Assembly (NCBI GenBank): GCA_017437045.1
Contig: JAFSBY010000043.1
Coordinates: 62,001-126,000, forward strand
Source: Alistipes sp.
GTDB taxonomy: Bacteria; Bacteroidota; Bacteroidia; Bacteroidales; Rikenellaceae
DNA: 64,000 nt
Reading direction: 5' to 3'
In this document: piece by piece, positions 1-64,000 of the stretch
How positions within the stretch are numbered: the first letter of the stretch is position 1
Layout of the letters: each line of letters opens with the position of its first letter
Position numbers and translations under genes: made by a program
Notes under the pieces: model-generated
Told to the model about the DNA's origin: nothing
Databases searched by the model: none
The model's input: only the letters and a program-made list of their open reading frames with translations

Positions 1-485
1 GATTTGGAACGTTGCTATTCTATCTCGGAGAGGGTGAAGCACAACCCGCCATGGGGCAAATCGACGAGCGTCCTCAAGAGCGTCTTCACGGATGGAAATT
101 TGCTTCGGCCGGTATTCGTCTGGTTGATGGTCAGATGCGCTTGAGCTCCTCGGGCGTTGCGCTTTCCAAAAAGGGTATTCGCTACGATGCGGACAAATAT
201 CCCTACATCGAAGTGACGATACCCCACATGCCCAAGCGACACAATCGTCGTTGGCTGCAGCTGGTGGTCAATATCATGAGTGCACCCGAATATTGGGTTT
301 TCGACGAGCGTAATGCTGAAAAGATCGACGCTCACACCTATCGTTTCCACATTGCCGGCAGTCGATCGACCAACGGTACTCTCTTCCCATTACGGATGAC
401 ATCTGTCACCCTGCAACTCGATTTTGGAGAAACGAATGGTGAGGGCGTTGCCTTGAAACAGATACGATCGGTTGCCAACAAGTAG
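1..485 (+). CDS. C-terminal part of an unrecognised protein (5' truncated by the window edge)
   Basis: The reading frame is open from the first complete codon at base 3 and there is no convincing start, so this is the 3' end of a gene that begins outside the window. The visible ~160 residues are rich in alternating hydrophobic and polar residues with Trp, Tyr and Arg (for example WLQLVVNIMSAPEYW), which fits a beta-sandwich module of the kind appended to secreted Bacteroidales glycan-binding proteins. I do not recognise the family. It converges on the minus-strand hydrolase that ends at 534, and its stop codon lies inside a perfect hairpin. Membership of the neighbouring PUL is possible but unproven. 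Confidence 0.6.
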   Translation, partial: FGTLLFYLGEGEAQPAMGQIDERPQERLHGWKFASAGIRLVDGQMRLSSSGVALSKKGIRYDADKYPYIEVTIPHMPKRHNRRWLQLVVNIMSAPEYWVFDERNAEKIDAHTYRFHIAGSRSTNGTLFPLRMTSVTLQLDFGETNGEGVALKQIRSVANK

Positions 486-495
486 CAACCGATCG
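465..495 (+). terminator. Hairpin at the 3' end of the partial gene
   Basis: An 11-bp perfect stem (cgatcggttgc at 465-475 with gcaaccgatcg at 485-495) encloses a 9-base loop and overlaps the stop codon at 483-485. No T-run follows, so it is a terminator-like or mRNA-stabilising hairpin rather than a textbook intrinsic terminator. It sits between two convergent genes. Confidence 0.45.
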
Positions 496-533
496 CTCTC
501 ACAACCAATTATTTCACCTATAAAAAAGATGCT

Positions 534-2132
534 TTAACGAATATAGAAGGTCTGGCGAACCGGTTCGGCCGTCGCCACCGCCTTCTCACCTGTACGTCCA
601 TATTGCCATGCTACCACCGTGACCCGTACAGGAAATTTCGTGCGCGGAGGCAGCTGTGTCAGATAGAGTTTGTCACCCTCGATGCGAGCGGGGCCACACT
701 CCACATAAAAGCCCACCGGAAGCCCCGAAGAGGCTGTTGCCTGCAACGACACACATCGCTTGCGCGGCGGGATGTCCTTCAAGGGGGCAAAATAGATCTG
801 TTGCCCAACGCCCTCCGTACGATGAATCGGCATCAAGATGCGGGCTTGTTGAACGGCCGGTTTGTACATATCGTCCCCGGCATGTTCAACGGCAAAATCC
901 AATTCCACCTGCTTCATATCCCATAACACCAACCGATTCCAGGCAATGCGCAGCCCTACCCCCTCGACCACCTCGGCCGGACCGGAGATCATCCGCAGAT
1001 AGGCCTTGCCGGTGCCACAACCAATCGTATCGCCTACGCTCTTTTGGGTCCACGCCGGCAGTCGATCGTGTCCCGCGGGAACTCGATCATACATCGTTGC
1101 CTCCAACGCAATGGTTACTCCATCTGCTTCGGTGCGGCATTGCGGATGCAATTGCATGTGCGTATTGCGTTGCGGCACCAACTCTCCCTGCTGACGCAGT
1201 GCGGCCAGCTGCGGCAGTTTATGACGCCAACGCGCACCATAGGCAAGGGTTGCCTCGGCCATCTCTTGATCGAAATACCAAAATGCCTGCGCACGATCGC
1301 CTTGATAGGCCGCTACCGGTGCGGCCTCCACCCTCGGCTCTTGATTGCGTCGCCAACGCTCGACGAGCCACCCTTGCTGCGTAGGATCCACATGCCCATA
1401 TTGCAGAGCCTTCCGGATATAGAGGGCTATGTATTGCGCCTTTTCGGGTGTGTAAGCAAAGTGACCCTCGGCCGGACAGGCTAACATCGAAAGCGGCAAC
1501 AACGGATGCTCCTGTCGCTCCTTAAGCCCACGCAACGCCCAACTTTCAGCCGATTCATACTCACCCATCGTCTCCAAGCAGGGAATACGATCTATTGTCC
1601 GATCGCCCCAACTATCATGGCAAAGCCACGTATCACGATGGTACGGCCATTGCCCACTCACCGAGATGCACGCCAACACGCGATCGGGCTTATAGGCGGC
1701 CAAATAGTAGGGCCAGCTGGCGGCCGCCGAATGGCCTATGGGGATCAACGGTGCCGTAGCAATCTCATCATATCCCGACACGGTTGCCAGATCCTGCAAC
1801 AAGGCATCGAGCGTCTCCCAGGCTCCATCTCGAAAATCAAAGCCATGGTTGAACGACGGATGAACCCAAATTTGAGCCACGCCCAGCTCCTCCATGCGTG
1901 CTCGGAAGTCTGCATCTTCGAGCAGTGCAATCTCCTCCATGTTATGTTGAGCCACCAACACCGCTTTTACCTGCTGGCAGGTCGGAGGAATCCACAAATA
2001 GGCCTGCGAAGAGAGGCTTTTAGGTTTTTGAGCCCAATTCCGTACCGGTACAGCCCATTGCCACACGCCATTTTGTGCCAACAACGGCGCGGCTGTTACA
2101 ATCAGCCACAACACAACCAACCATCGTTTCAT
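534..2132 (-). CDS. Secreted alpha/beta-hydrolase, PUL-associated
   Basis: The protein has about 532 residues from the ATG at 2132; a GTG three codons upstream is less likely. An N-terminal hydrophobic segment ending in LLAQ is a signal peptide. The nucleophile-elbow motif GHSAAAS (Ser near residue 135) lies in a typical alpha/beta-hydrolase N-terminal half, and His in the AEGHFAYTPEKA stretch is a plausible catalytic His. The C-terminal ~200 residues look like beta-rich accessory modules. The gene follows the GH97 gene by only about 15 bases on the same strand, so it is probably co-transcribed and acts in the periplasm or at the surface on the same glycan, perhaps as a carbohydrate esterase. 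The substrate is inference; no esterase family is assigned. Confidence 0.75.
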   Translation of the reverse strand: MKRWLVVLWLIVTAAPLLAQNGVWQWAVPVRNWAQKPKSLSSQAYLWIPPTCQQVKAVLVAQHNMEEIALLEDADFRARMEELGVAQIWVHPSFNHGFDFRDGAWETLDALLQDLATVSGYDEIATAPLIPIGHSAAASWPYYLAAYKPDRVLACISVSGQWPYHRDTWLCHDSWGDRTIDRIPCLETMGEYESAESWALRGLKERQEHPLLPLSMLACPAEGHFAYTPEKAQYIALYIRKALQYGHVDPTQQGWLVERWRRNQEPRVEAAPVAAYQGDRAQAFWYFDQEMAEATLAYGARWRHKLPQLAALRQQGELVPQRNTHMQLHPQCRTEADGVTIALEATMYDRVPAGHDRLPAWTQKSVGDTIGCGTGKAYLRMISGPAEVVEGVGLRIAWNRLVLWDMKQVELDFAVEHAGDDMYKPAVQQARILMPIHRTEGVGQQIYFAPLKDIPPRKRCVSLQATASSGLPVGFYVECGPARIEGDKLYLTQLPPRTKFPVRVTVVAWQYGRTGEKAVATAEPVRQTFYIR

Positions 2133-2156
2133 CGCTCTCACGCCTTTTATTTTCGA

Positions 2157-4097
2157 TTAGAGAATCTGTTTCTTGTAACGTTTCACGCTGCGATCTGCAG
2201 CTGTAGCCGGCACTAAACGCATAGCCGCACCGCCCGAGTTGCGCAGTTTGAACTGCAAGGCCATCGACCGATTGACCCGCAATCGCTCCACGCGTACCTT
2301 TGTGCGCGTCGGGAGCGTGTGATCTCCATCGGTATAGATCTCGGCCACATAATCACCCTCGGGCAGAAAATCGAGTGCTACGGAGAGCGTGCGACCCTCA
2401 TTACCGGTAATGGTACCGACAAACCACTCGTCACCGTGACGACGAGCGACAGAGATATATTGACCAACCTTTCCCTGCAAAATACGCGTGTCATCCCATA
2501 CGGTATAGACATCGTCGAAGAACTTCAACTCCGGCTCATCGCGCGAATCAGAGGGTTTGTCGTACCAGTACATGTATTGTAAGGGGCTGTAATAGACGGC
2601 AGCCAGAGCCAGCTGATGGGCAGGCGTCGTCTGAATGGTTCGTGAGCGAGGTACCCCATAATCGTCCGCCTGGGTATTCATGCGACCAAAATCTTGTCGG
2701 TAGTAACAAATCGTATAGTCGGCCGCTCCGGCTACATAGCGCGTGAAGGCTAACGTGACATTGTGTGTAGCATCGGGGAACTCCTCATTGCCGCGAATAC
2801 CCTCCTGGGTCATCAGGTTGGGATAGGTGCGACTAAAACCCGTCGGGCGATACTCGTCGTGGATATCAACCATCAGGCCGTATTGGGCACACTTCGCCAC
2901 CGCCTCGTGCATCCACTTGGTCCACACCTGCGAACCGACCTGCACGAACCCAAACTTAATGCCGGCAATTCCCCACGATTTATAGAGGGGTAAAATCTCA
3001 TCGAGCTGCTGTTGCAAGGCACGCTGATTGACATAGAGCAACACACCGATTCCCCGTTCACGCGCATAACGTACCACCTCCTGCAGATCGAGTGCGTCGA
3101 TCTTCGGGTTGCGACGCGGGTCGAGTGTTACGGTCGTAGCATCCGACGCTTTGTCGTACTCGAAGCCATACCAACCGGCATCGAAATGGATATACTGTAG
3201 GTTCCGTTTTACGGCAAAATCGACCAACGCCTTACCGCCTTCGGTGGTCAAAGTCACCTCGCGCATCACCTTGCCCGGCTTGATCCATGACGTATCGGCT
3301 ATCTTACACGGCTCATTCAGATTGAGCAGCAGATCGTTGTTTTGCAGAATATCTCCGGCTTGGTTACCGCACATCACCACTCGCCACGGCGTCTGATAAG
3401 GGGCTATCTCCTCTACGGGACCATACATGGCCGTATGGATCACATTGCGTTGCTCTCGAACGGCAAACTTCGTGCGCACATAGTCCACGACTTGCGCCTC
3501 GGCCAATGCGGCATACCGTCCATCGGAGAGCGCGAGCAACAAGGGGCGATCTGACTCCCCCGGCCAATTCTCCAGCGGCAGCAACGTATAGGGCGTTTGG
3601 GCGCGAGGTGTAAAATAGGCCATCGTCCCTTCCGGCATGGTGAATTGGGTATACTCGTCCGTAATCTTCAGATATTGCCCACCCGGAAACCGATAACGGA
3701 AGGCGACACCCTCGTTATAGGCTCGCAGTTCAAGCAACAAGCGATTCTTGGGGTTGGCTGCAGGCAACAACTCCACCGTGCAACCCTGGTAGTGATCCCG
3801 CACACAGTTGCGCTCACCATACACCGGATGCCATACCGTATCTTGCACCATGCGGCTCACCTCCCCCATCTGCAAACCATCATACCACACAAAGCCGGCG
3901 GCTATACCCAGGCGCGAGGGTTCGATGATCGGTTTTTGCTCCCAAGAAAGCGTATAGACTAACTGCCCATTCCGATCGTTCAATGTAAGGTGATAACGTC
4001 CATCGGGCGAGCTCACAACCACCTCCTTGGCCGTAAGAGGCAACATCATGCAAGCGAGTGTCAAGCAAGCGAGTAATCGTTTTATCATTTTTTTCAT
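2157..4097 (-). CDS. GH97 family glycoside hydrolase (SusB-like alpha-glycosidase)
   Basis: This 646-residue secreted protein has the full GH97 layout: signal peptide, N-terminal beta-supersandwich beginning with the SPDGRYHLTLN stretch, central (beta/alpha)8 barrel, and a C-terminal beta domain. Barrel motifs include HFDAGWYG, GIKFGFVQ, HDEYRPTG and QEGIRGNEEFP. GH97 contains inverting alpha-glucosidases (SusB) and retaining alpha-galactosidases; the retaining type carries an Asp nucleophile where this protein has Gly383 in GIKFGF, so I infer an inverting, SusB-like mechanism. It lies just downstream of the hybrid regulator and 15 bases upstream of the alpha/beta-hydrolase. A second GH97 gene is at 19158. 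The exact linkage cannot be read from sequence alone. Confidence 0.92.
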   Translation of the reverse strand: MKKMIKRLLACLTLACMMLPLTAKEVVVSSPDGRYHLTLNDRNGQLVYTLSWEQKPIIEPSRLGIAAGFVWYDGLQMGEVSRMVQDTVWHPVYGERNCVRDHYQGCTVELLPAANPKNRLLLELRAYNEGVAFRYRFPGGQYLKITDEYTQFTMPEGTMAYFTPRAQTPYTLLPLENWPGESDRPLLLALSDGRYAALAEAQVVDYVRTKFAVREQRNVIHTAMYGPVEEIAPYQTPWRVVMCGNQAGDILQNNDLLLNLNEPCKIADTSWIKPGKVMREVTLTTEGGKALVDFAVKRNLQYIHFDAGWYGFEYDKASDATTVTLDPRRNPKIDALDLQEVVRYARERGIGVLLYVNQRALQQQLDEILPLYKSWGIAGIKFGFVQVGSQVWTKWMHEAVAKCAQYGLMVDIHDEYRPTGFSRTYPNLMTQEGIRGNEEFPDATHNVTLAFTRYVAGAADYTICYYRQDFGRMNTQADDYGVPRSRTIQTTPAHQLALAAVYYSPLQYMYWYDKPSDSRDEPELKFFDDVYTVWDDTRILQGKVGQYISVARRHGDEWFVGTITGNEGRTLSVALDFLPEGDYVAEIYTDGDHTLPTRTKVRVERLRVNRSMALQFKLRNSGGAAMRLVPATAADRSVKRYKKQIL

Positions 4098-4132
4098 TGT
4101 CTTGTTTTACGTTCTTTGCCTTTTAATACGAA

Positions 4133-4165
4133 TTGAGGGGCCGATCTACTCAATCGGCCCCTCAA
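4133..4165. terminator. 13-bp perfect hairpin between the regulator and GH97 genes
   Basis: Arms ttgaggggccgat (4133-4145) and atcggcccctcaa (4153-4165) form a GC-rich stem with a 7-base loop. It sits immediately after the stop codon of the hybrid regulator on the minus strand. The run of A residues lies on the plus-strand 3' side, which is a T-run 5' of the hairpin on the minus strand, so it lacks a canonical U-tail in the direction of transcription. It may uncouple the regulator from the enzymes downstream. Confidence 0.5.
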
Positions 4166-4178
4166 AAAAAATACAATC

Positions 4179-7100
4179 CTATGCTTTTTGTTCTCGTCCC
4201 CGATATTGCGACGGAGTGCAACCAAACATTTCACGGAAATAGCGGGTGAAGTATTTGGGCGTATTGAATCCTACCCGATCCGAGACCTCCGAGACGGTCA
4301 GTTTCGGATCATCGCGCAGAATCTGCGCCGCACGCTTTAGGCGAATCGTACGAATAAATTCCGAAGGCGGCATCCCCACCAACGACTGCAATTTGCGGTA
4401 CAGATTCATGCGATGCATGCCAACATCCGACGAAAGCAACTCGACCGAATACTCCGGATTGTCCATGTTGCGCTCGATACTCTCCATGATGCGCTGCATC
4501 AGTTTCTCGTCGAGCGTCGTAACGATCAGATGGGTCGGAGCCATGTCGGCATCCTGCGAGAAGTTTGAGATTCGACGTTGTCGTTCGTCAATCAGATTGC
4601 GAATACGCGCCTCTAAAAGGCCCATTTTGAAGGGTTTCGTGACATAGGCATCTGCACCCGTCTCATAACCCTCCAGACGCACATCGTCTGACGTACGCGC
4701 CGAAAGCAGAATCACCGGAATGTGTGAGGTCTCGATGTTGCTCTTCAGGCGACGGGTTACCTCAAAACCGTCAATCTCGGGCATCATCACATCGCAGACC
4801 AACACACTCGGCTCGGCCGTGAGAATCGTGCGCAGGCACTCTTCGCCGTTTGACGCCACGACCACACGATAATTCCGCGAAAGTTCGGCGGCCAAATAGG
4901 CGCGGAAGTCATCATTATCATCGACCACCATCACCGTAGGCAGGGTGGATTGCGGCGTTTCGGTTGCCGGTTGCACAGCCACCTCCTCGGCGGGCGGTTC
5001 AGACAACTGCTCTTCGGACGGTTTGGCCTCCAAATTCATGGGCAGTCGTACCTCAAAGGTCGTCCCTTCGCCCTCCGTTGAGCGAACGATCACCTCACCG
5101 TCGTGCATCTCGACATATTGTTTCACCAGATTCAACCCAATACCCGATCCGGCATTACCACTGTTGCCGATCGACTTCTCACTCTGATAGAAACGGTCGA
5201 AGATATGGGGCAGATCGCGAGCCGGAATGCCACTTCCCGTATCCGAAATCTCCAAAACAGCCCAATCGCGCTCCTGCTCTGTCCGCTGCGAAAGGTGTAC
5301 ACTGATCACGCCATCCGAGCCGGTAAATTTCAGCGCATTGGAGAGAATATTATTCACCACACGGCTCATTTTCGTACGGTCAAAGACCAATACCGGCCGC
5401 CACATATCGTGCTCAAAGTGCAGACTGATACTGCGATTTTGTGTCGCTTCGCGGAAGGGCAGCAACAGATTCTCTACAAACTCCACCAAATTGCCTTGCA
5501 CCAAATGGAGTCGCTCACCGCCCATCTCCAACTTTCTAAAATCGAGCAGATGGTTCACCAACGACAACAGTTGGGTCGTATTCTGGTGCATCGTGTTGAG
5601 TTTGACGATATAGGGCGTATCGGCCAAATCACGACGAAGGCTCTCCAACGGCAGCAAGATCAGGGAAAGCGGTGTACGCAATTCGTGCGAGATATTGGTG
5701 TAAAAACGCAACTTCATCTGGTCGAGATGTTCACGCTGACGTTGTTTCTCGAGCAACTGACGATACTTAAACCGACGTTGGGCGCGTTTCGAGAGATAGA
5801 GAATGCCCACCACAATGACCGATAGCAGGACTGCAGCATAGAAGATCAATGCCCCCATACTTCGCCAGAGGGGCGGATGGATCGTGAAGCTAAACTCAGC
5901 CGGCCGCGAACTCCAATCAATATCGTTGTCGGCAGCCATCACCCGGAAGGTGTAACTACCCGGCTCCAAATAGGTGTAGGTAGCCTTTCCCAAGCGGCTC
6001 GAATGAATCTCCCGCCACTCGGTGTCGAAGTTCTCCAGCTTATAACGATAGGTCGTGTGAGCCGGATTCGCATAGTTCAAGTTCGAGAACTCGAAGCTCA
6101 CGAACGACTCATCATGTTTCAGATCCACATGCCCCACTTGCGACAATTCTGCCGGCAATAACACGCGTCCGGCATAGGGATCGCCCACCTCAATACGTGT
6201 TCCTCCGATCAGGAAGGACGAGATGCGAGGCTGCACGTCGTAATGGTCTTGATACATCCTCGAGGGTACAATCTCGCTAATGCCATGTGCACCACCAAAA
6301 TAGATGGTACCGTTCGAGTGTGCCAACACCGAACGTTGGAAGAAAGCACCGGCCGTCACCCCATCCGAAGGGCCATAGATGGAGACCGAGAAGTTCAACA
6401 CGCCATCCTTCTCGGTGGTCTTCACACGCAACAAATGGCTAAACGTAGCCGCCCACACATCGCCCAGATGATCCAATGCCAAACTCATCACATGTCCGGT
6501 CGGGAAACCATCGTCGGCCCCAACTCGCACCGGTGTTTCGCGACGCTCATCAAAGACGATCAACCCCTCCGAGGTGGCAATCCACAGACGGTTTTTCCCA
6601 TCGACCAACGCTTGATTACTCAACAAAGCCTTTCCCGGCATTGCATACTGCATATAGAGCGAATCGCGCCGCACATCATATCCAAAGTTACCACGATCAC
6701 CCGCGAAGTTGAGCACGCCGTCCGGCAACGGACAAATATCTCGAATGGTCATAAAATGACTCAATTCGGGGTATTGCTCACTGAGCAGCGTAATCTTACC
6801 ACTCTTTGTGTCAAAACGCCCAACGCCACCATAGACCGAGATCCAAAAATCGCCCTGCGGATCCTCGTAGATTGCGCGCACGCAATTATAATTGGGTGTA
6901 GCATCATGATAGGAGATCTCCACCGATGAGTTTTCAGGATAATGATAATGACGAATCTTGCCTCGATCAATACAATAGACGCCGTTGTAGAAGGTTCCCA
7001 ACCAGATTCGATCCTTCGTATCGCGATACAGGCTGATACACAACTCCTCCCGCAGCGAGGCGTACGGGAGCGTCATGGCCTCGGTCTTTGGATCATAGCG

Positions 7101-8240
7101 CAACAAACCGTGGATCGTACCCACCAAGATCGTTCCATCTCGATCCTCGACCATACACTTCACACTTTCATCGGGCATCACACCTGCTTTGAGCGATAGG
7201 CCATTGATCGTCCGCAGATGGACAATATCTTTGTGATAATAGAGCAACCCTTCCGAGAGCGTTGCCACCCATACGCCCCCGCGCTTATCGACATAGATCT
7301 TCGAGATGTCGGTATGGTGATAGATCCGCTTGCCATTGGTCTGCTCCAGATAGGGCAACTGTTCGACCTGCAACGATAGCCCATCGACCATGCGCACGCC
7401 CGAACGGGCCGAGCCTACCCACAGCCGATCATCCGCATCGAGTGCAATCGTCGTTAAGAGGTCTCGCTCGCCCAACTTTACGCCCCCGATCCGCTTCAAT
7501 CGTTGTTGTTCCACCTCGTAATAGAACAATTCGCGGTCAAACATGATCCACAGATCGCCCTTCGTCGTGATGGTCATATCCATACGACTCGACTCGGTCA
7601 CCGGCATATCACCGATACGATGCACTGCCGAGCGGAACGTCCCGATAGCCATATCGTAGCACACCAGCATTCCGTTGCGCGAAAGCATCCAAATGCGATC
7701 TCCGTGTTGCGCAAAGAGTAAGGGTAACTCCATGCCCGACAAGAGGTGAATCTCCTTCGAAGTGCCTTGTCGGTGATCACAACGATACAGCCGATGATCG
7801 ACCGTCACGACCCAATAATCACCTCGAGCATCAATGAAGATGCCTGCCACATTCTCCTCTATTCCAAATCGTTTCAAGCGTGGATTTACATCGTAATCAA
7901 ACTGACGCCGACTGAGATCAAAGGTCCAGACATGATCACGGCTCGTACACCACAGCAGCTGCTCGCTGGCATCGTAATAGAGGTTGCTCAAGCCGCTGTA
8001 TTCGTTATAGGGAATCACGTTCGGATCGTAGCGATAACTCTGACACGAGGCTCCGTCATACAGATTCAGCATCGACGAGGTCTGGATAGCCATCAGCCCA
8101 TCGGGGAGCATGATCATGTTACGCACATTATTGTCAGGCAGACCGTCGTTCGTATCGAGCATGCGGAACAGATAATCCGATGAGGCATTCGCCCAAACAG
8201 GAGCGATCAACAAAAGAAAAAAGAGAAGGATTTTGCGCAT
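4179..8240 (-). CDS. Hybrid two-component system regulator (HTCS) of the PUL
   Basis: A single ~1353-residue chain combines sensor, kinase and transcription factor. Order: signal peptide; a long periplasmic region of two-component beta-propeller (Reg_prop) repeats with many WxGT/WIAT/WVAT-type blades to about residue 710; a Y_Y_Y domain; a transmembrane segment near 795-816; HisKA with ISHELRTP (His about 852); HATPase with NILSNALKFTG, DTGSGI and GSGIGL; a receiver with CDVMMPEIDG (Asp about 1150); and a C-terminal AraC-type HTH (about 1248-1353). Family members bind a PUL-specific oligosaccharide in the periplasm and activate susC/susD-type operons. The ATG at 8240 is preferred over the TTG at 8249. 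All phosphotransfer residues appear intact. Confidence 0.96.
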   Translation of the reverse strand: MRKILLFFLLLIAPVWANASSDYLFRMLDTNDGLPDNNVRNMIMLPDGLMAIQTSSMLNLYDGASCQSYRYDPNVIPYNEYSGLSNLYYDASEQLLWCTSRDHVWTFDLSRRQFDYDVNPRLKRFGIEENVAGIFIDARGDYWVVTVDHRLYRCDHRQGTSKEIHLLSGMELPLLFAQHGDRIWMLSRNGMLVCYDMAIGTFRSAVHRIGDMPVTESSRMDMTITTKGDLWIMFDRELFYYEVEQQRLKRIGGVKLGERDLLTTIALDADDRLWVGSARSGVRMVDGLSLQVEQLPYLEQTNGKRIYHHTDISKIYVDKRGGVWVATLSEGLLYYHKDIVHLRTINGLSLKAGVMPDESVKCMVEDRDGTILVGTIHGLLRYDPKTEAMTLPYASLREELCISLYRDTKDRIWLGTFYNGVYCIDRGKIRHYHYPENSSVEISYHDATPNYNCVRAIYEDPQGDFWISVYGGVGRFDTKSGKITLLSEQYPELSHFMTIRDICPLPDGVLNFAGDRGNFGYDVRRDSLYMQYAMPGKALLSNQALVDGKNRLWIATSEGLIVFDERRETPVRVGADDGFPTGHVMSLALDHLGDVWAATFSHLLRVKTTEKDGVLNFSVSIYGPSDGVTAGAFFQRSVLAHSNGTIYFGGAHGISEIVPSRMYQDHYDVQPRISSFLIGGTRIEVGDPYAGRVLLPAELSQVGHVDLKHDESFVSFEFSNLNYANPAHTTYRYKLENFDTEWREIHSSRLGKATYTYLEPGSYTFRVMAADNDIDWSSRPAEFSFTIHPPLWRSMGALIFYAAVLLSVIVVGILYLSKRAQRRFKYRQLLEKQRQREHLDQMKLRFYTNISHELRTPLSLILLPLESLRRDLADTPYIVKLNTMHQNTTQLLSLVNHLLDFRKLEMGGERLHLVQGNLVEFVENLLLPFREATQNRSISLHFEHDMWRPVLVFDRTKMSRVVNNILSNALKFTGSDGVISVHLSQRTEQERDWAVLEISDTGSGIPARDLPHIFDRFYQSEKSIGNSGNAGSGIGLNLVKQYVEMHDGEVIVRSTEGEGTTFEVRLPMNLEAKPSEEQLSEPPAEEVAVQPATETPQSTLPTVMVVDDNDDFRAYLAAELSRNYRVVVASNGEECLRTILTAEPSVLVCDVMMPEIDGFEVTRRLKSNIETSHIPVILLSARTSDDVRLEGYETGADAYVTKPFKMGLLEARIRNLIDERQRRISNFSQDADMAPTHLIVTTLDEKLMQRIMESIERNMDNPEYSVELLSSDVGMHRMNLYRKLQSLVGMPPSEFIRTIRLKRAAQILRDDPKLTVSEVSDRVGFNTPKYFTRYFREMFGCTPSQYRGREQKA

Positions 8241-8260
8241 ATCCAACAATTCAGTTTATG

Positions 8261-8268
8261 CAAATATA
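8261..8268 (-). promoter_or_regulatory. -7 promoter box for the HTCS gene
   Basis: On the minus strand the bases read TATATTTG, an exact match to the Bacteroidales -7 consensus TAnnTTTG, about 20 bases upstream of the regulator start codon. No clear TTTG -33 box is visible at the usual spacing. Confidence 0.5.
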
Positions 8269-8504
8269 CCGATTTTCAACTAAAACTACACCCTGTTTCG
8301 TTCCTCTTTTTCTCACTTTTAGAGTCATTTTTCGCCCAAAGGGTCATTTTGTAACAAAACATACTACATATAATCGCCCGCGTATAGGGGCTAAAAACAA
8401 TGGTTTGTGCCATTTGGGGTGCGATTCGTTACAAAAAAGCCGTCATTTTTGGATAATATTAAGCATTTTTGCATAACCAAAAACAACCCGAAACTTTTAA
8501 CTCG

Positions 8505-9035
8505 ATGAACTCACTACAAACTCCCCGAAGCCACATCCGCCAAGATGCGCTCATCACGGCCGCTTACAACGAGCGACGTGGACAGATCGAGGGTTATATC
8601 CTGAAACGCATCGGATGCAAAGCAATTGCGGAAGATCTGACGCATGAGGTTTTTCTGCGTCTGCTCGAGCAGACTACCCTGCTGACCTCACAGACCTTGG
8701 TTGCGCTCATCTACACCATAGCTCGCAATTTGGTGATCGACCACATGCGGCGTCACGCTTGCAGCCGCCGAGCCAAAGCCTATTTTGCCGAACATGCGCC
8801 CCGCTCGACCTACAACACCGAGCAGATGGTCCATTGCAACGAACTCGAGGCAATCGAGCAGCGCAGCCTGGCACGCATGTCACCCCGCAAGGCGGAAGTG
8901 TACCTTTTATATATACACGAGAATCGCACCCTCGAAGAGATCTCGACCCAATTGGGATTGAGTCGGCGCACAGTCGAGAATCACATCTTTGCAGCCCGCA
9001 TTGATGTGCGCGAAGCGATGCGTTATGCTCTGTAG
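8505..9035 (+). CDS. ECF-type RNA polymerase sigma factor
   Basis: The 176-residue protein has region 2 (AEDLTHEVFLRLLEQ, then IYTIARNLVIDHMRR) and region 4 (SPRKAEVYLLY, LEEISTQLGLSRRTVENHI), the two-domain layout of ECF sigma-70 factors. The ATG at 8505 is preferred to an in-frame TTG at 8469. It lies 57 bases upstream of susC on the same strand, but no FecR-like anti-sigma gene follows and the SusC lacks an N-terminal signalling (STN) domain. The usual trans-envelope sigma/anti-sigma switch is therefore incomplete here. It may be activated transcriptionally or controlled by the HTCS; this is inference. Confidence 0.88.
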   Translation: MNSLQTPRSHIRQDALITAAYNERRGQIEGYILKRIGCKAIAEDLTHEVFLRLLEQTTLLTSQTLVALIYTIARNLVIDHMRRHACSRRAKAYFAEHAPRSTYNTEQMVHCNELEAIEQRSLARMSPRKAEVYLLYIHENRTLEEISTQLGLSRRTVENHIFAARIDVREAMRYAL

Positions 9036-9092
9036 TGACACGAAGAAACAACTACATACTTAATTTATTTTATTAACCTAAAAATCAACCTT

Positions 9093-12000
9093 ATGTATCA
9101 AAACAGACTAAAAAAGGTTATGCGCTTTACGATGCTGCTTGCAGCACTCGTATGGTGCAGTGTCGGTTTTGCGCAGACGCCTGTCAAAGGTCGCGTCATG
9201 GATTCGTTCGGGCAGCCGGTTATCGGTGCTTCGGTGATCGTTGACGGCACGACGCGCGGTGTAACAACCGATGTGAATGGTGAGTTTACGCTCGCCGAAA
9301 AGAGTGGTACTCCGATTACGGTATCGTATATCGGCTACAGCTCGATCAAAGCCGCTCTCTCGAACGGCATGGTCATCACGCTGCAGGAGGACGCCACGGC
9401 CATCGACGATGTAGTCGTTGTCGGCTATGGTGTACAAAAGAAGGAGACCTTGACGGGTGCCATCGCAGTCGTGGGTGACGAGATGCTCAAAGAGAAGGGT
9501 TCGCTTTCCAGCCCCTTGCAGGCTATGCAGGGCCAGGTGCCGGGTGTGATCATCACCCGTTCGTCGAGTGCCCCCGGTGATGAGAGCTGGAGCATGAATC
9601 TGCGTGGTAATGTATCGCGCAACACGGCAGCTCCGCTGATCATCGTCGATGGTATTGCCCTCGACAGCACGAACGAGATGCGCAACCTCAATCCGCAGGA
9701 TATTGCCTCGATGAGCTTCCTCAAGGACGGTGCCGCAGCCATCTATGGTTCGCGTGCAGCCGGTGGTGTCGTGCTGATCACCACCAAGAAGGGTGCCGAG
9801 GGTCGTACCCGCGTAGAGTATTCGGGTTCGTTCTCGATCAAGAAGGTGGGTCTGATGCCCGAGTTGATGAACATCGACGAGTGGGCTGACTCGGTGCTCA
9901 CCGCGCTGGCTAATGATGGTAAGACGTCCGATAACTGGATCACCTATGCCCAGCTGGCCAAGACCTACAAAGGCTCGTACATCGATCTGCAGCACTCGCC
10001 CAACCCCTTCGGTACGGCCGGTTTTACGGACGTGCACGATTTCGTATTCGACGATTCGGTCAATTGGCTCGGTTCGCTCTTCGATACGGGCTATTCGACG
10101 ACGCACGACGTAAGTGTAACGGGTGGTACGGATAAGATCAACTACCGCGTATCGTTCGGTTATCTCTATGATGGCAGCAACATCCAATTTGGCGACAACC
10201 AGAACCAGCGTTACAACTTCCGCATCAACAACAGCTTCAAGATCACCGATTGGCTGCAACTCGAGTCGGTCATCGGTTACAACCGCCAGGAGCAGGTTGC
10301 CCCGACGCAGATTGGCTCGATTCTGACGATCAACATGCCGATGCCGGGTCTGCCGCTTATGACGCAGAATGGTCTGCCCTATGCTTGGGGTACGTGGGGT
10401 TCGCCCGCAGCCAAGGCCGAGTATGGTGGTGACAACAAACTCTCGGTAACGGGCGTTACGATCAGCGAGACGTTCAACGCCAACCTGACCAAGTGGCTCG
10501 ACATGAGTCTGAATATGGGTTACAGCAACTCGTACGCTATCCGTGACAAGAACTCGAAATCGATCGAGTACTACAACTTCGCCGGCAACACGAAGGTTCG
10601 TACCGAGCCTACGGCCGAGAATACCTATTACAACAAGACGACGGCTCGTACCGATTTCTACACCTTTACGGGCTATCTGACCGGTCACCACACCTTTGCC
10701 GAGGATCACAACGTGAAGGTGATGATTGGTGGTCAGTATGAGTTTAAGGACTTCATGAGCTATGGTGCCGAGGCTACCAACATCCAACCCGATTTCGAGA
10801 ACATCAACGGTTCGGGTACGGTGGAGCTGAAGAGCACGGATAAGTATCAGCACTCGATCCTCTCGATGATGGGTCGTGCCAACTACGACTATCGTCAGAA
10901 GTACCTCGTTGAGTTCAACATGCGTTACGACGGTTCGTCGAAGTTCCTGCCGGAGAATCGCTGGGCCTTCTTCTGGGGTGGTTCGCTCGGTTGGCGCATC
11001 TCGGAGGAGAACTTCCTCAAGCAAGTTGAGTGGGTGGACGAGTTGAAACTGCGTCTCTCGTATGGTGAGGTTGGTAACCAGGGAGGTATCACCAACTATG
11101 ACGGTGTATCGCTCTTCGACCTGAATGCACAGGCCGGTGCCATGATCGGCAACTCGCAGGCATCGTACCTCTCGGTATCGAAGCTGGCATCGAAGTCGCG
11201 TTCGTGGGAGCGCATTAAGAATTACAACATCGGTTTGGACTTTGCCTTGCTGGGCAATCGTCTGTCGGGTACGTTTGAGGCCTTCATGAAGAAGAACGAC
11301 AACATGTTGGCACCCGTAACCTACCCCGGCGTACTGGGTATTACGGCTCCCGACATGAATGCCGGTGCTTTCGAGGCCTACGGTTATGAGGGTCAGCTCA
11401 CCTGGCGTGACAAGATCGGTAAGGATTTCGAGTACTACGTAGGTGGTACCTTCACCTTTGCTCGTAGCGAATTGACCAACTACGGTGGTACGGTCACCAA
11501 GTCGAGTGGTTACACCTCGACGCGTGAGGGCTACCCGCTCAACTCGCTCTTTGGTCTGCGCTATGGCGGCAAGATCGAGAATGAGCAGATGCTCGAGGCC
11601 TACATGGCAAAATACTACGAGAATAACGGTATCGGCATTCCGTCAAACCTGCGCGTCGGTGACAACATGTACTGCGACGTAAACGAGGACGGCAAGCTCG
11701 ATGCAGAGGACTACGTATACCTCGGAACGGACAATCCGGAGATTCAGTACTCGCTGACGGCCGGTCTGTCGTGGAAGGGCATCGACTTCTCGATCGTCTT
11801 CCAGGGTGCAGCCAACCGTACGATGTGGAACGGCATCAACAACTGGACGGTGCCGATGCGTGCCAACTACACCAACACGACCAACCAGTCGATTGGCAAC
11901 GTATGGAGCGCCGAGAATCCGGGTGGCCACTACAACCCGCTCACCAACGACGGTAACATCAACAACTACAACTACCAGGCTTCGTCGCACTCGGCTTCGG

Positions 12001-12233
12001 ATGCATCGTACATCCGTCTGAAGAACCTCTCGGTAGGCTACACCATGCCGGCCAAGTGGTTTGCCAAGACCAAGGCGATCTCGGGTTGCCGCATCTACTT
12101 CACGGGATCAGACCTTTGGGAGCACTCCGACATTCTGGACGGTTGGGATCCCGAGGCCAAGAGTAATCCCTCGGCAACGGCTCGTTATCCGTTCGTTCGT
12201 ACCTTCACGTTTGGTGCTAACTTAACCTTCTAA
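9093..12233 (+). CDS. SusC-like TonB-dependent outer-membrane transporter
   Basis: A 1046-residue protein with signal peptide (cleavage after GFAQ), a carboxypeptidase-D regulatory-like domain (about 30-110; GRVMDSFGQPVIGASVIVDGTTRG), a plug domain (about 115-225; VVVGYGVQKKETLTGA, FLKDGAAAIYGSRAAGGVVLITTKKG) and a 22-strand barrel ending in the aromatic FTFGANLTF. It imports oligosaccharides across the outer membrane using TonB energy, in complex with the SusD lipoprotein encoded 15 bases downstream. There is no STN domain. It is the first structural gene of the plus-strand PUL arm and so is the likely target of the HTCS and/or the adjacent sigma factor. Confidence 0.97.
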   Translation: MYQNRLKKVMRFTMLLAALVWCSVGFAQTPVKGRVMDSFGQPVIGASVIVDGTTRGVTTDVNGEFTLAEKSGTPITVSYIGYSSIKAALSNGMVITLQEDATAIDDVVVVGYGVQKKETLTGAIAVVGDEMLKEKGSLSSPLQAMQGQVPGVIITRSSSAPGDESWSMNLRGNVSRNTAAPLIIVDGIALDSTNEMRNLNPQDIASMSFLKDGAAAIYGSRAAGGVVLITTKKGAEGRTRVEYSGSFSIKKVGLMPELMNIDEWADSVLTALANDGKTSDNWITYAQLAKTYKGSYIDLQHSPNPFGTAGFTDVHDFVFDDSVNWLGSLFDTGYSTTHDVSVTGGTDKINYRVSFGYLYDGSNIQFGDNQNQRYNFRINNSFKITDWLQLESVIGYNRQEQVAPTQIGSILTINMPMPGLPLMTQNGLPYAWGTWGSPAAKAEYGGDNKLSVTGVTISETFNANLTKWLDMSLNMGYSNSYAIRDKNSKSIEYYNFAGNTKVRTEPTAENTYYNKTTARTDFYTFTGYLTGHHTFAEDHNVKVMIGGQYEFKDFMSYGAEATNIQPDFENINGSGTVELKSTDKYQHSILSMMGRANYDYRQKYLVEFNMRYDGSSKFLPENRWAFFWGGSLGWRISEENFLKQVEWVDELKLRLSYGEVGNQGGITNYDGVSLFDLNAQAGAMIGNSQASYLSVSKLASKSRSWERIKNYNIGLDFALLGNRLSGTFEAFMKKNDNMLAPVTYPGVLGITAPDMNAGAFEAYGYEGQLTWRDKIGKDFEYYVGGTFTFARSELTNYGGTVTKSSGYTSTREGYPLNSLFGLRYGGKIENEQMLEAYMAKYYENNGIGIPSNLRVGDNMYCDVNEDGKLDAEDYVYLGTDNPEIQYSLTAGLSWKGIDFSIVFQGAANRTMWNGINNWTVPMRANYTNTTNQSIGNVWSAENPGGHYNPLTNDGNINNYNYQASSHSASDASYIRLKNLSVGYTMPAKWFAKTKAISGCRIYFTGSDLWEHSDILDGWDPEAKSNPSATARYPFVRTFTFGANLTF

Positions 12234-12248
12234 AACCTGAATACGACC

Positions 12249-13982
12249 ATGAAATCAATCATAAAATTTGCAACTCTTCTGGCCGTAGCCGTTGGCTCGG
12301 TGTCGTGTCTTGATCTCGACCCGCAGGACCAGATTTCCGATGCGAATGTGTGGGGCAACGCGAACAATGTCCAACTCTTCGCCAATCAATTCTATGGTGG
12401 TCTGCGCGGTTTTGATGCCGGCAACTATCGCAGTGTCGTAGCCGATGGTCCTCACAGCGACAAACGTTCGGACCTCGTATGCGGTACGACCATCAACGTG
12501 TACAGCATGGGAACCAACCAGATCCCCTCGTCGGATGGCAATTATACGGATCTTTACAGCCGTCTGTATCGTACAAACCTCTTGCTGGAGAACGTTTCGG
12601 CCGACTCGTCGACCTCACCGATGGCCCAGCCCGTGGGTGAGGCGCTCTTCTTCCGTGCCTACTTCCACTTTGAGCTCGTACAGCTCTATGGCGACTGTAT
12701 CTTGGTTCAGAAGCCGCTCGACGTGACCTCTGGCGAGCTGACTGCCGAGCGCAACGATCGTCTGGAGGTGATCCAGGCTGCCATTGCCGACCTGAAGCAG
12801 GCAGCAGCCCTGTTGCCCGAGACCCCGACCGAGGATGGTCGTGTCGCCAAAGATGCTGCTTGGGCCATGCTTTCGCGCATTGCTCTGTATGAGGCTTCGT
12901 GGCAGAAGTTCCACGTAGGCAAGGGTCAGAACACGGCCGCCTCGACCGCCCTGTTCGAGGAGTCGTGGAAAGCTGCCGAGCAGGTGATCTCGCGCAACAA
13001 CTACTCGCTCTTCTACAACGCCCAGCTGGGTGACCGCGACAGCTATCGTTACATGTTCATCCTCGAGGATGTAGTCTGCAACCCTGCCGGTCTGCAGAAG
13101 AGTGGCAACACGGAGTATATCCTCGCCTATCGCTACAACACGCCGCTCAAGTATATCGAGTTCAACATCACGCACGGTATGCTCAACCATGGCGACAACA
13201 TGATCACGGCAAAATTGGCCGACATGTATCGTTGTCAGGATGGTCTGCCGATCGACAAGTCGCCCCTTTTCAAGGGTCGTCTGACGGCTACCTCGGAGTT
13301 TGACAATCGTGATAACCGCATGAACGCAACGATGCTCAAAATCGGCCAGAAGTATTGGAACAACGACGGTACGAACCAGTCGCGCGTAACGTGGGATGAC
13401 AACGACCTGAACAACTGCGCCTCGTACGACAAGCCGACCCCCTCGGGCTCGGGTTATGCCAACTACAAGTGGTGCACGGAGCGTGCCGTAACCGATGCCG
13501 AGGAGAGCTACGATTTCCCCGTAATTCGTTACGCCGAGGTGCTGCTGAACTATGCCGAGGCCAAGTTCGAGCAGACCGAGTCGATCACCGACGCCGAGTT
13601 GGACATGTCGCTGAACCTGGTACGTGGCCGCACGAACCCGACGATGACCAAACTCTCGAACCAGCTCGTATCGGCCAATGGCCTTTCGATGCGCGAGGAG
13701 ATTCGTGCCGAGCGTACCGTGGAGTTGGTGATGGAGGGTTTCCGTCTCGACGACCTGAAGCGCTGGAAGACGGCCGAGGTGGAGATGCCGATGGATCTGC
13801 TGGGTGTACAGAAGACCGGTACGTGGTATGAGGGTCAGTCGATGAACCTGCCGCTCAACAGCGAGGGTCGCATCCTGCTCTATAAGGATCGCGTATGGGA
13901 GCAGAAGCACTACCTGTTGCCGCTGCCTATCGACCAGATGCAGCTGAACCCGAATCTGGGACAAAACCCGGGTTGGAAGTAA
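12249..13982 (+). CDS. SusD-like surface glycan-binding lipoprotein
   Basis: The 577-residue protein has a lipobox with Cys20 after GSVS, the TPR-like SusD fold and the family's typical stretches: EALFFRAYFHFELVQLYGD, AKDAAWAMLSRIALYEASW, YAEVLLNYAEAKFEQ, and the C-terminal RAERTVELVMEGFRLDDLKRW and LLPLPIDQMQLNPNLGQNPGW. It caps the SusC barrel and presents glycan on the cell surface. It is directly downstream of susC. Loops that decide glycan specificity cannot be interpreted without a structure. Confidence 0.97.
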   Translation: MKSIIKFATLLAVAVGSVSCLDLDPQDQISDANVWGNANNVQLFANQFYGGLRGFDAGNYRSVVADGPHSDKRSDLVCGTTINVYSMGTNQIPSSDGNYTDLYSRLYRTNLLLENVSADSSTSPMAQPVGEALFFRAYFHFELVQLYGDCILVQKPLDVTSGELTAERNDRLEVIQAAIADLKQAAALLPETPTEDGRVAKDAAWAMLSRIALYEASWQKFHVGKGQNTAASTALFEESWKAAEQVISRNNYSLFYNAQLGDRDSYRYMFILEDVVCNPAGLQKSGNTEYILAYRYNTPLKYIEFNITHGMLNHGDNMITAKLADMYRCQDGLPIDKSPLFKGRLTATSEFDNRDNRMNATMLKIGQKYWNNDGTNQSRVTWDDNDLNNCASYDKPTPSGSGYANYKWCTERAVTDAEESYDFPVIRYAEVLLNYAEAKFEQTESITDAELDMSLNLVRGRTNPTMTKLSNQLVSANGLSMREEIRAERTVELVMEGFRLDDLKRWKTAEVEMPMDLLGVQKTGTWYEGQSMNLPLNSEGRILLYKDRVWEQKHYLLPLPIDQMQLNPNLGQNPGWK

Positions 13983-14001
13983 TCGATTGTAAACCGATAA
14001 A

Positions 14002-15657
14002 ATGATCAAAAGCATGAAAAGATATTGGAAATACCTGCTTCCGGCCCTGCCGTTGATGTTTACGCTCACGGCTTGCGAGGAGGATTACACACCCCATCAG
14101 TTGCCGGAGTCGATCGTCATGGAGGCCATCGAGCTCTCCTACACTGTCGAGCAGCAGAATAAGCTCTATGTCGATAACACCGAGACGATGGCCTACCCGA
14201 TGCTTTCGGGCGAGAGCGTACGTTTCGACTACACGACGACCCCCGATCCGTCGGAGGTAACCTTCCCCACCGTATGTTGGACGACCAACAATCCGGATGT
14301 AGTCTCGATTGCCGAGGATGGCACGATCACGGCTATCGGTGCCGGTAACGCCATCGTAACGATTGCCCCCGACACGCCGAACTTGGTAGCCCAGGCATCG
14401 CTCAAGATCATCGTAAGCGATGAGTTGATCCCCGCTACGGCCATTACGATCTCGGACAATGCCAAGATGGTTGATCCGATCAATGGCGACACGCCGGCCT
14501 GCTACATGGGCGAAACGATGCAGCTCACGGCTGCCATCGAGCCTTCGACGACGACCTATAAGACCGTGAAGTGGTCGTCGGCTGACGAGGCCATCGCTAC
14601 GGTTGATCAGATCACGGGTCTTGTAACCGGTGTAACGCGTGGTTTTGTGGATATCATTGCCACAGCACTCGATCCGGAGAATCCCGTTTCGGCTACGCAC
14701 CATATCTACATCGACCAGGTGGTTGATCCGCTGGGTATTAAGTTTATGAATGCTCCGGCCGACGATTACTGCTTCCCGATTTTGCAACGTTGGTTCACAG
14801 TAGAGTTCGAGACCTATCCGAAACTTTCGACCCGTTCGCTCATCAAGTGGGAGTCGAGTGATCCGTCGATCGCTACGGTAAGCGATGGTGTAGTCACCAT
14901 ATCGGGCTACGGCCAGGTAACGATCAAGGCCATCTGCGCCGAGGGTACCATCCCGGCCGACCAAGAGGGCTTTGCTCGCGAGGTTTCATTCAAGATGAAT
15001 ATCCCCGAAGGTCTGGTACGTGAGTACTTCCTCAATCCGAAGTGGCTGACATGGGATGTCAATCCGAGTTGCCGCAATGCCGGTGCCAAGTCGGAGGTGA
15101 AGTTCACCGAGAACGGTGAGCGTTATCTCGAGGTTACAACACGCCGTCAAAACGACACCAACCAACGTGCCGACTTCTCGAGTGTATCTCACACGCTTTC
15201 GGGTGGCCGCAAGATTGGTATCCACGCCGGGAACTATCCGATTCTGGCTCTCCGTATGGACGACGTACAGAAGATCTATCCCGATCAGGTAACCTTCCGT
15301 GCCTTCAAGTTCGACACCTCGTCGGATGCCATCAGCGATGGTAGATCTTGGGCTGGTGAATTAGGTAACGGTTCGGATAAATACGACCATTGTTATCACT
15401 TCTCAGACAACTCGGATGTCTTTGTTTACGACCTGACTGTGAACTATCCTGCAAACGGTGCTGCTACCCTCCTGCCGACCAATGAGACGGTCTTTTTCAG
15501 TACTTTCCAGGTGAAGTATGCCGATATGCGTACGCTGACAGCTCCTGTAACCTACCGTGCCTTCTGGGTCGAGACTTTCCGCAACATGGACGAGCTGAAG
15601 GCCAAGATGGATGAGGATTGCGCCAAGTATGGTCACACCTATACGCAAGTTAAATAA
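14002..15657 (+). CDS. Surface lipoprotein with BIG2-type Ig repeats (SusE/F-position protein)
   Basis: The 551-residue protein starts at ATG 14002, 19 bases after susD, with lipobox Cys25 (TLTAC). After a short linker come three Ig-like BIG2 modules; each contains the WT/SS-x-D-x-x-ATV type core (WTTNNPDVVSIAEDGTITA, WSSADEAIATVD, WESSDPSIATVSDG). The last ~200 residues form a separate domain ending in FWVETFRNMDELKAKM that resembles the C-terminus of the lipoprotein at 17353. Its third place in the operon and lipid anchor suggest a surface glycan-binding protein, with the BIG2 repeats as a spacer. Binding is inferred, not seen. The shared C-terminal domain may be DUF4979-like, which I cannot verify. 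Confidence 0.8.
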   Translation: MIKSMKRYWKYLLPALPLMFTLTACEEDYTPHQLPESIVMEAIELSYTVEQQNKLYVDNTETMAYPMLSGESVRFDYTTTPDPSEVTFPTVCWTTNNPDVVSIAEDGTITAIGAGNAIVTIAPDTPNLVAQASLKIIVSDELIPATAITISDNAKMVDPINGDTPACYMGETMQLTAAIEPSTTTYKTVKWSSADEAIATVDQITGLVTGVTRGFVDIIATALDPENPVSATHHIYIDQVVDPLGIKFMNAPADDYCFPILQRWFTVEFETYPKLSTRSLIKWESSDPSIATVSDGVVTISGYGQVTIKAICAEGTIPADQEGFAREVSFKMNIPEGLVREYFLNPKWLTWDVNPSCRNAGAKSEVKFTENGERYLEVTTRRQNDTNQRADFSSVSHTLSGGRKIGIHAGNYPILALRMDDVQKIYPDQVTFRAFKFDTSSDAISDGRSWAGELGNGSDKYDHCYHFSDNSDVFVYDLTVNYPANGAATLLPTNETVFFSTFQVKYADMRTLTAPVTYRAFWVETFRNMDELKAKMDEDCAKYGHTYTQVK

Positions 15658-15671
15658 TTAACCCTTTGCTA

Positions 15672-17063
15672 ATGACTATGAAAAAGATATTTCTGATGTT
15701 GGGTGTTGCAGCTTTCACGCTGCAACTCTCAACCGCCTGCACCGACTATTTGGAGGATGGCAAGGTGAATCTGGAGATCCCCGAGCAGCCTGAGGAGCCC
15801 GAAGAGCCGTTCGTGTATCCCACGACCTACAACTTCAACAACCCCTGTGCGCTGATCGCACAAGAGGATATCGACCGCGTAAAGCAGAAGGTGGCTGCGG
15901 CCGATGCCAACGATTTGGTCTATGCCTCGTGGTTGAATTTCTGCAAGAGCCAGTTTGCACAATCGAGCTATAAGGCCAGCCCCGTGGAGATCGTCGTGCG
16001 CGGTGACGCCACGGGCACGGGCGTTGCGAGTGAGAACTATGGTTCGTGTATGCGCGATGCTGCTGCAGCATTGCAGTTGGCGCTCCGTTGGCACATCTCG
16101 GGCGAGAAGGCCTATGCCGACGCTGCGATTGCCATCTTGAACGATTGGGCTCGTGTCTGCAAGAAGATCACGGCCAACGACCGCAACTTCTATCTGCTGG
16201 CAGGTTTCCAGGGCTACACGTTCGCTTGCGCCGGTGACATGATGCGCAACTACGAGGGTTGGGCCGCCGCCGACATCGAGATCTTCAAGCAGTGGATGCT
16301 GACCGTATGGTATCCCCTTAACCGTGAGTTCACGCTCAATCCGGGCGGCACGAACGACTGCGCCCTGCACTGCTGGTCGAACTGGCAGCTCTGCAACATG
16401 GCGTCGTTGCTGGCTATTGGTCACCTGACGCAGAATCCCGAGATTGTCACGCTGGCCTACAAGAACTTCCGCGAGGGCGAAGGCAGCGGTGCGCTGAACC
16501 ACATGATCCCTTACGATCCGGTAGAGGATCCCGACCACAAGACGACGGGCATGTTGGCCCAGAGCATGGAGTCGGGTCGTGACCAGGGTCACGCCACGCT
16601 CGTCATCTCGATGAATGCCGAGATGTGCCAGATGGCATGGAACCTCGGCATCGACTTCTGGGGCATGGAGAACAACAAGGTGCTGGCCATGTGTGAGTAC
16701 ACCGCCAAGTGGAACGCGAAGCCCAACGGGTCGTTCCTCACCACGACGATGCCCTTCACGACCTACTACTATTGCATCGACTGCGAGTGTAAGAACAAGA
16801 ACCACGGCGCAACGCACACGACCGTTTCGAACGATGAGGGTCGTGGTACGATTCGTCCGGGATGGGATCTGATCTACAACCACTACGCCAAGGTGAAGGG
16901 TCTGGGCGACGAGGCCTGCTACTACTCGAAACTCTTTGCCGAGCAGCTGCGCTACACGAACGGCACGCTGACCGGTGATGGTGGTGCCGGTGACTCGCGC
17001 TACGGTGGCAACAGCTCAGCCTTTGACCAGTTTGGTTGGGGCACGATGCTCTACACACGCTAA
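15672..17063 (+). CDS. Alginate-lyase-superfamily lipoprotein, probable polysaccharide lyase
   Basis: About 463 residues from ATG 15672 (an upstream TTG at 15666 is less likely), with a lipobox-like STAC. The chain is an all-helical toroid typical of the alginate_lyase (PF05426) superfamily: repeated helices such as DAAAALQLALRWHISGEKAYADAAIAIL, then AGFQGYTFACAGDMMR, TNDCALHCWSNWQLCNMASL and MLAQSMESGRDQGHATL, which provide candidate Asn/His/Arg active-site residues. PL5 and PL38 enzymes share this layout; PL38 glucuronan-lyase-type activity would fit the GH88 encoded later, but I cannot choose the family from sequence alone. It would cleave a uronic-acid polymer at the cell surface to deliver oligosaccharides to SusCD. 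Confidence 0.72.
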   Translation: MTMKKIFLMLGVAAFTLQLSTACTDYLEDGKVNLEIPEQPEEPEEPFVYPTTYNFNNPCALIAQEDIDRVKQKVAAADANDLVYASWLNFCKSQFAQSSYKASPVEIVVRGDATGTGVASENYGSCMRDAAAALQLALRWHISGEKAYADAAIAILNDWARVCKKITANDRNFYLLAGFQGYTFACAGDMMRNYEGWAAADIEIFKQWMLTVWYPLNREFTLNPGGTNDCALHCWSNWQLCNMASLLAIGHLTQNPEIVTLAYKNFREGEGSGALNHMIPYDPVEDPDHKTTGMLAQSMESGRDQGHATLVISMNAEMCQMAWNLGIDFWGMENNKVLAMCEYTAKWNAKPNGSFLTTTMPFTTYYYCIDCECKNKNHGATHTTVSNDEGRGTIRPGWDLIYNHYAKVKGLGDEACYYSKLFAEQLRYTNGTLTGDGGAGDSRYGGNSSAFDQFGWGTMLYTR

Positions 17064-17098
17064 TAGTTAGGTGAAAGAGTCATATATACCGACAGCAA

Positions 17099-17127
17099 GT
17101 CGGCAGGGGGCCAAGCCCTCTGCCGAC
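17099..17127 (+). terminator. Intercistronic GC-rich hairpin
   Basis: A 12-bp stem (gtcggcaggggg at 17099-17110 with ccctctgccgac at 17116-17127, one G.T pair) sits between the lyase gene and the small-peptide gene. No T-run follows. It could partly terminate or stabilise the upstream message, lowering or separating expression of the peptide and fimbrillin-like genes. Confidence 0.5.
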
Positions 17128-17176
17128 AAGCCGTAAAAAAATGAGAAACAACCATAAACCAATCAATTTTACATCT

Positions 17177-17326
17177 ATGAAAACCACAAAAACAGCCTAT
17201 CAGGCTCCCGAAGTGGAGCAGGTAGAGATGCGGGTAGAGCAAGGTTTCGCCGGCTCGTTCACAAGTGATGAGAATCCGTTTGACGATGTACCCTGGAACG
17301 ACAACAGCGGTGACAATTGGGAGTAA
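17177..17326 (+). CDS. 49-residue acidic peptide of the AYxxP-VEQGF type
   Basis: I prefer the ATG at 17177 to an in-frame ATG at 17141, because a paralogue at 51448-51594 begins at the same point and is 48 residues. The peptide has a short basic N-terminus, AYQAP, eight residues, VEQGF, then an acidic, Trp- and Asn-rich tail. It has no signal peptide or membrane segment. The paralogue matches without gaps (AYxxP, eight residues, VEQGF, then a small residue pair and Ser). Both genes sit immediately upstream of a fimbrillin-like lipoprotein gene; here the gap is 26 bases. Small ORFs of this look are common as hypothetical proteins in Bacteroidales. Function unknown. Confidence 0.72.
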   Translation: MKTTKTAYQAPEVEQVEMRVEQGFAGSFTSDENPFDDVPWNDNSGDNWE

Positions 17327-17352
17327 TTAACAACGTAAAAAGAGCAAAAAAA

Positions 17353-19035
17353 ATGAAAAAGATTTTGTTTGTAGCCGCAGTGGCAGCGTTGTTCTGCTCC
17401 TGCTCGAAAGATGAGACGACGGTAAATCCCAACTCGAAGGGCGAGCGCGTTTACCGCGAATTTACGGCCGAAATGGCCACAATCAGCCGTGCACACCTCG
17501 GCGAGCCGAACACCGAAGCCAAGACGATCGGCGTCTATTTGGACGCTGGTGATCAGGTACTCTTTGTCAATGAGAACAAGGAGGCCGCAACAGCCGAGGT
17601 TGTAAAGGTTGACAATGGTGTTGCCTACATCGCCGGTGAGGTTCCCGCCGGTACGCTTACGGCCTACTACCCTGCTTGGGCCTATGACAATGACCGTCGT
17701 AACTATTGGGACATTTCGCAAACCGACAGCCAATATGGTACGTTGAACATCGACAAATACCAGTTTGCTCATGAGGCCGTTGGCAAGATGGATCATTTGG
17801 TAGACAGCAATGCCAATAAGAACGATGAGTGGCGCGCCAACTCGTTGCCGATCGCTATGATTGGCTCGATTGTCGAGAACCATGTATCGTTTGCAGCAGA
17901 TGCCAATGCGGCTATCCTGGAGATCCCCGTGAAGGGTGATGTGCTGCTGCAGAAGATCTGCCTCTACTACACCGACAAGATTCTTGAGCCGAACGGTGCC
18001 GCTAAAACGGCTCCCAACCACGAGCTGCACTTCATCAACGAGCAGCTGACCTCGGAGGCAAAGAGTTTTTATATCATGGTGAAGCCGGGTGATGCCAAAT
18101 ACATCGTCGTAGAGTTCCAGACCAGCACGGAGCCGGAGAGTGCCAAAGCGCTCAATCTGCTCAATGGTACGCAGGTTCCGGGTAAAGACGAGTTGGATTG
18201 GTACAATGGTCGCTGCTTCGGTTACCGTTATATGCGTCGCGTAGCCAGCAAGAGCTATGCCGTCAAGGGTGTGACCACGATGCCGACGACCGATCTGACG
18301 GCCAGCCAGCTCGATGAGAATCGTTACATCGTACACCTCGGTTCGGCTAATCAGTCGAAGAATTACGGTGTGAAGGAGGGAACGCCTACGGCGGCTGACT
18401 TCAAGGGCCTTTCAAACGGCAATGTGGTCAAGCAGTTCGAAGAGTATGTCGAGGTAGAGGTGAAGCCCACCAGCACGCCGGCTGCCGGTAGCGATTGCAC
18501 GTGGCGTGGTGATTTCGGTATTGCCACGGAAAGCGGGCACCCCGAGAACGACAAGGTACTGATGCCGGTCGATGCCGGTAACTATCGCTATTTGGCCGTT
18601 AAGACCGATGTGCGTGTACTGACCCAGAACACGGCTAATTATTGGACTGCATCGGGCACGAAAGGCAACCTGCAGCTGTGGCTCGGTTTTGAGTACATGG
18701 CCGACAAATCGAAGGTATACTATGAGAAATGGAGCTCGCGCGACTGCAAAACCGAGAGCAGCTTCTCGTATCTGAAGACCGATGAGGATGGTGTCGAGGT
18801 ACTCGTCTTCGACTTGATGGCTCGCTGGAACAATTTCTCGAATTGGCTTCCCACGACGCGCAAAGTCGATCTGCACAACTTCAAATTTGTGGTAGCCGAC
18901 ATGAAGCGCGCCATGGTAGAGAGCGATTTCGATGCCGAGGGTAAGTGCACGTTTGCCAACCCGACCTACAAGGTCTATTGGATGGGTTACTTCACCTCGA
19001 TTGACGAGATTAGCCAATTTATGAAGAACAACTAA
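17353..19035 (+). CDS. Fimbrillin-like lipoprotein with C-terminal domain shared with the BIG2 protein
   Basis: About 560 residues from the ATG at 17353; the upstream in-frame TTG overlaps the peptide gene. Lipobox Cys17 (FCSC). The N-terminal half resembles the Mfa/fimbrillin-like family: it starts after a short linker with a ...REFTAEMAT strand, followed by VYLDAGDQVLFVNE, LTAYYPAWAYD and SLPIAMIGSI. The C-terminal ~190 residues resemble the end of the 14002 protein: a DLMARWNNF region, FKFVVADM, then YWMGYFTSIDEISQFMK. It is the last gene before the terminator at 19059. A surface glycan-binding or adhesive role is inferred from the lipid anchor and the operon; it is not shown by motifs. 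Confidence 0.75.
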   Translation: MKKILFVAAVAALFCSCSKDETTVNPNSKGERVYREFTAEMATISRAHLGEPNTEAKTIGVYLDAGDQVLFVNENKEAATAEVVKVDNGVAYIAGEVPAGTLTAYYPAWAYDNDRRNYWDISQTDSQYGTLNIDKYQFAHEAVGKMDHLVDSNANKNDEWRANSLPIAMIGSIVENHVSFAADANAAILEIPVKGDVLLQKICLYYTDKILEPNGAAKTAPNHELHFINEQLTSEAKSFYIMVKPGDAKYIVVEFQTSTEPESAKALNLLNGTQVPGKDELDWYNGRCFGYRYMRRVASKSYAVKGVTTMPTTDLTASQLDENRYIVHLGSANQSKNYGVKEGTPTAADFKGLSNGNVVKQFEEYVEVEVKPTSTPAAGSDCTWRGDFGIATESGHPENDKVLMPVDAGNYRYLAVKTDVRVLTQNTANYWTASGTKGNLQLWLGFEYMADKSKVYYEKWSSRDCKTESSFSYLKTDEDGVEVLVFDLMARWNNFSNWLPTTRKVDLHNFKFVVADMKRAMVESDFDAEGKCTFANPTYKVYWMGYFTSIDEISQFMKNN

Positions 19036-19058
19036 TCTTGATTACGATCGGATTCACT

Positions 19059-19093
19059 GCCTGCTCGACCGCCTGGTCGGGCAGGCTTTTTTT
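19059..19093 (+). terminator. Rho-independent terminator of the susCD operon
   Basis: A 12-bp stem (gcctgctcgacc at 19059-19070 with ggtcgggcaggc at 19075-19086, one G.T pair, 4-base loop) is followed directly by seven T residues. This is a strong intrinsic terminator on the plus strand and separates the susCD unit from the enzyme run beginning at 19158. Confidence 0.9.
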
Positions 19094-19157
19094 TCGGCGC
19101 GTATGAGTATTTGCGGGCTGTGATTCGTATATCTATTATAATAAAGGTAAAAACAGC

Positions 19158-21071
19158 ATGAAACGCATTCTCTTTGCCCTCTGTCTGCTCTTGGCCTGCC
19201 AAAGCATCAAGGCTCAAACCATCGCTATCGCCTCGCCCAACGGACGCCACGAGGCCGAAATCACCATTACGACTGTCGATAATCGGTTGCAGGTGCACTA
19301 CTCTACCCGATTCGACGGCAAAGAGGTGATCCGCCCCTCACGGCTCGACTTGGAGATGGACAATCTGGTTTGGGAGCAAGCGTTGGCCCGCGACTACTCG
19401 CGTCATGCCCGTTGGTTCGATGCGTTGCGCTATACTACGCATGAGCGGATCGAGCGCGACACGACCTGGCAGAACCCCTACGGCGAGCGATCGACCGTCC
19501 ACGAAGCCTATCAGGGTGTGATCGTCCATTTTGCTCGTCCCGATAAGTCCGGCTATCGGCTCGACATCGAGTTGCGCGCCTACAACGAGGGTATTGCTTT
19601 CCGCTACCACCTCCCCCAACATCCGAACGCCTTCTACCACCGCCTAAAGGCCGAGCAGAGCGAATTCTCGCTCCCCGCGGGGACGATGGCCTGGCATGCG
19701 GCGTGGGCACAAGCACCCTATACACGTGTCGCACTCGAAGGCTGGGAGCAGTCGGCCGAGCGTCCGCTGACCCTCGAATTGCCCGATGGCCGTTGGGCTG
19801 CCATTGGCGAGGCTTCGGTGGTTGATTTTCCGCGCGGGAAGCTCCATCTGTCGCCCTCGAAGCCCTGCACACTCATCACCGAGCTCAACGACAATGCCAC
19901 CGATTTGGTAACCCCCTACACGATGCCGTGGCGCGTGATTATGGTAGCCGAGTCGGCCGGCAAACTGCTCGAAAGCAACGACATCTTCCTCCATCTGAAC
20001 GCCCCCTCGGCCATTGCCGATCAGCGTTGGATCAAGCCGGGCAAAATCATGCGTGAAACACGTCTGACGACCGAAAATGCCATGGCCGTTATCGACTTTT
20101 GTGCAGCCCACAACATGCAGTATCTGCTCTTCGACTGGAAATGGTACGGACCGGCCGATGATTTCAAGAGTGATGCCTCGATCGTCATTCCGCAGCTCGA
20201 CATGCCGCGCGTCGTAGCCTATGGCCGTGAGAAGGGCATTGGCATCTGGCTCTACATCAACCAACACGCCCTGCAAATGGATGCCGAGCGTCTGTTTCCC
20301 ATCTATGAAAAATGGGGCATTGCCGGTCTGAAGTTCGGTTTCGTACACTTCACCTCGCAACATTGGGCCGACTGGGTGCATCGATTGGTGCGCCTCGCCG
20401 CAAAACACCATCTGATGGTCAATATCCACGACGAGTATCGCCCGACGGGCTACTCACGCACCTACCCCAACCTGCTCACTCAAGAGGGTATTCGCGGCAA
20501 CGAGGAGTTCCCTTCGGCTACGCACAACACGCTGCTCCCCTTCACGCGTATGCTCTGTGGCGCGGGCGACTATACGGTCTGCTACTTCGACCCGCGTTTG
20601 AAAAACAGCCACGCCCATCAGTTGGCGCTCCCCGTGGTCTTCTTCTCGCCCCTGCAAACGCTCTATTGGTACGACACCCCGGCACGCATTCGCGAGGTAG
20701 AAGAGTTGGAATTCTTCGACAATGTGCCCGTTGTGTGGGACGAGACCCGGGTTATCGACGACTCGATGGGCGAACACATCGCCATTGCCCGTCGTGCGGG
20801 TGAGGAGTGGTTTGTGGGTATTTTGGGTGGCGATCAGGCCTGCACGGTCAGCTATGTGCTGGATTTTCTGCAACCCGACACGGACTATGTATTGCGAAGC
20901 TATACGGACGATCCGAACGCGGATACTCCGACCCATGTACGCTGCCAGCGTCATCTGATTCGCAGCAACAAGGCCGTCACGCTCCGACTGCAAGAGCGTG
21001 GAGGTGCAGCCTTACACCTGTTGCCGGCCACCAAAGCCGATCAACGACAATACAAAAAGTGGAAAAATTAA
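19158..21071 (+). CDS. Second GH97 family glycoside hydrolase
   Basis: A 637-residue paralogue of the protein at 2157, with signal peptide (SIKAQ), the SPNGRHEAEITI opening of the GH97 N-domain, and barrel motifs FDWKWYG, GLKFGFVH, HDEYRPTG, QEGIRGNEEFP and VVWDETRVI. As in the first GH97, a Gly (about residue 394, in GLKFGF) replaces the Asp nucleophile of retaining members, implying an inverting mechanism. It opens the second plus-strand gene run, 16 bases ahead of the GH28-like gene. The two paralogues are clearly diverged along their length, so they probably act on different linkages or subsites of one glycan. Periplasmic location is inferred. Confidence 0.92.
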   Translation: MKRILFALCLLLACQSIKAQTIAIASPNGRHEAEITITTVDNRLQVHYSTRFDGKEVIRPSRLDLEMDNLVWEQALARDYSRHARWFDALRYTTHERIERDTTWQNPYGERSTVHEAYQGVIVHFARPDKSGYRLDIELRAYNEGIAFRYHLPQHPNAFYHRLKAEQSEFSLPAGTMAWHAAWAQAPYTRVALEGWEQSAERPLTLELPDGRWAAIGEASVVDFPRGKLHLSPSKPCTLITELNDNATDLVTPYTMPWRVIMVAESAGKLLESNDIFLHLNAPSAIADQRWIKPGKIMRETRLTTENAMAVIDFCAAHNMQYLLFDWKWYGPADDFKSDASIVIPQLDMPRVVAYGREKGIGIWLYINQHALQMDAERLFPIYEKWGIAGLKFGFVHFTSQHWADWVHRLVRLAAKHHLMVNIHDEYRPTGYSRTYPNLLTQEGIRGNEEFPSATHNTLLPFTRMLCGAGDYTVCYFDPRLKNSHAHQLALPVVFFSPLQTLYWYDTPARIREVEELEFFDNVPVVWDETRVIDDSMGEHIAIARRAGEEWFVGILGGDQACTVSYVLDFLQPDTDYVLRSYTDDPNADTPTHVRCQRHLIRSNKAVTLRLQERGGAALHLLPATKADQRQYKKWKN

Positions 21072-21086
21072 AGATCCTTCGAGCCT

Positions 21087-22493
21087 ATGAAAAAGTTCTT
21101 CCTGCTCGGCTTTGCCGGCGCCTTATTGAGTTGCTCAACGCCTACGGAGCCTATTCCGACACGCATCATCACCCATCCGGTGCCGCAAGGCATCTACTAC
21201 GCCATGCACAACGATGATTATACGGTCCGTGTACGCGAAATTGGTGGCGAGTGGCAAGATCTGTACGAATACAAGGTGAAGGTGGACATGGATGCACCGG
21301 TCGAGAGTTCGATGGTCTATTTCGACTTTGAGGGTGAGGTCGAGGTCGAAGTAGCCAAGAACAACGGCACGGTACACGAAGCTACGATTCGTCCGTTAGC
21401 TCGTGGTATTGAGTCGAAACTGACCGACAATCGTCTCACCTTCCGCCTACGCGAGCCCCAGAATCTTTCGATCGAGTTTGATGGAGATCGTCTGCGCAAC
21501 CTGCATCTGTTTGCCAATGCGCCCGAATCGGCCGATGTCCCGCAAGGCGAAGCTCCGGGTATCCGTTACTTCGGAGCCGGTGTACACACACCTCCGACCG
21601 GCGAAAGCGGTTTCCGCATCGCCTCCAACACCCGCGTCTATTTAGCCCCGGGAGCTGTGGTCAAGGGTACACTCATCTGCGACAGCGTAGAGCATGTCCA
21701 GATTGGCGGTCGCGGCATGTTGCTCACCCCGCAACGAGGCGTGCAGGTCACCTACGCGAAAGATGTCACGGTCGAGGATATTGTCGTCGTCAATCCGCGT
21801 CATTATACCCTCTTCGGAGGCCAAAGCGAAGGGATCACCGTGCGCAATCTGCGTTCGTTCAGCTACCAGGGATGGAGCGACGGCATCGACATCATGAGCT
21901 GTTCGGATGTGCTGGTCGAAGGGGTATTCATGCGCAATTCGGATGACTGCATCGCCGTCTATGGGCCGCGATGGGAGTATCGGGGTGATGCACGCAATAT
22001 CGAGGTACGCAACTCGACCCTCTGGGCCGATATTGCTCACCCGATCAATATGGGTATCCACGGTTATACCGGCGATGGAATCGGAAACATACTCGAAGGG
22101 ATCTCGTTCCGGAATATCGACATCTTGGAGCACGACGAAGATGACCCCAATTATCAGGGGTGTCTCTCCATTTGCTGCGGTGATCTGAACTTGATACGCG
22201 ATGTTTTGTATGAGGATATTCGCGTTGAGCATGTTCAGGAGGGGCAACTCTTCCACTTCGAGGTGGTCTACAACGAGAAATACTGCACAGCCCCGGGACG
22301 AGGCATCGAAAATGTCACCTTGCGCCGCATCCAGGCCGGTTACGTTCCAAACCGACCCTCGATCGAGGGCTACGATGCCGAGCACATGATTCGAAACGTC
22401 CGACTCGAGGATGTGACCATCGACGGCCAACCCTTACGCTCGCTGGATGGTATTCGCACGAATAGCTATATTGATCAAATCTCTTTCCAATAA
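21087..22493 (+). CDS. GH28-like right-handed beta-helix lipoprotein (polygalacturonase-type)
   Basis: The 468-residue protein has a lipobox (ALLSC), an N-terminal beta-sandwich (about 25-150) and a parallel beta-helix. Helix motifs match the GH28 pattern: GWSDGIDIMSC, then NSDDCIAVYG with paired Asp at about 286-287, then GIHGYTGDG. GH28 enzymes hydrolyse galacturonan or related uronate/rhamnose linkages by inversion using Asp residues in these positions. The classical GHG and RxK signatures are not obvious (GIHG is present), so the substrate may not be homogalacturonan. Neighbours on both sides overlap closely in spacing (16 and 13 bases), which fits one operon of periplasmic enzymes. Confidence 0.78.
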   Translation: MKKFFLLGFAGALLSCSTPTEPIPTRIITHPVPQGIYYAMHNDDYTVRVREIGGEWQDLYEYKVKVDMDAPVESSMVYFDFEGEVEVEVAKNNGTVHEATIRPLARGIESKLTDNRLTFRLREPQNLSIEFDGDRLRNLHLFANAPESADVPQGEAPGIRYFGAGVHTPPTGESGFRIASNTRVYLAPGAVVKGTLICDSVEHVQIGGRGMLLTPQRGVQVTYAKDVTVEDIVVVNPRHYTLFGGQSEGITVRNLRSFSYQGWSDGIDIMSCSDVLVEGVFMRNSDDCIAVYGPRWEYRGDARNIEVRNSTLWADIAHPINMGIHGYTGDGIGNILEGISFRNIDILEHDEDDPNYQGCLSICCGDLNLIRDVLYEDIRVEHVQEGQLFHFEVVYNEKYCTAPGRGIENVTLRRIQAGYVPNRPSIEGYDAEHMIRNVRLEDVTIDGQPLRSLDGIRTNSYIDQISFQ

Positions 22494-22505
22494 CACCGAC
22501 ACACG

Positions 22506-24434
22506 ATGTTCAAGCATATTGTTTTCCTCCTGCTTTGTTGGCCACTGACCACATTCGGACAATCGGCTTATCCAACCCTGCATGCCAATAAGTTGGCTCA
22601 CGCCGAGGCTATTACCCCTGCAGCCCGCCCCTTTTCACTACACGATGTGCGCCTGCTTAAGAGCCGTCTGCGTGATAATTTGGAGCGTGATTCGGCTTGG
22701 ATGGTCTCGCTTTCGGCCGATCGACTGCTCCACAGTTTCCGCACCACGGCCGGTGTCGATGCGGGTCGAGAAGGGGGTTATATGACCGTCAAGAAGTTGG
22801 GTGGATGGGAGTCGCTCGATTGCGAATTACGCGGCCATACCACGGGCCACTACCTTTCGGCCTGCGCCTTGATGTATGCTGCCACGGGCGAGGAGCTGTT
22901 CCGCCTCAAAGGTGACAGCCTGGTGCAAGGGTTACAGATCGTACAACAAGCCCACGGGAATGGCTATTTGAGTGCCTATCCCGAGGAGTTGATAAACCGC
23001 AATCTGCGCGGCCAACGTGTCTGGGCTCCCTGGTACACGCTACACAAGATCTTGGCCGGCTTGTTAGATCAATACCTCTATGCCGACAACCAAACAGCAT
23101 TAGAGATTGCCAAAGGCATGGGCGAATGGGCCTACGAAAAGCTCCGCCAGACGGATGAGGCCACCCGCAAGCGCATGCTTCGCAACGAGTTTGGAGGCAT
23201 CTCGGAGGCTTGGTGGAACCTCTACGGTTTGACCAACGACGATCGTTTCCGCTTTCTGGCCGAGTTCTTCTACCACAATGATGTACTCGACCCGCTCACG
23301 CGTCAAGAGGCGGAGACCTTTGGTACAAAACATACCAACACCTTCATTCCGAAGGTGCTGGGCGAAGCACGTCGCTACGAATTAACCGGTCATGAGCCGG
23401 GAGCGCAAACAGCCCGCTTTTTCTTCCAAGCTATGACATCGGGTCACCTTTATGTCACCGGCTCACTCAGCGACAAAGAGCACTTCTTCGATCCGGCACA
23501 CCATTCGGCACATATCACCGGCTATTCGGGTGAGAGCTGCTGCACCTACAACATGCTCAAATTAGCTCACCATCTCTTCACATGGGATGCTTCACCGGTC
23601 ATGGCCGATTACTACGAGCGTGCCCTCTACAACCACATCTTGGGGCAGCAGGACCCCTCGAGCGGTATGGTCAGCTACTTCCTGCCGTTGCGTTCGGGTA
23701 CCCATCGGGTGTACAGCACTCCCGAGCACTCGTTTTGGTGCTGTGTGGGTAGCGGTTTCGAGAGCCATGCCAAATACGGTGAGGCGATCTACTACCACCG
23801 GGCCGATGAACTATTCGTCAATCTGTTTATCCCCTCCGAGGTACATTGGCGCGAACAGGCCATGAAGGTGCGCCTCGAAAGCGATTTCCCGCACGCTGAG
23901 TTGGTCCGCCTGACCCTCACGCCCGAAAGACCTACCCGCGCTACGATTCGCCTGCGTTACCCTGCGTGGAGCGGTCGCCCCGAGATCACGATCAACGGAC
24001 GAAAAATCTCCCACAAGGGGCAAGCCGGTAGCTACATCGCCTTGACGCGCACCTGGCGTGCAGGCGATCGGATCGAGGTGCGCTACCCCATGTCGCTTCG
24101 CGTCGAAACAACACCCGATGATCCCCAGCGCGGAGCTATTCTCTATGGGCCGATTGTCTTGGCGGCTCGTGCTGGCACAGAGGGCATGATCGATCCGGCA
24201 CCCCACTCCGATCCGAGCCTCTACAACGACTATTACACGTACGATTATCACATTCCGACCTCGATTTGCGATTCACTGACAATCGCCCCCGGCGAGCTCC
24301 TGCCCAGCTTGCAACGATCGAGCTCGGCACTATCGTTCACACTCCCCGACGGACGTATTTTAGAGCCGCTCTACGACATTCACCGCGAGCGTTATATCGT
24401 CTATTGGCATTTTCCTAACCCTGCAAACCGTTAA
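22506..24434 (+). CDS. GH127/GH146-type glycosidase (DUF1680), probable beta-L-arabinofuranosidase
   Basis: The 642-residue secreted protein has the DUF1680 (alpha/alpha)6 barrel. LGGWESLDCELRGHTTGHYLSA, APWYTLHKILAGLLDQY and GGISEAWWNLYGLT are family hallmarks. ESCCTYN (Cys at about 345-346) and WCCVGSG (Cys412, Cys413), with Glu near 325, recreate the Glu/Cys3 zinc site of HypBA1, in which a Cys is the nucleophile. C-terminal beta-sandwich modules follow. GH127 and GH146 enzymes remove beta-L-arabinofuranose; related subgroups act on other furanosides or uronosides, so substrate is provisional. It sits in the middle of the enzyme run with a 3-base gap to the next gene. Confidence 0.88.
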   Translation: MFKHIVFLLLCWPLTTFGQSAYPTLHANKLAHAEAITPAARPFSLHDVRLLKSRLRDNLERDSAWMVSLSADRLLHSFRTTAGVDAGREGGYMTVKKLGGWESLDCELRGHTTGHYLSACALMYAATGEELFRLKGDSLVQGLQIVQQAHGNGYLSAYPEELINRNLRGQRVWAPWYTLHKILAGLLDQYLYADNQTALEIAKGMGEWAYEKLRQTDEATRKRMLRNEFGGISEAWWNLYGLTNDDRFRFLAEFFYHNDVLDPLTRQEAETFGTKHTNTFIPKVLGEARRYELTGHEPGAQTARFFFQAMTSGHLYVTGSLSDKEHFFDPAHHSAHITGYSGESCCTYNMLKLAHHLFTWDASPVMADYYERALYNHILGQQDPSSGMVSYFLPLRSGTHRVYSTPEHSFWCCVGSGFESHAKYGEAIYYHRADELFVNLFIPSEVHWREQAMKVRLESDFPHAELVRLTLTPERPTRATIRLRYPAWSGRPEITINGRKISHKGQAGSYIALTRTWRAGDRIEVRYPMSLRVETTPDDPQRGAILYGPIVLAARAGTEGMIDPAPHSDPSLYNDYYTYDYHIPTSICDSLTIAPGELLPSLQRSSSALSFTLPDGRILEPLYDIHRERYIVYWHFPNPANR

Positions 24435-24437
24435 TCC

Positions 24438-27116
24438 ATGAAACGACTTCTCGTCCTCCTCTTATTGGGTGTTAGCACCTCGGTTTTTGCCGACACACAG
24501 ACCATTCCGATCCCGGCTCTTCGCACCGATTATCCGCGAATGGTCGAGGGAAACACCTGCCGCCAAAGCATCGAGCGATTGGTAGCCACCGAAGCCGGTG
24601 AGGCTGCCATGCAGGGGATCTTTCAGCGTATTGATCCACATGTCAATCGTCACACGACCGATCCGGATTGGATGGTCGGTCGTCTGCAAATGTATTGGCA
24701 CAGCCATGCCAACGAAATCTTCGTCGATGGTGAGCAACTCGATCATGTTTCGGGACGCGCGCCGGTGCCTACGGTGCGTTATCCGGCCAATCGTAGCGGT
24801 CTGCACGACTACGAGCGTCCGAAGTTGGCCGAGGTCGTACCTTTTCAGGATTCTCTCGGCATGTGGCTCAAAAACAAAAAGAGCGGCGAATGGGAGTGGG
24901 CTGATCCGCGCAAAACGGGTAATATCACCGGCTCGATCAACCAGGAGATCATGAGTTTGGCGCGCGATGCCGCCTTCCTCTATTGGTACACCGGCAAGGA
25001 GCCGTATGCACGGTTTGCGACCGATCTGATCGACTGCTACCTGATGGGCCTCTACTATCGTTCGATCCCGCTCGATTTGAACCACGGCCAACAACAGACG
25101 CTTGTAGGGCTTACCTCGTTCGAGGTGATTCACGAAAACAGCGTAGAGCCGGTTTGCGAATGTTTCGATTTTCTGCACGACTACCTTGCACGCCACAAAA
25201 GCGACAAGATGGCCTATTACGAAGATGCACTGCGCAAATGGGCCGATGTGATCATTGCCGGCGGCGTTCCGCACAATAATTGGAATCTGATCCAGGCCCA
25301 ATTCATCCTGCACATCGCGCTCGTCTTGAATGATGACACGGCCTATGCCGATCGTAAAGGACGCGGCTACTACCTGAATCAGATACTCAACGAATCGTCG
25401 ATCCGCCAATGGTCGATCGGTGATCTGATCGAGTTTGGCTTCGACCCCACAACCGGATTGTGGGAGGAGTGCCCGGGCTATGCTACGATGGTGCTTTCGC
25501 AGTTCAGCTCCTTTGTACGTCTGATTGACAATGTCTTGGGTATTGATCTGGTAGCCCACTATCCCGTGATGGCACAAGGTATTGCCAATGCTCCGCAATA
25601 CCTCTTTCCCAATGGGCTGACTGTGGGCTGGGGCGACACCCATTATGGGAAACTGCGCACCGACATTTTCGCCAATATGGTCGCCAATGCTCAGCAATAT
25701 GGCAAACGAGAGGAGGAGGCGCGTTTCACGGCTCTCTATCGCTATTTCGATCCGGCTGCAGGGCAGACGTTGAATCGCCAACGCCGTCTGCCGGCGCATG
25801 TAGCCACCTTCACATCGGCACAACCGTTGGAGTTAGATCCCGCGCTACCGATCGGCAAGATCGAGCAATTTGTCACCCCGACCTTCTACTCCGAGGGGGT
25901 AAGTTGGTTTACGGCTCGCTCGGGCATGGATCCGCAGCGCAGTCTGATGTTTAGCCTCAATGGATCGAAGGGCAACCACATGCACGCAAACGGCATCTCG
26001 ATGGAGCTTTATGGTAAAGGCTATGTGATGGGGCCCGATTTGGGACGTGGCAAGGGTTATACGACACTCGATTATGCCGAGTTCTATTCCCAATTCCCGG
26101 CCCACAACACCGTCTGTGTGGATGGTTGCTCCTCCTATCCGGTGATGATGTCGCAACATGCCTTCCGCTTGGAGAGTTGCTATCCTCGTCCGGAGGTGCG
26201 TGAAGGGTATTATACGGGTGTACTCTATGGCGACATCTACTTTTTGGAGCCGGAGACCCAATCCGATCAACGCCGTCAGGTGCTGATCATCAACACCGAC
26301 CCCGAGGCACCCTACTACCTCGATGTGTTCCGTTCGCGTCGCCGCGATGGAGCAGATAAAACCCACGACTATTTCTACCACAACATCGGCCAGGATTTCT
26401 CGTTAAATCTCCCGTTGCAGCCGACCGAAGAGTTGGCCTTTGCCGGCGGACACCTCTATGCCTACTCCTATTTATGGAATAAGCATAGTGCCATGAGTGA
26501 CCAGCCGATCGAGGGACGTTTTACCATGCACCTGCCGGACAGCACACAATGCGGCATGCAGCTCTGGATGCGAGGCGATGTGCAGCGCAAGCTCTTTACG
26601 GCCTATTCTCCCCATATCAATGCGCTGACTCGTACGCCGATGCCTTACGATGTCAAAAGCACGCCGTGCCAGACCTTTGTAGCTCGCCAGTATGGTGAGG
26701 CGTGGAACCACCCCTTTGCCGCCATTTTTGAGCCGTTCGATCAGCAGGGCTGTTCCATCGAACGCGTAGAATGGCAGCCCTCGCTTCAAGACGGATCGGT
26801 AGCCGTAACGGTGTACAAGGCAGGCGGAGGCAAAGACCATATCCTCTCCTCGGATCAGTTGCGCAAGATGCAGTGCGGCGAGTTGCACGCCACAGCACTA
26901 TTAGCCGTAGCCGGTCATCAATCTTGGTTTATGGCACGTGGCACCGATCTGCAGTGCCGGGAGATAACGATTCGTTGCAAGGAGGCGGCTACCGTAGCCG
27001 TTGCACAATGTGCCGAGGGGTGGTTCTACACCTCCGACAAGCCCTGCCAGATCATCCTGCATGGTCGTAAGCATCAGCTGCCCGCATCCGACTGGATTTG
27101 TTTCAAAAAAATGTAA
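24438..27116 (+). CDS. Heparinase II/III-like polysaccharide lyase
   Basis: The 892-residue protein has a signal peptide (VFADT), an N-terminal (alpha/alpha) toroid of about 430 residues (SINQEIMSLARDAAFLYWYTG, GVPHNNWNLIQAQFILH, LIEFGFDPTTGLWEECPGY) and a C-terminal beta-sandwich region. The junction motif GNHMHANGISMELYGKGYVMGPD (from about residue 513) is the conserved heparinase II/III stretch in which His and Asn contribute to metal binding or catalysis. PL12, 15, 17, 21 and 39 share this architecture; I do not assign one. It would produce unsaturated uronate ends that the GH88 encoded downstream could remove. The signal peptide places it outside the cytoplasm. Confidence 0.82.
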   Translation: MKRLLVLLLLGVSTSVFADTQTIPIPALRTDYPRMVEGNTCRQSIERLVATEAGEAAMQGIFQRIDPHVNRHTTDPDWMVGRLQMYWHSHANEIFVDGEQLDHVSGRAPVPTVRYPANRSGLHDYERPKLAEVVPFQDSLGMWLKNKKSGEWEWADPRKTGNITGSINQEIMSLARDAAFLYWYTGKEPYARFATDLIDCYLMGLYYRSIPLDLNHGQQQTLVGLTSFEVIHENSVEPVCECFDFLHDYLARHKSDKMAYYEDALRKWADVIIAGGVPHNNWNLIQAQFILHIALVLNDDTAYADRKGRGYYLNQILNESSIRQWSIGDLIEFGFDPTTGLWEECPGYATMVLSQFSSFVRLIDNVLGIDLVAHYPVMAQGIANAPQYLFPNGLTVGWGDTHYGKLRTDIFANMVANAQQYGKREEEARFTALYRYFDPAAGQTLNRQRRLPAHVATFTSAQPLELDPALPIGKIEQFVTPTFYSEGVSWFTARSGMDPQRSLMFSLNGSKGNHMHANGISMELYGKGYVMGPDLGRGKGYTTLDYAEFYSQFPAHNTVCVDGCSSYPVMMSQHAFRLESCYPRPEVREGYYTGVLYGDIYFLEPETQSDQRRQVLIINTDPEAPYYLDVFRSRRRDGADKTHDYFYHNIGQDFSLNLPLQPTEELAFAGGHLYAYSYLWNKHSAMSDQPIEGRFTMHLPDSTQCGMQLWMRGDVQRKLFTAYSPHINALTRTPMPYDVKSTPCQTFVARQYGEAWNHPFAAIFEPFDQQGCSIERVEWQPSLQDGSVAVTVYKAGGGKDHILSSDQLRKMQCGELHATALLAVAGHQSWFMARGTDLQCREITIRCKEAATVAVAQCAEGWFYTSDKPCQIILHGRKHQLPASDWICFKKM

Positions 27117-27192
27117 AAAATAGGGATTCGCATTGAGTAAACCCACGCAATCGTTCGTATTAAGAAACATAGTATAAAAAGGCCCTATTGTC

Positions 27193-28851
27193 ATGATCCG
27201 CAAACTATGCACGCTATTGAGCCTCGTGTTGGTGAGTACAACGACCCTTTCGGCGCAAAACAACTGCTCCGAGGTGTGGTGTGCCGACCTGGGGAATGGT
27301 TCGTATCAGAATCCCATTCTGCATGCGGATTATTCTGATCCCGACGTGGTATGTGTCGGTAAAGATTATTGGATGACCGCCTCGTCGTTCAACTGCATAC
27401 CGGGCCTGCCGATCCTCCACTCCCGCGATTTGGTCAATTGGCAATTTGCCGGCTATGCGCTGAAACGACAAGTGCCGACCGATTTCTTCGATCAGCCGCA
27501 ACACGGTCGCGGTGTGTGGGCCCCCTGCATCAAACACCACAAGGGATGGTTCTACATCTATTGGGGCGATCCCGATTTTGGTATCTATATGGTCAAAAGC
27601 CGTGATCCGCGCGGCGATTGGAGCGAGCCGGTGTTGGTCAAGGCCGGGAAAGGTTTGATCGATCCCTCCCCGCTCTGGGACGATGACGACCGCCTCTATT
27701 TGGCTCATGCGTGGGCCGGAAGCCGTTCGGGTTTGAACAGCGTCATTACACTCGTCGAACTCAACAGCGAGGGAACGCAGGTGATCTCTGACGAGGTGAT
27801 GATCTTCGACGGTAATGACGGACTGAACCATACGGTCGAGGGTGCTAAACTCTACAAACGAAACGGATGGTATTACATCTTTGCACCGGCAGGTGGCGTA
27901 GCAACCGGTTGGCAGTTGGTGTTGCGCTCGAAAACGATCTATGGTCCCTATGAGGCGCGGGTCGTGATGGCACAAAACGAGAGTACGATCAATGGTCCGC
28001 ATCAGGGTGCATGGATCGAAACGCCGCAAGGCGAATCCTGGTTTCTACACTTCCAAGATAAGGGAGTCTATGGGCGCATCATCCATCTCAATCCGCTTCA
28101 TTGGACGGCAGATGATTGGTGCGTGATTGGCGAAGATCGGGATGGCGACGGATGTGGTACGCCGGTGGCAACCTACCGCAAACCCAACCAAACGATCACA
28201 ATCCCCATCACGCCGACCGAAAGCGACGAATTTTCAACGCGAAGCCTGTCGCCTCAATGGCAATGGCACGCCAATCCGCAAGATTGGTTTGGGATGACCA
28301 GCGGCTATGGATTTCTGCGTCTGTACGCTTCGCGTGCGCCTTTCGTGAATCTTTGGACGCTCCCGAATCTCTTGTTGCAAAAGTTCCCGGCCGCACGGTT
28401 TACGGCCACCACAAAATTGCGGTTTGCCTCGAAGGGCGAGGGTGACAGTGCCAATCTGTTGGTGATGGGTTATGATTATGCCCGCATCGGGTTGCGTCGC
28501 CATGGCGAGGAGGCGGTCGTCGAGCTGGTCACCTGCCACGATGCGGATCAAAATACCCCCGAAGAGTCTGTGGAATTTCAGCGCCTCCCGCTTACCCGCC
28601 ACGAAAGTGGAGCTATTCCGCTCTACACGGCCGATATTTGGTTGCGTGTCGTAGTTTTACAGGATGGCTTATGTCGCTTTTCCTATAGCCTTGATGGCGA
28701 GTCGTTTACCGAGGCTGAAAAAACCTTTACGGCACGTGTCGGGAAATGGATCGGTGCAAAGGTGGGACTTTGCTGCATCAACAACGGATCGAAGGTCGAT
28801 CGCGGTTGGATGGATGTAGATTGGTTCCGGATTACACAACCTGAAAAATAA
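27193..28851 (+). CDS. GH43 family glycosidase with C-terminal beta-sandwich
   Basis: The 552-residue secreted protein (signal peptide ending LSAQ) has a five-bladed beta-propeller with the three GH43 acidic residues in place: general base Asp in HADYSDPDVV (about residue 47), pKa modulator Asp157 in GLIDPSPLWDDD, and general acid Glu (about 216) in HTVEGAKLYKRNGWYYIFAP. The C-terminal ~190 residues form the GH43-associated sandwich. Activity is most often beta-xylosidase, alpha-L-arabinofuranosidase or galactosidase; the close match to the HADYSDPD/WAPxIKHHKGWFYIYWGD type suggests the subfamily-12-like group. It is 76 bases downstream of the lyase gene and 17 bases ahead of GH88. Confidence 0.9.
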   Translation: MIRKLCTLLSLVLVSTTTLSAQNNCSEVWCADLGNGSYQNPILHADYSDPDVVCVGKDYWMTASSFNCIPGLPILHSRDLVNWQFAGYALKRQVPTDFFDQPQHGRGVWAPCIKHHKGWFYIYWGDPDFGIYMVKSRDPRGDWSEPVLVKAGKGLIDPSPLWDDDDRLYLAHAWAGSRSGLNSVITLVELNSEGTQVISDEVMIFDGNDGLNHTVEGAKLYKRNGWYYIFAPAGGVATGWQLVLRSKTIYGPYEARVVMAQNESTINGPHQGAWIETPQGESWFLHFQDKGVYGRIIHLNPLHWTADDWCVIGEDRDGDGCGTPVATYRKPNQTITIPITPTESDEFSTRSLSPQWQWHANPQDWFGMTSGYGFLRLYASRAPFVNLWTLPNLLLQKFPAARFTATTKLRFASKGEGDSANLLVMGYDYARIGLRRHGEEAVVELVTCHDADQNTPEESVEFQRLPLTRHESGAIPLYTADIWLRVVVLQDGLCRFSYSLDGESFTEAEKTFTARVGKWIGAKVGLCCINNGSKVDRGWMDVDWFRITQPEK

Positions 28852-28868
28852 AAAAACGTACAAGATAG

Positions 28869-30059
28869 ATGAAGAAGTTCTATGCATTCCTAATGGTATT
28901 GGCCGTAAGTCTGTCGCTCGGATGTAGCACCCCCGAGCGCACTTGGCTGGACGAGGCCCTCGACTATTGTGCAGCACAAAGTCAGCGAGCACTCGATGAG
29001 TTACAACCGCTCGATTACACGCTTTCGCCCCGCAACATTGCTCCGGATGCACAACATTGGAGTACGCGTCCCGTGTCGAAAGAGTTGTGGACCGAAGGTT
29101 TTTGGCCCGGCATTTTGTGGTACAGCTACGAGCATTCGGGCAATGCAGCCGTTCGTACGGCAGCCGAGGGCTACACCGAGGCGTTGGGCTTCCTGAAGGA
29201 TATGCCCGCCTACGACCACGATCTGGGATTCATCATCTTTTGCAGCTATGGCAACGGTTACCGTCTGACCGAGAATCCGGCCTACAAGGAGGTCATTGTC
29301 GCCATTGCCGATCGCATCATCGAACTCTACAATCCGCAGGTAGGCACCCTGCTTTCGTGGCCGCGCGAGGTAGAGAATTTTGGGGGACACAACACGATCA
29401 TGGACAACATGATCAACCTCGAAACGCTCTTCTGGGCCTCGGAGGTGACCGGCGATACGCGCTATGCAGCCATCGCCCGCTCGCATGCCGATGTCACCAT
29501 GCAGTATCACTTCCGTGAGGATGGCAGTTCGTACCACGTAGCGGTCTATAACGCCGAATCGGGAGCCTTTGAGCGCGGTTGCACCCACCAGGGCTATGCC
29601 GACGACTCGATGTGGGCGCGTGGCCAGGCGTGGGCAATCTATGGTTACACGATGTGCTACCGATTTACGCAAGATCCGCGCTACCTCGCCATGGCTCAAA
29701 AAGCTACGGATATCTATCTGAAGCGTCTTCCCGAGGACCACATTCCCTATTGGGACTTTGACGATCCGCGCATTCCCAATGCTCCGCGTGATGCTTCGGC
29801 TGCCGCAGTCGTGGCATCGGCGTTAGTCGAGTTGTCCGGTTATGTCGATATGGAGACGAGTGCTCACTACCTGCATGAGGCTGAAACCATGTTGCGCACG
29901 CTTGACACGGCTTATCGAGCCGGCGAGCAATCTCCGGCCTTCCTGCTCCACTCGACCGGCCACCACCCTGCCGGCTCGGAGATTGATTATGCCATCGTCT
30001 ATGCCGACTACTACTACATTGAGGCCCTGCTCCGTCTCAAGCAGTTGAATCAACAATAA
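28869..30059 (+). CDS. GH88 unsaturated glucuronyl hydrolase (lipoprotein)
   Basis: The 396-residue protein has a lipobox (SLGCS) and the GH88 (alpha/alpha)6 barrel. Motifs: WTEGFWPGILWYSYEHSGN, YDHDLGF (Asp about 118) and HNTIMDNMINLE (Asp about 179); these are the two essential Asp residues of unsaturated glucuronyl hydrolases. WARGQAWAIYGYTMCYRFT and the YADYYYIEALLRLK end also match. GH88 hydrates 4,5-unsaturated uronic acid residues left by polysaccharide lyases, so it ties together the two lyase-type genes of this locus. It is the last enzyme of the PUL run; about 215 non-coding bases follow. Confidence 0.93.
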   Translation: MKKFYAFLMVLAVSLSLGCSTPERTWLDEALDYCAAQSQRALDELQPLDYTLSPRNIAPDAQHWSTRPVSKELWTEGFWPGILWYSYEHSGNAAVRTAAEGYTEALGFLKDMPAYDHDLGFIIFCSYGNGYRLTENPAYKEVIVAIADRIIELYNPQVGTLLSWPREVENFGGHNTIMDNMINLETLFWASEVTGDTRYAAIARSHADVTMQYHFREDGSSYHVAVYNAESGAFERGCTHQGYADDSMWARGQAWAIYGYTMCYRFTQDPRYLAMAQKATDIYLKRLPEDHIPYWDFDDPRIPNAPRDASAAAVVASALVELSGYVDMETSAHYLHEAETMLRTLDTAYRAGEQSPAFLLHSTGHHPAGSEIDYAIVYADYYYIEALLRLKQLNQQ

Positions 30060-30274
30060 AACAACCCCGGACGACGAACAAATAGCGAGATTTCAGACCC
30101 CTTAACCCGTTCATGGCAGCATCCTTCGCTCGGTAAATTCACACGGTAATTTTTGCAAATTCACAGAAAAATTGCGATATTGCAACGAGTTGGCTGCTTT
30201 ATGCAACAAGAGGGAACACTTCAACACGCATTGATAAGCTAATATACAGATTACTTTTTAGCAGTTTGCACACT

Positions 30275-31375
30275 ATGTATAGTCAAGATAAACGCATCGT
30301 TATCACGCTCGATGCCGGTGGTACCAATTTCGTGTTTGGTGCGATGCAGGGCAATCGCCCCATCGTAGAGCCCATCACCCTACCCTCGCAGTCAGACGAC
30401 CTGGATCGTTGTCTGGGTGCTATGGTCGAAGGCTTTGAGCGCGTCATGGCGCAACTCGACCAGCGACCCGTAGCCATCAGTTTCGCCTTTCCGGGCCCGG
30501 CTGACTATCGAAACGGTATTATCGGTGGTTGGTTGCCGAACTTCCCTTCGTTTCGCGAGGGTGTCGCTCTCGGTCCGTTCTTAGAGGAGCGTTTCGGCAT
30601 GCCGGTCTATATCAACAACGACGGAGACCTGTTTGCCTATGGTGAGGCGCTGGGAGGTGCTCTGCCGATGCTCAACGAGCAATTGGCTGCCGCCGGAAGC
30701 GAGAAACGCTACCGCAACCTGGTCGGCTATACCTTCGGTACGGGATTTGGTGTGGGTATCGTCATCGATGGTCGTCTGAATCGGGGTGACAACTCGTGCG
30801 TCGAGACCTTCTGCCTCGAGCACCACACAAAGCCGGGCGTTATCGTCGAGGAGGGTGTTTCGATTCGTGCCGTAAAACGGGTCTATGGCGAACTGACCGG
30901 AAACCCGAATCATGGCCTGGAGCCCAAAGAGCTGTTTGATATCGCCGAAGGCCAGCGTGAGGGCGACCGTGAAGCGGCACAAAAGGCCTTTGCCGAAATG
31001 GGTGCCACGGCCGGCTATGCCATGGCTACCGCTGCGACGTTTGTCGATGGTCCGATTGTCATCGGTGGCGGTGTTGCAGCTGCTGCTAAATACATCCTGC
31101 CAAGCCTCTTCGAGGCGATGCGTTCCAAGCTCCACACCCTCTCGGGTGAGGAGGTACGCCGTGTGCAGATGGAGGTGTACGACCTCGACAACGAGGCCGA
31201 ATTTGCCCGTTTTGCCAAGGGTGCAGCCCGACCGTTGAAGGTTTATGGGTCGGAGCGCACGGTGAACTACGATCCTGAAAAGCGCATCGGTATCCTCATC
31301 TCGAAACTCGGTGCCAGCCGTGCCATTGCACTCGGTGCCTATGCCTTTGCTCTCTCGATGCTCGACGAAAAATAG
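30275..31375 (+). CDS. ROK-family sugar kinase
   Basis: About 366 residues from the ATG at 30275; a TTG at 30266 is less likely. The N-terminal ATPase loop VITLDAGGTNFVFGAM and the substrate region WLPNFPS...VYINNDGDLFAYGEALGG, TFGTGFGVGIVIDG and the C-terminal IVIGGGVAAAAKYILPSLF fit the ROK fold. The zinc-binding GCxCGxxGCxE signature of many ROK proteins is missing; the corresponding stretch reads NSCVETFCLEHH. There is no HTH domain, so it is an enzyme. It directly precedes a phosphomannose isomerase and a sugar permease, so mannose, fructose or glucose is the likely substrate. The ~215 bases upstream show no clear promoter or gene. Confidence 0.88.
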   Translation: MYSQDKRIVITLDAGGTNFVFGAMQGNRPIVEPITLPSQSDDLDRCLGAMVEGFERVMAQLDQRPVAISFAFPGPADYRNGIIGGWLPNFPSFREGVALGPFLEERFGMPVYINNDGDLFAYGEALGGALPMLNEQLAAAGSEKRYRNLVGYTFGTGFGVGIVIDGRLNRGDNSCVETFCLEHHTKPGVIVEEGVSIRAVKRVYGELTGNPNHGLEPKELFDIAEGQREGDREAAQKAFAEMGATAGYAMATAATFVDGPIVIGGGVAAAAKYILPSLFEAMRSKLHTLSGEEVRRVQMEVYDLDNEAEFARFAKGAARPLKVYGSERTVNYDPEKRIGILISKLGASRAIALGAYAFALSMLDEK

Positions 31376-31379
31376 CCCT

Positions 31380-32345
31380 ATGTACAAATTTCAGCCTATC
31401 TATAAAACAACGGTTTGGGGCGGTGAGCGCATTGCCGCGTTCAAAGGGGTAGAGAATCCCCTGACGCATGTCGGTGAGAGCTGGGAGCTCTCGGGCATCA
31501 AAGGCAGCGAGTCGATCGTCTCGGAGGGCGACCACGTCGGCTGTACATTGCCGGAGTTGGTGGCCCATGAAGGGGCAGCGCTGGTCGGACGAAAGAATAT
31601 AGCCCGCTTTGGTGAGGAATTTCCGCTACTGATCAAATTCATTGATGCCCACGACGACCTCTCGATCCAGGTGCACCCCGACGATGCGCTTTCGATGGCG
31701 CGCCACGGCAAGCATGGGAAGACCGAAATGTGGTACATTCTCGAGGCTGAACCGCATGCCTCGCTCATCTCGGGCTTTTCACAGCCAATTACCCCCGAGG
31801 AGTACACTACGTTGATCCGCGAGAATCGCATCACCGATGTGCTGGCTCGCCATGCAGTGACGGCCGGTGATTGCTTCTTCCTGCCCGCAGGTCGTATCCA
31901 TGCCATTGGTGCGGGTACCCTATTGGCCGAGATTCAGCAGACATCGGATATCACCTATCGCGTGTATGACTATGGGCGCATGGGGCTTGACGGGAAACCG
32001 CGCGAACTGCACATTGACGAGGCTCGTGAGGCTATTGACTATCGCATTCCGACGGATTATCGCACACACTACACGGCTCAGCCCAATCAAAGCAACGAAT
32101 TGGTGCGCTGTGATTACTTCACCACATCGCTCTATGAGCTCACCGAGGCCATAGAGTTCCCGATTGCTCCGCTCAATTCGTTCGTGGTAGTCATGACACT
32201 CGAAGGGGCAGGCACGCTCTCGACCGACGATGGGCGCACTATGTCGATTCGTCAAGGCGAGACGGTCCTGGTGGCTGCTCACCATCGAAGCCTCACAGTG
32301 CAGCCCCATGGCAAGCTCAAATTACTGACGGCCTGCTGCTCTTAA
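31380..32345 (+). CDS. manA: Mannose-6-phosphate isomerase, class I
   Basis: The 321-residue protein (ATG at 31380, 4 bases after the kinase stop) matches type I phosphomannose isomerase of the short bacterial type: KTTVWGGERIAAFKG, GESWELSGIKGSESIV, DDLSIQVHPDDALSMARHG, KTEMWYILEAEPHA and PAGRIHAIGAGTLLAEIQQTSDITYRVYDYGR. The His/Glu metal ligands of the cupin barrel are in these motifs. It interconverts mannose-6-phosphate and fructose-6-phosphate in the cytoplasm. Tight coupling to the ROK kinase suggests that the kinase makes a hexose-6-phosphate for it. Confidence 0.93.
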   Translation: MYKFQPIYKTTVWGGERIAAFKGVENPLTHVGESWELSGIKGSESIVSEGDHVGCTLPELVAHEGAALVGRKNIARFGEEFPLLIKFIDAHDDLSIQVHPDDALSMARHGKHGKTEMWYILEAEPHASLISGFSQPITPEEYTTLIRENRITDVLARHAVTAGDCFFLPAGRIHAIGAGTLLAEIQQTSDITYRVYDYGRMGLDGKPRELHIDEAREAIDYRIPTDYRTHYTAQPNQSNELVRCDYFTTSLYELTEAIEFPIAPLNSFVVVMTLEGAGTLSTDDGRTMSIRQGETVLVAAHHRSLTVQPHGKLKLLTACCS

Positions 32346-32383
32346 AACCGCATAATCTATCATTCAAAAAAACGCAATAAGCG

Positions 32384-33550
32384 ATGAACAAATCCATTTC
32401 TAAACTACTGCCCGTACTCTTCGGGTTCTTCGTCATGGGCTTCTGCGACGTGGTGGGCATCTCGACCAGCTATGCCAAAGATGATTTTGCATTGAGCGAG
32501 ACGTTGGCCGGATTTATCCCCTCCATGGTCTTCATTTGGTTCCTGCTTCTCTCGGTTCCTTCGGCGATGCTCATGAACCGTATCGGACGCAAACAGATGG
32601 TGCAGTTGAGCAACCTGATCACGATCATCGGTATGCTTATCCCCTTCTTTATCTGGTCGTTTGCCTCCTGCATGGTCGCCTTCATCTTGTTGGGTATCGG
32701 TAACACGATGTTGCAGGTTTCGCTCAACCCGCTCCTCTCGAATGTCGTGAGCGGCGATCGTTACACCAGCTCGCTGACCACCGGCCAGGTCGTGAAGGCT
32801 ATCTCCTCCTTCTCGGGTCCGTTTATTGCCGCCTTCGCTACCACGTGGCTGGGGAGTTGGCAATACATCTTCCCGATCTTCGCTGGTGTTACGCTGCTTT
32901 CGGGCTTCTGGTTGATGTGCACCTCCATCCCCAAGGAACAACAGGAGGATCAAAAATCGTCGATGGGAGCTATTCTCTCGCTCCTCAAAGACAAGCGCAT
33001 CTTGTTGCTCTTCTTCGGCATCTTCTTCGTTGTAGGTATTGATGTAGGCACGAACACGGTCGCTCCGAAATTGCTCATCGAGCGCGTAGGCATGGAGGTC
33101 GAGGCTGCAGGATTCGGTTCGAGCGTCTATTTCGTTTGCCGTACGATTGGTGCGTTACTCGGCTCAGTGCTCTTGCTCAAGATTCCCGAAGTGCGCTATT
33201 TCCGCATCAATATCTTCGCCGCATTGGCCGCTATGGGTCTGCTCTTCGGCTACCAATTCGTACCGACGGAATATGCGACGATTACGATGCTCTCTCTGGT
33301 CGGTCTGGTTGGATTCTTCTGCTCGAGCATCTTCCCCATCATCTTCTCGGCTGCTATCAAGGCTCGTCCGGATAAGGGGAACGAGATCTCGGGACTGATG
33401 ATCATGGGAGTCTCGGGAGGTGCCTTGATTCCCCCTGCCATGGGTGCTATGACCGACCTGATTGGGTCGCAAATCGGCTCGCTGATCGTGCTGACCTTCA
33501 CCCTGCTCTATCTCTCATTCTGTGCCCTGTGGCTCAAAGATAAGAAGTAA
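32384..33550 (+). CDS. Major facilitator superfamily sugar permease
   Basis: The 388-residue protein has about 12 hydrophobic segments and the MFS loop MNRIGRKQMVQLSN between segments 2 and 3. The N-terminal FGFFVMGFCDVVGISTSYAKDDF and the TMLQVSLNPLL region place it in the FucP/NagP/glucose-galactose porter group, where Asn/Gln near this site bind sugar. It takes sugar from the periplasm into the cytoplasm by proton symport (family knowledge). It closes a three-gene kinase-isomerase-permease unit ending at a strong terminator, which points to mannose or a related hexose as cargo. Confidence 0.88.
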   Translation: MNKSISKLLPVLFGFFVMGFCDVVGISTSYAKDDFALSETLAGFIPSMVFIWFLLLSVPSAMLMNRIGRKQMVQLSNLITIIGMLIPFFIWSFASCMVAFILLGIGNTMLQVSLNPLLSNVVSGDRYTSSLTTGQVVKAISSFSGPFIAAFATTWLGSWQYIFPIFAGVTLLSGFWLMCTSIPKEQQEDQKSSMGAILSLLKDKRILLLFFGIFFVVGIDVGTNTVAPKLLIERVGMEVEAAGFGSSVYFVCRTIGALLGSVLLLKIPEVRYFRINIFAALAAMGLLFGYQFVPTEYATITMLSLVGLVGFFCSSIFPIIFSAAIKARPDKGNEISGLMIMGVSGGALIPPAMGAMTDLIGSQIGSLIVLTFTLLYLSFCALWLKDKK

Positions 33551-33576
33551 TCAGTAGGCCAATAGGCCATCACACT

Positions 33577-33615
33577 AAAAACAGACAATCTGAACTTTCA
33601 GATTGTCTGTTTTTT
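33577..33615 (+). terminator. Rho-independent terminator of the hexose operon
   Basis: A 17-bp perfect stem (33577-33593 with 33598-33614) with a 4-base loop and a T-rich 3' arm (TTTTT at 33611-33615). The A-run on the 5' side means it may work in both directions. Confidence 0.88.
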
Positions 33616-33670
33616 GACTACTATATAGAAAACACAAGAATGCGATAAATATCCGATCGCATCTCTGAAC

Positions 33671-33945
33671 GGGGCGATTGAGGGTCGCTTCGGTCGAGGC
33701 CTCGCCTTCATAGCACAAACAGAAGCCTCCCTTATCAAAGGGAGGTTTGGAGGGTTTGTCTATATCAGTTGCGGTAGACGAGGCTCGAACCCACGCTGCG
33801 CGTGGCATTATTGCGCGATTGATATTCACACCCCCGACCCCTGGAAGGGGCGATTGAGGGTCGCTTCGGTCGAGGCCTCGCCTTCAACGAAAAAAGAGAG
33901 CGCATGGCTCTCTTTTCTCGTTGAGCGGTAGACGAGGCTCGAACT
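33671..33945. repeat. Two-copy repeat unit ending in a tRNA-Gly 3' fragment
   Basis: A 40-bp sequence occurs twice in direct orientation (33671-33710 and 33847-33886). Each copy is followed downstream by the same 20-bp sequence (33771-33790 and 33925-33944), which in the second copy is the 3' end of the real tRNA-Gly gene. An 8-bp inverted repeat (33726-33733 with 33738-33745) lies within copy 1. The 40-bp unit also resembles, in inverted orientation, the tRNA T-arm (shared tgagggtcgc). This is non-coding repeat DNA of REP-like or att-scar type. No gene is credible in 33551-33923; an 84-codon frame through it is made of repeat sequence. Confidence 0.7.
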
Positions 33946-33996
33946 CGCGACCCTCAGCTTGGGAAGCTGATGCTCTACCGACTGAGCTACTACCGC
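33924..33996 (-). tRNA. tRNA-Gly (anticodon CCC)
   Basis: On the minus strand the sequence folds as a complete cloverleaf: 7-bp acceptor (GCGGTAG with CTACCGC), D arm GCTC/GAGC, anticodon arm TCAGC-TTCCCAA-GCTGA with CCC at the anticodon, and T arm GCGAG-TTCGAGC-CTCGT. Discriminator base U73 fits bacterial glycine tRNAs. CCA is not encoded. It reads GGG codons. Its 3' end is duplicated at 33771-33790. Confidence 0.95.
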
Positions 33997-34042
33997 AATT
34001 CGGTCTACAAAGATAGACCGAAATTTTTATTTACACAAATTC

Positions 34043-35950
34043 CTAACCAAGAAGTTTCTTGAGCGAAGCAATATTTTTCTCGCTCGTGAGCTTCTTGCCT
34101 TCGGGCGTGTAGAGATCGTCGATGCGATCCTTGAAGTAGGTCTCGACCTTGTTGCGCACGATCTTCATCGTACTGTTCACCAGACCATTCTTCTCCGTAA
34201 AGGCCTCATCCACAATAGCCAATGCACCCGGCAACCAACGATGCGGGAACTCGTCGCCATAGATACCGCCCTTGCGATATTTGTCGATCTCGCCACCCAG
34301 CAACTTCGCAGCAGCCTCGGCACGCTCCTCGGCCGGCAGATCCTTCAACTCGCGGCGCAGTGCATCGCGGTTCGGAACTACAACAGCCGTTGTGTAGGGG
34401 CACTGGTTGTTATAGAGGATGATCTGGTCGATCAGCGGCGACTTATCGACAATCGCCTCCTCCATACCCTCGGGGCTGTACTTCTCACCGTCGCTCGAGA
34501 TCAAGAGGCTCTTGAAACGGCCCAGCACATAGAGGAAACCATCCTTACCCATGTAACCCATATCGCCCGTATAGAGCCAGCCGTCGCGCACCGTGTCAGC
34601 CGTCGAATCGGGATTCTTCCAATAACCGGCCATCACATTCTCGCCATAGATAACGATCTCACCCTTCTCGCCTACCGGCAGGTCGTTGCCATCGGCATCC
34701 TTGATCTTCAGGTCGATGCCCTTGAGCACCTTACCCGACGAACCAAAACGGCAGCACTTGGGCCACGGCGAGTTGGCCGAGATGATCGGCGTAGCCTCCG
34801 AAAGACCATAACCCTGGAACATCGGGATGCCGATCGCATAGAAGAAACGCTGCAACTCCGAGTCGAGCAGTGCACCACCACCCACAAAGAAGCGCAGCTC
34901 ACCACCAAAGGCCTGACGCACCTTGCTGAAGAGAATCTTATCGAAGAGTTTCACCAGCGGCCAAAGCATAAAGCGTAGACCCTTACCCTTCGTATAGGCG
35001 TCCTGGTTGTAGGCATAAGCCGTCTTCAACGCAAACTTGAAGAGTTTCTCGGTCGTAGCACCCTTGGCGCGGATCGACGACTCGATATTCTTGCGGAAGT
35101 TCTTGGCCAGCGCGGGCACCGACAGCAAGAAGTGCGGCTTCACCTCGCGGATATTGAGCGGGATATTCTTCAGCGTCTCCATCGGCGTAGCACCCACCTG
35201 CGTCGTAGCCACCGTAGCACCACGGGCAATCATGATATAGAAACCGGCTACGTGGGCAAAACAGTGGTCGAGCGGCAGAATGATCAGCGTACGCCATCCG
35301 CTCGGGATATTGATACGGGTCAAAGCCTGCTCTACGTTCGACGTGTAGTTACGGTGCGTGAGGACCACACCCTTCGGATCGGCCGTCGTACCCGACGTAT
35401 AGGTGATCGTAGCGTAATCGTCGTTTTGAATCGACTGGCTCAACGAGATCAGCTCCTCCTTGTGCTCCGTGAGCCACTTCTCACCCAGCGCAACAACATC
35501 CGAGAGCAACATCTCGCCCTCCTGCTCGGCCTTGATCTTATCGCCGAAGATGATCACACGCTTCAGCAGCGGCAGACGGTCGCGGATAGCGCGAATCTTG
35601 TGGATCTGCGTCGGCGAGATAAAGATCGTCGTCACCTCGGCATGCCACAGGCGGAAATAGAGGTCGTTAGCCTCCTCCAACTTGATCGAGAGGGGCACGC
35701 TAATACCGGCAGCATACAGCAAACCCAGCTCCGATACGATCCAGTCGTTGCAACCCTCCGAGAGGATCGAGATGCGCTCCTTGGGCTCGATACCCAGTGC
35801 AAGCAAACCGCCACCGATGGCCAGTGCGCGTGCATGAGCCTCCTTGTAGGTCGTAGGCTCGAACTTCGTTGTCTTCTTCTCCAGCAGGAACGTGTTGTCA
35901 CCATATTTGGCAACCGATTCCTCAAAGAGATCAATCAGCGTTTTCTTCAT
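34043..35950 (-). CDS. Long-chain fatty-acid-CoA ligase (AMP-forming)
   Basis: The 635-residue cytosolic enzyme carries the AMP-binding signature YTSGTTADPKGVVLTH, the adenylate motif GYGLSEATPIISAN and the C-terminal hinge and catalytic region YTGDMGYMGKDGFLYVLGRFKSLLISSDGEKYSPEGMEEA, with NGLVNSTMKIVRNKV near the end. It activates long-chain fatty acids to acyl-CoA via acyl-AMP, feeding phospholipid synthesis or degradation. Length and motifs match the FadD15-like group common in Bacteroidetes. It lies 63 bases downstream of lepA on the same strand and could be co-transcribed with it. Confidence 0.93.
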   Translation of the reverse strand: MKKTLIDLFEESVAKYGDNTFLLEKKTTKFEPTTYKEAHARALAIGGGLLALGIEPKERISILSEGCNDWIVSELGLLYAAGISVPLSIKLEEANDLYFRLWHAEVTTIFISPTQIHKIRAIRDRLPLLKRVIIFGDKIKAEQEGEMLLSDVVALGEKWLTEHKEELISLSQSIQNDDYATITYTSGTTADPKGVVLTHRNYTSNVEQALTRINIPSGWRTLIILPLDHCFAHVAGFYIMIARGATVATTQVGATPMETLKNIPLNIREVKPHFLLSVPALAKNFRKNIESSIRAKGATTEKLFKFALKTAYAYNQDAYTKGKGLRFMLWPLVKLFDKILFSKVRQAFGGELRFFVGGGALLDSELQRFFYAIGIPMFQGYGLSEATPIISANSPWPKCCRFGSSGKVLKGIDLKIKDADGNDLPVGEKGEIVIYGENVMAGYWKNPDSTADTVRDGWLYTGDMGYMGKDGFLYVLGRFKSLLISSDGEKYSPEGMEEAIVDKSPLIDQIILYNNQCPYTTAVVVPNRDALRRELKDLPAEERAEAAAKLLGGEIDKYRKGGIYGDEFPHRWLPGALAIVDEAFTEKNGLVNSTMKIVRNKVETYFKDRIDDLYTPEGKKLTSEKNIASLKKLLG

Positions 35951-36013
35951 AACTTGTTTGTTTGAATGATGGGATTGTTATACTTATGTTCTAAATTTTC
36001 TCCATTGGACGGG

Positions 36014-37804
36014 TTAGTCCATCTTGAGCACCGCCAAGAAGGCCGACTGCGGCACCTCGACGTTACCAATCTGGCGCATACGTTTCTTACCCTTCTTCTG
36101 CTTCTCCAAGAGCTTGCGTTTACGCGAAATATCACCACCGTAGCACTTCGCCGTCACATCCTTACGCACGGCCTTCACCGTCTCACGGGCGATGATCTTC
36201 GCACCGATGGCTGCCTGGATGGCAATATCGAACTGCTGACGCGGGATGAGCTCTTTGAGCTTCTCGCACATCTTACGACCAAAATCATAGGCATGGTCGG
36301 CATAGATGAGCGACGAAAGGGCATCGACCTGCTCACCATTGAGCAGAATATCGAGTTTGACCAGACGGCTCGGGTTGTAGCCCGTGCGGTGGTAGTCGAA
36401 CGAGGCATAGCCCTTCGAGATCGACTTCAGTTTGTCGTAGAAATCAAAGACGATCTCCGAGAGCGGCATGTCGAAATTCACCTCGACACGATCCTGCGTG
36501 ATGAAGGTCTGATTCTTCAGCGTACCACGCTTGTCAATGCAGAGTTTGATGACATTGCCCAAGAAATCGGCCTTGGTGATGATCTGTGCCTCGATGTAGG
36601 GCTCTTCGATCTTGGCGATCTTCGTGATTTCGGGCAGACCCGAGGGGTTGTGCACTTCGAGTACCTCACCGGTCGTGGTCGAGATGCGATACGAAACGTT
36701 CGGCACGGTCGTAATCACATCCATATCAAACTCGCGGTAGAGACGCTCCTGGATGATCTCCATGTGCAACAGGCCGAGGAATCCGCAACGGAAACCAAAG
36801 CCGAGGGCCAGCGACGACTCCGGCTCGAAGGTCAGCGAAGCATCGTTCAGGCGTAACTTCTCGAGCGACGCACGCAGATCCTCATAGCGATCCGCCTCGA
36901 CCGGATAGACACCGGCAAAGACCATCGGCTTGACATCCTCAAAACCGGCAATGGCCTCCTTACACGGATTGGCAATCGAGGTGATCGTATCACCCACCTT
37001 CACCTCCGACGAGGTCTTGATACCCGAGCAGATATAACCCACGTCGCCCGTACAGATCTCCTGTTTGGGGACCATTTTGAGCTTGAGCACACCTACCTCG
37101 TCGGCATCGTACTCCGAACCGGCGTTGAAAAATTTCACATGCTCGCCCTTATGGATCGAACCATTAAAGACACGGAAATAGGCGATGATACCTCGGAAGG
37201 GGTTGAAGACCGAATCGAAAATCAGGGCCTGCAGCGGTGCATCGGGATCGCCTTGCGGAGCCGGAATACGCTCCACGATAGCCTCCAGCACATCCTCTAC
37301 GCCTTGTCCCGTTTTACCCGACGCCAAGAGGATATCCTCCTCTTTGCAGCCAATCAGGTCGATGATCTGATCCTTCACCTCGTCAATCATAGCCGACTCG
37401 ACGTCGATCTTATTCAGCACGGGGATAATCTCCAGATCGTTACCTACGGCCAAATAGAGGTTCGAGATGGTCTGCGCCTGGATACCCTGCGTAGCATCGA
37501 CCACCAACAGTGCACCCTCACATGAGGCGATGGCACGCGAAACCTCGTACGAGAAATCGACGTGTCCCGGCGTGTCGATCAGGTTGAGCGTGTATTGCTC
37601 ACCGTCACGGGCCGTATAGTTCATTTGGATGGCGTGGCTCTTGATCGTGATACCCTTCTCGCGCTCGAGTTCCATATCGTCCAACACCTGCGACTGCATT
37701 TCGCGTTGGTTGAGCGTATTGGTCTTCTCCAGCAGACGATCGGCCAGCGTACTCTTTCCATGGTCGATGTGGGCGATGATACAAAAATTACGTATGTGTT
37801 TCAT
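36014..37804 (-). CDS. lepA: Elongation factor 4 (LepA), ribosomal back-translocase GTPase
   Basis: A 596-residue protein from ATG 37804 (upstream in-frame extension has no family support). G-domain motifs are intact: G1 [16 protein letters not shown]3 DTPGHVDF and G4 NKID. The LepA-specific C-terminal region ends [27 protein letters not shown] and [37 protein letters not shown], as in EF4. It is cytosolic and membrane-associated, and back-translocates stalled ribosomes or aids initiation. The promoter and 5' leader share 30 identical bases with those of pheT. Confidence 0.97.
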
Positions 37805-37840
37805 GCGTATATGCGTGTGTATGTATGCGTATAAATCGTG

Positions 37841-37871
37841 CAAATATACAAAATGAATCGTAAATTACAAA
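37841..37871 (-). promoter_or_regulatory. lepA promoter (TTTG-N19-TATATTTG)
   Basis: On the minus strand a TTTG -33 box (37871-37868) and an exact TAnnTTTG -7 box, TATATTTG (37848-37841), are 19 bases apart, the standard Bacteroidales layout. The region 37853-37824 is identical over 30 bases to 45868-45897 upstream of pheT. Confidence 0.75.
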
Positions 37872-37917
37872 ATCGGCCCTTGTTAGGAGGATTTACGTGG
37901 TATTTTTGACCATTTTA

Positions 37918-37949
37918 TTTGCACAATTCGATTCCATCCGCTATATTTG
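37918..37949 (+). promoter_or_regulatory. Promoter of the trp leader and trpB2
   Basis: TTTG (37918-37921), 20 bases, then TATATTTG (37942-37949) match the Bacteroidales -33 and -7 consensus at proper spacing. Predicted transcription would begin around 37955, just upstream of the leader peptide ATG. Confidence 0.78.
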
Positions 37950-37971
37950 TCATAGTGAAACCGATTGAAGC

Positions 37972-38034
37972 ATGATCCGAAACTATTTTATGCAGGCTTG
38001 GTGGTGGCGTCCACTTGACTCTCGTAGACAATGA
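37972..38034 (+). CDS. trpL: trp leader peptide (three tandem Trp codons)
   Basis: A 20-codon frame begins ATG at 37972 and ends TGA at 38032-38034. It encodes MIRNYFMQAWWWRPLDSRRQ, with TGG TGG TGG at 37999-38007; three consecutive codons for one of the rarest residues are hard to explain except as a tryptophan-sensing leader. It sits just downstream of a consensus promoter and immediately before mutually exclusive hairpins ending in a T-run, then trpB2. Attenuation by ribosome stalling at Trp codons is the obvious role. There is no gene product function apart from translation itself. Confidence 0.85.
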   Translation: MIRNYFMQAWWWRPLDSRRQ

Positions 38035-38107
38035 GGGGCCATCGGCCGTGTATAAAATCCACTGATACACATCCCGTTGTTTGCGAGAAGCGACAGCGGG
38101 ATTTTTT
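38022..38107 (+). promoter_or_regulatory. Transcription attenuator: antiterminator and terminator ahead of trpB2
   Basis: The terminator stem is cccgttgtttgc (38073-38084) with gcgacagcggg (38090-38100), one bulge and G.T pairs, followed by a and six T (38101-38107). Bases 38022-38036, which overlap the leader stop codon, can pair over about 14 positions with the terminator's left arm (roughly 38074-38086), forming an antiterminator. A ribosome stalled at the Trp codons (37999-38007) leaves 38022-38036 free to pair; a ribosome at the stop codon covers it and lets the terminator form. A 6-bp hairpin (gtgtat/atacac, 38048-38070) lies between. Confidence 0.8.
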
Positions 38108-38150
38108 CATTTTTTTATCCCAGCAAAAACCAACAAAAACAATACGCGCT

Positions 38151-39509
38151 ATGAAGAGCAAGAAATTCATCCTTCCCGAAACATTGATGCCGACCGCATG
38201 GTACAACATCGTAGCCGACATGCCGACCCCGCCCCGTCCCTATCTCGATCCGCGCACCCGCGCCGAAGTAACGGTGGCCGATCTGGAGCGTCTGATTGCC
38301 TCCGAATTGGCTCGTCAGGAACTTTCGAGAGAACGCTATATCGAGATTCCCGAAGAGGTACAACAGATCTATCGCATTTGGCGACCCGCGCCGTTGGTGC
38401 GCGCTACGGGGTTGGAAAAAGCCCTCGATACGCCCGCCAAAATCTTCTTCAAAAATGAGGGTGTATCGCCTGTCGGATCGCACAAACCCAATAGTGCCGT
38501 GCCGCAGGCCTACTACAATTTCAAGCAGGGTGTCAAGCGTCTGACTACCGAAACCGGAGCCGGACAATGGGGCTCGGCCTTGGCCTTTGCCGGACGCCAC
38601 TTCGGACTCGATGTCGATGTCTACATGGTCCGCGTGAGCTACGACCAAAAACCTTATCGCCGACTGATGATGCACACCTGGGGAGCATCGTGCTACTCCT
38701 CGCCCACCGATCGCACAGCTTCGGGACGTGCGGCATTGGGGCGCGACCCTCACTGCATGGGCAGCCTCGGGCTGGCCATTTCGGAGGCTGTCGAGGCGGC
38801 TTTGGCCGAGCCGGAGACCACTCGCTACTGTCTGGGCAGTGTCATGAACCATGTCTTGCTCCACCAGACCATCACGGGCGAGGAGGCCATTCGCCAGATG
38901 GAGATGGCCGAAGCCGAGGCCGATGTTATCATTGGCTGTGTAGGTGGAGGCAGCAACTTCGGTGGTATCGGATTCCCCTTCCTGCGCAAAAAGCTCTGCG
39001 AGGGCAAGCAACTGCGCGTCGTCGCAGTCGAGCCGGAAAGCTGTCCGAAGCTCACCCGAGGTACGTTTGGCTATGACATTGGCGATGTATCGGGCTATAC
39101 GCCGCTCATCCCGATGTATTCGCTGGGCCACGATTTCCAACCTTCGGCCATCCATGCCGGAGGTCTACGCTACCACGGTGCAGGATCCATCATCAGCCAA
39201 CTCCTGCACGACGGGTTGATCGAGGCCACATCGGTCGGTCAGACCGAGACGATGCGTGCCGGCATCCTCTTTGCCCGCACCGAAGGCATCATTCCGGCAC
39301 CCGAATCGACCCACGCCATCGCCGTGGCCATCCGCGAGGCGTTGCAGGCCAAGGAGGAGGGGCGCGAACGGACGATCCTGTTCAACCTCTCGGGACACGG
39401 AACGATCGACCTCTATGCATACGAGCAACACTTGGCCGGCAATTTGGTCGATTATCTCCCCTCGGACGAGGAGATCGCTCGCACCGCCTCGCAGGTCATT
39501 CGCCCATAA
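38151..39509 (+). CDS. trpB: Tryptophan synthase beta-like protein, TrpB2 type
   Basis: A 452-residue PLP enzyme from ATG 38151. TrpB2 features are clear: extended N-terminus (FILPETLMPTAWYNIVADMP), YIEIPEEVQQIYRIWRPAPLVRA, PLP-Lys112 in GSHKPNSAVPQAYYN, ETGAGQWGSALAF, GCVGGGSNFGG and a GHGTIDLYAYE end. TrpB2 converts indole (or phosphoserine/serine plus indole) to tryptophan, with weaker partnership to TrpA than TrpB1. It stands alone with no other trp genes near, and is preceded by a Trp-codon leader and terminator, showing that the cell treats it as a tryptophan biosynthesis gene. A stand-alone indole-salvage role is possible. Confidence 0.93.
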   Translation: MKSKKFILPETLMPTAWYNIVADMPTPPRPYLDPRTRAEVTVADLERLIASELARQELSRERYIEIPEEVQQIYRIWRPAPLVRATGLEKALDTPAKIFFKNEGVSPVGSHKPNSAVPQAYYNFKQGVKRLTTETGAGQWGSALAFAGRHFGLDVDVYMVRVSYDQKPYRRLMMHTWGASCYSSPTDRTASGRAALGRDPHCMGSLGLAISEAVEAALAEPETTRYCLGSVMNHVLLHQTITGEEAIRQMEMAEAEADVIIGCVGGGSNFGGIGFPFLRKKLCEGKQLRVVAVEPESCPKLTRGTFGYDIGDVSGYTPLIPMYSLGHDFQPSAIHAGGLRYHGAGSIISQLLHDGLIEATSVGQTETMRAGILFARTEGIIPAPESTHAIAVAIREALQAKEEGRERTILFNLSGHGTIDLYAYEQHLAGNLVDYLPSDEEIARTASQVIRP

Positions 39510-39591
39510 GCGAGTGGCCAGCGCGGTGAACGCGCTCTAATAAGCGGCCAAATTCACGAGGCAAGCTACCCGATTTTTCGATTTTATGTAT

Positions 39592-39599
39592 TATCTTTG
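39592..39599 (+). promoter_or_regulatory. -7 promoter box for lysA
   Basis: TATCTTTG, an exact TAnnTTTG match, lies 23 bases upstream of the lysA start. A hairpin-forming segment (agcgcggtgaacgcgct, about 39518-39534) follows the trpB2 stop without a T-run. No convincing -33 box. Confidence 0.5.
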
Positions 39600-39622
39600 C
39601 GGCTCAATAACACGCAAAAACT

Positions 39623-40783
39623 ATGTTAAGTCGACAAATCGCCTCGAAGCTCGGCGCCTATGAGACGCCCTTCTACCTCTATGATATGGCCTTGCTGCGC
39701 CAAACGCTCGAAAGTGTGGTCTACGAGTCGAAACGCTACGGATACCACCTGCACTATGCCATCAAGGCCAACTACGACGATCGTATTTTGGCCACGATCC
39801 GTGAATATGGGTTGGGCATCGACTGCGCCTCGGGCAATGAGTTGCAGAAGGCTATCGAAGCGGGCTTTAACCCCAAGACGATCGTCTATGCCGGTGTTGG
39901 CAAGAAGGATAAGGAGTTGCGCTATGCCATCGAGCAGCAGATTTTGGCCATCAACGTCGAGTCGCTCGAAGAGCTCTATCTGCTCGATCGCCTCTCGGCC
40001 GAGGCCGGACGTATTACGGATGTAGCACTGCGTATCAACCCCGACATCGACCCCAAGACGAACCATTGCATCGACACGGGTCAGGCCGACAGTAAATTTG
40101 GCATCTCGTATGAGGAGATTTTGGAGCACACCGAGGAGCTGAAAGCGTTGAAAAACCTGAAGCTGATCGGTATCCACCTGCACATCGGATCGCAGATCCG
40201 CGAGTTGCACGTCTTCGAGAATATGTGTCTGAAGGTCAATCTGATCGTTGAGAATCTGGAGCGTTTGGGCTTCTCGTTCCGCTTTGTCGATGTCGGTGGT
40301 GGTTTGGGCGTAAACTACGACGTACCGGAGAACGAACCGATCCCGAACTTCGCATCGCTCTTTGCCATCATCCACAACCACCTGAAGGTGGGCGATCGTG
40401 AGGTGCACTTCGAGTTCGGCCGCGCCATTGTAGCCGAGTGTGGCGAGCTGATCACGCGCGTACTCTTCAACAAGACGACCGCCACGGGACGTCGCCTGCT
40501 GATCGTCGATGCCTCGATGACCGAATTGATTCGTCCGGCTCTCTACGGGTCGTATCACAACATCGAGAACATCACCTCGGAGAGTGAACTGCCCAAGAAA
40601 TACACGGTCGTAGGTACAGCCTGCGAATCGACCGACGTATTCCAGGAGAATGTCAGCCTGAAGGTGAGCAAGCGTGGCGACCTGATCGCCATCAAATCGG
40701 CCGGTGCCTACGGTATGTCGATGGCCTCGCGCTACAACCTGCACGACCTGCCCGGCGCCGTTTACAGCGACCAAATTGAGTAG
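39623..40783 (+). CDS. lysA: Diaminopimelate decarboxylase
   Basis: A 386-residue fold type III PLP enzyme. PLP-Lys48 lies in HYAIKANYDDRI; other motifs are GLGIDCASGNEL, HLHIGSQI, FVDVGGGLGVNY, FEFGRAIVAECG and the substrate Cys region ACESTDVF. LysA decarboxylates meso-diaminopimelate to lysine in the cytoplasm, the last step of lysine synthesis. The substitution pattern fits LysA rather than ornithine decarboxylase. It is 10 bases upstream of a transporter gene and probably co-transcribed with it. Confidence 0.94.
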   Translation: MLSRQIASKLGAYETPFYLYDMALLRQTLESVVYESKRYGYHLHYAIKANYDDRILATIREYGLGIDCASGNELQKAIEAGFNPKTIVYAGVGKKDKELRYAIEQQILAINVESLEELYLLDRLSAEAGRITDVALRINPDIDPKTNHCIDTGQADSKFGISYEEILEHTEELKALKNLKLIGIHLHIGSQIRELHVFENMCLKVNLIVENLERLGFSFRFVDVGGGLGVNYDVPENEPIPNFASLFAIIHNHLKVGDREVHFEFGRAIVAECGELITRVLFNKTTATGRRLLIVDASMTELIRPALYGSYHNIENITSESELPKKYTVVGTACESTDVFQENVSLKVSKRGDLIAIKSAGAYGMSMASRYNLHDLPGAVYSDQIE

Positions 40784-40792
40784 TCTACTGTC

Positions 40793-41689
40793 ATGTGGCT
40801 CGCGTTAGCGTTCCTATCGGCTGCCCTACTCGGTCTTTACGACGCAGCCAAGAAGCAATCTCTCACCGGCAATGCAGTATTGCCGGTGTTGTTGCTTAAC
40901 ACACTGATCTCTACCCTGCTATTTGCCCCTTTGCTGCTCAATTCAACGTTCGACTGGGGCTGGTTTGAAGGGACAAAATTTGCCACGCCCGTTGGCTCGA
41001 TCAACGACCATGCTGCCGTAGCACTCAAAGCCGTCATCGTCCTCACCTCGTGGGTCTTTGGCTATTTCGGCATCAAGCACCTCCCGATCACCCTCGTCGG
41101 CCCGATCAACGCCACCCGCCCCGTGATGGTGCTTGTCGGCGCGATGCTCTTTTTTGGCGAACGATTGAATGGCTATCAGTGGGCCGGTGTGCTGTTGTCA
41201 CTCTTCTCGCTCTTTTTGCTGAGCCGCGTAGGGCGCAAAGAGGGAGTTCATTTCACGCACAACCGGTGGATTGTCTGCGTCGTTTTATCGTCAGTCGTGG
41301 GAGCCTTGAGCGGTTTGTATGACAAGTATTTGATGCTGACGCTCGACCCACTCTTCGTGCAGAGTTGGTATAATCTCTATCAGCTGCTGATCATGACCCT
41401 GCTGGTAGCCTTTTTGTGGTGGCCGCGACGGGCTGTGGATCGGTTTCGTTGGAGTTGGGCCATTCCGCTTATTTCGATCTTCCTCTCGGCGGCCGACATG
41501 GCCTATTTCTGGGCATTGAGCGATCAGGAGGCGATGATCTCTATCGTCTCGATGGTACGTCGTTCGTCGGTGATTGTCTCCTTCTTGTGTGGCGCGGTGC
41601 TCTTCCGTGAGCGCAATCTGCGCGCCAAAGGGTTCGATCTGCTCCTAATTTTGCTCGGTATGGTGCTCCTCTGGCTGGGCACTCGCTAA
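40793..41689 (+). CDS. EamA/DMT-superfamily membrane transporter
   Basis: The 298-residue protein has about 10 hydrophobic segments in two repeated halves, the drug/metabolite transporter (EamA) layout. GPINATRPVMVLVGAMLFFGERLNGYQWAGVLLSLFSLFLL ends the first half and MVRRSSVIVSFLCGAVLFRERNLRAKGFDLLLILLGMVLLWLG ends the second; both are the diagnostic terminal helices. It probably exports a small metabolite; coupling to lysA makes an amino acid possible, but that is inference. Its 3' end overlaps the convergent serine hydrolase gene by 45 bases. Confidence 0.85.
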   Translation: MWLALAFLSAALLGLYDAAKKQSLTGNAVLPVLLLNTLISTLLFAPLLLNSTFDWGWFEGTKFATPVGSINDHAAVALKAVIVLTSWVFGYFGIKHLPITLVGPINATRPVMVLVGAMLFFGERLNGYQWAGVLLSLFSLFLLSRVGRKEGVHFTHNRWIVCVVLSSVVGALSGLYDKYLMLTLDPLFVQSWYNLYQLLIMTLLVAFLWWPRRAVDRFRWSWAIPLISIFLSAADMAYFWALSDQEAMISIVSMVRRSSVIVSFLCGAVLFRERNLRAKGFDLLLILLGMVLLWLGTR

Positions 41690-42976
41690 CGAATCAGCCA
41701 CCGGCACCGCCACAAACAGATCCTGCTCAACGGGCCACTCTTTGACCCGATCAATGGCCTGCTGTACGGTACGGCCAATCTTATTCGTAAAGGAGGAGCC
41801 GCGATAGCTACTCGTATTGGTAATCAGCACAAAACTTAATCCCTGACGCTGACTGCGGATGTAGGTGCATGTCCCCGACATCGTGCCGGTACGTACCAAC
41901 ACCGCTCCACTCGAGCGGGCCCATCCGTAACCAAACTGACCTCCCGAGCCCTTCATCTCGCGAATACGGGCTTCGGAGAGGATATCCGGTACACCGGGTC
42001 GTCCGTCAATCGAGGCCACCAGACGCAACAACTCGGCCGCCGAAGCAACCCAGGCACCGGCACCTTGCAAGCCGGTAATGTTGTTACCGCCATATTCGCG
42101 CGGACGCATCGCCCCCGAGCCGTCATACGACTCGATCACCTCGCCCGGGTCGTGGCCGTAATATTTCACCTCATGTGGGAATCGCTCCTCGTAATAATTC
42201 CGCGCGATGTGCATATCGTAGCACCCCGCAGGACGCAACACATGGCTTTGCAGATACTCCTCGTAACTCATTCCCGAAACCCGCTCGATCACCTTCGAGA
42301 GCACCAGATAGCCGATATTCGAATATTGGGCCGAGCCGCCTGGATTATCACGCAGACGCATCCCCAACTGCCAATTGATCAGCTCCTCGGCCGAGAGCGT
42401 ACTATCCTTGCCGACCCAATTCAGCAGATCGGCCGAGCGGAACATCGGATCGCCCATGCGACGACTGAAGCCCGAAGTGTGGTTCAACAGATGATGCACG
42501 GTAATGCGCGAAACACGCTTATCGCGGTAGGTGGTAAACTCGTTCAGAATACCCTGCTCGCCAAAGACCGTCTGATCGACCGAGAGTTTCCCCTCATCGA
42601 CCAACTTCATGATGCCGATGGCCGTCACGAGCTTCGAGGCCGAGGCTATGCGGTAGATATCGCCCGCTTCGGCACGACGATCCAACTCCTTATCGGCCCA
42701 ACCGAACCCCTTGGCATAGATGAGGTGTTCGTTGCGCATGATGGCCAACGAGGCGCCACGGATGTTGTTGCGAGCCATCCATCGTTCGATGAACTGCTCC
42801 ATGCGCCGCGTCTCTGTAAAGTCGGAATAGGCATTGCGCAGTGTATCGTTCAACCGATAGAGAGCCTCCTCCTCGACATACTCCTCTTCGCCCGCCACCT
42901 CGCGGCAGCTGCGAAACCAAAGGAGCATGCCCACCAAAAAGAGGGCCAAGATCAAAAGCGGTTTGTAACGATTCAT
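41645..42976 (-). CDS. Membrane-anchored beta-lactamase-fold serine hydrolase
   Basis: About 443 residues from ATG 42976; an upstream extension lacks support. One N-terminal transmembrane segment (LLILALFLVGMLLWF) anchors it with the catalytic domain outside. SxxK is Ser112-Ala-Ser-Lys115 (RIASASKLVTAIG) and YSNIGY supplies the YxN motif; RTGTMSG stands where KTG/HxG motifs lie. This is the class C/PBP4*-like esterase family (PF00144), with penicillin-binding, peptidase or esterase members; it need not confer resistance. The 3' end overlaps the convergent transporter gene by 45 bases. An exact -7 box lies just upstream (42981-42988). Confidence 0.88.
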   Translation of the reverse strand: MNRYKPLLILALFLVGMLLWFRSCREVAGEEEYVEEEALYRLNDTLRNAYSDFTETRRMEQFIERWMARNNIRGASLAIMRNEHLIYAKGFGWADKELDRRAEAGDIYRIASASKLVTAIGIMKLVDEGKLSVDQTVFGEQGILNEFTTYRDKRVSRITVHHLLNHTSGFSRRMGDPMFRSADLLNWVGKDSTLSAEELINWQLGMRLRDNPGGSAQYSNIGYLVLSKVIERVSGMSYEEYLQSHVLRPAGCYDMHIARNYYEERFPHEVKYYGHDPGEVIESYDGSGAMRPREYGGNNITGLQGAGAWVASAAELLRLVASIDGRPGVPDILSEARIREMKGSGGQFGYGWARSSGAVLVRTGTMSGTCTYIRSQRQGLSFVLITNTSSYRGSSFTNKIGRTVQQAIDRVKEWPVEQDLFVAVPVADSLASAQPEEHHTEQN

Positions 42977-42980
42977 GTGA

Positions 42981-43008
42981 CAAAGATACAAAATTATTTT
43001 TATCTTTG
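42981..43008. promoter_or_regulatory. Divergent -7 boxes between the serine hydrolase and the binding lipoprotein
   Basis: caaagata (42981-42988) is TATCTTTG on the minus strand, and tatctttg (43001-43008) is the same on the plus strand. The two exact TAnnTTTG boxes are 12 bases apart, so the two promoters are back to back and may compete for polymerase. Confidence 0.55.
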
Positions 43009-43046
43009 CCGTGTTTGATGCCGATTCATAAAACCCAAAAATTGTC

Positions 43047-44189
43047 ATGCAATTCATCACTCGCCTATCCTCCCTGCTCTCCGCCATGCTCCTATTGGCC
43101 GCATGCGGAGCGTCACAATCACCACTCGAGGCCTTCACCGAGGAGATTTACAGCCCCCAATATGCCACCGGATTTCAAATTCGCGGAGCAGCCGATCGTG
43201 CCAGCACCCTCATCACGCTGAGCAATCCCTGGCAGGGAGCCGAGCAGGTCCAGACGCATCTGCTGATCTTGCGAGACGGCGAGCAGGCCCCGAAGGGTTT
43301 TACCGGGCAGATCTTACAGGGCGAGGCAAAGCGCATCGTCTGCATGTCCTCGACCCATATTGCCCTGTTGGATGCCATCGGCGAGGTCGAGCGTGTAGTG
43401 GGCGTCTCGGGCATCAACTTCGTCTCCAACCCCTATGTGGCCCAAAACAAGGATCGCTTGGGGGATGTCGGCTATGATGGGCACATCGACTTTGAATTGT
43501 TGCTCTCGCTCAAACCCGATATTGTCTTGCTGTTTGGCATTGCCGGAGCCTGTACCATGGAGCCCAAACTGCAGGAGTTGGGCATCCCCTATCTCTATAT
43601 CGGGGAGTATCTGGAGGAGATTCCGCTCGGCAAGACGGAGTGGATGTTGGTCTTGGCCGAGCTGGCTGGCTGCCGCGAAAAGGCCGAGCCGATCTTTGCC
43701 GCCATTCCGAAACGCTACCAGACCCTCCAAGAGCGCGTTGCACAAAGCAACCGACCTCGCCCAAAGGTAATGATCAATACCCCCTATGGCGATTCGTGGT
43801 TCATGGCTTCAGCTACGAGCTACGTAGCACGCCTGATTGCCGATGCCGGAGGCGATTACCTTTACCAAGAGAATCACACCAACCAATCTCTGCCGATTGA
43901 CCTCGAGGAGGCTATGCTGCTCGCCTCCGAGGCCGATGTCTGGATCAATGTCGGAAACGCCTCCTCGATGGCCATGCTGAAGCGCGATCTGCCCAAATTT
44001 GCCCATGTGCCGTGTGTTGTGCAGGGTAATGTCTGGAATTGCAATCGCCGCATGAACCCTTCGGGCGGCAACGACTATTGGGAGTCGGGAGTCGTGCACC
44101 CCGATCTGGTTTTGCAGGATTTGGTCACGATCTTCCACCCCGAGCTGCTGCCCGACAGCGAATTGACCTATTACCAGCAGTTACAATAA
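43047..44189 (+). CDS. Periplasmic-binding-protein lipoprotein of iron/cobalamin ABC-transport type
   Basis: The 380-residue lipoprotein (LLAACGAS) has the BtuF/FhuD class III fold: KRIVCMSSTHIALLDAIGEVERVVGVS, DGHIDFELLLSLKPDIVLLFG, PYLYIGEYLEEIPLGKTEWMLVLAELAG, then the long connecting helix and VMINTPYGDSWFMASATSYVARLIADAGGDYLY. The family binds ferric siderophores, heme or vitamin B12 and delivers them to an ABC permease. No permease or ATPase gene is adjacent, so the ligand is unknown. It is followed by a terminator. Confidence 0.9.
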   Translation: MQFITRLSSLLSAMLLLAACGASQSPLEAFTEEIYSPQYATGFQIRGAADRASTLITLSNPWQGAEQVQTHLLILRDGEQAPKGFTGQILQGEAKRIVCMSSTHIALLDAIGEVERVVGVSGINFVSNPYVAQNKDRLGDVGYDGHIDFELLLSLKPDIVLLFGIAGACTMEPKLQELGIPYLYIGEYLEEIPLGKTEWMLVLAELAGCREKAEPIFAAIPKRYQTLQERVAQSNRPRPKVMINTPYGDSWFMASATSYVARLIADAGGDYLYQENHTNQSLPIDLEEAMLLASEADVWINVGNASSMAMLKRDLPKFAHVPCVVQGNVWNCNRRMNPSGGNDYWESGVVHPDLVLQDLVTIFHPELLPDSELTYYQQLQ

Positions 44190-44220
44190 TCCCGTCCGCT
44201 CCTCTCCCGAAAAAAAAGAA

Positions 44221-44257
44221 AGAGCCGTCTCAACACACAAGGTTGGACGGCTCTTTT
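44221..44257. terminator. Terminator between convergent genes
   Basis: Arms agagccgtc (44221-44229) and gacggctct (44245-44253) form a 9-bp stem extended by caac/gttg with one bulged base, followed by TTTT on the plus strand. It ends the binding-protein gene and, with the flanking A-run, could also serve the minus-strand gene that stops at 44279. Confidence 0.8.
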
Positions 44258-44278
44258 TGATGCTTTTGTAGCTCGCTC

Positions 44279-44971
44279 CTACTTCTCCAGCGGCCAGTGC
44301 AGCTGCAGATAGTCGCGCTTACCGAGCGACGTGGTAGCCTCGATGATCACACCCTTGGCACCCTCCTGCTCGATCAGCTCATCGAAGAGCGACAGATCGA
44401 ACGAAAGGTACTCACCCAAGGTTTGATTCGACGAGGTCTGATCGCTCGACGTATCGTGGCACATCACCAGATTGATATAACCATCGGCCGTAAACTTGGG
44501 CTTGAAGGTCGGATCCTCGTTGTAAACCAGCGTATAGGTGCCCTTCGACGAGCCATTGGGCACAGCAAAGAGGTTGAGCGTCTTTTTGCTCCACTGCATC
44601 ATCTGGAACGAGATGCGACCCTCACCGAAGAGCTCCATCTCATCGGTCGTCTCGGTAATTGCAGCATCACCCCAACGTACCTTCTCGGCACCATAGACCT
44701 TGATGTTGTAGTCGAAACCGGGAACCTTCTCGTTCAAAATGCGATAGGCCAAGATCGAGCGATCGCCCCACGCAGGACGATAGGCCGGCTCCAAATACTC
44801 GCTGGCATAGAGCGTCTCACCCTCATCCGTCACGAAATAGAAACCCGTTGCGCTGACCTCGGCATTGACGAAGATCGTACCTTGTGCATAATCGCCGCTC
44901 GAATTCTCGTTACACGACGTAGTAGCTACCAAAGCAAAAGCAGCCACCAAAAACATTGCAATTCTTTTCAT
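44279..44971 (-). CDS. NigD-like lipoprotein
   Basis: About 230 residues from ATG 44971 (a TTG at 44983 is less likely), lipobox TTSC. An OB-like N-terminal part (FVNAEVSATGFYFVTDEGETLYASE) and a beta-rich C-terminal part (GYINLVMCHDTSS, ATTSLGKRDYLQLHWPLEK) match the NigD-like family, first noted near bacteriocin genes in Bacteroides but widespread as surface or periplasmic lipoproteins of unknown function. It has its own convergent terminator downstream and no obvious operon partner. Confidence 0.78.
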   Translation of the reverse strand: MKRIAMFLVAAFALVATTSCNENSSGDYAQGTIFVNAEVSATGFYFVTDEGETLYASEYLEPAYRPAWGDRSILAYRILNEKVPGFDYNIKVYGAEKVRWGDAAITETTDEMELFGEGRISFQMMQWSKKTLNLFAVPNGSSKGTYTLVYNEDPTFKPKFTADGYINLVMCHDTSSDQTSSNQTLGEYLSFDLSLFDELIEQEGAKGVIIEATTSLGKRDYLQLHWPLEK

Positions 44972-45165
44972 TTTTTTACTCAATTATAATTTTTCAATCT
45001 ATCAAACGAAGCATAATAGCTTTTCCGCGTGCCAAAGGTAAGATTTTTTTTTCAATCTCAGCGTAACAGTTTCTAAATTCGTCCTCTTTGGGCAAAAAAA
45101 TCGGTATAGCCACGCCCTTTTGCCCGATATTTGCAACTCGGGGTGTTGAATATCATCAAAACAGT

Positions 45166-45744
45166 ATGAGCATCATGAAAAAGTATTGGATCTATTTGGT
45201 GGGGTGCATAGCCCTCGGAGCTGTCGCAGCTTTTGTTGCTTGCGATGATGAAGACAGCACCTCAAAGAGCACGGAATTTCAGCGCATGGAGATGAGCTTT
45301 AACTATGCCGTCAGCGAGGATCTGTTGGCCGTGGCCGACATCCTGATCACCTACACCGACCCGGCCGGCGTGATCACCACCCCGACGGCTCCGCTCGACG
45401 TGCTTTCGTGGAGCAAGAACTTCTCATCGGAGAGCCTTCCGGCCGGATTCTCGGTTACGGTAGAGGTTGAGATGAAGGAGGGTATCACGCTCGATAAGAG
45501 CAGCTACACACTCACACAACGTTGGAGCGAAGAGTTCTTGGAATATCGTTCCGACGGCAAAGTGCATTGGCGCGATAAAGATGCCGACGAAGTGCTTACG
45601 CAGACCTTCACGAGCAACCCCGATGACCCCGACGCACTGCTGCAACAGATCACAACGGCCGTGGGTCTCATGAGCCGAACCTACCGCTACATGGTCGCTC
45701 TCGATCCGGACGGCACAGGCTACGAAGTCACCGACAACGACTAA
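45166..45744 (+). CDS. Hypothetical lipoprotein
   Basis: About 192 residues from ATG 45166 (or 45175); an earlier in-frame start lacks support. A hydrophobic leader with lipobox AFVAC is followed by an acidic linker and a beta-rich domain with alternating hydrophobic residues (MEMSFNYAVSEDLLAVADILITYTDPAG, AGFSVTVEVEMKEG). I do not recognise the family. It is divergent from the NigD-like gene and upstream of pheT, separated by about 170 bases. Confidence 0.6.
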   Translation: MSIMKKYWIYLVGCIALGAVAAFVACDDEDSTSKSTEFQRMEMSFNYAVSEDLLAVADILITYTDPAGVITTPTAPLDVLSWSKNFSSESLPAGFSVTVEVEMKEGITLDKSSYTLTQRWSEEFLEYRSDGKVHWRDKDADEVLTQTFTSNPDDPDALLQQITTAVGLMSRTYRYMVALDPDGTGYEVTDND

Positions 45745-45867
45745 CAGGAGCAAAGACCCCGCTTGGAGGCTTGAGTTTTTCAGGCCTCCATTTTTTTGCC
45801 GCGGGCAATCGGCCGCACAATGAATACCTCGATTTTGAGCCACGCAAATGCCGAAGTTTGAATTTAT

Positions 45868-45897
45868 TTTTGTATATTTGCACGATTTATACGCATA
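45868..45897 (+). promoter_or_regulatory. pheT promoter and leader, identical to lepA over 30 bases
   Basis: The -7 box TATATTTG is at 45873-45880. The 30-base stretch from 45868 to 45897 is identical to the lepA promoter-leader (minus strand, 37853-37824), and both end 17-20 bases before the start codon. Unlike lepA, no clear TTTG lies at the -33 spacing. Confidence 0.7.
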
Positions 45898-45914
45898 TAC
45901 AACATTCTATCACT

Positions 45915-48380
45915 ATGAATATCTCATACAACTGGCTCAAACGCTATCTCAAGACCGATCTGACGGCCGAAGAGACAGCTACAATTTTGACCGATATCGG
46001 CCTGGAGGTCGAAGGCTTCGAGCAGATCGAGACCATCAAAGGCGGCTTGAAGGGCGTCGTGGTGGCCGAGGTGCTCACCTGTGTCGATCACCCCGACTCG
46101 GATCACCTGCACATCACCACAGTCGATGTAGGTGGCGAGGCTCCCTTGCAGATTGTCTGCGGTGCACCCAACTGCCGTCAAGGCTTGAAGGTGCTCTGCG
46201 CTACGGTAGGCACCGTCCTCTACCCCAATGGTGGCGACGAGGAGTTCAAGATCAAACGCTCGAAGATTCGCGGTGTCGAGTCGCTCGGTATGCTTTGTGC
46301 CGAGGACGAGTTAGGCATTGGAGCCTCACACGACGGCATCATGGAGTTGCCGGCTGATGCCGTGGTGGGTATGACCGCCAAGGAGTATCTTCACATCGAG
46401 GACGACTACCTGATCGCCATCGGTCTGACGCCGAACCGCGTCGATGCCGCCTCGCACATTGGTGTAGCACGTGACTTGGCCGCCTACCTGAAGGCCAACG
46501 GTCGTCCGGTAGCCTTGGAGTGGCCTTCAGTCGATGCGTTTGCCGTCGATAACCACGATCTGCCGATCAGCGTACGCGTGGAGAACACCGAGGCTGCACC
46601 GCGCTATGCCGGTGTCTCGGTCAAGGGTTGCACGGTCGCTCCCTCGCCCGAGTGGATGCAGAATGCCCTGCGTGCTGCGGGTATCAATCCGAAAAACAAC
46701 CTGGTCGATATCACCAACTTTGTCCTCTTCGAGCTGGGACAGCCGTTGCATGCCTTCGATGCAGCCAAGATCGAGGGCGGCGAGGTAGTTGTCCGCACTT
46801 GTGCCGAAGGAACGCCCTTTGTCACGCTGGACGGCGTAGAGCGCAAGCTCACCGAGCGTGATTTGATGATTTGCTCGGCCGAGCGTCCGATGTGCATCGC
46901 CGGTGTATTTGGCGGCTTGGACTCGGGTGTAAGCGAGACGACGACCGACGTATTCTTAGAGAGTGCCTACTTCAACCCCGTATGGGTGCGTAAGACGGCC
47001 AAACGCTTTGGTCTGAACACCGATTCCTCGTTCCGATTCGAGCGCGGTGTCGATCCCAACTTGCAGGTCTATGCACTCAAGCGTGCCGCCCTGCTGATGA
47101 AGGAGCTGGCCGGCGGTCAGATTGCCTCGGAGATCATTGACATCTACCCCACGCCGGTGGCAGATTTCACCTTCGAGATTTCGCCCATGCGCATCTGCTC
47201 GCTCATCGGTAAGCAGATCCCCAACCAGACGCTGCGCACGATCATCCAGTCGCTCGACGTGAAGATTCTCACCGAGGATGAGCAGACGTGGCAGGTGGCC
47301 GTACCGCCCTATCGTGTCGATGTACAGCGCGAGGCCGATCTGGTGGAGGATATCCTGCGCATCTATGGCTACAACAACATCGAGATCCCGACGGCCGTAC
47401 ACTCGACCTTGTCCTATGCACCGCGTCCCGATCGCACGAAGCTCATGAATTTGGCAGCCGACTTCCTTTCGGCAGGTGGCTACACGGAGATCATGTCGAA
47501 CTCGCTGACCAAAGCCGCCTACTACGAGGGGTTGGAGAGCTACAAGGCCGAGCACTGCGTGCGCATCATGAATCCGCTCAGTGCCGATCTGAATGTCATG
47601 CGTCAGACCTTGCTGTTCAACATGCTGGAGGCCATGTCGCTGAACATCAACCACCGCAACGCCGATCTGAAACTCTACGAGTTTGGCAACTGCTATTTCT
47701 ACAACGCCGAGAAGTGTACCGAGGATAATCACTTGGCAGCCTACGACGAGGAGTATCGTCTGGCTATCGCCGTAACGGGCGCCGCCACGCCGCAATCGTG
47801 GGACTCGAAGCCGACCAAGGCCTCGTTCTTCACGCTGCGTGCTACGGCCGAGAAGTTGCTGAAGCGTTTCGGCATTGACAGCTACACGCTGCGTTGCGAG
47901 CCGCTCAAGAGCGACCTGTATAGCGAAGCCATCGAGCTGCAACTCAACGGCAAGAAGCTCTGCGAGCTGGGTTTGGTAAGCCCGAAGATGCGCAAGATGG
48001 CCGACATCAAGCAGGAGGTCTATTTCCTGGAGATGAATTTCGATCTGTTGGTTAAATCGACCAAGAAGCACCGTATTCAGGTCAGCGAACTCTCGAAATT
48101 CCCCGAGGTGAAGCGCGACTTGGCCTTGCTGGTCGATAGCTCGGTGTCGTTTGCTGCGCTGCGCGAGGTAGCCTTTGCTACGGAGCGTAAGCTGCTCCAG
48201 CGCGTCTCGCTCTTCGATGTCTATGAGGGTGACAAACTCCCCGCAGGCAAGAAATCGTACGCCTTGAGCTTCATTTTGGAGGACAAGAGCCGCACGTTGG
48301 ACGACAAGACCATCGAGCGTGTGATGCAGAACCTGCAACGCCAATTCGAGCAGAAGTGTGGCGCACAGGTGCGTGCGTAA
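45915..48380 (+). CDS. pheT: Phenylalanyl-tRNA synthetase beta chain
   Basis: The 821-residue protein from ATG 45915 starts at the conserved MNISYNWLKRYL. It has the EMAP-like tRNA-binding domain (KGVVVAEVLTCVDHPDSDHLHITTVDVG), B3/B4 editing domain (FELGQPLHAFDAAKI), B5 (GQIASEIIDIYPTP), the class II core (VPPYRVDVQREADLVEDILRIYGYNNI) and the C-terminal anticodon-binding FDX-ACB domain (FPEVKRDLALLVD). It charges tRNA-Phe with the alpha chain PheS, encoded elsewhere. A hairpin follows at about 48409-48440. Confidence 0.97.
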   Translation: MNISYNWLKRYLKTDLTAEETATILTDIGLEVEGFEQIETIKGGLKGVVVAEVLTCVDHPDSDHLHITTVDVGGEAPLQIVCGAPNCRQGLKVLCATVGTVLYPNGGDEEFKIKRSKIRGVESLGMLCAEDELGIGASHDGIMELPADAVVGMTAKEYLHIEDDYLIAIGLTPNRVDAASHIGVARDLAAYLKANGRPVALEWPSVDAFAVDNHDLPISVRVENTEAAPRYAGVSVKGCTVAPSPEWMQNALRAAGINPKNNLVDITNFVLFELGQPLHAFDAAKIEGGEVVVRTCAEGTPFVTLDGVERKLTERDLMICSAERPMCIAGVFGGLDSGVSETTTDVFLESAYFNPVWVRKTAKRFGLNTDSSFRFERGVDPNLQVYALKRAALLMKELAGGQIASEIIDIYPTPVADFTFEISPMRICSLIGKQIPNQTLRTIIQSLDVKILTEDEQTWQVAVPPYRVDVQREADLVEDILRIYGYNNIEIPTAVHSTLSYAPRPDRTKLMNLAADFLSAGGYTEIMSNSLTKAAYYEGLESYKAEHCVRIMNPLSADLNVMRQTLLFNMLEAMSLNINHRNADLKLYEFGNCYFYNAEKCTEDNHLAAYDEEYRLAIAVTGAATPQSWDSKPTKASFFTLRATAEKLLKRFGIDSYTLRCEPLKSDLYSEAIELQLNGKKLCELGLVSPKMRKMADIKQEVYFLEMNFDLLVKSTKKHRIQVSELSKFPEVKRDLALLVDSSVSFAALREVAFATERKLLQRVSLFDVYEGDKLPAGKKSYALSFILEDKSRTLDDKTIERVMQNLQRQFEQKCGAQVRA

Positions 48381-48408
48381 GCATCGAAAAAACGAATAAA
48401 ACACACGT

Positions 48409-48432
48409 AGGGGGCTGGCCAACGCGGTCAGC
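48409..48432 (+). terminator. Hairpin downstream of pheT
   Basis: About 12 base pairs (agggggctggcc against ggtcagccccct, one G.T) with a 5-base loop. No T-run follows, so it is a weak terminator candidate or processing hairpin between pheT and the small hypothetical gene. Confidence 0.4.
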
Positions 48433-48459
48433 CCCCTCATAAACGCCTTTGGAGAAAAG

Positions 48460-49020
48460 ATGGAACAGACCGAATATTTCGATACTTTTGAGAACAACCT
48501 CCTCACCGAGCTTTTGAAGCTCTGCACCTCGCACGGTGTCTTGTCGGGCACGTTGCTCGCTTCGGAGGATATCGACGAACGTTGGAAGGCCTATGCACCC
48601 GAGTATATGGCTGATGCCGTGCCGCAGGTCAATGCGTATCCGGCTGCCGCCATTGCGTGGGCCGGCTATGTGGGTATGGCGGTGGCCAATCGGTGGGACA
48701 ACGGTTGGGAGACCTTTGCCGAAGAGCCCTACACGGCCCTGCACGGCAAGGCCGGTTTTGACGATATGGATGAGCACATTGTCGAAACGATTTTAGGCCT
48801 GGCACTCGACTCGGAAGAGGCGCAGAAGATCGAGCAGGTGATGCGCAGCTGCGCCCATACGGCCATGACCTTCATTCGCCGCGAGGATACCGAGGCGCAG
48901 AGCACCAAAGCCTTCTACATCTTTGCCCGCACGACGCGTGTGCTGTTCCGCATCGGAGCAGCCATCGAGTTGAAGCGTCTGGGTTACAAATTCGAGAAGG
49001 TCAATCTGCAAGAGAGCTAA
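48460..49020 (+). CDS. Conserved hypothetical protein, 186 residues
   Basis: A soluble, mostly helical 186-residue protein without signal peptide or membrane segment. The central WKAYAPEYMADAVPQVNAYPAAAIAWAGYVGMAVANRWD and the MRSCAHTAMTFIRREDTEAQSTKAFYIFARTTRVLFRIGAAIELKRLGY end look like a Bacteroidales-conserved cytosolic protein. I do not recognise a named family. It ends in front of a terminator. Confidence 0.6.
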   Translation: MEQTEYFDTFENNLLTELLKLCTSHGVLSGTLLASEDIDERWKAYAPEYMADAVPQVNAYPAAAIAWAGYVGMAVANRWDNGWETFAEEPYTALHGKAGFDDMDEHIVETILGLALDSEEAQKIEQVMRSCAHTAMTFIRREDTEAQSTKAFYIFARTTRVLFRIGAAIELKRLGYKFEKVNLQES

Positions 49021-49047
49021 ACACACTCCTGCAGCGACAAAAACGAA

Positions 49048-49085
49048 GGGCTGTCACAACCATCGTGGTTGGACAGCCCATTTTC
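49048..49085. terminator. Convergent terminator
   Basis: A stem of at least 14 bp (gggctgtcacaacca at 49048-49062 with tggttggacagccc at 49066-49079, one bulged base) and a 3-base loop, followed by TTTT on the plus strand. It separates the 186-residue gene from the minus-strand fimbrillin gene and probably works in both directions. Confidence 0.75.
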
Positions 49086-49106
49086 GTTGGCTAATGCACC
49101 GGGCGA

Positions 49107-51434
49107 CTATTGCGCCGGCTCCCAGCTGATCGTATAGAACGAGATATTCGAATCACGCGGAGCGAACTGAATCTGATCACCCTCGGCAGCCGTAATATCT
49201 ACCGACACCGAGAAGTCGGCCGAAGCCGCAATCGAAGGCTCACTCACTGTCGAGCCCTTATCACTCGAACTCTGCGGTTTGAGCATCACACGGATTGTCT
49301 TGGCACTGGTCTTGCCATTGTGGCCTGTGATAGTCAAACGACCGCTACCGGTTGCCGTAAAGTAGAAATAATTCTTACCATTATCACCATTGCCTTTCGA
49401 CGTGATGTAGGTCCCATTCGAGTCCGTCTTAAAGTCGTATCCCTTACCATCGCTACCTTTATAGTAACCTAGGCCGGCATACTCCGAATCAGACATCAAG
49501 GAGGTTGAACCAATCGCCGCAGACCATGCAGCAAACTCATCCGATCCCCAGCTGTAGAGCGGACCTACAGCAGCCGTCGTGGTAAACGAAACCACCTCAC
49601 TCCAAGCCGAGTCGCTCCAGTCGGAAGCCGTAGCGGCAATGGCCTGAACCTGAACCGTGTAAGCAGTCTCGGCCTTCAAGCCCGTGATCTTGCCACCACT
49701 TGCCAGCGTTGCGATCGTTGCATCATCGCCATTGAGGCGGTAGCGGTAGCCGGTAGCGCCCGTCACGGCATTCCACGATACGACTGCCGAACGATCTGTC
49801 ACCTCCGAAACCGTAACGGCACCCATCACCAGCGCACTCTTTGAGCCGGTACGCACCGAAACCTCGGTCCAAGCAGAGTCGGTCCAAGCTGTCGAATTAG
49901 CCTCGGCAAGTGCCCGTACGAAGATCGTGTAGTCGGTATCGGCCTGCAGTCCCTCGATCGTGTAGGTCAAAACATTACCGACATTGACCACAGCACCCGT
50001 CTCACCGATCTTGTAGCTATAGCCTACGGCATTGGCAACAGCATCCCAGCTGAGTTGCGTCGAATAGGAGGTCGTGGCCGTCTTCACCTCGGGCTGCTGG
50101 AGTTTCACACGGTAGTAGGCCGACGTAATCGACGCCGTACCCCAACCCGATGCAGCAAAACCGCTATCGGCAGCCGGAACGGCCTTGACGGCAATCGACT
50201 GCTTCGTACCCGGAGCCACAGTCAAAGTAACCTTTTGAGCGGTCGTCGTCTGCTCGGCACCATCGTTTACCTTATATACATAATGGTCTGCCTGCTCGTT
50301 TACATCCCACGAGAAGGTCACCGTCGAACGCTCGGCGTCGATCGACTCGGTCTCGGCCTTCACTACGGGTTGCGAAAGGTCGTTGCCGTAGCCATAGTTA
50401 AGCGTGAAACTCGACACGACACCCGCATTGAGGGCTATCGTGCGTGTACCCTCCACATCGCCGCCACTCTTCGAGATGGGCACACTCTTGCTGGCCAGCG
50501 GTGCATTCGTCGTCTCATAGGGCGAGAAAATCACCTGATCGAACTGCACGGTCGGATAGGTCACACCCGAATAGGGCATACAAGCCGCCCAAACCGTATA
50601 GCAGCCATTCTCATCGGGCGTCAGATCCGAGGTGTCGATCACCAGCGTCTTACCCGCAGCCGCATTGGGCTCAAAACCCGATAGTTTGTACTTACATTGG
50701 TAGCTCTTGTTGGTCAGCTCGTGGCTGTTACAAAGGGCAATACCGCTGATATGGAGCTGGTTGAACTTAAAATCGACCGGCAGGCCCTTGACCGTAATCT
50801 TCATATAGGCCAGCATGTGCTTAAAGCGGGTCTTCATCACGCCATCGGCCGGCAACTCGCTGTCATAGGCACGCAGCAGGATAGCCGCCGGATCGGGCGA
50901 AGTAGCCGTAGGCTTCTGCACGCGCGGCACATTGACACGCATAAAGCCCTCCGAAGCGTTGGTCACCGTAGGATCTACCGCCCCAACGGGATAATTGGCA
51001 TAGAAGCCGGCAAAGCCCGAAGCTGGCAGAATACCGGTGTAATAGACCGCCTCGGTCGTGTAGGTCGAAGTACCCGGATAGGCAGCGCCGACCTTGTAAG
51101 GGTCACTAATCGAATAGGTGAAAGCGGCCTCCTGGGCAGTCACGTTGCTCTGCGTAGGCTGGTGCATACGCACATGGTTATAGCCTCGCGAGCTCACCGA
51201 AGCGACCTCCAGCAGTACCATGTCGTCATCACCCTCAAAGGCAAAGAGCCAATCTCCCTCCTCGTTCTGACCTTTCACCACAGCGCGCGAGGCACTCTCC
51301 TGGCTCACCTCCATACGAATCGTATGGCCATCCCACTCCTGCACCGGAGTCGTGGCCTCTTCGATCGTATCGTTACATGCTCCGGCCAGCACAGTCAGCA
51401 GACCCAGAGCGCACAAACGGAACATACTTTTCAT
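49107..51434 (-). CDS. Fimbrillin-like lipoprotein with FN3 repeats
   Basis: About 775 residues from ATG 51434 (an upstream in-frame start at 51488 overlaps the small peptide gene and lacks a leader). Lipobox near AGACND. The N-terminal ~330 residues resemble Mfa/fimbrillin-like domains (QEWDGHTIRMEVSQESASRA, VYYTGILPASGFAGFYANYP). Three fibronectin type III repeats follow (for example VKTATTSYSTQLSWDAVANAVGYSYKI and VTDRSAVVSWNAVTGATGYRYRL, each ending in TDYTI/TAYTV), then a C-terminal Ser/Gly-rich beta-sandwich with WEPAQ. It is the last gene of the minus-strand sugar run. A surface adhesin or glycan-binding role is inferred. Confidence 0.75.
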   Translation of the reverse strand: MKSMFRLCALGLLTVLAGACNDTIEEATTPVQEWDGHTIRMEVSQESASRAVVKGQNEEGDWLFAFEGDDDMVLLEVASVSSRGYNHVRMHQPTQSNVTAQEAAFTYSISDPYKVGAAYPGTSTYTTEAVYYTGILPASGFAGFYANYPVGAVDPTVTNASEGFMRVNVPRVQKPTATSPDPAAILLRAYDSELPADGVMKTRFKHMLAYMKITVKGLPVDFKFNQLHISGIALCNSHELTNKSYQCKYKLSGFEPNAAAGKTLVIDTSDLTPDENGCYTVWAACMPYSGVTYPTVQFDQVIFSPYETTNAPLASKSVPISKSGGDVEGTRTIALNAGVVSSFTLNYGYGNDLSQPVVKAETESIDAERSTVTFSWDVNEQADHYVYKVNDGAEQTTTAQKVTLTVAPGTKQSIAVKAVPAADSGFAASGWGTASITSAYYRVKLQQPEVKTATTSYSTQLSWDAVANAVGYSYKIGETGAVVNVGNVLTYTIEGLQADTDYTIFVRALAEANSTAWTDSAWTEVSVRTGSKSALVMGAVTVSEVTDRSAVVSWNAVTGATGYRYRLNGDDATIATLASGGKITGLKAETAYTVQVQAIAATASDWSDSAWSEVVSFTTTAAVGPLYSWGSDEFAAWSAAIGSTSLMSDSEYAGLGYYKGSDGKGYDFKTDSNGTYITSKGNGDNGKNYFYFTATGSGRLTITGHNGKTSAKTIRVMLKPQSSSDKGSTVSEPSIAASADFSVSVDITAAEGDQIQFAPRDSNISFYTISWEPAQ

Positions 51435-51447
51435 CGTCGTAGAGGTA

Positions 51448-51594
51448 TTAAAATTCGCCAAAATCATCACCACCTTCGCCGGGATCAATCTGCGAATAAT
51501 CCGAGCTAGAAAAGCCTTGTTCTACTACCACCAGCAGTTCTGTCAGCCGAGGCTCTTCGTAAGCCATCAGCTCTGTTTTGTTCTCTCTCTTCAT
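51448..51594 (-). CDS. 48-residue acidic peptide, second AYxxP-VEQGF family member
   Basis: A short minus-strand frame from ATG 51594 to a TAA at 51448-51450 encodes 48 residues, beginning MKRENKTELMAYEEP and containing VEQGFSSS, then an acidic tail (GGDDFGEF at the end). It aligns without gaps to the 17177-17326 peptide: AYxxP, eight residues, VEQGF, then small residues and Ser. It is 13 bases upstream of the fimbrillin/FN3 lipoprotein and 42 bases downstream of the GH43-like gene. The leaders of both peptides share aaccaaycaat about 10 bases before the ATG. Function unknown. The frame is short, so conservation is what argues that it is real. Confidence 0.72.
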   Translation of the reverse strand: MKRENKTELMAYEEPRLTELLVVVEQGFSSSDYSQIDPGEGGDDFGEF

Positions 51595-51636
51595 CTTTTT
51601 TATTGGTTGGTTGGGTTATTTTGATTCTGCTATTGC

Positions 51637-52659
51637 CTATTCCTGTGCGCCATAACGACGAGCCTCTTCAGCCTTCAGAGCCTCCAGCACCGACTCTTGG
51701 ACCTTGACAATCGTGCCGTGCTTGTGGCCTGCGGGAACTGAAATCAGCGAGTCGATCGGCTCAAAGGTCTGGAAGTCGCGTGTACGAACGGCACCGAAAC
51801 GATACTGCTTATAGACATCGAAATAGATCAGCCAATCTTCGCCCACTTTAACCGCGCAAGCACCCTCGGAATAGGTCGGAGCGAACTTCTCGCTCGGTTG
51901 TCCATAGGGACCTTCGGCATCCGTAGCCGAGGCGGCAAACAGATCGCTGAAGCCCGGCTTGCGGTTGTCCTTCACGATAGCGATATACTCTTCTTCGCCC
52001 TTTTGCAACACAAAACCGTCGATGGAGTTGAAGCCCGGATCGTAGAAGGGTTTGCGCGGTGCGAACTCCACGAAATCCTTCGTCGTCGTATAATACATGC
52101 GGTGGCAACCATTCGCACCCAGCTTATCAGCCTCGGTGTAGTTCTCCGGCAGGATTGACGACGACCAAACGATCATGTAGTGCTCCTTTGCGGCATCGTA
52201 GAAGATCTCCGGAGCCCAAACATTGTTGGTCTTTTCGCCCTCCATGACGGGGATACGCTGCTGCTCGCTCCAGGTGATCAGATCCTTCGACGAGGCGTAG
52301 CCAAAGCCCAGATCGCCCGACCAGCCGAGCGTCCACACCAAGTGGAAGAGGCCATCCGGTCCTTGCACGATCGAGGGATCGCGCATCATCGACTGCGGAT
52401 AGAACTTCGTCTGCTCCGTCTCGCCGGTCGTGTAGTTGAAGTACTCGGGCTGCTGATTACCGATGCGCGGTGTCAGCCATGTACCTTGCAGGCTATCCCA
52501 TTTATAGCCGTCGTAGCTATAAAGCAGGTGCAGACCATCCAGCGCGGGTTCACGAAAGCCCGTGAAGAGATAGACCTCCCGCTCGACCTGCGGCGTAGAG
52601 CATGCAAACGTCGCCACCAGTATCGCCAGCAGGGTTGTCAGTTTTAGATATTTCATCAT
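51637..52659 (-). CDS. GH43-like five-bladed beta-propeller lipoprotein
   Basis: A 340-residue lipoprotein (lipobox TFACST; adjacent ATG at 52656 is an alternative). Propeller blades with the family's acidic positions: FTGFREPALDGLHLLYSYDG, MMRDPSIVQGPDGLFHLVW, DLGFGYASSKDLITW, NNVWAPEIFYDAAKEHYMIVWSSS and DFVEFAPRKPFYDPGFNSIDG. This resembles GH43 and related furanosidase families; Asp/Glu in MMRDPS and WAPEIFY are candidate catalytic residues. It follows the hypothetical gene with an ATGA overlap at 52656-52659, so they are translationally coupled. Location suggests it releases the sugar used by the isomerase, kinase and transketolase of the same run. Confidence 0.75.
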   Translation of the reverse strand: MMKYLKLTTLLAILVATFACSTPQVEREVYLFTGFREPALDGLHLLYSYDGYKWDSLQGTWLTPRIGNQQPEYFNYTTGETEQTKFYPQSMMRDPSIVQGPDGLFHLVWTLGWSGDLGFGYASSKDLITWSEQQRIPVMEGEKTNNVWAPEIFYDAAKEHYMIVWSSSILPENYTEADKLGANGCHRMYYTTTKDFVEFAPRKPFYDPGFNSIDGFVLQKGEEEYIAIVKDNRKPGFSDLFAASATDAEGPYGQPSEKFAPTYSEGACAVKVGEDWLIYFDVYKQYRFGAVRTRDFQTFEPIDSLISVPAGHKHGTIVKVQESVLEALKAEEARRYGAQE

Positions 52660-53189
52660 CTGTTCAAACGTATTTCAGAGGTTTTAATCACATTATAGAT
52701 CGTATTGGCCCAGTAGTTGCGCAGACCGATACCGTGTGAGCGTGCCGAGGCCTCCGAGAGGTGCAAAATCGTACGTGTTGCCACGTCAAAGAGCACTACA
52801 TAATAGAAGGCCGTCTCCTGCTGTTTGTCAAGTTTACGGGCTATCAGCACGAAGCCTCGCCCTTCGGTTTGCGGCAACTCATATTGGCGGACAATCTCCT
52901 CCACGGGGAGTTCCGGCAGACGAAACGAGGTCGTCTTCAACTCGGCCAGATTGATCTGCTCCAACAATACGATGGAGGGTGTCAGTTCCAACGTGTAGTT
53001 GCCGATCATACGCCGAAAATCATACTTCGATCGTTCCCATTCGAGCAACTTATTGATCCCGACAAAGGCATCCACGAATCGTTCGGGCGTCTCGTAAGCA
53101 CCATTCACCTGCACATGCGAAAAATCAACCCCGTAGTGATAGACGCGGTATTTTGTCGCATAGCGACTGCCAAACAAGCCAAACAACAT
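52656..53189 (-). CDS. Hypothetical protein, 177 residues
   Basis: About 177 residues from ATG 53189 (MLFGLFGSRYATKYRVYHYG); the upstream extension to 53249 looks untranslated. It is a mixed alpha/beta protein without a convincing signal peptide. Sequence includes FVDAFVGINKLLEWERSKYDFRRMIGNY and FVLIARKLDKQQETAFYYVVLFD. I do not recognise the family. Its stop codon overlaps the start of the GH43-like gene (ATGA), which implies coupled expression. Confidence 0.55.
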   Translation of the reverse strand: MLFGLFGSRYATKYRVYHYGVDFSHVQVNGAYETPERFVDAFVGINKLLEWERSKYDFRRMIGNYTLELTPSIVLLEQINLAELKTTSFRLPELPVEEIVRQYELPQTEGRGFVLIARKLDKQQETAFYYVVLFDVATRTILHLSEASARSHGIGLRNYWANTIYNVIKTSEIRLNR

Positions 53190-53215
53190 AACCGTACTAC
53201 TGTTAAAACCGAAAG

Positions 53216-53245
53216 GCTTTAAGCCCCCGTCAGGAGGCTTAAAGC
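53216..53245 (-). terminator. 10-bp hairpin between the hypothetical and isomerase genes
   Basis: gctttaagcc (53216-53225) and ggcttaaagc (53236-53245) form a perfect 10-bp stem with a 10-base loop in the 82-base gap downstream of the isomerase gene. On the minus strand it is followed by ctttcggtttta, a weak T-rich tail. It may reduce read-through into the lipoprotein genes. Confidence 0.45.
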
Positions 53246-53271
53246 ACAATCGAACCTTTTCTTGTAAACGA

Positions 53272-54702
53272 TTACTCGTGCAGATAGAGATCCCAGCCCA
53301 GGTAGTTCTCTACAGCCTCCTGGAGCACATCGACCACATCCGTACGAACCATCGCCACGTGGTGCTCAAAACCGTTCTTGCAGATGAACTTCATCAGCTT
53401 CTGCAGGTTCTCCACCTCCGTCACAGCAATACATCCGGCCATGCCATAGGGATCGTTCGTCATGCGACCCTTACCCAGGTAGCTCTTGATGCAGCCCAGC
53501 GTATCGTCGGTCGAGATACGGAAGAAGGTGAAATCACCCTCCGAGCACTTACCCTGCACGGCACCAAAGGTATTGACCTTGCCCAACGTACGCCCCAACA
53601 CGCCCAGCGTATCGAGCGAAATCTCGTTCTGCACGAAGCTCTTCGGAGCATTACCGCAGTGGGTGCAGACACACTTATTGCGATCCTCGGCAAAGTTGTT
53701 GTTCCAATCGAGCAGCGTCGAGGCCTTACCCGAAGCCAGCGTCAGTGCATACATCGAAACAGCACCGGCCAAGTCGGTCTCACAAGCGCAGGGGATCAGC
53801 TTGTCGCTCAGCATACTCATCGAAACACACGCTGCGCAGCCATAGTTCTGCTCCAGCGAATCCCAGCACTGAATAGCCGCAGCATCACACTCATTGGCAG
53901 CCATCCACTCCTCGACAGCCAGACCAAATTTAGCAACACGGCTCATCTTATCCATGTGGACAGCAGGCACCTTGGCATAAGCGGCAATCTCCTCCATGCG
54001 AGCCTTCAACGCAGCTGCATTATCATCGTAACGCTGTGCATTGAAGATGATCTCCGACAGATCGACCGGCACAACCGTGATACCGCTTGCCTGCAAGAGC
54101 TTCTCGCTGGCACGGCACGTATTGAAGCCGAGCGGACGGGTACCGATCTGACCGATGCGCGAGTGGGTCATCTTGTTCACCACGCGACATACGGCAGCAA
54201 ACTTATCGATATCCTTCATCAGCAGCTCCGAGTGGATCGAATAGGTGTGCAGCGTCGTATCGGTAAAGGGAATACCATACTGATAGAGGTTGTTGCAGAC
54301 CGAAATCTTGCCACAGAAGGCATCGCGGCGGCTATCCAGATCGACCTTGTCGTTCTCGTCGTCGCAAGCCTGTACCAGCACAGGTACACGCAGCTCCGCG
54401 CGAGCAATGGCGTTGATGATACCCACCTCGAAGCCGAAGTTCGGCAACGATACGATGATACCGTCAATCTGGTCACGATATTCACGGAAGAGTTTCGCGC
54501 ACTTCTTGCCATCCTCGACCGTCTCCATAGCACCGTCGGTCAGCGTGTCGGCTACATCCAAAATCACATAGCCGTAGCCCGCTGCCTCCAACTTCTCGCA
54601 GAGCGTCTTACGCACATCAATGGCCAGTGCCGAGTTGAAATAGGCACGCGTACCGATAATCAGACCAAAGGTCTCTTTTCCTTGTTTTGCAGGTTGATAC
54701 AT
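53272..54702 (-). CDS. L-fucose/L-arabinose isomerase-superfamily protein
   Basis: A 476-residue cytosolic protein of the fucose/arabinose isomerase superfamily. An N-terminal Rossmann-like part (LIIGTRAYFNSALAIDVRKTLCEKL, GIIVSLPNFGFEVGIINAIARAEL) is followed by a metal-site region (EKLLQASGITVVPVDLSEIIFNAQRYDDN, AAIQCWDSLEQNYGCAACVSMSMLSDKLIPCACETDLAGAVSMYALT, KCVCTHCGN). Many members convert aldoses to ketoses with Mn2+; some are divergent enzymes of unusual sugars or sulfosugars. It is 28 bases downstream of the FGGY kinase, and the kinase and split transketolase of the same run imply an aldose to ketose to ketose-phosphate route. Sugar unknown. Confidence 0.8.
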   Translation of the reverse strand: MYQPAKQGKETFGLIIGTRAYFNSALAIDVRKTLCEKLEAAGYGYVILDVADTLTDGAMETVEDGKKCAKLFREYRDQIDGIIVSLPNFGFEVGIINAIARAELRVPVLVQACDDENDKVDLDSRRDAFCGKISVCNNLYQYGIPFTDTTLHTYSIHSELLMKDIDKFAAVCRVVNKMTHSRIGQIGTRPLGFNTCRASEKLLQASGITVVPVDLSEIIFNAQRYDDNAAALKARMEEIAAYAKVPAVHMDKMSRVAKFGLAVEEWMAANECDAAAIQCWDSLEQNYGCAACVSMSMLSDKLIPCACETDLAGAVSMYALTLASGKASTLLDWNNNFAEDRNKCVCTHCGNAPKSFVQNEISLDTLGVLGRTLGKVNTFGAVQGKCSEGDFTFFRISTDDTLGCIKSYLGKGRMTNDPYGMAGCIAVTEVENLQKLMKFICKNGFEHHVAMVRTDVVDVLQEAVENYLGWDLYLHE

Positions 54703-54730
54703 AGTTGTTAGGTTTTGTATTTTTTTGAAT

Positions 54731-56218
54731 CTATTTTCTGTTTACGAGTTTGACGGCCTCGATCCAACCACCATAGAGTTCGGCACGCTTGGCCTCCTCC
54801 ATCGTGGGCAGAATCCGATTGTCCGACGTACGCAGGCGGGCCACCTCCTCGAGCGAGGACCACACGCCACGAGCCAATCCGTTCATCACCACAGCTCCCA
54901 ACGCCGAAGCCTCCTCCAGGTCGGCACGGTTGATCGTCGCACCCAGCATATCGGCCTGGAACTGCATGAGGAACTTATTGCGGGTCGGACCGCCATCGAC
55001 GCGCAGCTCCTTGAGCTTCACGCCGGCTTGGCCGGTCATCAGGTCAATCAAGTCTTTGATCTGATAGGGAATAGCCTCCAGAGCAGCACGCACGACATGC
55101 GCCTTGGTCGTTCCGAGCGTCATGCCGCAGATCACCGCCTTGGCCTCCGAATTCCACCAGGGAGCACCCAATCCGGCAAAGGCAGGCACCAGATAGACGC
55201 CATTCGTGCTCTCGATGCTCGTTGCCAGGCTCTCCGTCTCGGCCGGCGAGGCGATCAGTTGCAGCTGATCCGTCAGCCAACGCAACGTAGCACCCGTGCA
55301 ATGGATATTGCCCTCAAAGGCATAGAAGACCTTACCTTGCGCCGCAAAGCCCACCGAGGTAACCAACCCCTCGGGTGCAGCCACAGCCTCCTCACCAATA
55401 TTGACCATCACCGACGAGCCGGTGCCATAGGTAGCCTTACCCATACCGGCCTCGAAACACATCTGACCGGCCAATGCTCCGTGCGAATCGCCCAGCACAC
55501 CGGCGATCTCAATCCCCTCGGGGAATAGTCCCTCGATGGTCGTACGGCCAAAGATGGCATCACACGGCTTGGCCTCGGGCAGCATCGAACGGGGAATGGT
55601 GAAGAGCTCCAGCAACTCATCGTCCCAATCGAGCGTATGAATGTTGAACAGCAGCGTACGCGAAGCATTCGTGTAGTCGGTAGCATGCACGCGCCCCTCG
55701 GTGAGTTTCCAGATCAGCCACGCATCAATCGTACCCATGCGCAACGCTCCGGCCTCGGCAGCCTCACGGGCACCGGGCGTATGATCCAGCAACCACTTCA
55801 CACCGCTGGCCGAGAAATAGGGGTCAATCAGCAGACCACTCTTGGCCAAGAAGGTCTTTTCGTGGCCGGCAGCCTTCAAGGCGCGGCAGATCTCGGCACC
55901 ACGCTGGCATTGCCACACCACCGCTTTACCGATCGGTTTCCCCGTAGCAGCCTCCCACACCACCACCGTCTCGCGCTGGTTGGTAATCGCTAACGAGAAC
56001 TCGGCATCGGCCTCCACCTCGGTTTCGCGCAGCAGCCGACCGATCGCCTCGATCATATTGGCATAGATCTCCTCGGCATCGTGCTCGACCCATCCGGCTT
56101 GCGGATAATACTGCTTGTGTTCGATATTGACGCGGTTGATCAGTCGGCACGCCTCATCAAAGAGGATCGCCTTGGTGGCCGATGTGCTCTGATCGACGGC
56201 AAGAATATAACGGCTCAT
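54731..56218 (-). CDS. FGGY-family carbohydrate kinase, glycerol-kinase-like
   Basis: A 495-residue kinase. GlpK-like motifs: ILAVDQSTSATKAILFD, ITNQRETVVVWEAATGKPI, DYTNASRTLLFNIHTLDWDDELLELFTIPRSMLPE, VLGDSHGALAGQMCFEAGMGKATYGTGSSVMVNIG, VDGGPTRNKFLMQFQADMLG. By family it phosphorylates glycerol, but glycerol kinases usually sit with glpF or glpD; here it lies between a fucose-isomerase-like enzyme (28 bases) and the transketolase subunits (14 bases). A ketose substrate (for example an apulose, ribulose or erythrulose) is therefore possible. Sequence alone does not settle this. Confidence 0.88.
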   Translation of the reverse strand: MSRYILAVDQSTSATKAILFDEACRLINRVNIEHKQYYPQAGWVEHDAEEIYANMIEAIGRLLRETEVEADAEFSLAITNQRETVVVWEAATGKPIGKAVVWQCQRGAEICRALKAAGHEKTFLAKSGLLIDPYFSASGVKWLLDHTPGAREAAEAGALRMGTIDAWLIWKLTEGRVHATDYTNASRTLLFNIHTLDWDDELLELFTIPRSMLPEAKPCDAIFGRTTIEGLFPEGIEIAGVLGDSHGALAGQMCFEAGMGKATYGTGSSVMVNIGEEAVAAPEGLVTSVGFAAQGKVFYAFEGNIHCTGATLRWLTDQLQLIASPAETESLATSIESTNGVYLVPAFAGLGAPWWNSEAKAVICGMTLGTTKAHVVRAALEAIPYQIKDLIDLMTGQAGVKLKELRVDGGPTRNKFLMQFQADMLGATINRADLEEASALGAVVMNGLARGVWSSLEEVARLRTSDNRILPTMEEAKRAELYGGWIEAVKLVNRK

Positions 56219-56232
56219 CTCTCAGCTCCGAT

Positions 56233-57174
56233 TTAGGCTTTCAACATCTCGAGTGCCGTAGCAAGGATTCCTTCGGCATCGAGTTTATAGTGGTGGAAAA
56301 TCTCCAGCGGCTTGCCATGCACGACATTCTCATCCGGAATACCCAGAATGCGCACCGGCACGGGGCACTGCTCGGAGGTGATCTCCGTCACGATGCCACC
56401 CAGACCGCCATAGCGGCTATGCTCCTCGACCGTCAGGATGCGACCCGTCTCGCGCGCAGCCTTGACAATAGCCTCCTCGTCGGCAGGTTTGAGCGTATGC
56501 ATATCCAACACACGCACCTCGATGCCCTGCTCACGCAGCATCTCACCGGCCTTCATACAGTGGTAGACCGTCTCACCGCAACCGATAATGGTCATCGCCG
56601 TACCATCCATGAGCATCGTAGCCTTGCCAATCTCGAAGTCGAAATCGTCGTTCTCATAGACATCGGGCACTGCATTACGGCCTACACGCACATAGGCCGG
56701 ATAGGGGAACTTCACCAGCTCCTGCACCAACTTACGCGTCTGGCGTGCATCGCAGGGCAGGAAGACATTCATACCGGGGAAGGTGCGCAGCGCAGCCACA
56801 TCGTGCAGGCTGTGGTGCGTAGCGCCGAGTGCGCCATAGGCCACACCACCACTCACACCCAGAATCTTGACCGGATTCTGCGAATAGGCCACATCGACCT
56901 TCACCTGCTCGAGCGAGCGAGCCACATAGAAGCAAGCCGGACCACACACGAAGGTATTCTTACCCGACTGCGCCAACCCGGCGGCAATACCCACGGCATC
57001 CTGCTCGGCAATACCACACTCTACGGCCTGCTCGGGCAGCTCCTTGAAAAATTTGGTCAGCGTCACCGAGCCACGGGCATCGGTCGTCACGGCTACAATA
57101 TTCTTATCCTCTTTTGCCAGCTCCACCAGCGTATCGGTAAAGCTCTGACGGCAAGGAACACTCTTAATCTCCAT
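56233..57174 (-). CDS. Transketolase C-terminal subunit
   Basis: A 313-residue protein covering the Pyr and C-terminal domains of transketolase. Conserved features are a Pyr-domain start (QSFTDTLVELAKEDKNIVAVTTDARGS), the catalytic Glu region VECGIAEQDAVGIAAGLA, YARSLEQVKVDVAYSQNPV and TIDNLGGIVTEI-type end VEEHSRYGGLGGIVTEITSEQCPVPVRILGIPDE. It needs the N-terminal (ThDP pyrophosphate-binding) subunit, whose gene is 15 bases upstream in the same run. Split transketolases occur beside the usual full-length enzyme in bacteria that use special sugars; a separate tkt gene is not in this window. Confidence 0.93.
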   Translation of the reverse strand: MEIKSVPCRQSFTDTLVELAKEDKNIVAVTTDARGSVTLTKFFKELPEQAVECGIAEQDAVGIAAGLAQSGKNTFVCGPACFYVARSLEQVKVDVAYSQNPVKILGVSGGVAYGALGATHHSLHDVAALRTFPGMNVFLPCDARQTRKLVQELVKFPYPAYVRVGRNAVPDVYENDDFDFEIGKATMLMDGTAMTIIGCGETVYHCMKAGEMLREQGIEVRVLDMHTLKPADEEAIVKAARETGRILTVEEHSRYGGLGGIVTEITSEQCPVPVRILGIPDENVVHGKPLEIFHHYKLDAEGILATALEMLKA

Positions 57175-57189
57175 AATTCACATGCTTGC

Positions 57190-58020
57190 TTATTGGTTCA
57201 ACGTTTCGATGCGTGCGTCGATCTCTGCGATCGCAGCAGCGTACTCCTCGGCCGTCGGCACGCCATGGTGCCACTTGAGGATATTCTCCATGAGCGATAC
57301 ACCGCGTCCCTTCGTCGTACGCGAGACGATCAGGTGCGGCTTACCCGAGTTGTAGTCGATCTTCTCGAAGGCCTCGACGATCGCCTCCATCGAGTCGCCG
57401 TTGATGTCCTGCACATCCCAACCAAAGGCCGACCAACGCTCGGCAATCGGCTCGAGAGCCATCACATTTTCGGTCGTATCGCTGATCTGCAGCCCGTTGC
57501 GGTCGATGATGGCCACCAGATTGTCCAGTTTGTAGTGGCTACCGGCCATTGCGGCCTCGTAGATCGAGCCTTCACCCTGCTCACCGTCGCCCATGAGCAC
57601 ATAGGTGCGCCAAGCCTTCTTGTCCATCTTCGCAGCGATGGCCATACCGACACCAATCGGCAGACCGTGGCCCAAGGCACCACTATTGACCTCGATACCC
57701 GGCACCTCGATGGTGGGGTGACCGGCCAGCGGCGTATCAAACTGACCATAGGTATCGGTCAGCTCTTTCGAGATAAAGCCACGATTTTCGAGTACACTGT
57801 ACAACGCCTCGACGCAGTGGCCTTTGCTCATCACAAAACGGTCACGCTCCTCCCACTTCGGATTCTGGGGGTCGAGCTTCATCACATGAAAATAGAGTGC
57901 TGTGAGCATGTTCATCGACGAGAGGCCTCCGCCAATATGACCCGCCTTGGCGATCTGTACGATCTCGACCAGGCGTTTGCGGTTCTTCTCGGCCTGCAAC
58001 ATCAGGGATTTGGTTTGCAT
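57190..58020 (-). CDS. Transketolase N-terminal subunit
   Basis: A 276-residue protein from ATG 58020 (a longer in-frame start at 58086 is not supported). It holds the ThDP-binding motif GDGEQGEGSIYEAAMAGSHYKLDNLVAIIDRNGLQIS, plus AKAGHIGGGLSSMNMLTALYFHVM and KGHCVEALYSVLENRG near the start, and SRTTKGRGVSLMENILKWHHG at the end, matching the N-terminal half of transketolase. It is the first gene of the minus-strand run (TktN, TktC, FGGY kinase, isomerase). A near-match promoter lies upstream, but spacing is poor. Confidence 0.93.
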   Translation of the reverse strand: MQTKSLMLQAEKNRKRLVEIVQIAKAGHIGGGLSSMNMLTALYFHVMKLDPQNPKWEERDRFVMSKGHCVEALYSVLENRGFISKELTDTYGQFDTPLAGHPTIEVPGIEVNSGALGHGLPIGVGMAIAAKMDKKAWRTYVLMGDGEQGEGSIYEAAMAGSHYKLDNLVAIIDRNGLQISDTTENVMALEPIAERWSAFGWDVQDINGDSMEAIVEAFEKIDYNSGKPHLIVSRTTKGRGVSLMENILKWHHGVPTAEEYAAAIAEIDARIETLNQ

Positions 58021-58120
58021 ATTGTTAAATATTGGATTAAAGTTTGCGTTTAATTGTATAAAGATAAGGAGAAAATGCAAAACCACAAAATCCCGAAGGG
58101 GATTTTAGTCAAAAATTCAC

Positions 58121-58128
58121 TATTTTTG
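58121..58128 (+). promoter_or_regulatory. -7 promoter box for the HAD hydrolase gene
   Basis: TATTTTTG matches TAnnTTTG, about 28 bases before the ATG at 58156. It lies in the short divergent gap between the transketolase run and the HAD gene. No clear -33 box. Confidence 0.45.
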
Positions 58129-58155
58129 CGCACAAATCAAAACAAACGATCCAAA

Positions 58156-58833
58156 ATGCAACAAGATAATCAACTCCCCATCCGCGGTGCCATCTTCGAC
58201 ATGGACGGCACGCTGGTCGATAACAGTGCCGTACACACCCGCGCCTTTGCGCTGTTTTGCGCGCGCTACGACATCCAAGATTGGCAGCAGCGCATCGACG
58301 GATTCTTCGGCATGGGCAACGAGGAGATCATGCGCCGACTCTTCCCCGAGGAGGTCATCCGCAGACGCGGTGTCGAGGAGCTGGGGCGCGAGAAGGAGGC
58401 CCTCTACCGCGAGATCTATGCGCCTGAGATTCAACCTGTAACCGGATTGGTTCAGCTGCTCGATCTACTGCAAAAGGCCGGCATTCGGTGCGCCGTAGGC
58501 TCATCGGGATGTCGTGAGAATGTCGAATTTGTCTTGGAGAAGTGCCACATCGCCCCCTATTTCGAGGTCTGCATCTCGGGCGATATGGTCACTCGCTGCA
58601 AGCCCGATCCGGAGATCTATCTGACTGCAGCCGAAAAGTTGGGATTAACGCCCGCCGAGTGCATCGTATTTGAGGATGCACGGGCCGGCTTCGAGGCGGC
58701 TCGTCGAGCCGGTGCAGGGCGTCTGGTAGCCATCGCCACCACCCTGTCACGCTCCACGCTTGAAGAGGAGCATCTGGCCGACTGCGTGGTTGCCGATTTT
58801 GCTGAGATCCACAGCCTGCAACAACTACTCTAA
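58156..58833 (+). CDS. HAD-superfamily phosphatase/phosphomutase (beta-PGM-like)
   Basis: A 225-residue enzyme from ATG 58156. Motif I is FDMDGTLVDNSAVH, motif II AVGSSG, motif III K at CKPDPEIYLTAAEKLG and motif IV VFEDARAGFEAARRAGA. The cap-domain spacing fits subclass I of the HAD family, close to beta-phosphoglucomutase and phosphatases. It acts on a sugar phosphate or similar small molecule in the cytoplasm; the substrate cannot be told. It is divergent from the transketolase run and its 3' end overlaps the SDR gene by 9 bases. Confidence 0.9.
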   Translation: MQQDNQLPIRGAIFDMDGTLVDNSAVHTRAFALFCARYDIQDWQQRIDGFFGMGNEEIMRRLFPEEVIRRRGVEELGREKEALYREIYAPEIQPVTGLVQLLDLLQKAGIRCAVGSSGCRENVEFVLEKCHIAPYFEVCISGDMVTRCKPDPEIYLTAAEKLGLTPAECIVFEDARAGFEAARRAGAGRLVAIATTLSRSTLEEEHLADCVVADFAEIHSLQQLL

Positions 58834-59619
58834 CAGCCTTCTGACCCGCTTGCGTCGCACCACCCATCGGATCAGTGCGGAGGGGCAGATGCGGCACAAG
58901 GCCACACACAATTTGGTGAAAAAGCCGGGCAGGATGCGCTTTTTACCCCGCCACAAGGCGCGTAACGCACGGTGCGCGATCTGTTGAGGCCCGTGCATGA
59001 CACGCCAGAAAAGTAGGCGGCGGCGCATCCGCTCATCGAGGCGGTAGAAGGGGGTATCGACCGCACCCGGGCAGACCACCGTCACCACCACCCCATCGGC
59101 AGCCCACTCATCGTGCAGCGCCTCGGCAAAGCACTTCAAATAGCTCTTCGTAGCGGCGTAGAGCACGATCGAGGGATAGGGCATGTAGGCCGTAGCGGAG
59201 GACATGACGAGGATATGTCCTCGCTCTTTCCGAGCGCGCATGGCGGCCCCAAAGAGGCGGCAGAGCTGCGTAGTCACGCCACAATGCAACGCCAGCAAAC
59301 GCTCAATCTGTTCGGGCGTATGGGTCGCAAAACCGCCAAAGAGCAGTGCTCCGGCATTGCAGACAAGCGTACCGACCTCTAACTCCTTCTGCTCGGTCCA
59401 GGCAAAGAGCCTCCCGGCAGCCTGCTCCTCGGTCAGATCAACCCTTCGAGCCACCACCTGCGCACCCGTCGCAGCCACCTCCTCGACCAAGGCCTGCAAC
59501 GCCTTCGCATTGCGATCGACTACGATCACACCGGCATGGCTCTGCGCCAGCTCCAACGTGTAGGCGCGTCCGATTCCCGAGGCAGCACCGGTCACCAGGG
59601 CAAAATTATTTTTCTGCAT
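58825..59619 (-). CDS. Short-chain dehydrogenase/reductase (SDR)
   Basis: About 264 residues from ATG 59619. Classical SDR motifs: ALVTGAASGIGRAYTLEL (nucleotide binding), VDRN, NAG, VMSSATAYMPYPSIVLYAATKSYLKCFAEAL (catalytic Ser, Tyr and Lys). The C-terminal basic tail (RRLLFWRVMHGPQQIAHRAL, VRRKRVRRLLE) suggests membrane association, as in YqjQ/DltE-type enzymes. It is convergent with the HAD gene and divergent from the DUF486 gene. Substrate unknown. Confidence 0.9.
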   Translation of the reverse strand: MQKNNFALVTGAASGIGRAYTLELAQSHAGVIVVDRNAKALQALVEEVAATGAQVVARRVDLTEEQAAGRLFAWTEQKELEVGTLVCNAGALLFGGFATHTPEQIERLLALHCGVTTQLCRLFGAAMRARKERGHILVMSSATAYMPYPSIVLYAATKSYLKCFAEALHDEWAADGVVVTVVCPGAVDTPFYRLDERMRRRLLFWRVMHGPQQIAHRALRALWRGKKRILPGFFTKLCVALCRICPSALIRWVVRRKRVRRLLE

Positions 59620-59634
59620 ATCAAATTCTTTTTC

Positions 59635-59642
59635 TACTTTTG
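59635..59642 (+). promoter_or_regulatory. -7 promoter box for the DUF486 gene
   Basis: TACTTTTG, an exact TAnnTTTG match, lies 22 bases before the ATG at 59665 in the divergent gap with the SDR gene. Confidence 0.5.
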
Positions 59643-59664
59643 CGCCGTCAAAAAACAAACTATT

Positions 59665-60030
59665 ATGCTCAAAGCACTCTCTACGATCGGTCTTTTGCTC
59701 ATCTCAAACAGCTTCATGACGCTGGCCTGGTATGGTCAGATCGCCTTTCGTTCGCGCCTCGAAAAGCTCAGCATCGCAGCCATCATCCTCCTCTCGTGGG
59801 GTGTAGCCTTAGCCGAGTATGCCTTCATGGTGCCGGCCAACCGCATCGGTTCGGAGGCCTTCGGTGGTCCGTTCACCCTGTGGCAACTCAAGGTCATTCA
59901 GGAGGTCATTTCGCTCTCGGTCTTCACGCTTTTCATGTTGTATTTCATGAAGAACGAGGCGTTGCGCTGGAACCACATTGCCGGATTCGTCTGCCTGATT
60001 TTGGCCGTCTATTTCATCTTCAAGCGGTAG
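59665..60030 (+). CDS. DUF486 small multidrug-type membrane protein
   Basis: A 121-residue protein from ATG 59665 with about four transmembrane segments. MTLAWYGQIAFR, WGVALAEYAFMVPANRIGSEAFGG, WQLKVIQEVISLSVFTLFMLYFM and FVCLILAVYFIFKR are typical of DUF486 (DMT-related). Function in the cell is not established. The 3' end overlaps the convergent symporter gene by 11 bases. Confidence 0.9.
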   Translation: MLKALSTIGLLLISNSFMTLAWYGQIAFRSRLEKLSIAAIILLSWGVALAEYAFMVPANRIGSEAFGGPFTLWQLKVIQEVISLSVFTLFMLYFMKNEALRWNHIAGFVCLILAVYFIFKR

Positions 60031-61477
60031 TCGCACGGCGGCTCACGAGCCACATGCACACATAGGTAAAGGCGGCATTGAGCAGCAACAGTTCAAACCC
60101 GATCCGATAGTTGAGGTAACAGCCAACAATATACTGAACACCAAAAGACAACAACGGAGAAATAAGAACTACCCACCAGACCTTGCGACCCGCAATCGTA
60201 CGGCGCGTAAACTCCCCAAAGAGGAACAATCCGAGGATCGGACCATAGGTGTATCCGGCCACTTTATAGATTAGGTTGATCACACTCTCCGAGGCCAGGT
60301 AATTCAGCAACAAAATCAACCCCAACAGCGTCACCGCTAAGAGGGCATGTGCACGCACACGCAGGCGAGCTATACGGTTTTCATCGAGCTGCTTATCACC
60401 CAACACATCAAGCGTAATCGAGGTGGTCAAAGCGGTCAGTGCAGAGCCTCCGGCCGAGTAGCTTCCGGCCGAAAATCCCAAGACAAACAACACCCCCACC
60501 CATCCGGGCAGCAGTTCCGATCCGGCCACCAACGGCAGGAGTTGATCGGGGTCTTCGGGCCGTGCAAGGGCACGGGCATCAGCATAAGCATAGAGCAGCA
60601 CACCCAGCACCAAAAAGAGCAGAATCACCACCGCCTGACTGATGGCTGTCAAGACAATATTGCGCTGCGCATCGCCCACCGAGCGACACGAAAGGTTGCG
60701 CTGCATCAGGTCTTGATCCAACCCCGTCATGGCCAGCAACAGGACGATTCCGGCCACAAACATCTTCCAAAAATAGCGTTCCGAGGCGGGGTCGTCAAGG
60801 ACCAACACCTGCGAGAAGGGCGACTGCGCCACCGCCTCACAAGCCTCCGCAAAACTCCACCCCAAAGCACGACACAACGCCACCACAATGCCCACCAGAG
60901 CGGTCAGCATCACGCCACTCTTGATCAGGTCGGTCTGCATCACCGTGCGCACGCCACCCCGACGGGTATAGCCCCACACGATCGCCATCACCCCCGCAGC
61001 GGCCCCCCAGAAGGGAAGCTCCACGCCGCCCGTTTGGAACAGCATTTGCACCACAGCGGCCACCATATAGAGTTTGAGGGCTGCCGACAGCAATTTGGCC
61101 ACCACGAAGCACCAAGCCGCCGAGCGGTGGGCCGAGAGACCAAACCGATGGTCGAAATATTGGTAGATGGAGCGCACCTGCAGGCGGTAGAATCGGGGCA
61201 CCAACCAAAAGGCGATGAGCAGTTGCCCGACCGTAAACCCGGCCACCATCTGCAGGTAGGAGAAGCCGTCCGCAGCGACCGACCCGGGCAGCGAAACGAA
61301 GGTGATGCCCGACATAGCGGCCGAGATCATGGCCGGCCAGGCTAAGTACCAAGGGGTACGGCGATTGCCCGTAAAGAAGGTGTCGTTGTCGGCCCTGCGT
61401 CCCGTAAGACGACCGACAATGAGCAGCACGATCGGATAGATCAGCAGCAGCACCACAAGCAACACGAGCGAAAGCAT
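60020..61477 (-). CDS. Sodium:solute symporter (SSS family)
   Basis: A ~485-residue integral membrane protein from ATG 61477, with about 13 hydrophobic segments. SSS landmarks: FFTGNRRTPWYLAWPAMISAAMSGITFVSLPG (TM1-2), RSIYQYFDHRFG, and GFSAGSYSAGGSALTALTTSITLDVLG, which carries the Ser/Thr pair of the second sodium site. It imports an organic solute with Na+. The solute cannot be inferred. A strong -7 box (61482-61489, minus) precedes it. Confidence 0.9.
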   Translation of the reverse strand: MLSLVLLVVLLLIYPIVLLIVGRLTGRRADNDTFFTGNRRTPWYLAWPAMISAAMSGITFVSLPGSVAADGFSYLQMVAGFTVGQLLIAFWLVPRFYRLQVRSIYQYFDHRFGLSAHRSAAWCFVVAKLLSAALKLYMVAAVVQMLFQTGGVELPFWGAAAGVMAIVWGYTRRGGVRTVMQTDLIKSGVMLTALVGIVVALCRALGWSFAEACEAVAQSPFSQVLVLDDPASERYFWKMFVAGIVLLLAMTGLDQDLMQRNLSCRSVGDAQRNIVLTAISQAVVILLFLVLGVLLYAYADARALARPEDPDQLLPLVAGSELLPGWVGVLFVLGFSAGSYSAGGSALTALTTSITLDVLGDKQLDENRIARLRVRAHALLAVTLLGLILLLNYLASESVINLIYKVAGYTYGPILGLFLFGEFTRRTIAGRKVWWVVLISPLLSFGVQYIVGCYLNYRIGFELLLLNAAFTYVCMWLVSRRATTA

Positions 61478-61481
61478 GGCA

Positions 61482-61489
61482 CAAAGATA
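61482..61489 (-). promoter_or_regulatory. -7 promoter box for the symporter gene
   Basis: On the minus strand TATCTTTG, an exact TAnnTTTG match, lies only about 5 bases upstream of the symporter ATG, so the transcript could be leaderless or nearly so. Confidence 0.5.
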
Positions 61490-61627
61490 GCTTTTTGCCG
61501 ACGAATCGCACACGCCGAGGATCAAAAATCGAACTCCGAAGGAAGATTTTCTCAAAAAAAGAGGCTGCAAAGGCTACAATCCGCATAAAAAACAGCCACA
61601 AAAGGTTGCATATTGAAAAATTGTTCT

Positions 61628-61635
61628 TATCTTTG
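61628..61635 (+). promoter_or_regulatory. -7 promoter box for the carboxylase gene
   Basis: TATCTTTG with a TTG 19 bases upstream (61606-61608) fits the Bacteroidales promoter layout and lies 52 bases before the ATG at 61688. The leader is A-rich. Confidence 0.65.
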
Positions 61636-61687
61636 AATCTCTAAAAACCACACAACCGAAATAGAAAACTTATAAAATAATAAAACT

Positions 61688-63553
61688 ATGGCAAGAGAAC
61701 TCAAAATCAGAGACCTTACGCTACGCGACGGACAGCAGTCGTCCTTCGCAACGCGCATGAATCAGGAGCAGATCAACCGCTGTCTGCCCTACTACAAAGA
61801 GGCAAACTTCTTCGCAATGGAGGTTTGGGGTGGTGCTGTACCCGACTCGGTGATGCGCTACCTGAACGAGAACCCCTGGACCCGTCTGGAGACGATCCAC
61901 AAGGCTGTAGGCGATGTGTCGAAACTGACGGCTCTCTCGCGTGGTCGCAACCTCTTCGGCTATTCGCCCTACACGGACGAGATCATCGACGGCTTCTGCC
62001 GCAATGCCATCCAGAGCGGTCTGGGCATCATGCGTATCTTCGATGCGCTGAACGACGTAAACAACGTCAAATCGACCATCAAATATGTCAAGCAGTATGG
62101 CGGTATTGCCGACTGCGCAGTCTGCTACACGGTCGATCCGAAGTATCCCGAACCCTCCTTCTTCCAGAAGTTGATGGGCAAGAAGAAGCGTCAGAATGTC
62201 TTCACGGATGCCTACTTCGTCGATAAGGCCAAGCAGATGGCCGCTTTGGGTGCCGACATGATCACGATCAAGGATATGTCGGGTCTGATTCCGCCGCGTC
62301 GCGTCGCTACGCTGGTGCGCCTGCTCAAGCAGAACCTCTCGATTCCGGTCGATTTCCACACCCACTGTACGCCGGGCTACGGTCTGGCTTCGGTGCTCTC
62401 GGCCATCGTAGCCGGTGCCGATGTGGTCGATACGAACTGCTGGTACTTCGGTGGTGGCACGGCTGCTCCGGCCTTAGAGCTGATCTACGTCTTCTGCCAG
62501 AAGATGGGCATCGAGATCAAGGTCAATATGGAGGCTGTCGCCAAGATCAACAAGGAGCTGCGCGAGATCCGCAAGGAGCTGAACCAATCGGTATTCGGCA
62601 CCGAGAAGCCCGAGCCGAAGCCCTTCAACCCGCTCACCGACACGCTGCCGGCCGAGGTGGAGGCCCTCTTCGATGGAGCTATCAAGGCTGCCCAGGAGGA
62701 CGACGAGCAGGCTTGCATCGACCTCTGCCGCAAGATCGAGGCTTACTTCGGCTTCCCCGCACCCAACGAGCTGGTGCAGAAGGCCGAGATTCCGGGTGGT
62801 ATGTACTCGAACATGGTGGCCCAGCTCAAGCAGCTCAAGGCCGAGGAGATTCTGCCGCGCGCCATGGAGCTGATTCCGTCGGTACGTCTGTCGGCCGGTC
62901 TGCCGCCCCTGGTAACCCCCACCTCGCAGATTGTCGGCGCACAGGCCGTAAACTGCGCCCTCGATGAGAAGGCCGGACGCCCGATGTACACGAACAAGAG
63001 TTCGCAGTTTGTCGGTCTGGTGAAGGGCGAGTATGGTAAGACCCCCGTGGAGATCGACCCCGAGTTCCGCTTCAAGATCTGCGGTGTACGCGAGGAGACC
63101 CCCTACGACACCTCGAAATATCAGATGCAGCCCAACCCCGAGCTGCCCGAGGCCGGAGGCGTCAAGCTGGCCGAGAACGAGAAGGAGGTGCTGCTGCTGG
63201 AGTTGTTCCCGCTCGTAGCCAAGGGCTACCTGACCAACCTCAAGAAGAAGGCGTACGAGGCCAAGAAGGCCAGCGAGCCGCAGCCCGCAGTCGAGCAGGC
63301 TGCCGCCCAGGAGGAGGCTCCGAAGGTGCAGCCCATCACGGGTCACACAGTCGTAGCTCCGCTGCCGGGTCGCGTAGTCGATATTTTAGTCAAGGTGGGC
63401 GACGAGGTCAAGGCCGGGCAGGATGTCATCGTGCTGGAGGCCATGAAGATGGAGAACTCGATCTCGACCGACTATTCGGGCAAGGTAAAGCAAATTTTGG
63501 TAACGGCCGGTGAGTCGGTGCAGACCAATACGGTGCTCATCGAGGTGGAGTAA
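61688..63553 (+). CDS. Biotin-dependent oxaloacetate decarboxylase/pyruvate carboxylase subunit (OadA/PycB-like)
   Basis: A 621-residue protein. The carboxyltransferase TIM barrel starts with LTLRDGQQSSFATRM, followed by EVWGGAVPDSVMRYL, MRIFDALNDVNN, the metal/biotin Lys in TIKDMSGLIPP and FHTHCTPGYGL (metal His). A linker rich in Ala, Pro and Glu (about 520-545) leads to a C-terminal biotinyl domain with the biotin-accepting Lys in VLEAMKMEN (near residue 588). It carboxylates pyruvate or decarboxylates oxaloacetate, depending on its partner (OadB/G or a biotin carboxylase), neither of which is in the window. Its promoter is strong and the gene stands alone, 56 bases ahead of mscL. Confidence 0.94.
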   Translation: MARELKIRDLTLRDGQQSSFATRMNQEQINRCLPYYKEANFFAMEVWGGAVPDSVMRYLNENPWTRLETIHKAVGDVSKLTALSRGRNLFGYSPYTDEIIDGFCRNAIQSGLGIMRIFDALNDVNNVKSTIKYVKQYGGIADCAVCYTVDPKYPEPSFFQKLMGKKKRQNVFTDAYFVDKAKQMAALGADMITIKDMSGLIPPRRVATLVRLLKQNLSIPVDFHTHCTPGYGLASVLSAIVAGADVVDTNCWYFGGGTAAPALELIYVFCQKMGIEIKVNMEAVAKINKELREIRKELNQSVFGTEKPEPKPFNPLTDTLPAEVEALFDGAIKAAQEDDEQACIDLCRKIEAYFGFPAPNELVQKAEIPGGMYSNMVAQLKQLKAEEILPRAMELIPSVRLSAGLPPLVTPTSQIVGAQAVNCALDEKAGRPMYTNKSSQFVGLVKGEYGKTPVEIDPEFRFKICGVREETPYDTSKYQMQPNPELPEAGGVKLAENEKEVLLLELFPLVAKGYLTNLKKKAYEAKKASEPQPAVEQAAAQEEAPKVQPITGHTVVAPLPGRVVDILVKVGDEVKAGQDVIVLEAMKMENSISTDYSGKVKQILVTAGESVQTNTVLIEVE

Positions 63554-63609
63554 CCTCGCGCGAGCATCCGAAAACAGAACATTAACCCACAAAAAGAGCT
63601 TATAGAAAA

Positions 63610-64000
63610 ATGGCTTTCTTGAAAGAATTTAAGGAGTTTGCCTTGAAGGGCAATGTCATGGACATGGCCGTCGGTGTGATCATTGGCGGTGCATTTGGTA
63701 AGATTGTCACCTCGCTGGTCAATGATGTGCTGATGCCGATCATCAGCCTGCCGCTGGGTAGCACGAACTTCTCCGACTTGAGCGTCACGCTGCGCGAGGC
63801 TGTCGAGGCCACCGAGACTACGCCGGCCGTAGCCGAGGTGGTTTGGAAGTATGGAGCCTTCCTGCAGCAGTGCTTGGACTTCATCATTCTGGCCTTCTGC
63901 GTATTCCTGATGGTCAAGATGATGAACAAGCTCTCGAAGAAGAAGGAGGCTGCACCCGCTCCGGCACCCGAACCGCCGAAGCCGACCAAGGATCAGGAGC
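63610..64000 (+). CDS. mscL: Large-conductance mechanosensitive channel (truncated by the window edge)
   Basis: The frame from ATG 63610 is open to the right edge (130 codons). It begins MAFLKEFKEFALKGNVMDMAVGVIIGGAFGKIV, the MscL N-helix and TM1 with the pore constriction, followed by the periplasmic loop and TM2 (CLDFIILAFCVFLMVKMMNKL) and a Lys/Ala/Pro-rich cytoplasmic tail (about 115-130). MscL opens in the inner membrane on osmotic downshock to release solutes. Family length is about 130-150, so only the tail end is missing. Confidence 0.95.
   Translation, partial: MAFLKEFKEFALKGNVMDMAVGVIIGGAFGKIVTSLVNDVLMPIISLPLGSTNFSDLSVTLREAVEATETTPAVAEVVWKYGAFLQQCLDFIILAFCVFLMVKMMNKLSKKKEAAPAPAPEPPKPTKDQE

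Follow-up and report, generated by a model that had tools for sequence, protein, structure and literature searches.

In Escherichia coli, transcription of the trp operon is governed by trpL, in which a leader peptide with tandem Trp codons and a protector hairpin are combined with mutually exclusive antiterminator and terminator hairpins. This form of attenuation is best known from phyla other than Bacteroidota, although trp leaders of Bacteroidetes may have been predicted in the attenuation survey by Lopatovskaya (2010) or in the review of Merino, Jensen and Yanofsky (2008). In Actinobacteria, attenuators have been predicted before trp operons and before trpB1EDGC, trpB2A and trpS, according to the accessible part of that study (PMC1262725). 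For Bacteroides thetaiotaomicron, long 5′ UTRs carry short ORFs (sORFs) reminiscent of leader peptides, and trp goes unmentioned in the available portion of the report (PMC7366714). Within the open-licence literature that we searched, we recognised no description of a trp attenuator in Bacteroidota or upstream of an orphan trpB2.

The role of the orphan trpB2_o of Pyrococcus horikoshii was called not yet identified in the text available (PMC1854888), and conversion of indole to Trp was reported for Thermococcus kodakarensis, which carries TrpB1 and TrpB2 (Hiyama 2014, as cited in the accessible part of PMC11085991). In a survey of amino-acid pathways in gut bacteria, genomes with TrpAB only (14 strains) are described as dependent on Trp or indole precursors, and no TrpB2-only variant stands in the part of its variant table open to us (PMC9026213). 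Here we describe a Trp-codon leader upstream of an orphan trpB2 in the window, by which we mean the whole 64,000-nt stretch of Alistipes sp. DNA analysed, and compare it with trpB2 and trp-operon leaders of the genus and its order. The locus very probably represents a ribosome-mediated attenuator that would turn on trpB2 when charged tRNA-Trp is low, for the making of Trp from scavenged indole and serine.

Results

Leader, antiterminator and terminator upstream of trpB2

Reading of the sequence upstream of trpB2 gave a predicted promoter, a leader, a spacer and a terminator in that order (Table 1). The initial annotation of this DNA had described a TTTG-N20-TATATTTG promoter, a 20-codon leader with three consecutive TGG codons and a T-run stem-loop just before trpB2, and all three were borne out by direct reading. 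The arrangement of TTTG and TATATTTG corresponds to the Bacteroidota −33/−7 promoter consensus, and the start of the TANNTTTG box lay 23–30 nt 5′ of the leader ATG in 15/15 loci of the genus.

Table 1. Positions of the predicted regulatory parts and of trpB2 in the window
Feature	Position	Strand	Description	Evidence
Predicted promoter	37918–37949	+	TTTG 37918–37921, 20-nt spacer, TATATTTG 37942–37949	Sequence
Leader ORF	37972–38034	+	MIRNYFMQAWWWRPLDSRRQ; ATG 37972, TGA 38032–38034; 20 codons and stop	Sequence
Control codons	37999–38007	+	Three consecutive TGG, leader codons 10–12	Sequence
Possible protector hairpin	38019–38037	+	CUCUCGU/AUGAGGG, arms 38019–38025 and 38031–38037; would hide segment 2	
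Segment 2	38020–38037	+	Antiterminator left strand; conserved core ACAATG 38028–38033; overlaps leader stop	Duplex, covariation
Spacer with small inner hairpin	38047–38070	+	GUGUAU...AUACAC, between segments 2 and 3	MFE fold
Segment 3	38072–38088	+	Partner of segment 2 (antiterminator) or segment 4 (terminator)	Duplex, covariation
Intrinsic terminator	38071–38107	+	Stem 38071–38080/38093–38102, T-run 38102–38107	Fold, covariation
trpB2	38151–39509	+	TrpB-like PLP enzyme, 452 aa	NF009057, TIGR01415, Pfam PALP

When the whole window leader was folded, the terminator formed. The annotation had paired bases 38022–38036 with the left arm of the terminator over ~14 positions, which proved essentially right: 14 consecutive pairs, with G-U counted, join 38020–38033 to 38075–38088, and an extension beyond a bulged A joins 38035–38037 to 38072–38074. 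The resulting duplex of segments 2 and 3 (2:3 duplex) reached −27.6 kcal/mol, compared to a shuffle mean of −14.8 kcal/mol, and none of 300 shuffles was as good. The window thus holds a leader ORF with clustered codons for the end product (TGG three times), an intrinsic terminator between leader and trpB2, and an antiterminator exclusive of that terminator, the last resting on the 300 shuffles and on covariation over 64 rows, which was weaker on 15 rows (see below). A T-box or known riboswitch reading was dropped for want of an Rfam match, as the scan of the window returned one tRNA only and no trp leader or T-box family at gathering score. Judged by eye, the small hairpin in the spacer seems to recur with other bases in close relatives, and it is possibly a pause hairpin.

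An orphan trpB2 in a genus in which no TrpA, TrpC or TrpE was found

The product of the gene downstream scored 688.6 bits against NF009057 (cut-off 366) and 588.4 bits against TIGR01415 (trpB_rel; cut-off 518.85), and the top of the best 80 named genomes listed for the TrpB2 alignment was mostly Bacteroidales. The gene lies outside any trp operon, as is characteristic of the TrpB2_o subgroup (Merkl 2007, PMC1854888), and is flanked by lepA, divergent, upstream and by lysA downstream. The statement in the initial annotation that no other trp genes are nearby holds, and it extends to the whole assembly (92.77% complete), in which the trpA, trpC and trpE families were not found either. TrpB2 was the single TrpB match of the window genome, so that the operon-borne trpB1 that accompanies TrpB2_o in 14/16 described members was not found here; its presence is not an absolute criterion in the accessible text (Merkl 2007, PMC1854888).

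Our pathway search covered the TrpA, TrpC (IGPS) and TrpE (anthranilate synthase N-domain) families; none of the three was found in any of the 37 genus genomes, four of which are 98–99% complete, and each was found in 14/14 control genomes. In view of these negative results, the cell is probably unable to make its own indole, and with no route to indole-glycerol phosphate TrpB2 most likely joins imported indole and serine. Judging from gene content, the supply of Trp by TrpB2 would therefore most likely be indole salvage rather than the last step of de novo synthesis.

A tryptophanase-family match was present in 29/37 genus genomes and was not detected in the window genome. High-scoring TnaA-family matches (E < 1e-140), none of which lay above the curated cut-off of the family, occurred in 5/16 TrpB2-bearing compared to 16/21 other genus genomes (Fisher p = 0.009, kinship uncorrected). 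Mutual exclusion of TrpB2 and tryptophanase in the genus is thus possible, and is offered as a lead only.

The attenuator could be real and TrpB2 serve some purpose other than Trp synthesis, for example serine deamination, with Trp starvation merely signalling a shortage of amino acids, a reading that we consider improbable. Serine deamination was indeed proposed as a second function of TrpB2, or some other, not-yet-identified one for the orphan trpB2_o of P. horikoshii, but the TrpB2_o enzymes of T. maritima and S. solfataricus are poor in that activity, as stated in the part of the paper available (PMC1854888). Moreover, the control codons of the leaders that we measured are Trp codons, the closest solved relatives of an alignment of the window gene and 14 homologues are TrpB chains (6hul, 4qys and 6hte), and the motifs GSHK and TETGAGQWG are retained, all of which argue against this reading.

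Leader conservation follows trpB2 within the genus

The proposal in the initial annotation stood or fell with conservation of the TGG run and hairpins in relatives with the same gene, and conservation was what we observed. We found the leader before trpB2 in 15/15 genus loci that had been located by protein search and had enough upstream DNA; the 16th locus retains only 32 nt upstream before the contig ends. According to our script, most Bacteroides-type, Prevotella-type and non-Bacteroidota TrpB2 loci lack such a leader.

A covariance model (R1) was built from the 15 genus leaders with terminator pairs only and fixed spacing, which favours matches of that spacing, and both searches with it were run under the stricter filters of Infernal, which lose weak matches. 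Among the 61 genomes for which TrpB2 was counted, 37 of them of the genus (16 with and 21 without TrpB2), R1 gave 15 strong matches (E ≤ 1.7e-23). All but one of the 16 TrpB2-bearing genus genomes held one of these matches, the exception being the genome cut at the contig end, and no strong full-length match was found in the 21 genus genomes lacking TrpB2. The best full-length match without TrpB2 (7.2e-5, in genome G017) shows no leader on inspection. Outside the 61 counted genomes there may be members of the genus that have TrpB2 and lack the leader.

Of the 65 matches that R1 gave at E ≤ 1e-6 on 180 genus genomes, 64, among them that of the window, were full length (E ≤ 4.6e-11); partial matches occurred in G026 (at E ≤ 1e-6), G036 and G136. 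The full-length copies, in 64 of the 180 genomes, all have a Trp-run leader; since R1 contains Trp codons, this partly reflects how the copies were found, and the 15/15 from the protein search is the independent count. By script, TrpB2 starts 12–65 nt past the element in 63/64 copies, and the remaining copy (L225) has the variant YYN in the search motif and an ATG in the same range; in three copies (L180, L183 and L227) the contig breaks off in the early part of trpB2 or after a short stretch. In 11 of 13 inspected weak R1 matches away from trpB2 in the 61-genome search no Trp leader was seen (these were terminators arising by chance, stretches of coding sequence or unclear cases), and the other two were different leaders, one Phe-rich (L176) and one rich in Leu, Ile and Val (L175).

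Comparison of leaders and antiterminators with shuffled sequences

Of 106 TrpB2 loci, 102 had 450 nt of upstream DNA. An ATG-started sORF with a run of Trp codons lay within the last 300 nt in 36/102 of these regions compared to 32/4080 dinucleotide shuffles, and such an sORF followed by a terminator was present in 31/102 compared to 2/4080. Together with the duplex shuffles for the window (0/300), these upstream-region shuffles ruled out a chance origin of leader and hairpins.

From the TrpB2 loci 35 leaders were picked by hand, accidental-looking sORFs with Trp runs being left out, and 32 were used for duplex and folding analysis after removal of one for which the script gave no terminator (L074), one whose hairpin overlapped the leader (L016) and one with a poor hairpin (L117). 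The 2:3 duplex was matched by at most 3/300 shuffles in 16/32 leaders and by more in the other 16. In a control with foreign terminator arms, taken from unrelated leaders, the leader's own arm was best in 12/15 genus leaders and in 2/17 others, and it was equalled by one or more foreign arms in 3/15 and 15/17, respectively; that the own arm is seldom best outside the genus is due in part to several lineages sharing similar arms.

Ribosome-masked folding separates stalled from terminating states

Transcripts were cut before segment 4 and folded with a ribosome placed at the last Trp codon, at the stop codon, or absent. Averaged over the 32 leaders, pairing between segments 3 and 2 amounted to 13.0 nt in the stalled state, 3.9 nt with the ribosome at the stop and 4.5 nt without a ribosome. 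The stalled-minus-stop difference was 9.11 nt compared to 3.95 nt for spacer shuffles (SD 0.64; the highest of 60 was 5.72), and the two states were separated by more than 3 nt in 28/32 leaders, the four with a difference of ≤3 nt being genus leaders (L006, L008, L009 and L011, 4/15). The predicted geometry is thus one in which a stalled ribosome would free, and a terminating ribosome would cover, the antiterminator strand.

The window leader gave 22.1 nt stalled, 6.2 nt at the stop and 22.1 nt without a ribosome, and its possible protector hairpin (−7.3 kcal/mol) was no better than shuffles (p = 0.34). Without translation the E. coli trp leader terminates. As the window fold is antiterminated in the absence of a ribosome and its protector does not surpass shuffles, termination of the untranslated window leader may fail, unlike that of the E. 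coli leader, and its state without translation may be read-through. Across the genus, a protector helix right after the Trp codons was detected in 37/64 copies at p ≤ 0.05 (mean −7.8 compared to −4.3 kcal/mol). The clade of the window has another, unremarkable hairpin, which is not a protector starting right after the last TGG. The full stall/antiterminate logic claimed in the initial annotation is supported by the leader, terminator, antiterminator and their conservation; the protector, left undescribed there, is clear in many relatives and not clear in the window itself.

Both helices covary and the antiterminator core keeps its distance from the Trp codons

We aligned the 64 copies (63 distinct rows) by fitting to the terminator only, the antiterminator helix not being used. 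Comparison of the trpB2 leaders for compensatory changes, which the initial annotation had proposed as a check, showed that both helices covary over the 63 distinct copies. In the antiterminator 84.1% of cells were paired and 53 cells were changed on both sides, with 0/500 shuffles reaching these levels on four of five measures and 70/500 on the fifth (pair types). None of the 63 distinct rows breaks any of its eight inner pairs, and breaks are frequent in the five outer ones. In the terminator 98.9% of cells were paired, and shuffles reached the observed values in 0/500 cases on paired cells, double-change cells and score, and in 1/500 and 4/500 on the remaining two measures. For both helices these shuffles ignore kinship, and slid versions that keep kinship score far lower. 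With 15 rows aligned, the antiterminator gave a weak signal (12/500 shuffles on paired cells and 141/500 on pair types) and the terminator a clear one.

The core [AG]CAATG lies 17–22 nt past the last TGG in 62/64 copies (33 at 19 and 22 at 20, SD 0.88), a range whose narrowness is partly set by method, as the script accepts cores only 10–30 nt past the TGG run and R1 prefers its own spacing. The two copies missed by the script (L222 and L224) carry one-base variants of the core. In the same 62 copies the distance from core to leader stop varies from −32 to +5 (SD 13.28), and the leaders measured have two to four clustered Trp codons. The core of the window is 20 nt past the last TGG, and the distance is 17–19 nt in four non-genus leaders that came from the protein search and were selected for their ACAATG-like core. 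Since the core occurs in differing reading frames or past the stop, it is the position in the RNA that is conserved and not the peptide. A stalled ribosome reaches ~12 nt beyond the first base of its A-site codon, and the spacing fits a ribosome on TGG whose front edge stands just short of segment 2. A near-constant core-to-TGG distance joined to a loose core-to-stop distance is what one would expect of a core that is read by a ribosome stalled at the Trp codons.

Translation of the leader might instead control trpB2 through Rho-dependent termination, translational coupling or a similar route, with the intrinsic terminator not serving as the switch. Nothing specific speaks for this reading, and it is rendered most unlikely by the covarying terminator stem with its T-run, by the presence of a mutually exclusive partner of that stem, and by a leader stop that bears no fixed relation to the core.

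Leaders of trp operons and other genes in the order

A Trp-run leader with a terminator was present upstream of trpE or trpB in 13/13 genomes of the order with trpE over the cut-off, and in all but one of the 13 a predicted antiterminator strand started 15–22 nt beyond the last TGG. Masked folding of these leaders gave 10.2 nt stalled, 2.7 nt at the stop and 1.4 nt without a ribosome; in two of the 13 the stalled and stop states lay within 3 nt of each other or in the opposite order (L125 close to even, L130 reversed). One genome (L135, G042:C131:3000-3800) has two Trp-run leaders in a row upstream of trpE. Five genomes that keep a leader-bearing trp operon (G038, G042, G043, G050 and G058) have trpB2 leaders as well. 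That the leader is a relic of the attenuator of a lost trp operon and no longer regulates in the genus, as the kindred leaders of canonical trp operons in the order and the failure to find trpA, trpC and trpE in the genus might suggest, is scarcely credible given this coexistence and given the covariation of two helices and the near-constant distance to the Trp codons, which point to selection that is still acting.

Leaders with other control codons were also observed. On the minus strand of contig C26 of the window's genome (L179), a Phe/Tyr-rich leader, MKRFYAYGFYYFFFANKRGA, and a terminator-like hairpin precede a pheA-type PDT gene (58626–59162), and this leader is likely a Phe attenuator. 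A genus relative (L175, G015:C10:255100-257050) has a Leu/Ile/Val-rich leader, MLNSLYIIVSLILVVLHR, with terminator arms that appear complementary by eye, before a confirmed ilvD; a search for ilvD in the genome of the window gave no match. At L176 (G008:C29:12650-14700) a Phe-rich leader, MMNFFAYAFFYFFFGTEKRGEIACVC, was recognised by eye ahead of a gene (241–1077) resembling the pheA-type gene of the window's genome. Together with the trp-operon leaders, these examples make attenuation by leaders look like a device of general use in this lineage, the trpB2 copy being one instance.

Discussion

The arrangement of parts suggests the following course of events, in which ribosome stalling, termination in vivo and the substrate of the enzyme are what we infer; the parts themselves, their conservation, covariation and spacing, and the gene content are what the sequences show. 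RNA polymerase would start ~15–20 nt before the leader ATG, with a ribosome following. At ample Trp-tRNA, the ribosome would reach the stop and cover segment 2, segments 3 and 4 would pair, and transcription would end before trpB2. At scarce Trp-tRNA, the ribosome would stall on the TGG run, leaving free segment 2, whose first paired base is 12 nt past the last TGG; the freed segment 2 would capture segment 3 and polymerase would read into trpB2, whose product would then condense indole and serine.

A broader reading is probable, if less firmly grounded than the attenuator itself. The Trp pathway of the genus would have shrunk to an orphan TrpB2, an attenuator of the trp-operon type would make it an indole scavenger inducible by Trp starvation, and the leader would mark bacterial orphan TrpB2 proteins as salvage synthases. 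A Trp-codon attenuator on an orphan trpB2 is independent evidence that its product supplies Trp. As TrpAB-only genomes are described as needing Trp or indole precursors and the accessible variant table of the gut survey lacks a TrpB2-only variant (PMC9026213), some of the bacteria predicted to be Trp auxotrophs may in fact use indole. Leaders of a Bacteroidales lineage are hereby added to the attenuation mechanism, together with their alignment and covariance model.

The mechanism is a known one, namely classical trp attenuation by every tested feature except a clear protector in the window; what is new, within the literature that we searched, is that it stands on an orphan trpB2 and occurs in this lineage. 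The leader resembles E. coli trpL in its tandem Trp codons, in its mutually exclusive terminator and antiterminator and, in many relatives, in the protector, and differs from it in having a single orphan trpB2 as target, a stop that moves relative to the core, and a weak protector in the window. Like the trpB2_o of P. horikoshii, trpB2 here lies in a genome without other trp genes, in the terms of the text available (PMC1854888), but the cases of P. horikoshii and T. kodakarensis are archaeal and the accessible parts of their descriptions mention no leader-peptide attenuator. With the predicted actinobacterial attenuators the leader shares UGG codons, terminator and antiterminator, and one of these precedes a 'trpB2A' operon of C. 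diphtheriae; that case belongs to another phylum and joins a gene named trpB2 to trpA in a biosynthetic operon, in the part of the study accessible (PMC1262725). Finally, the trp-operon leaders of the order have the same plan of Trp-run leader, terminator and similar antiterminator start, but they precede trpE or trpB of canonical operons and pair mostly through GTGAG/CTCAC-like strands rather than through ACAATG.
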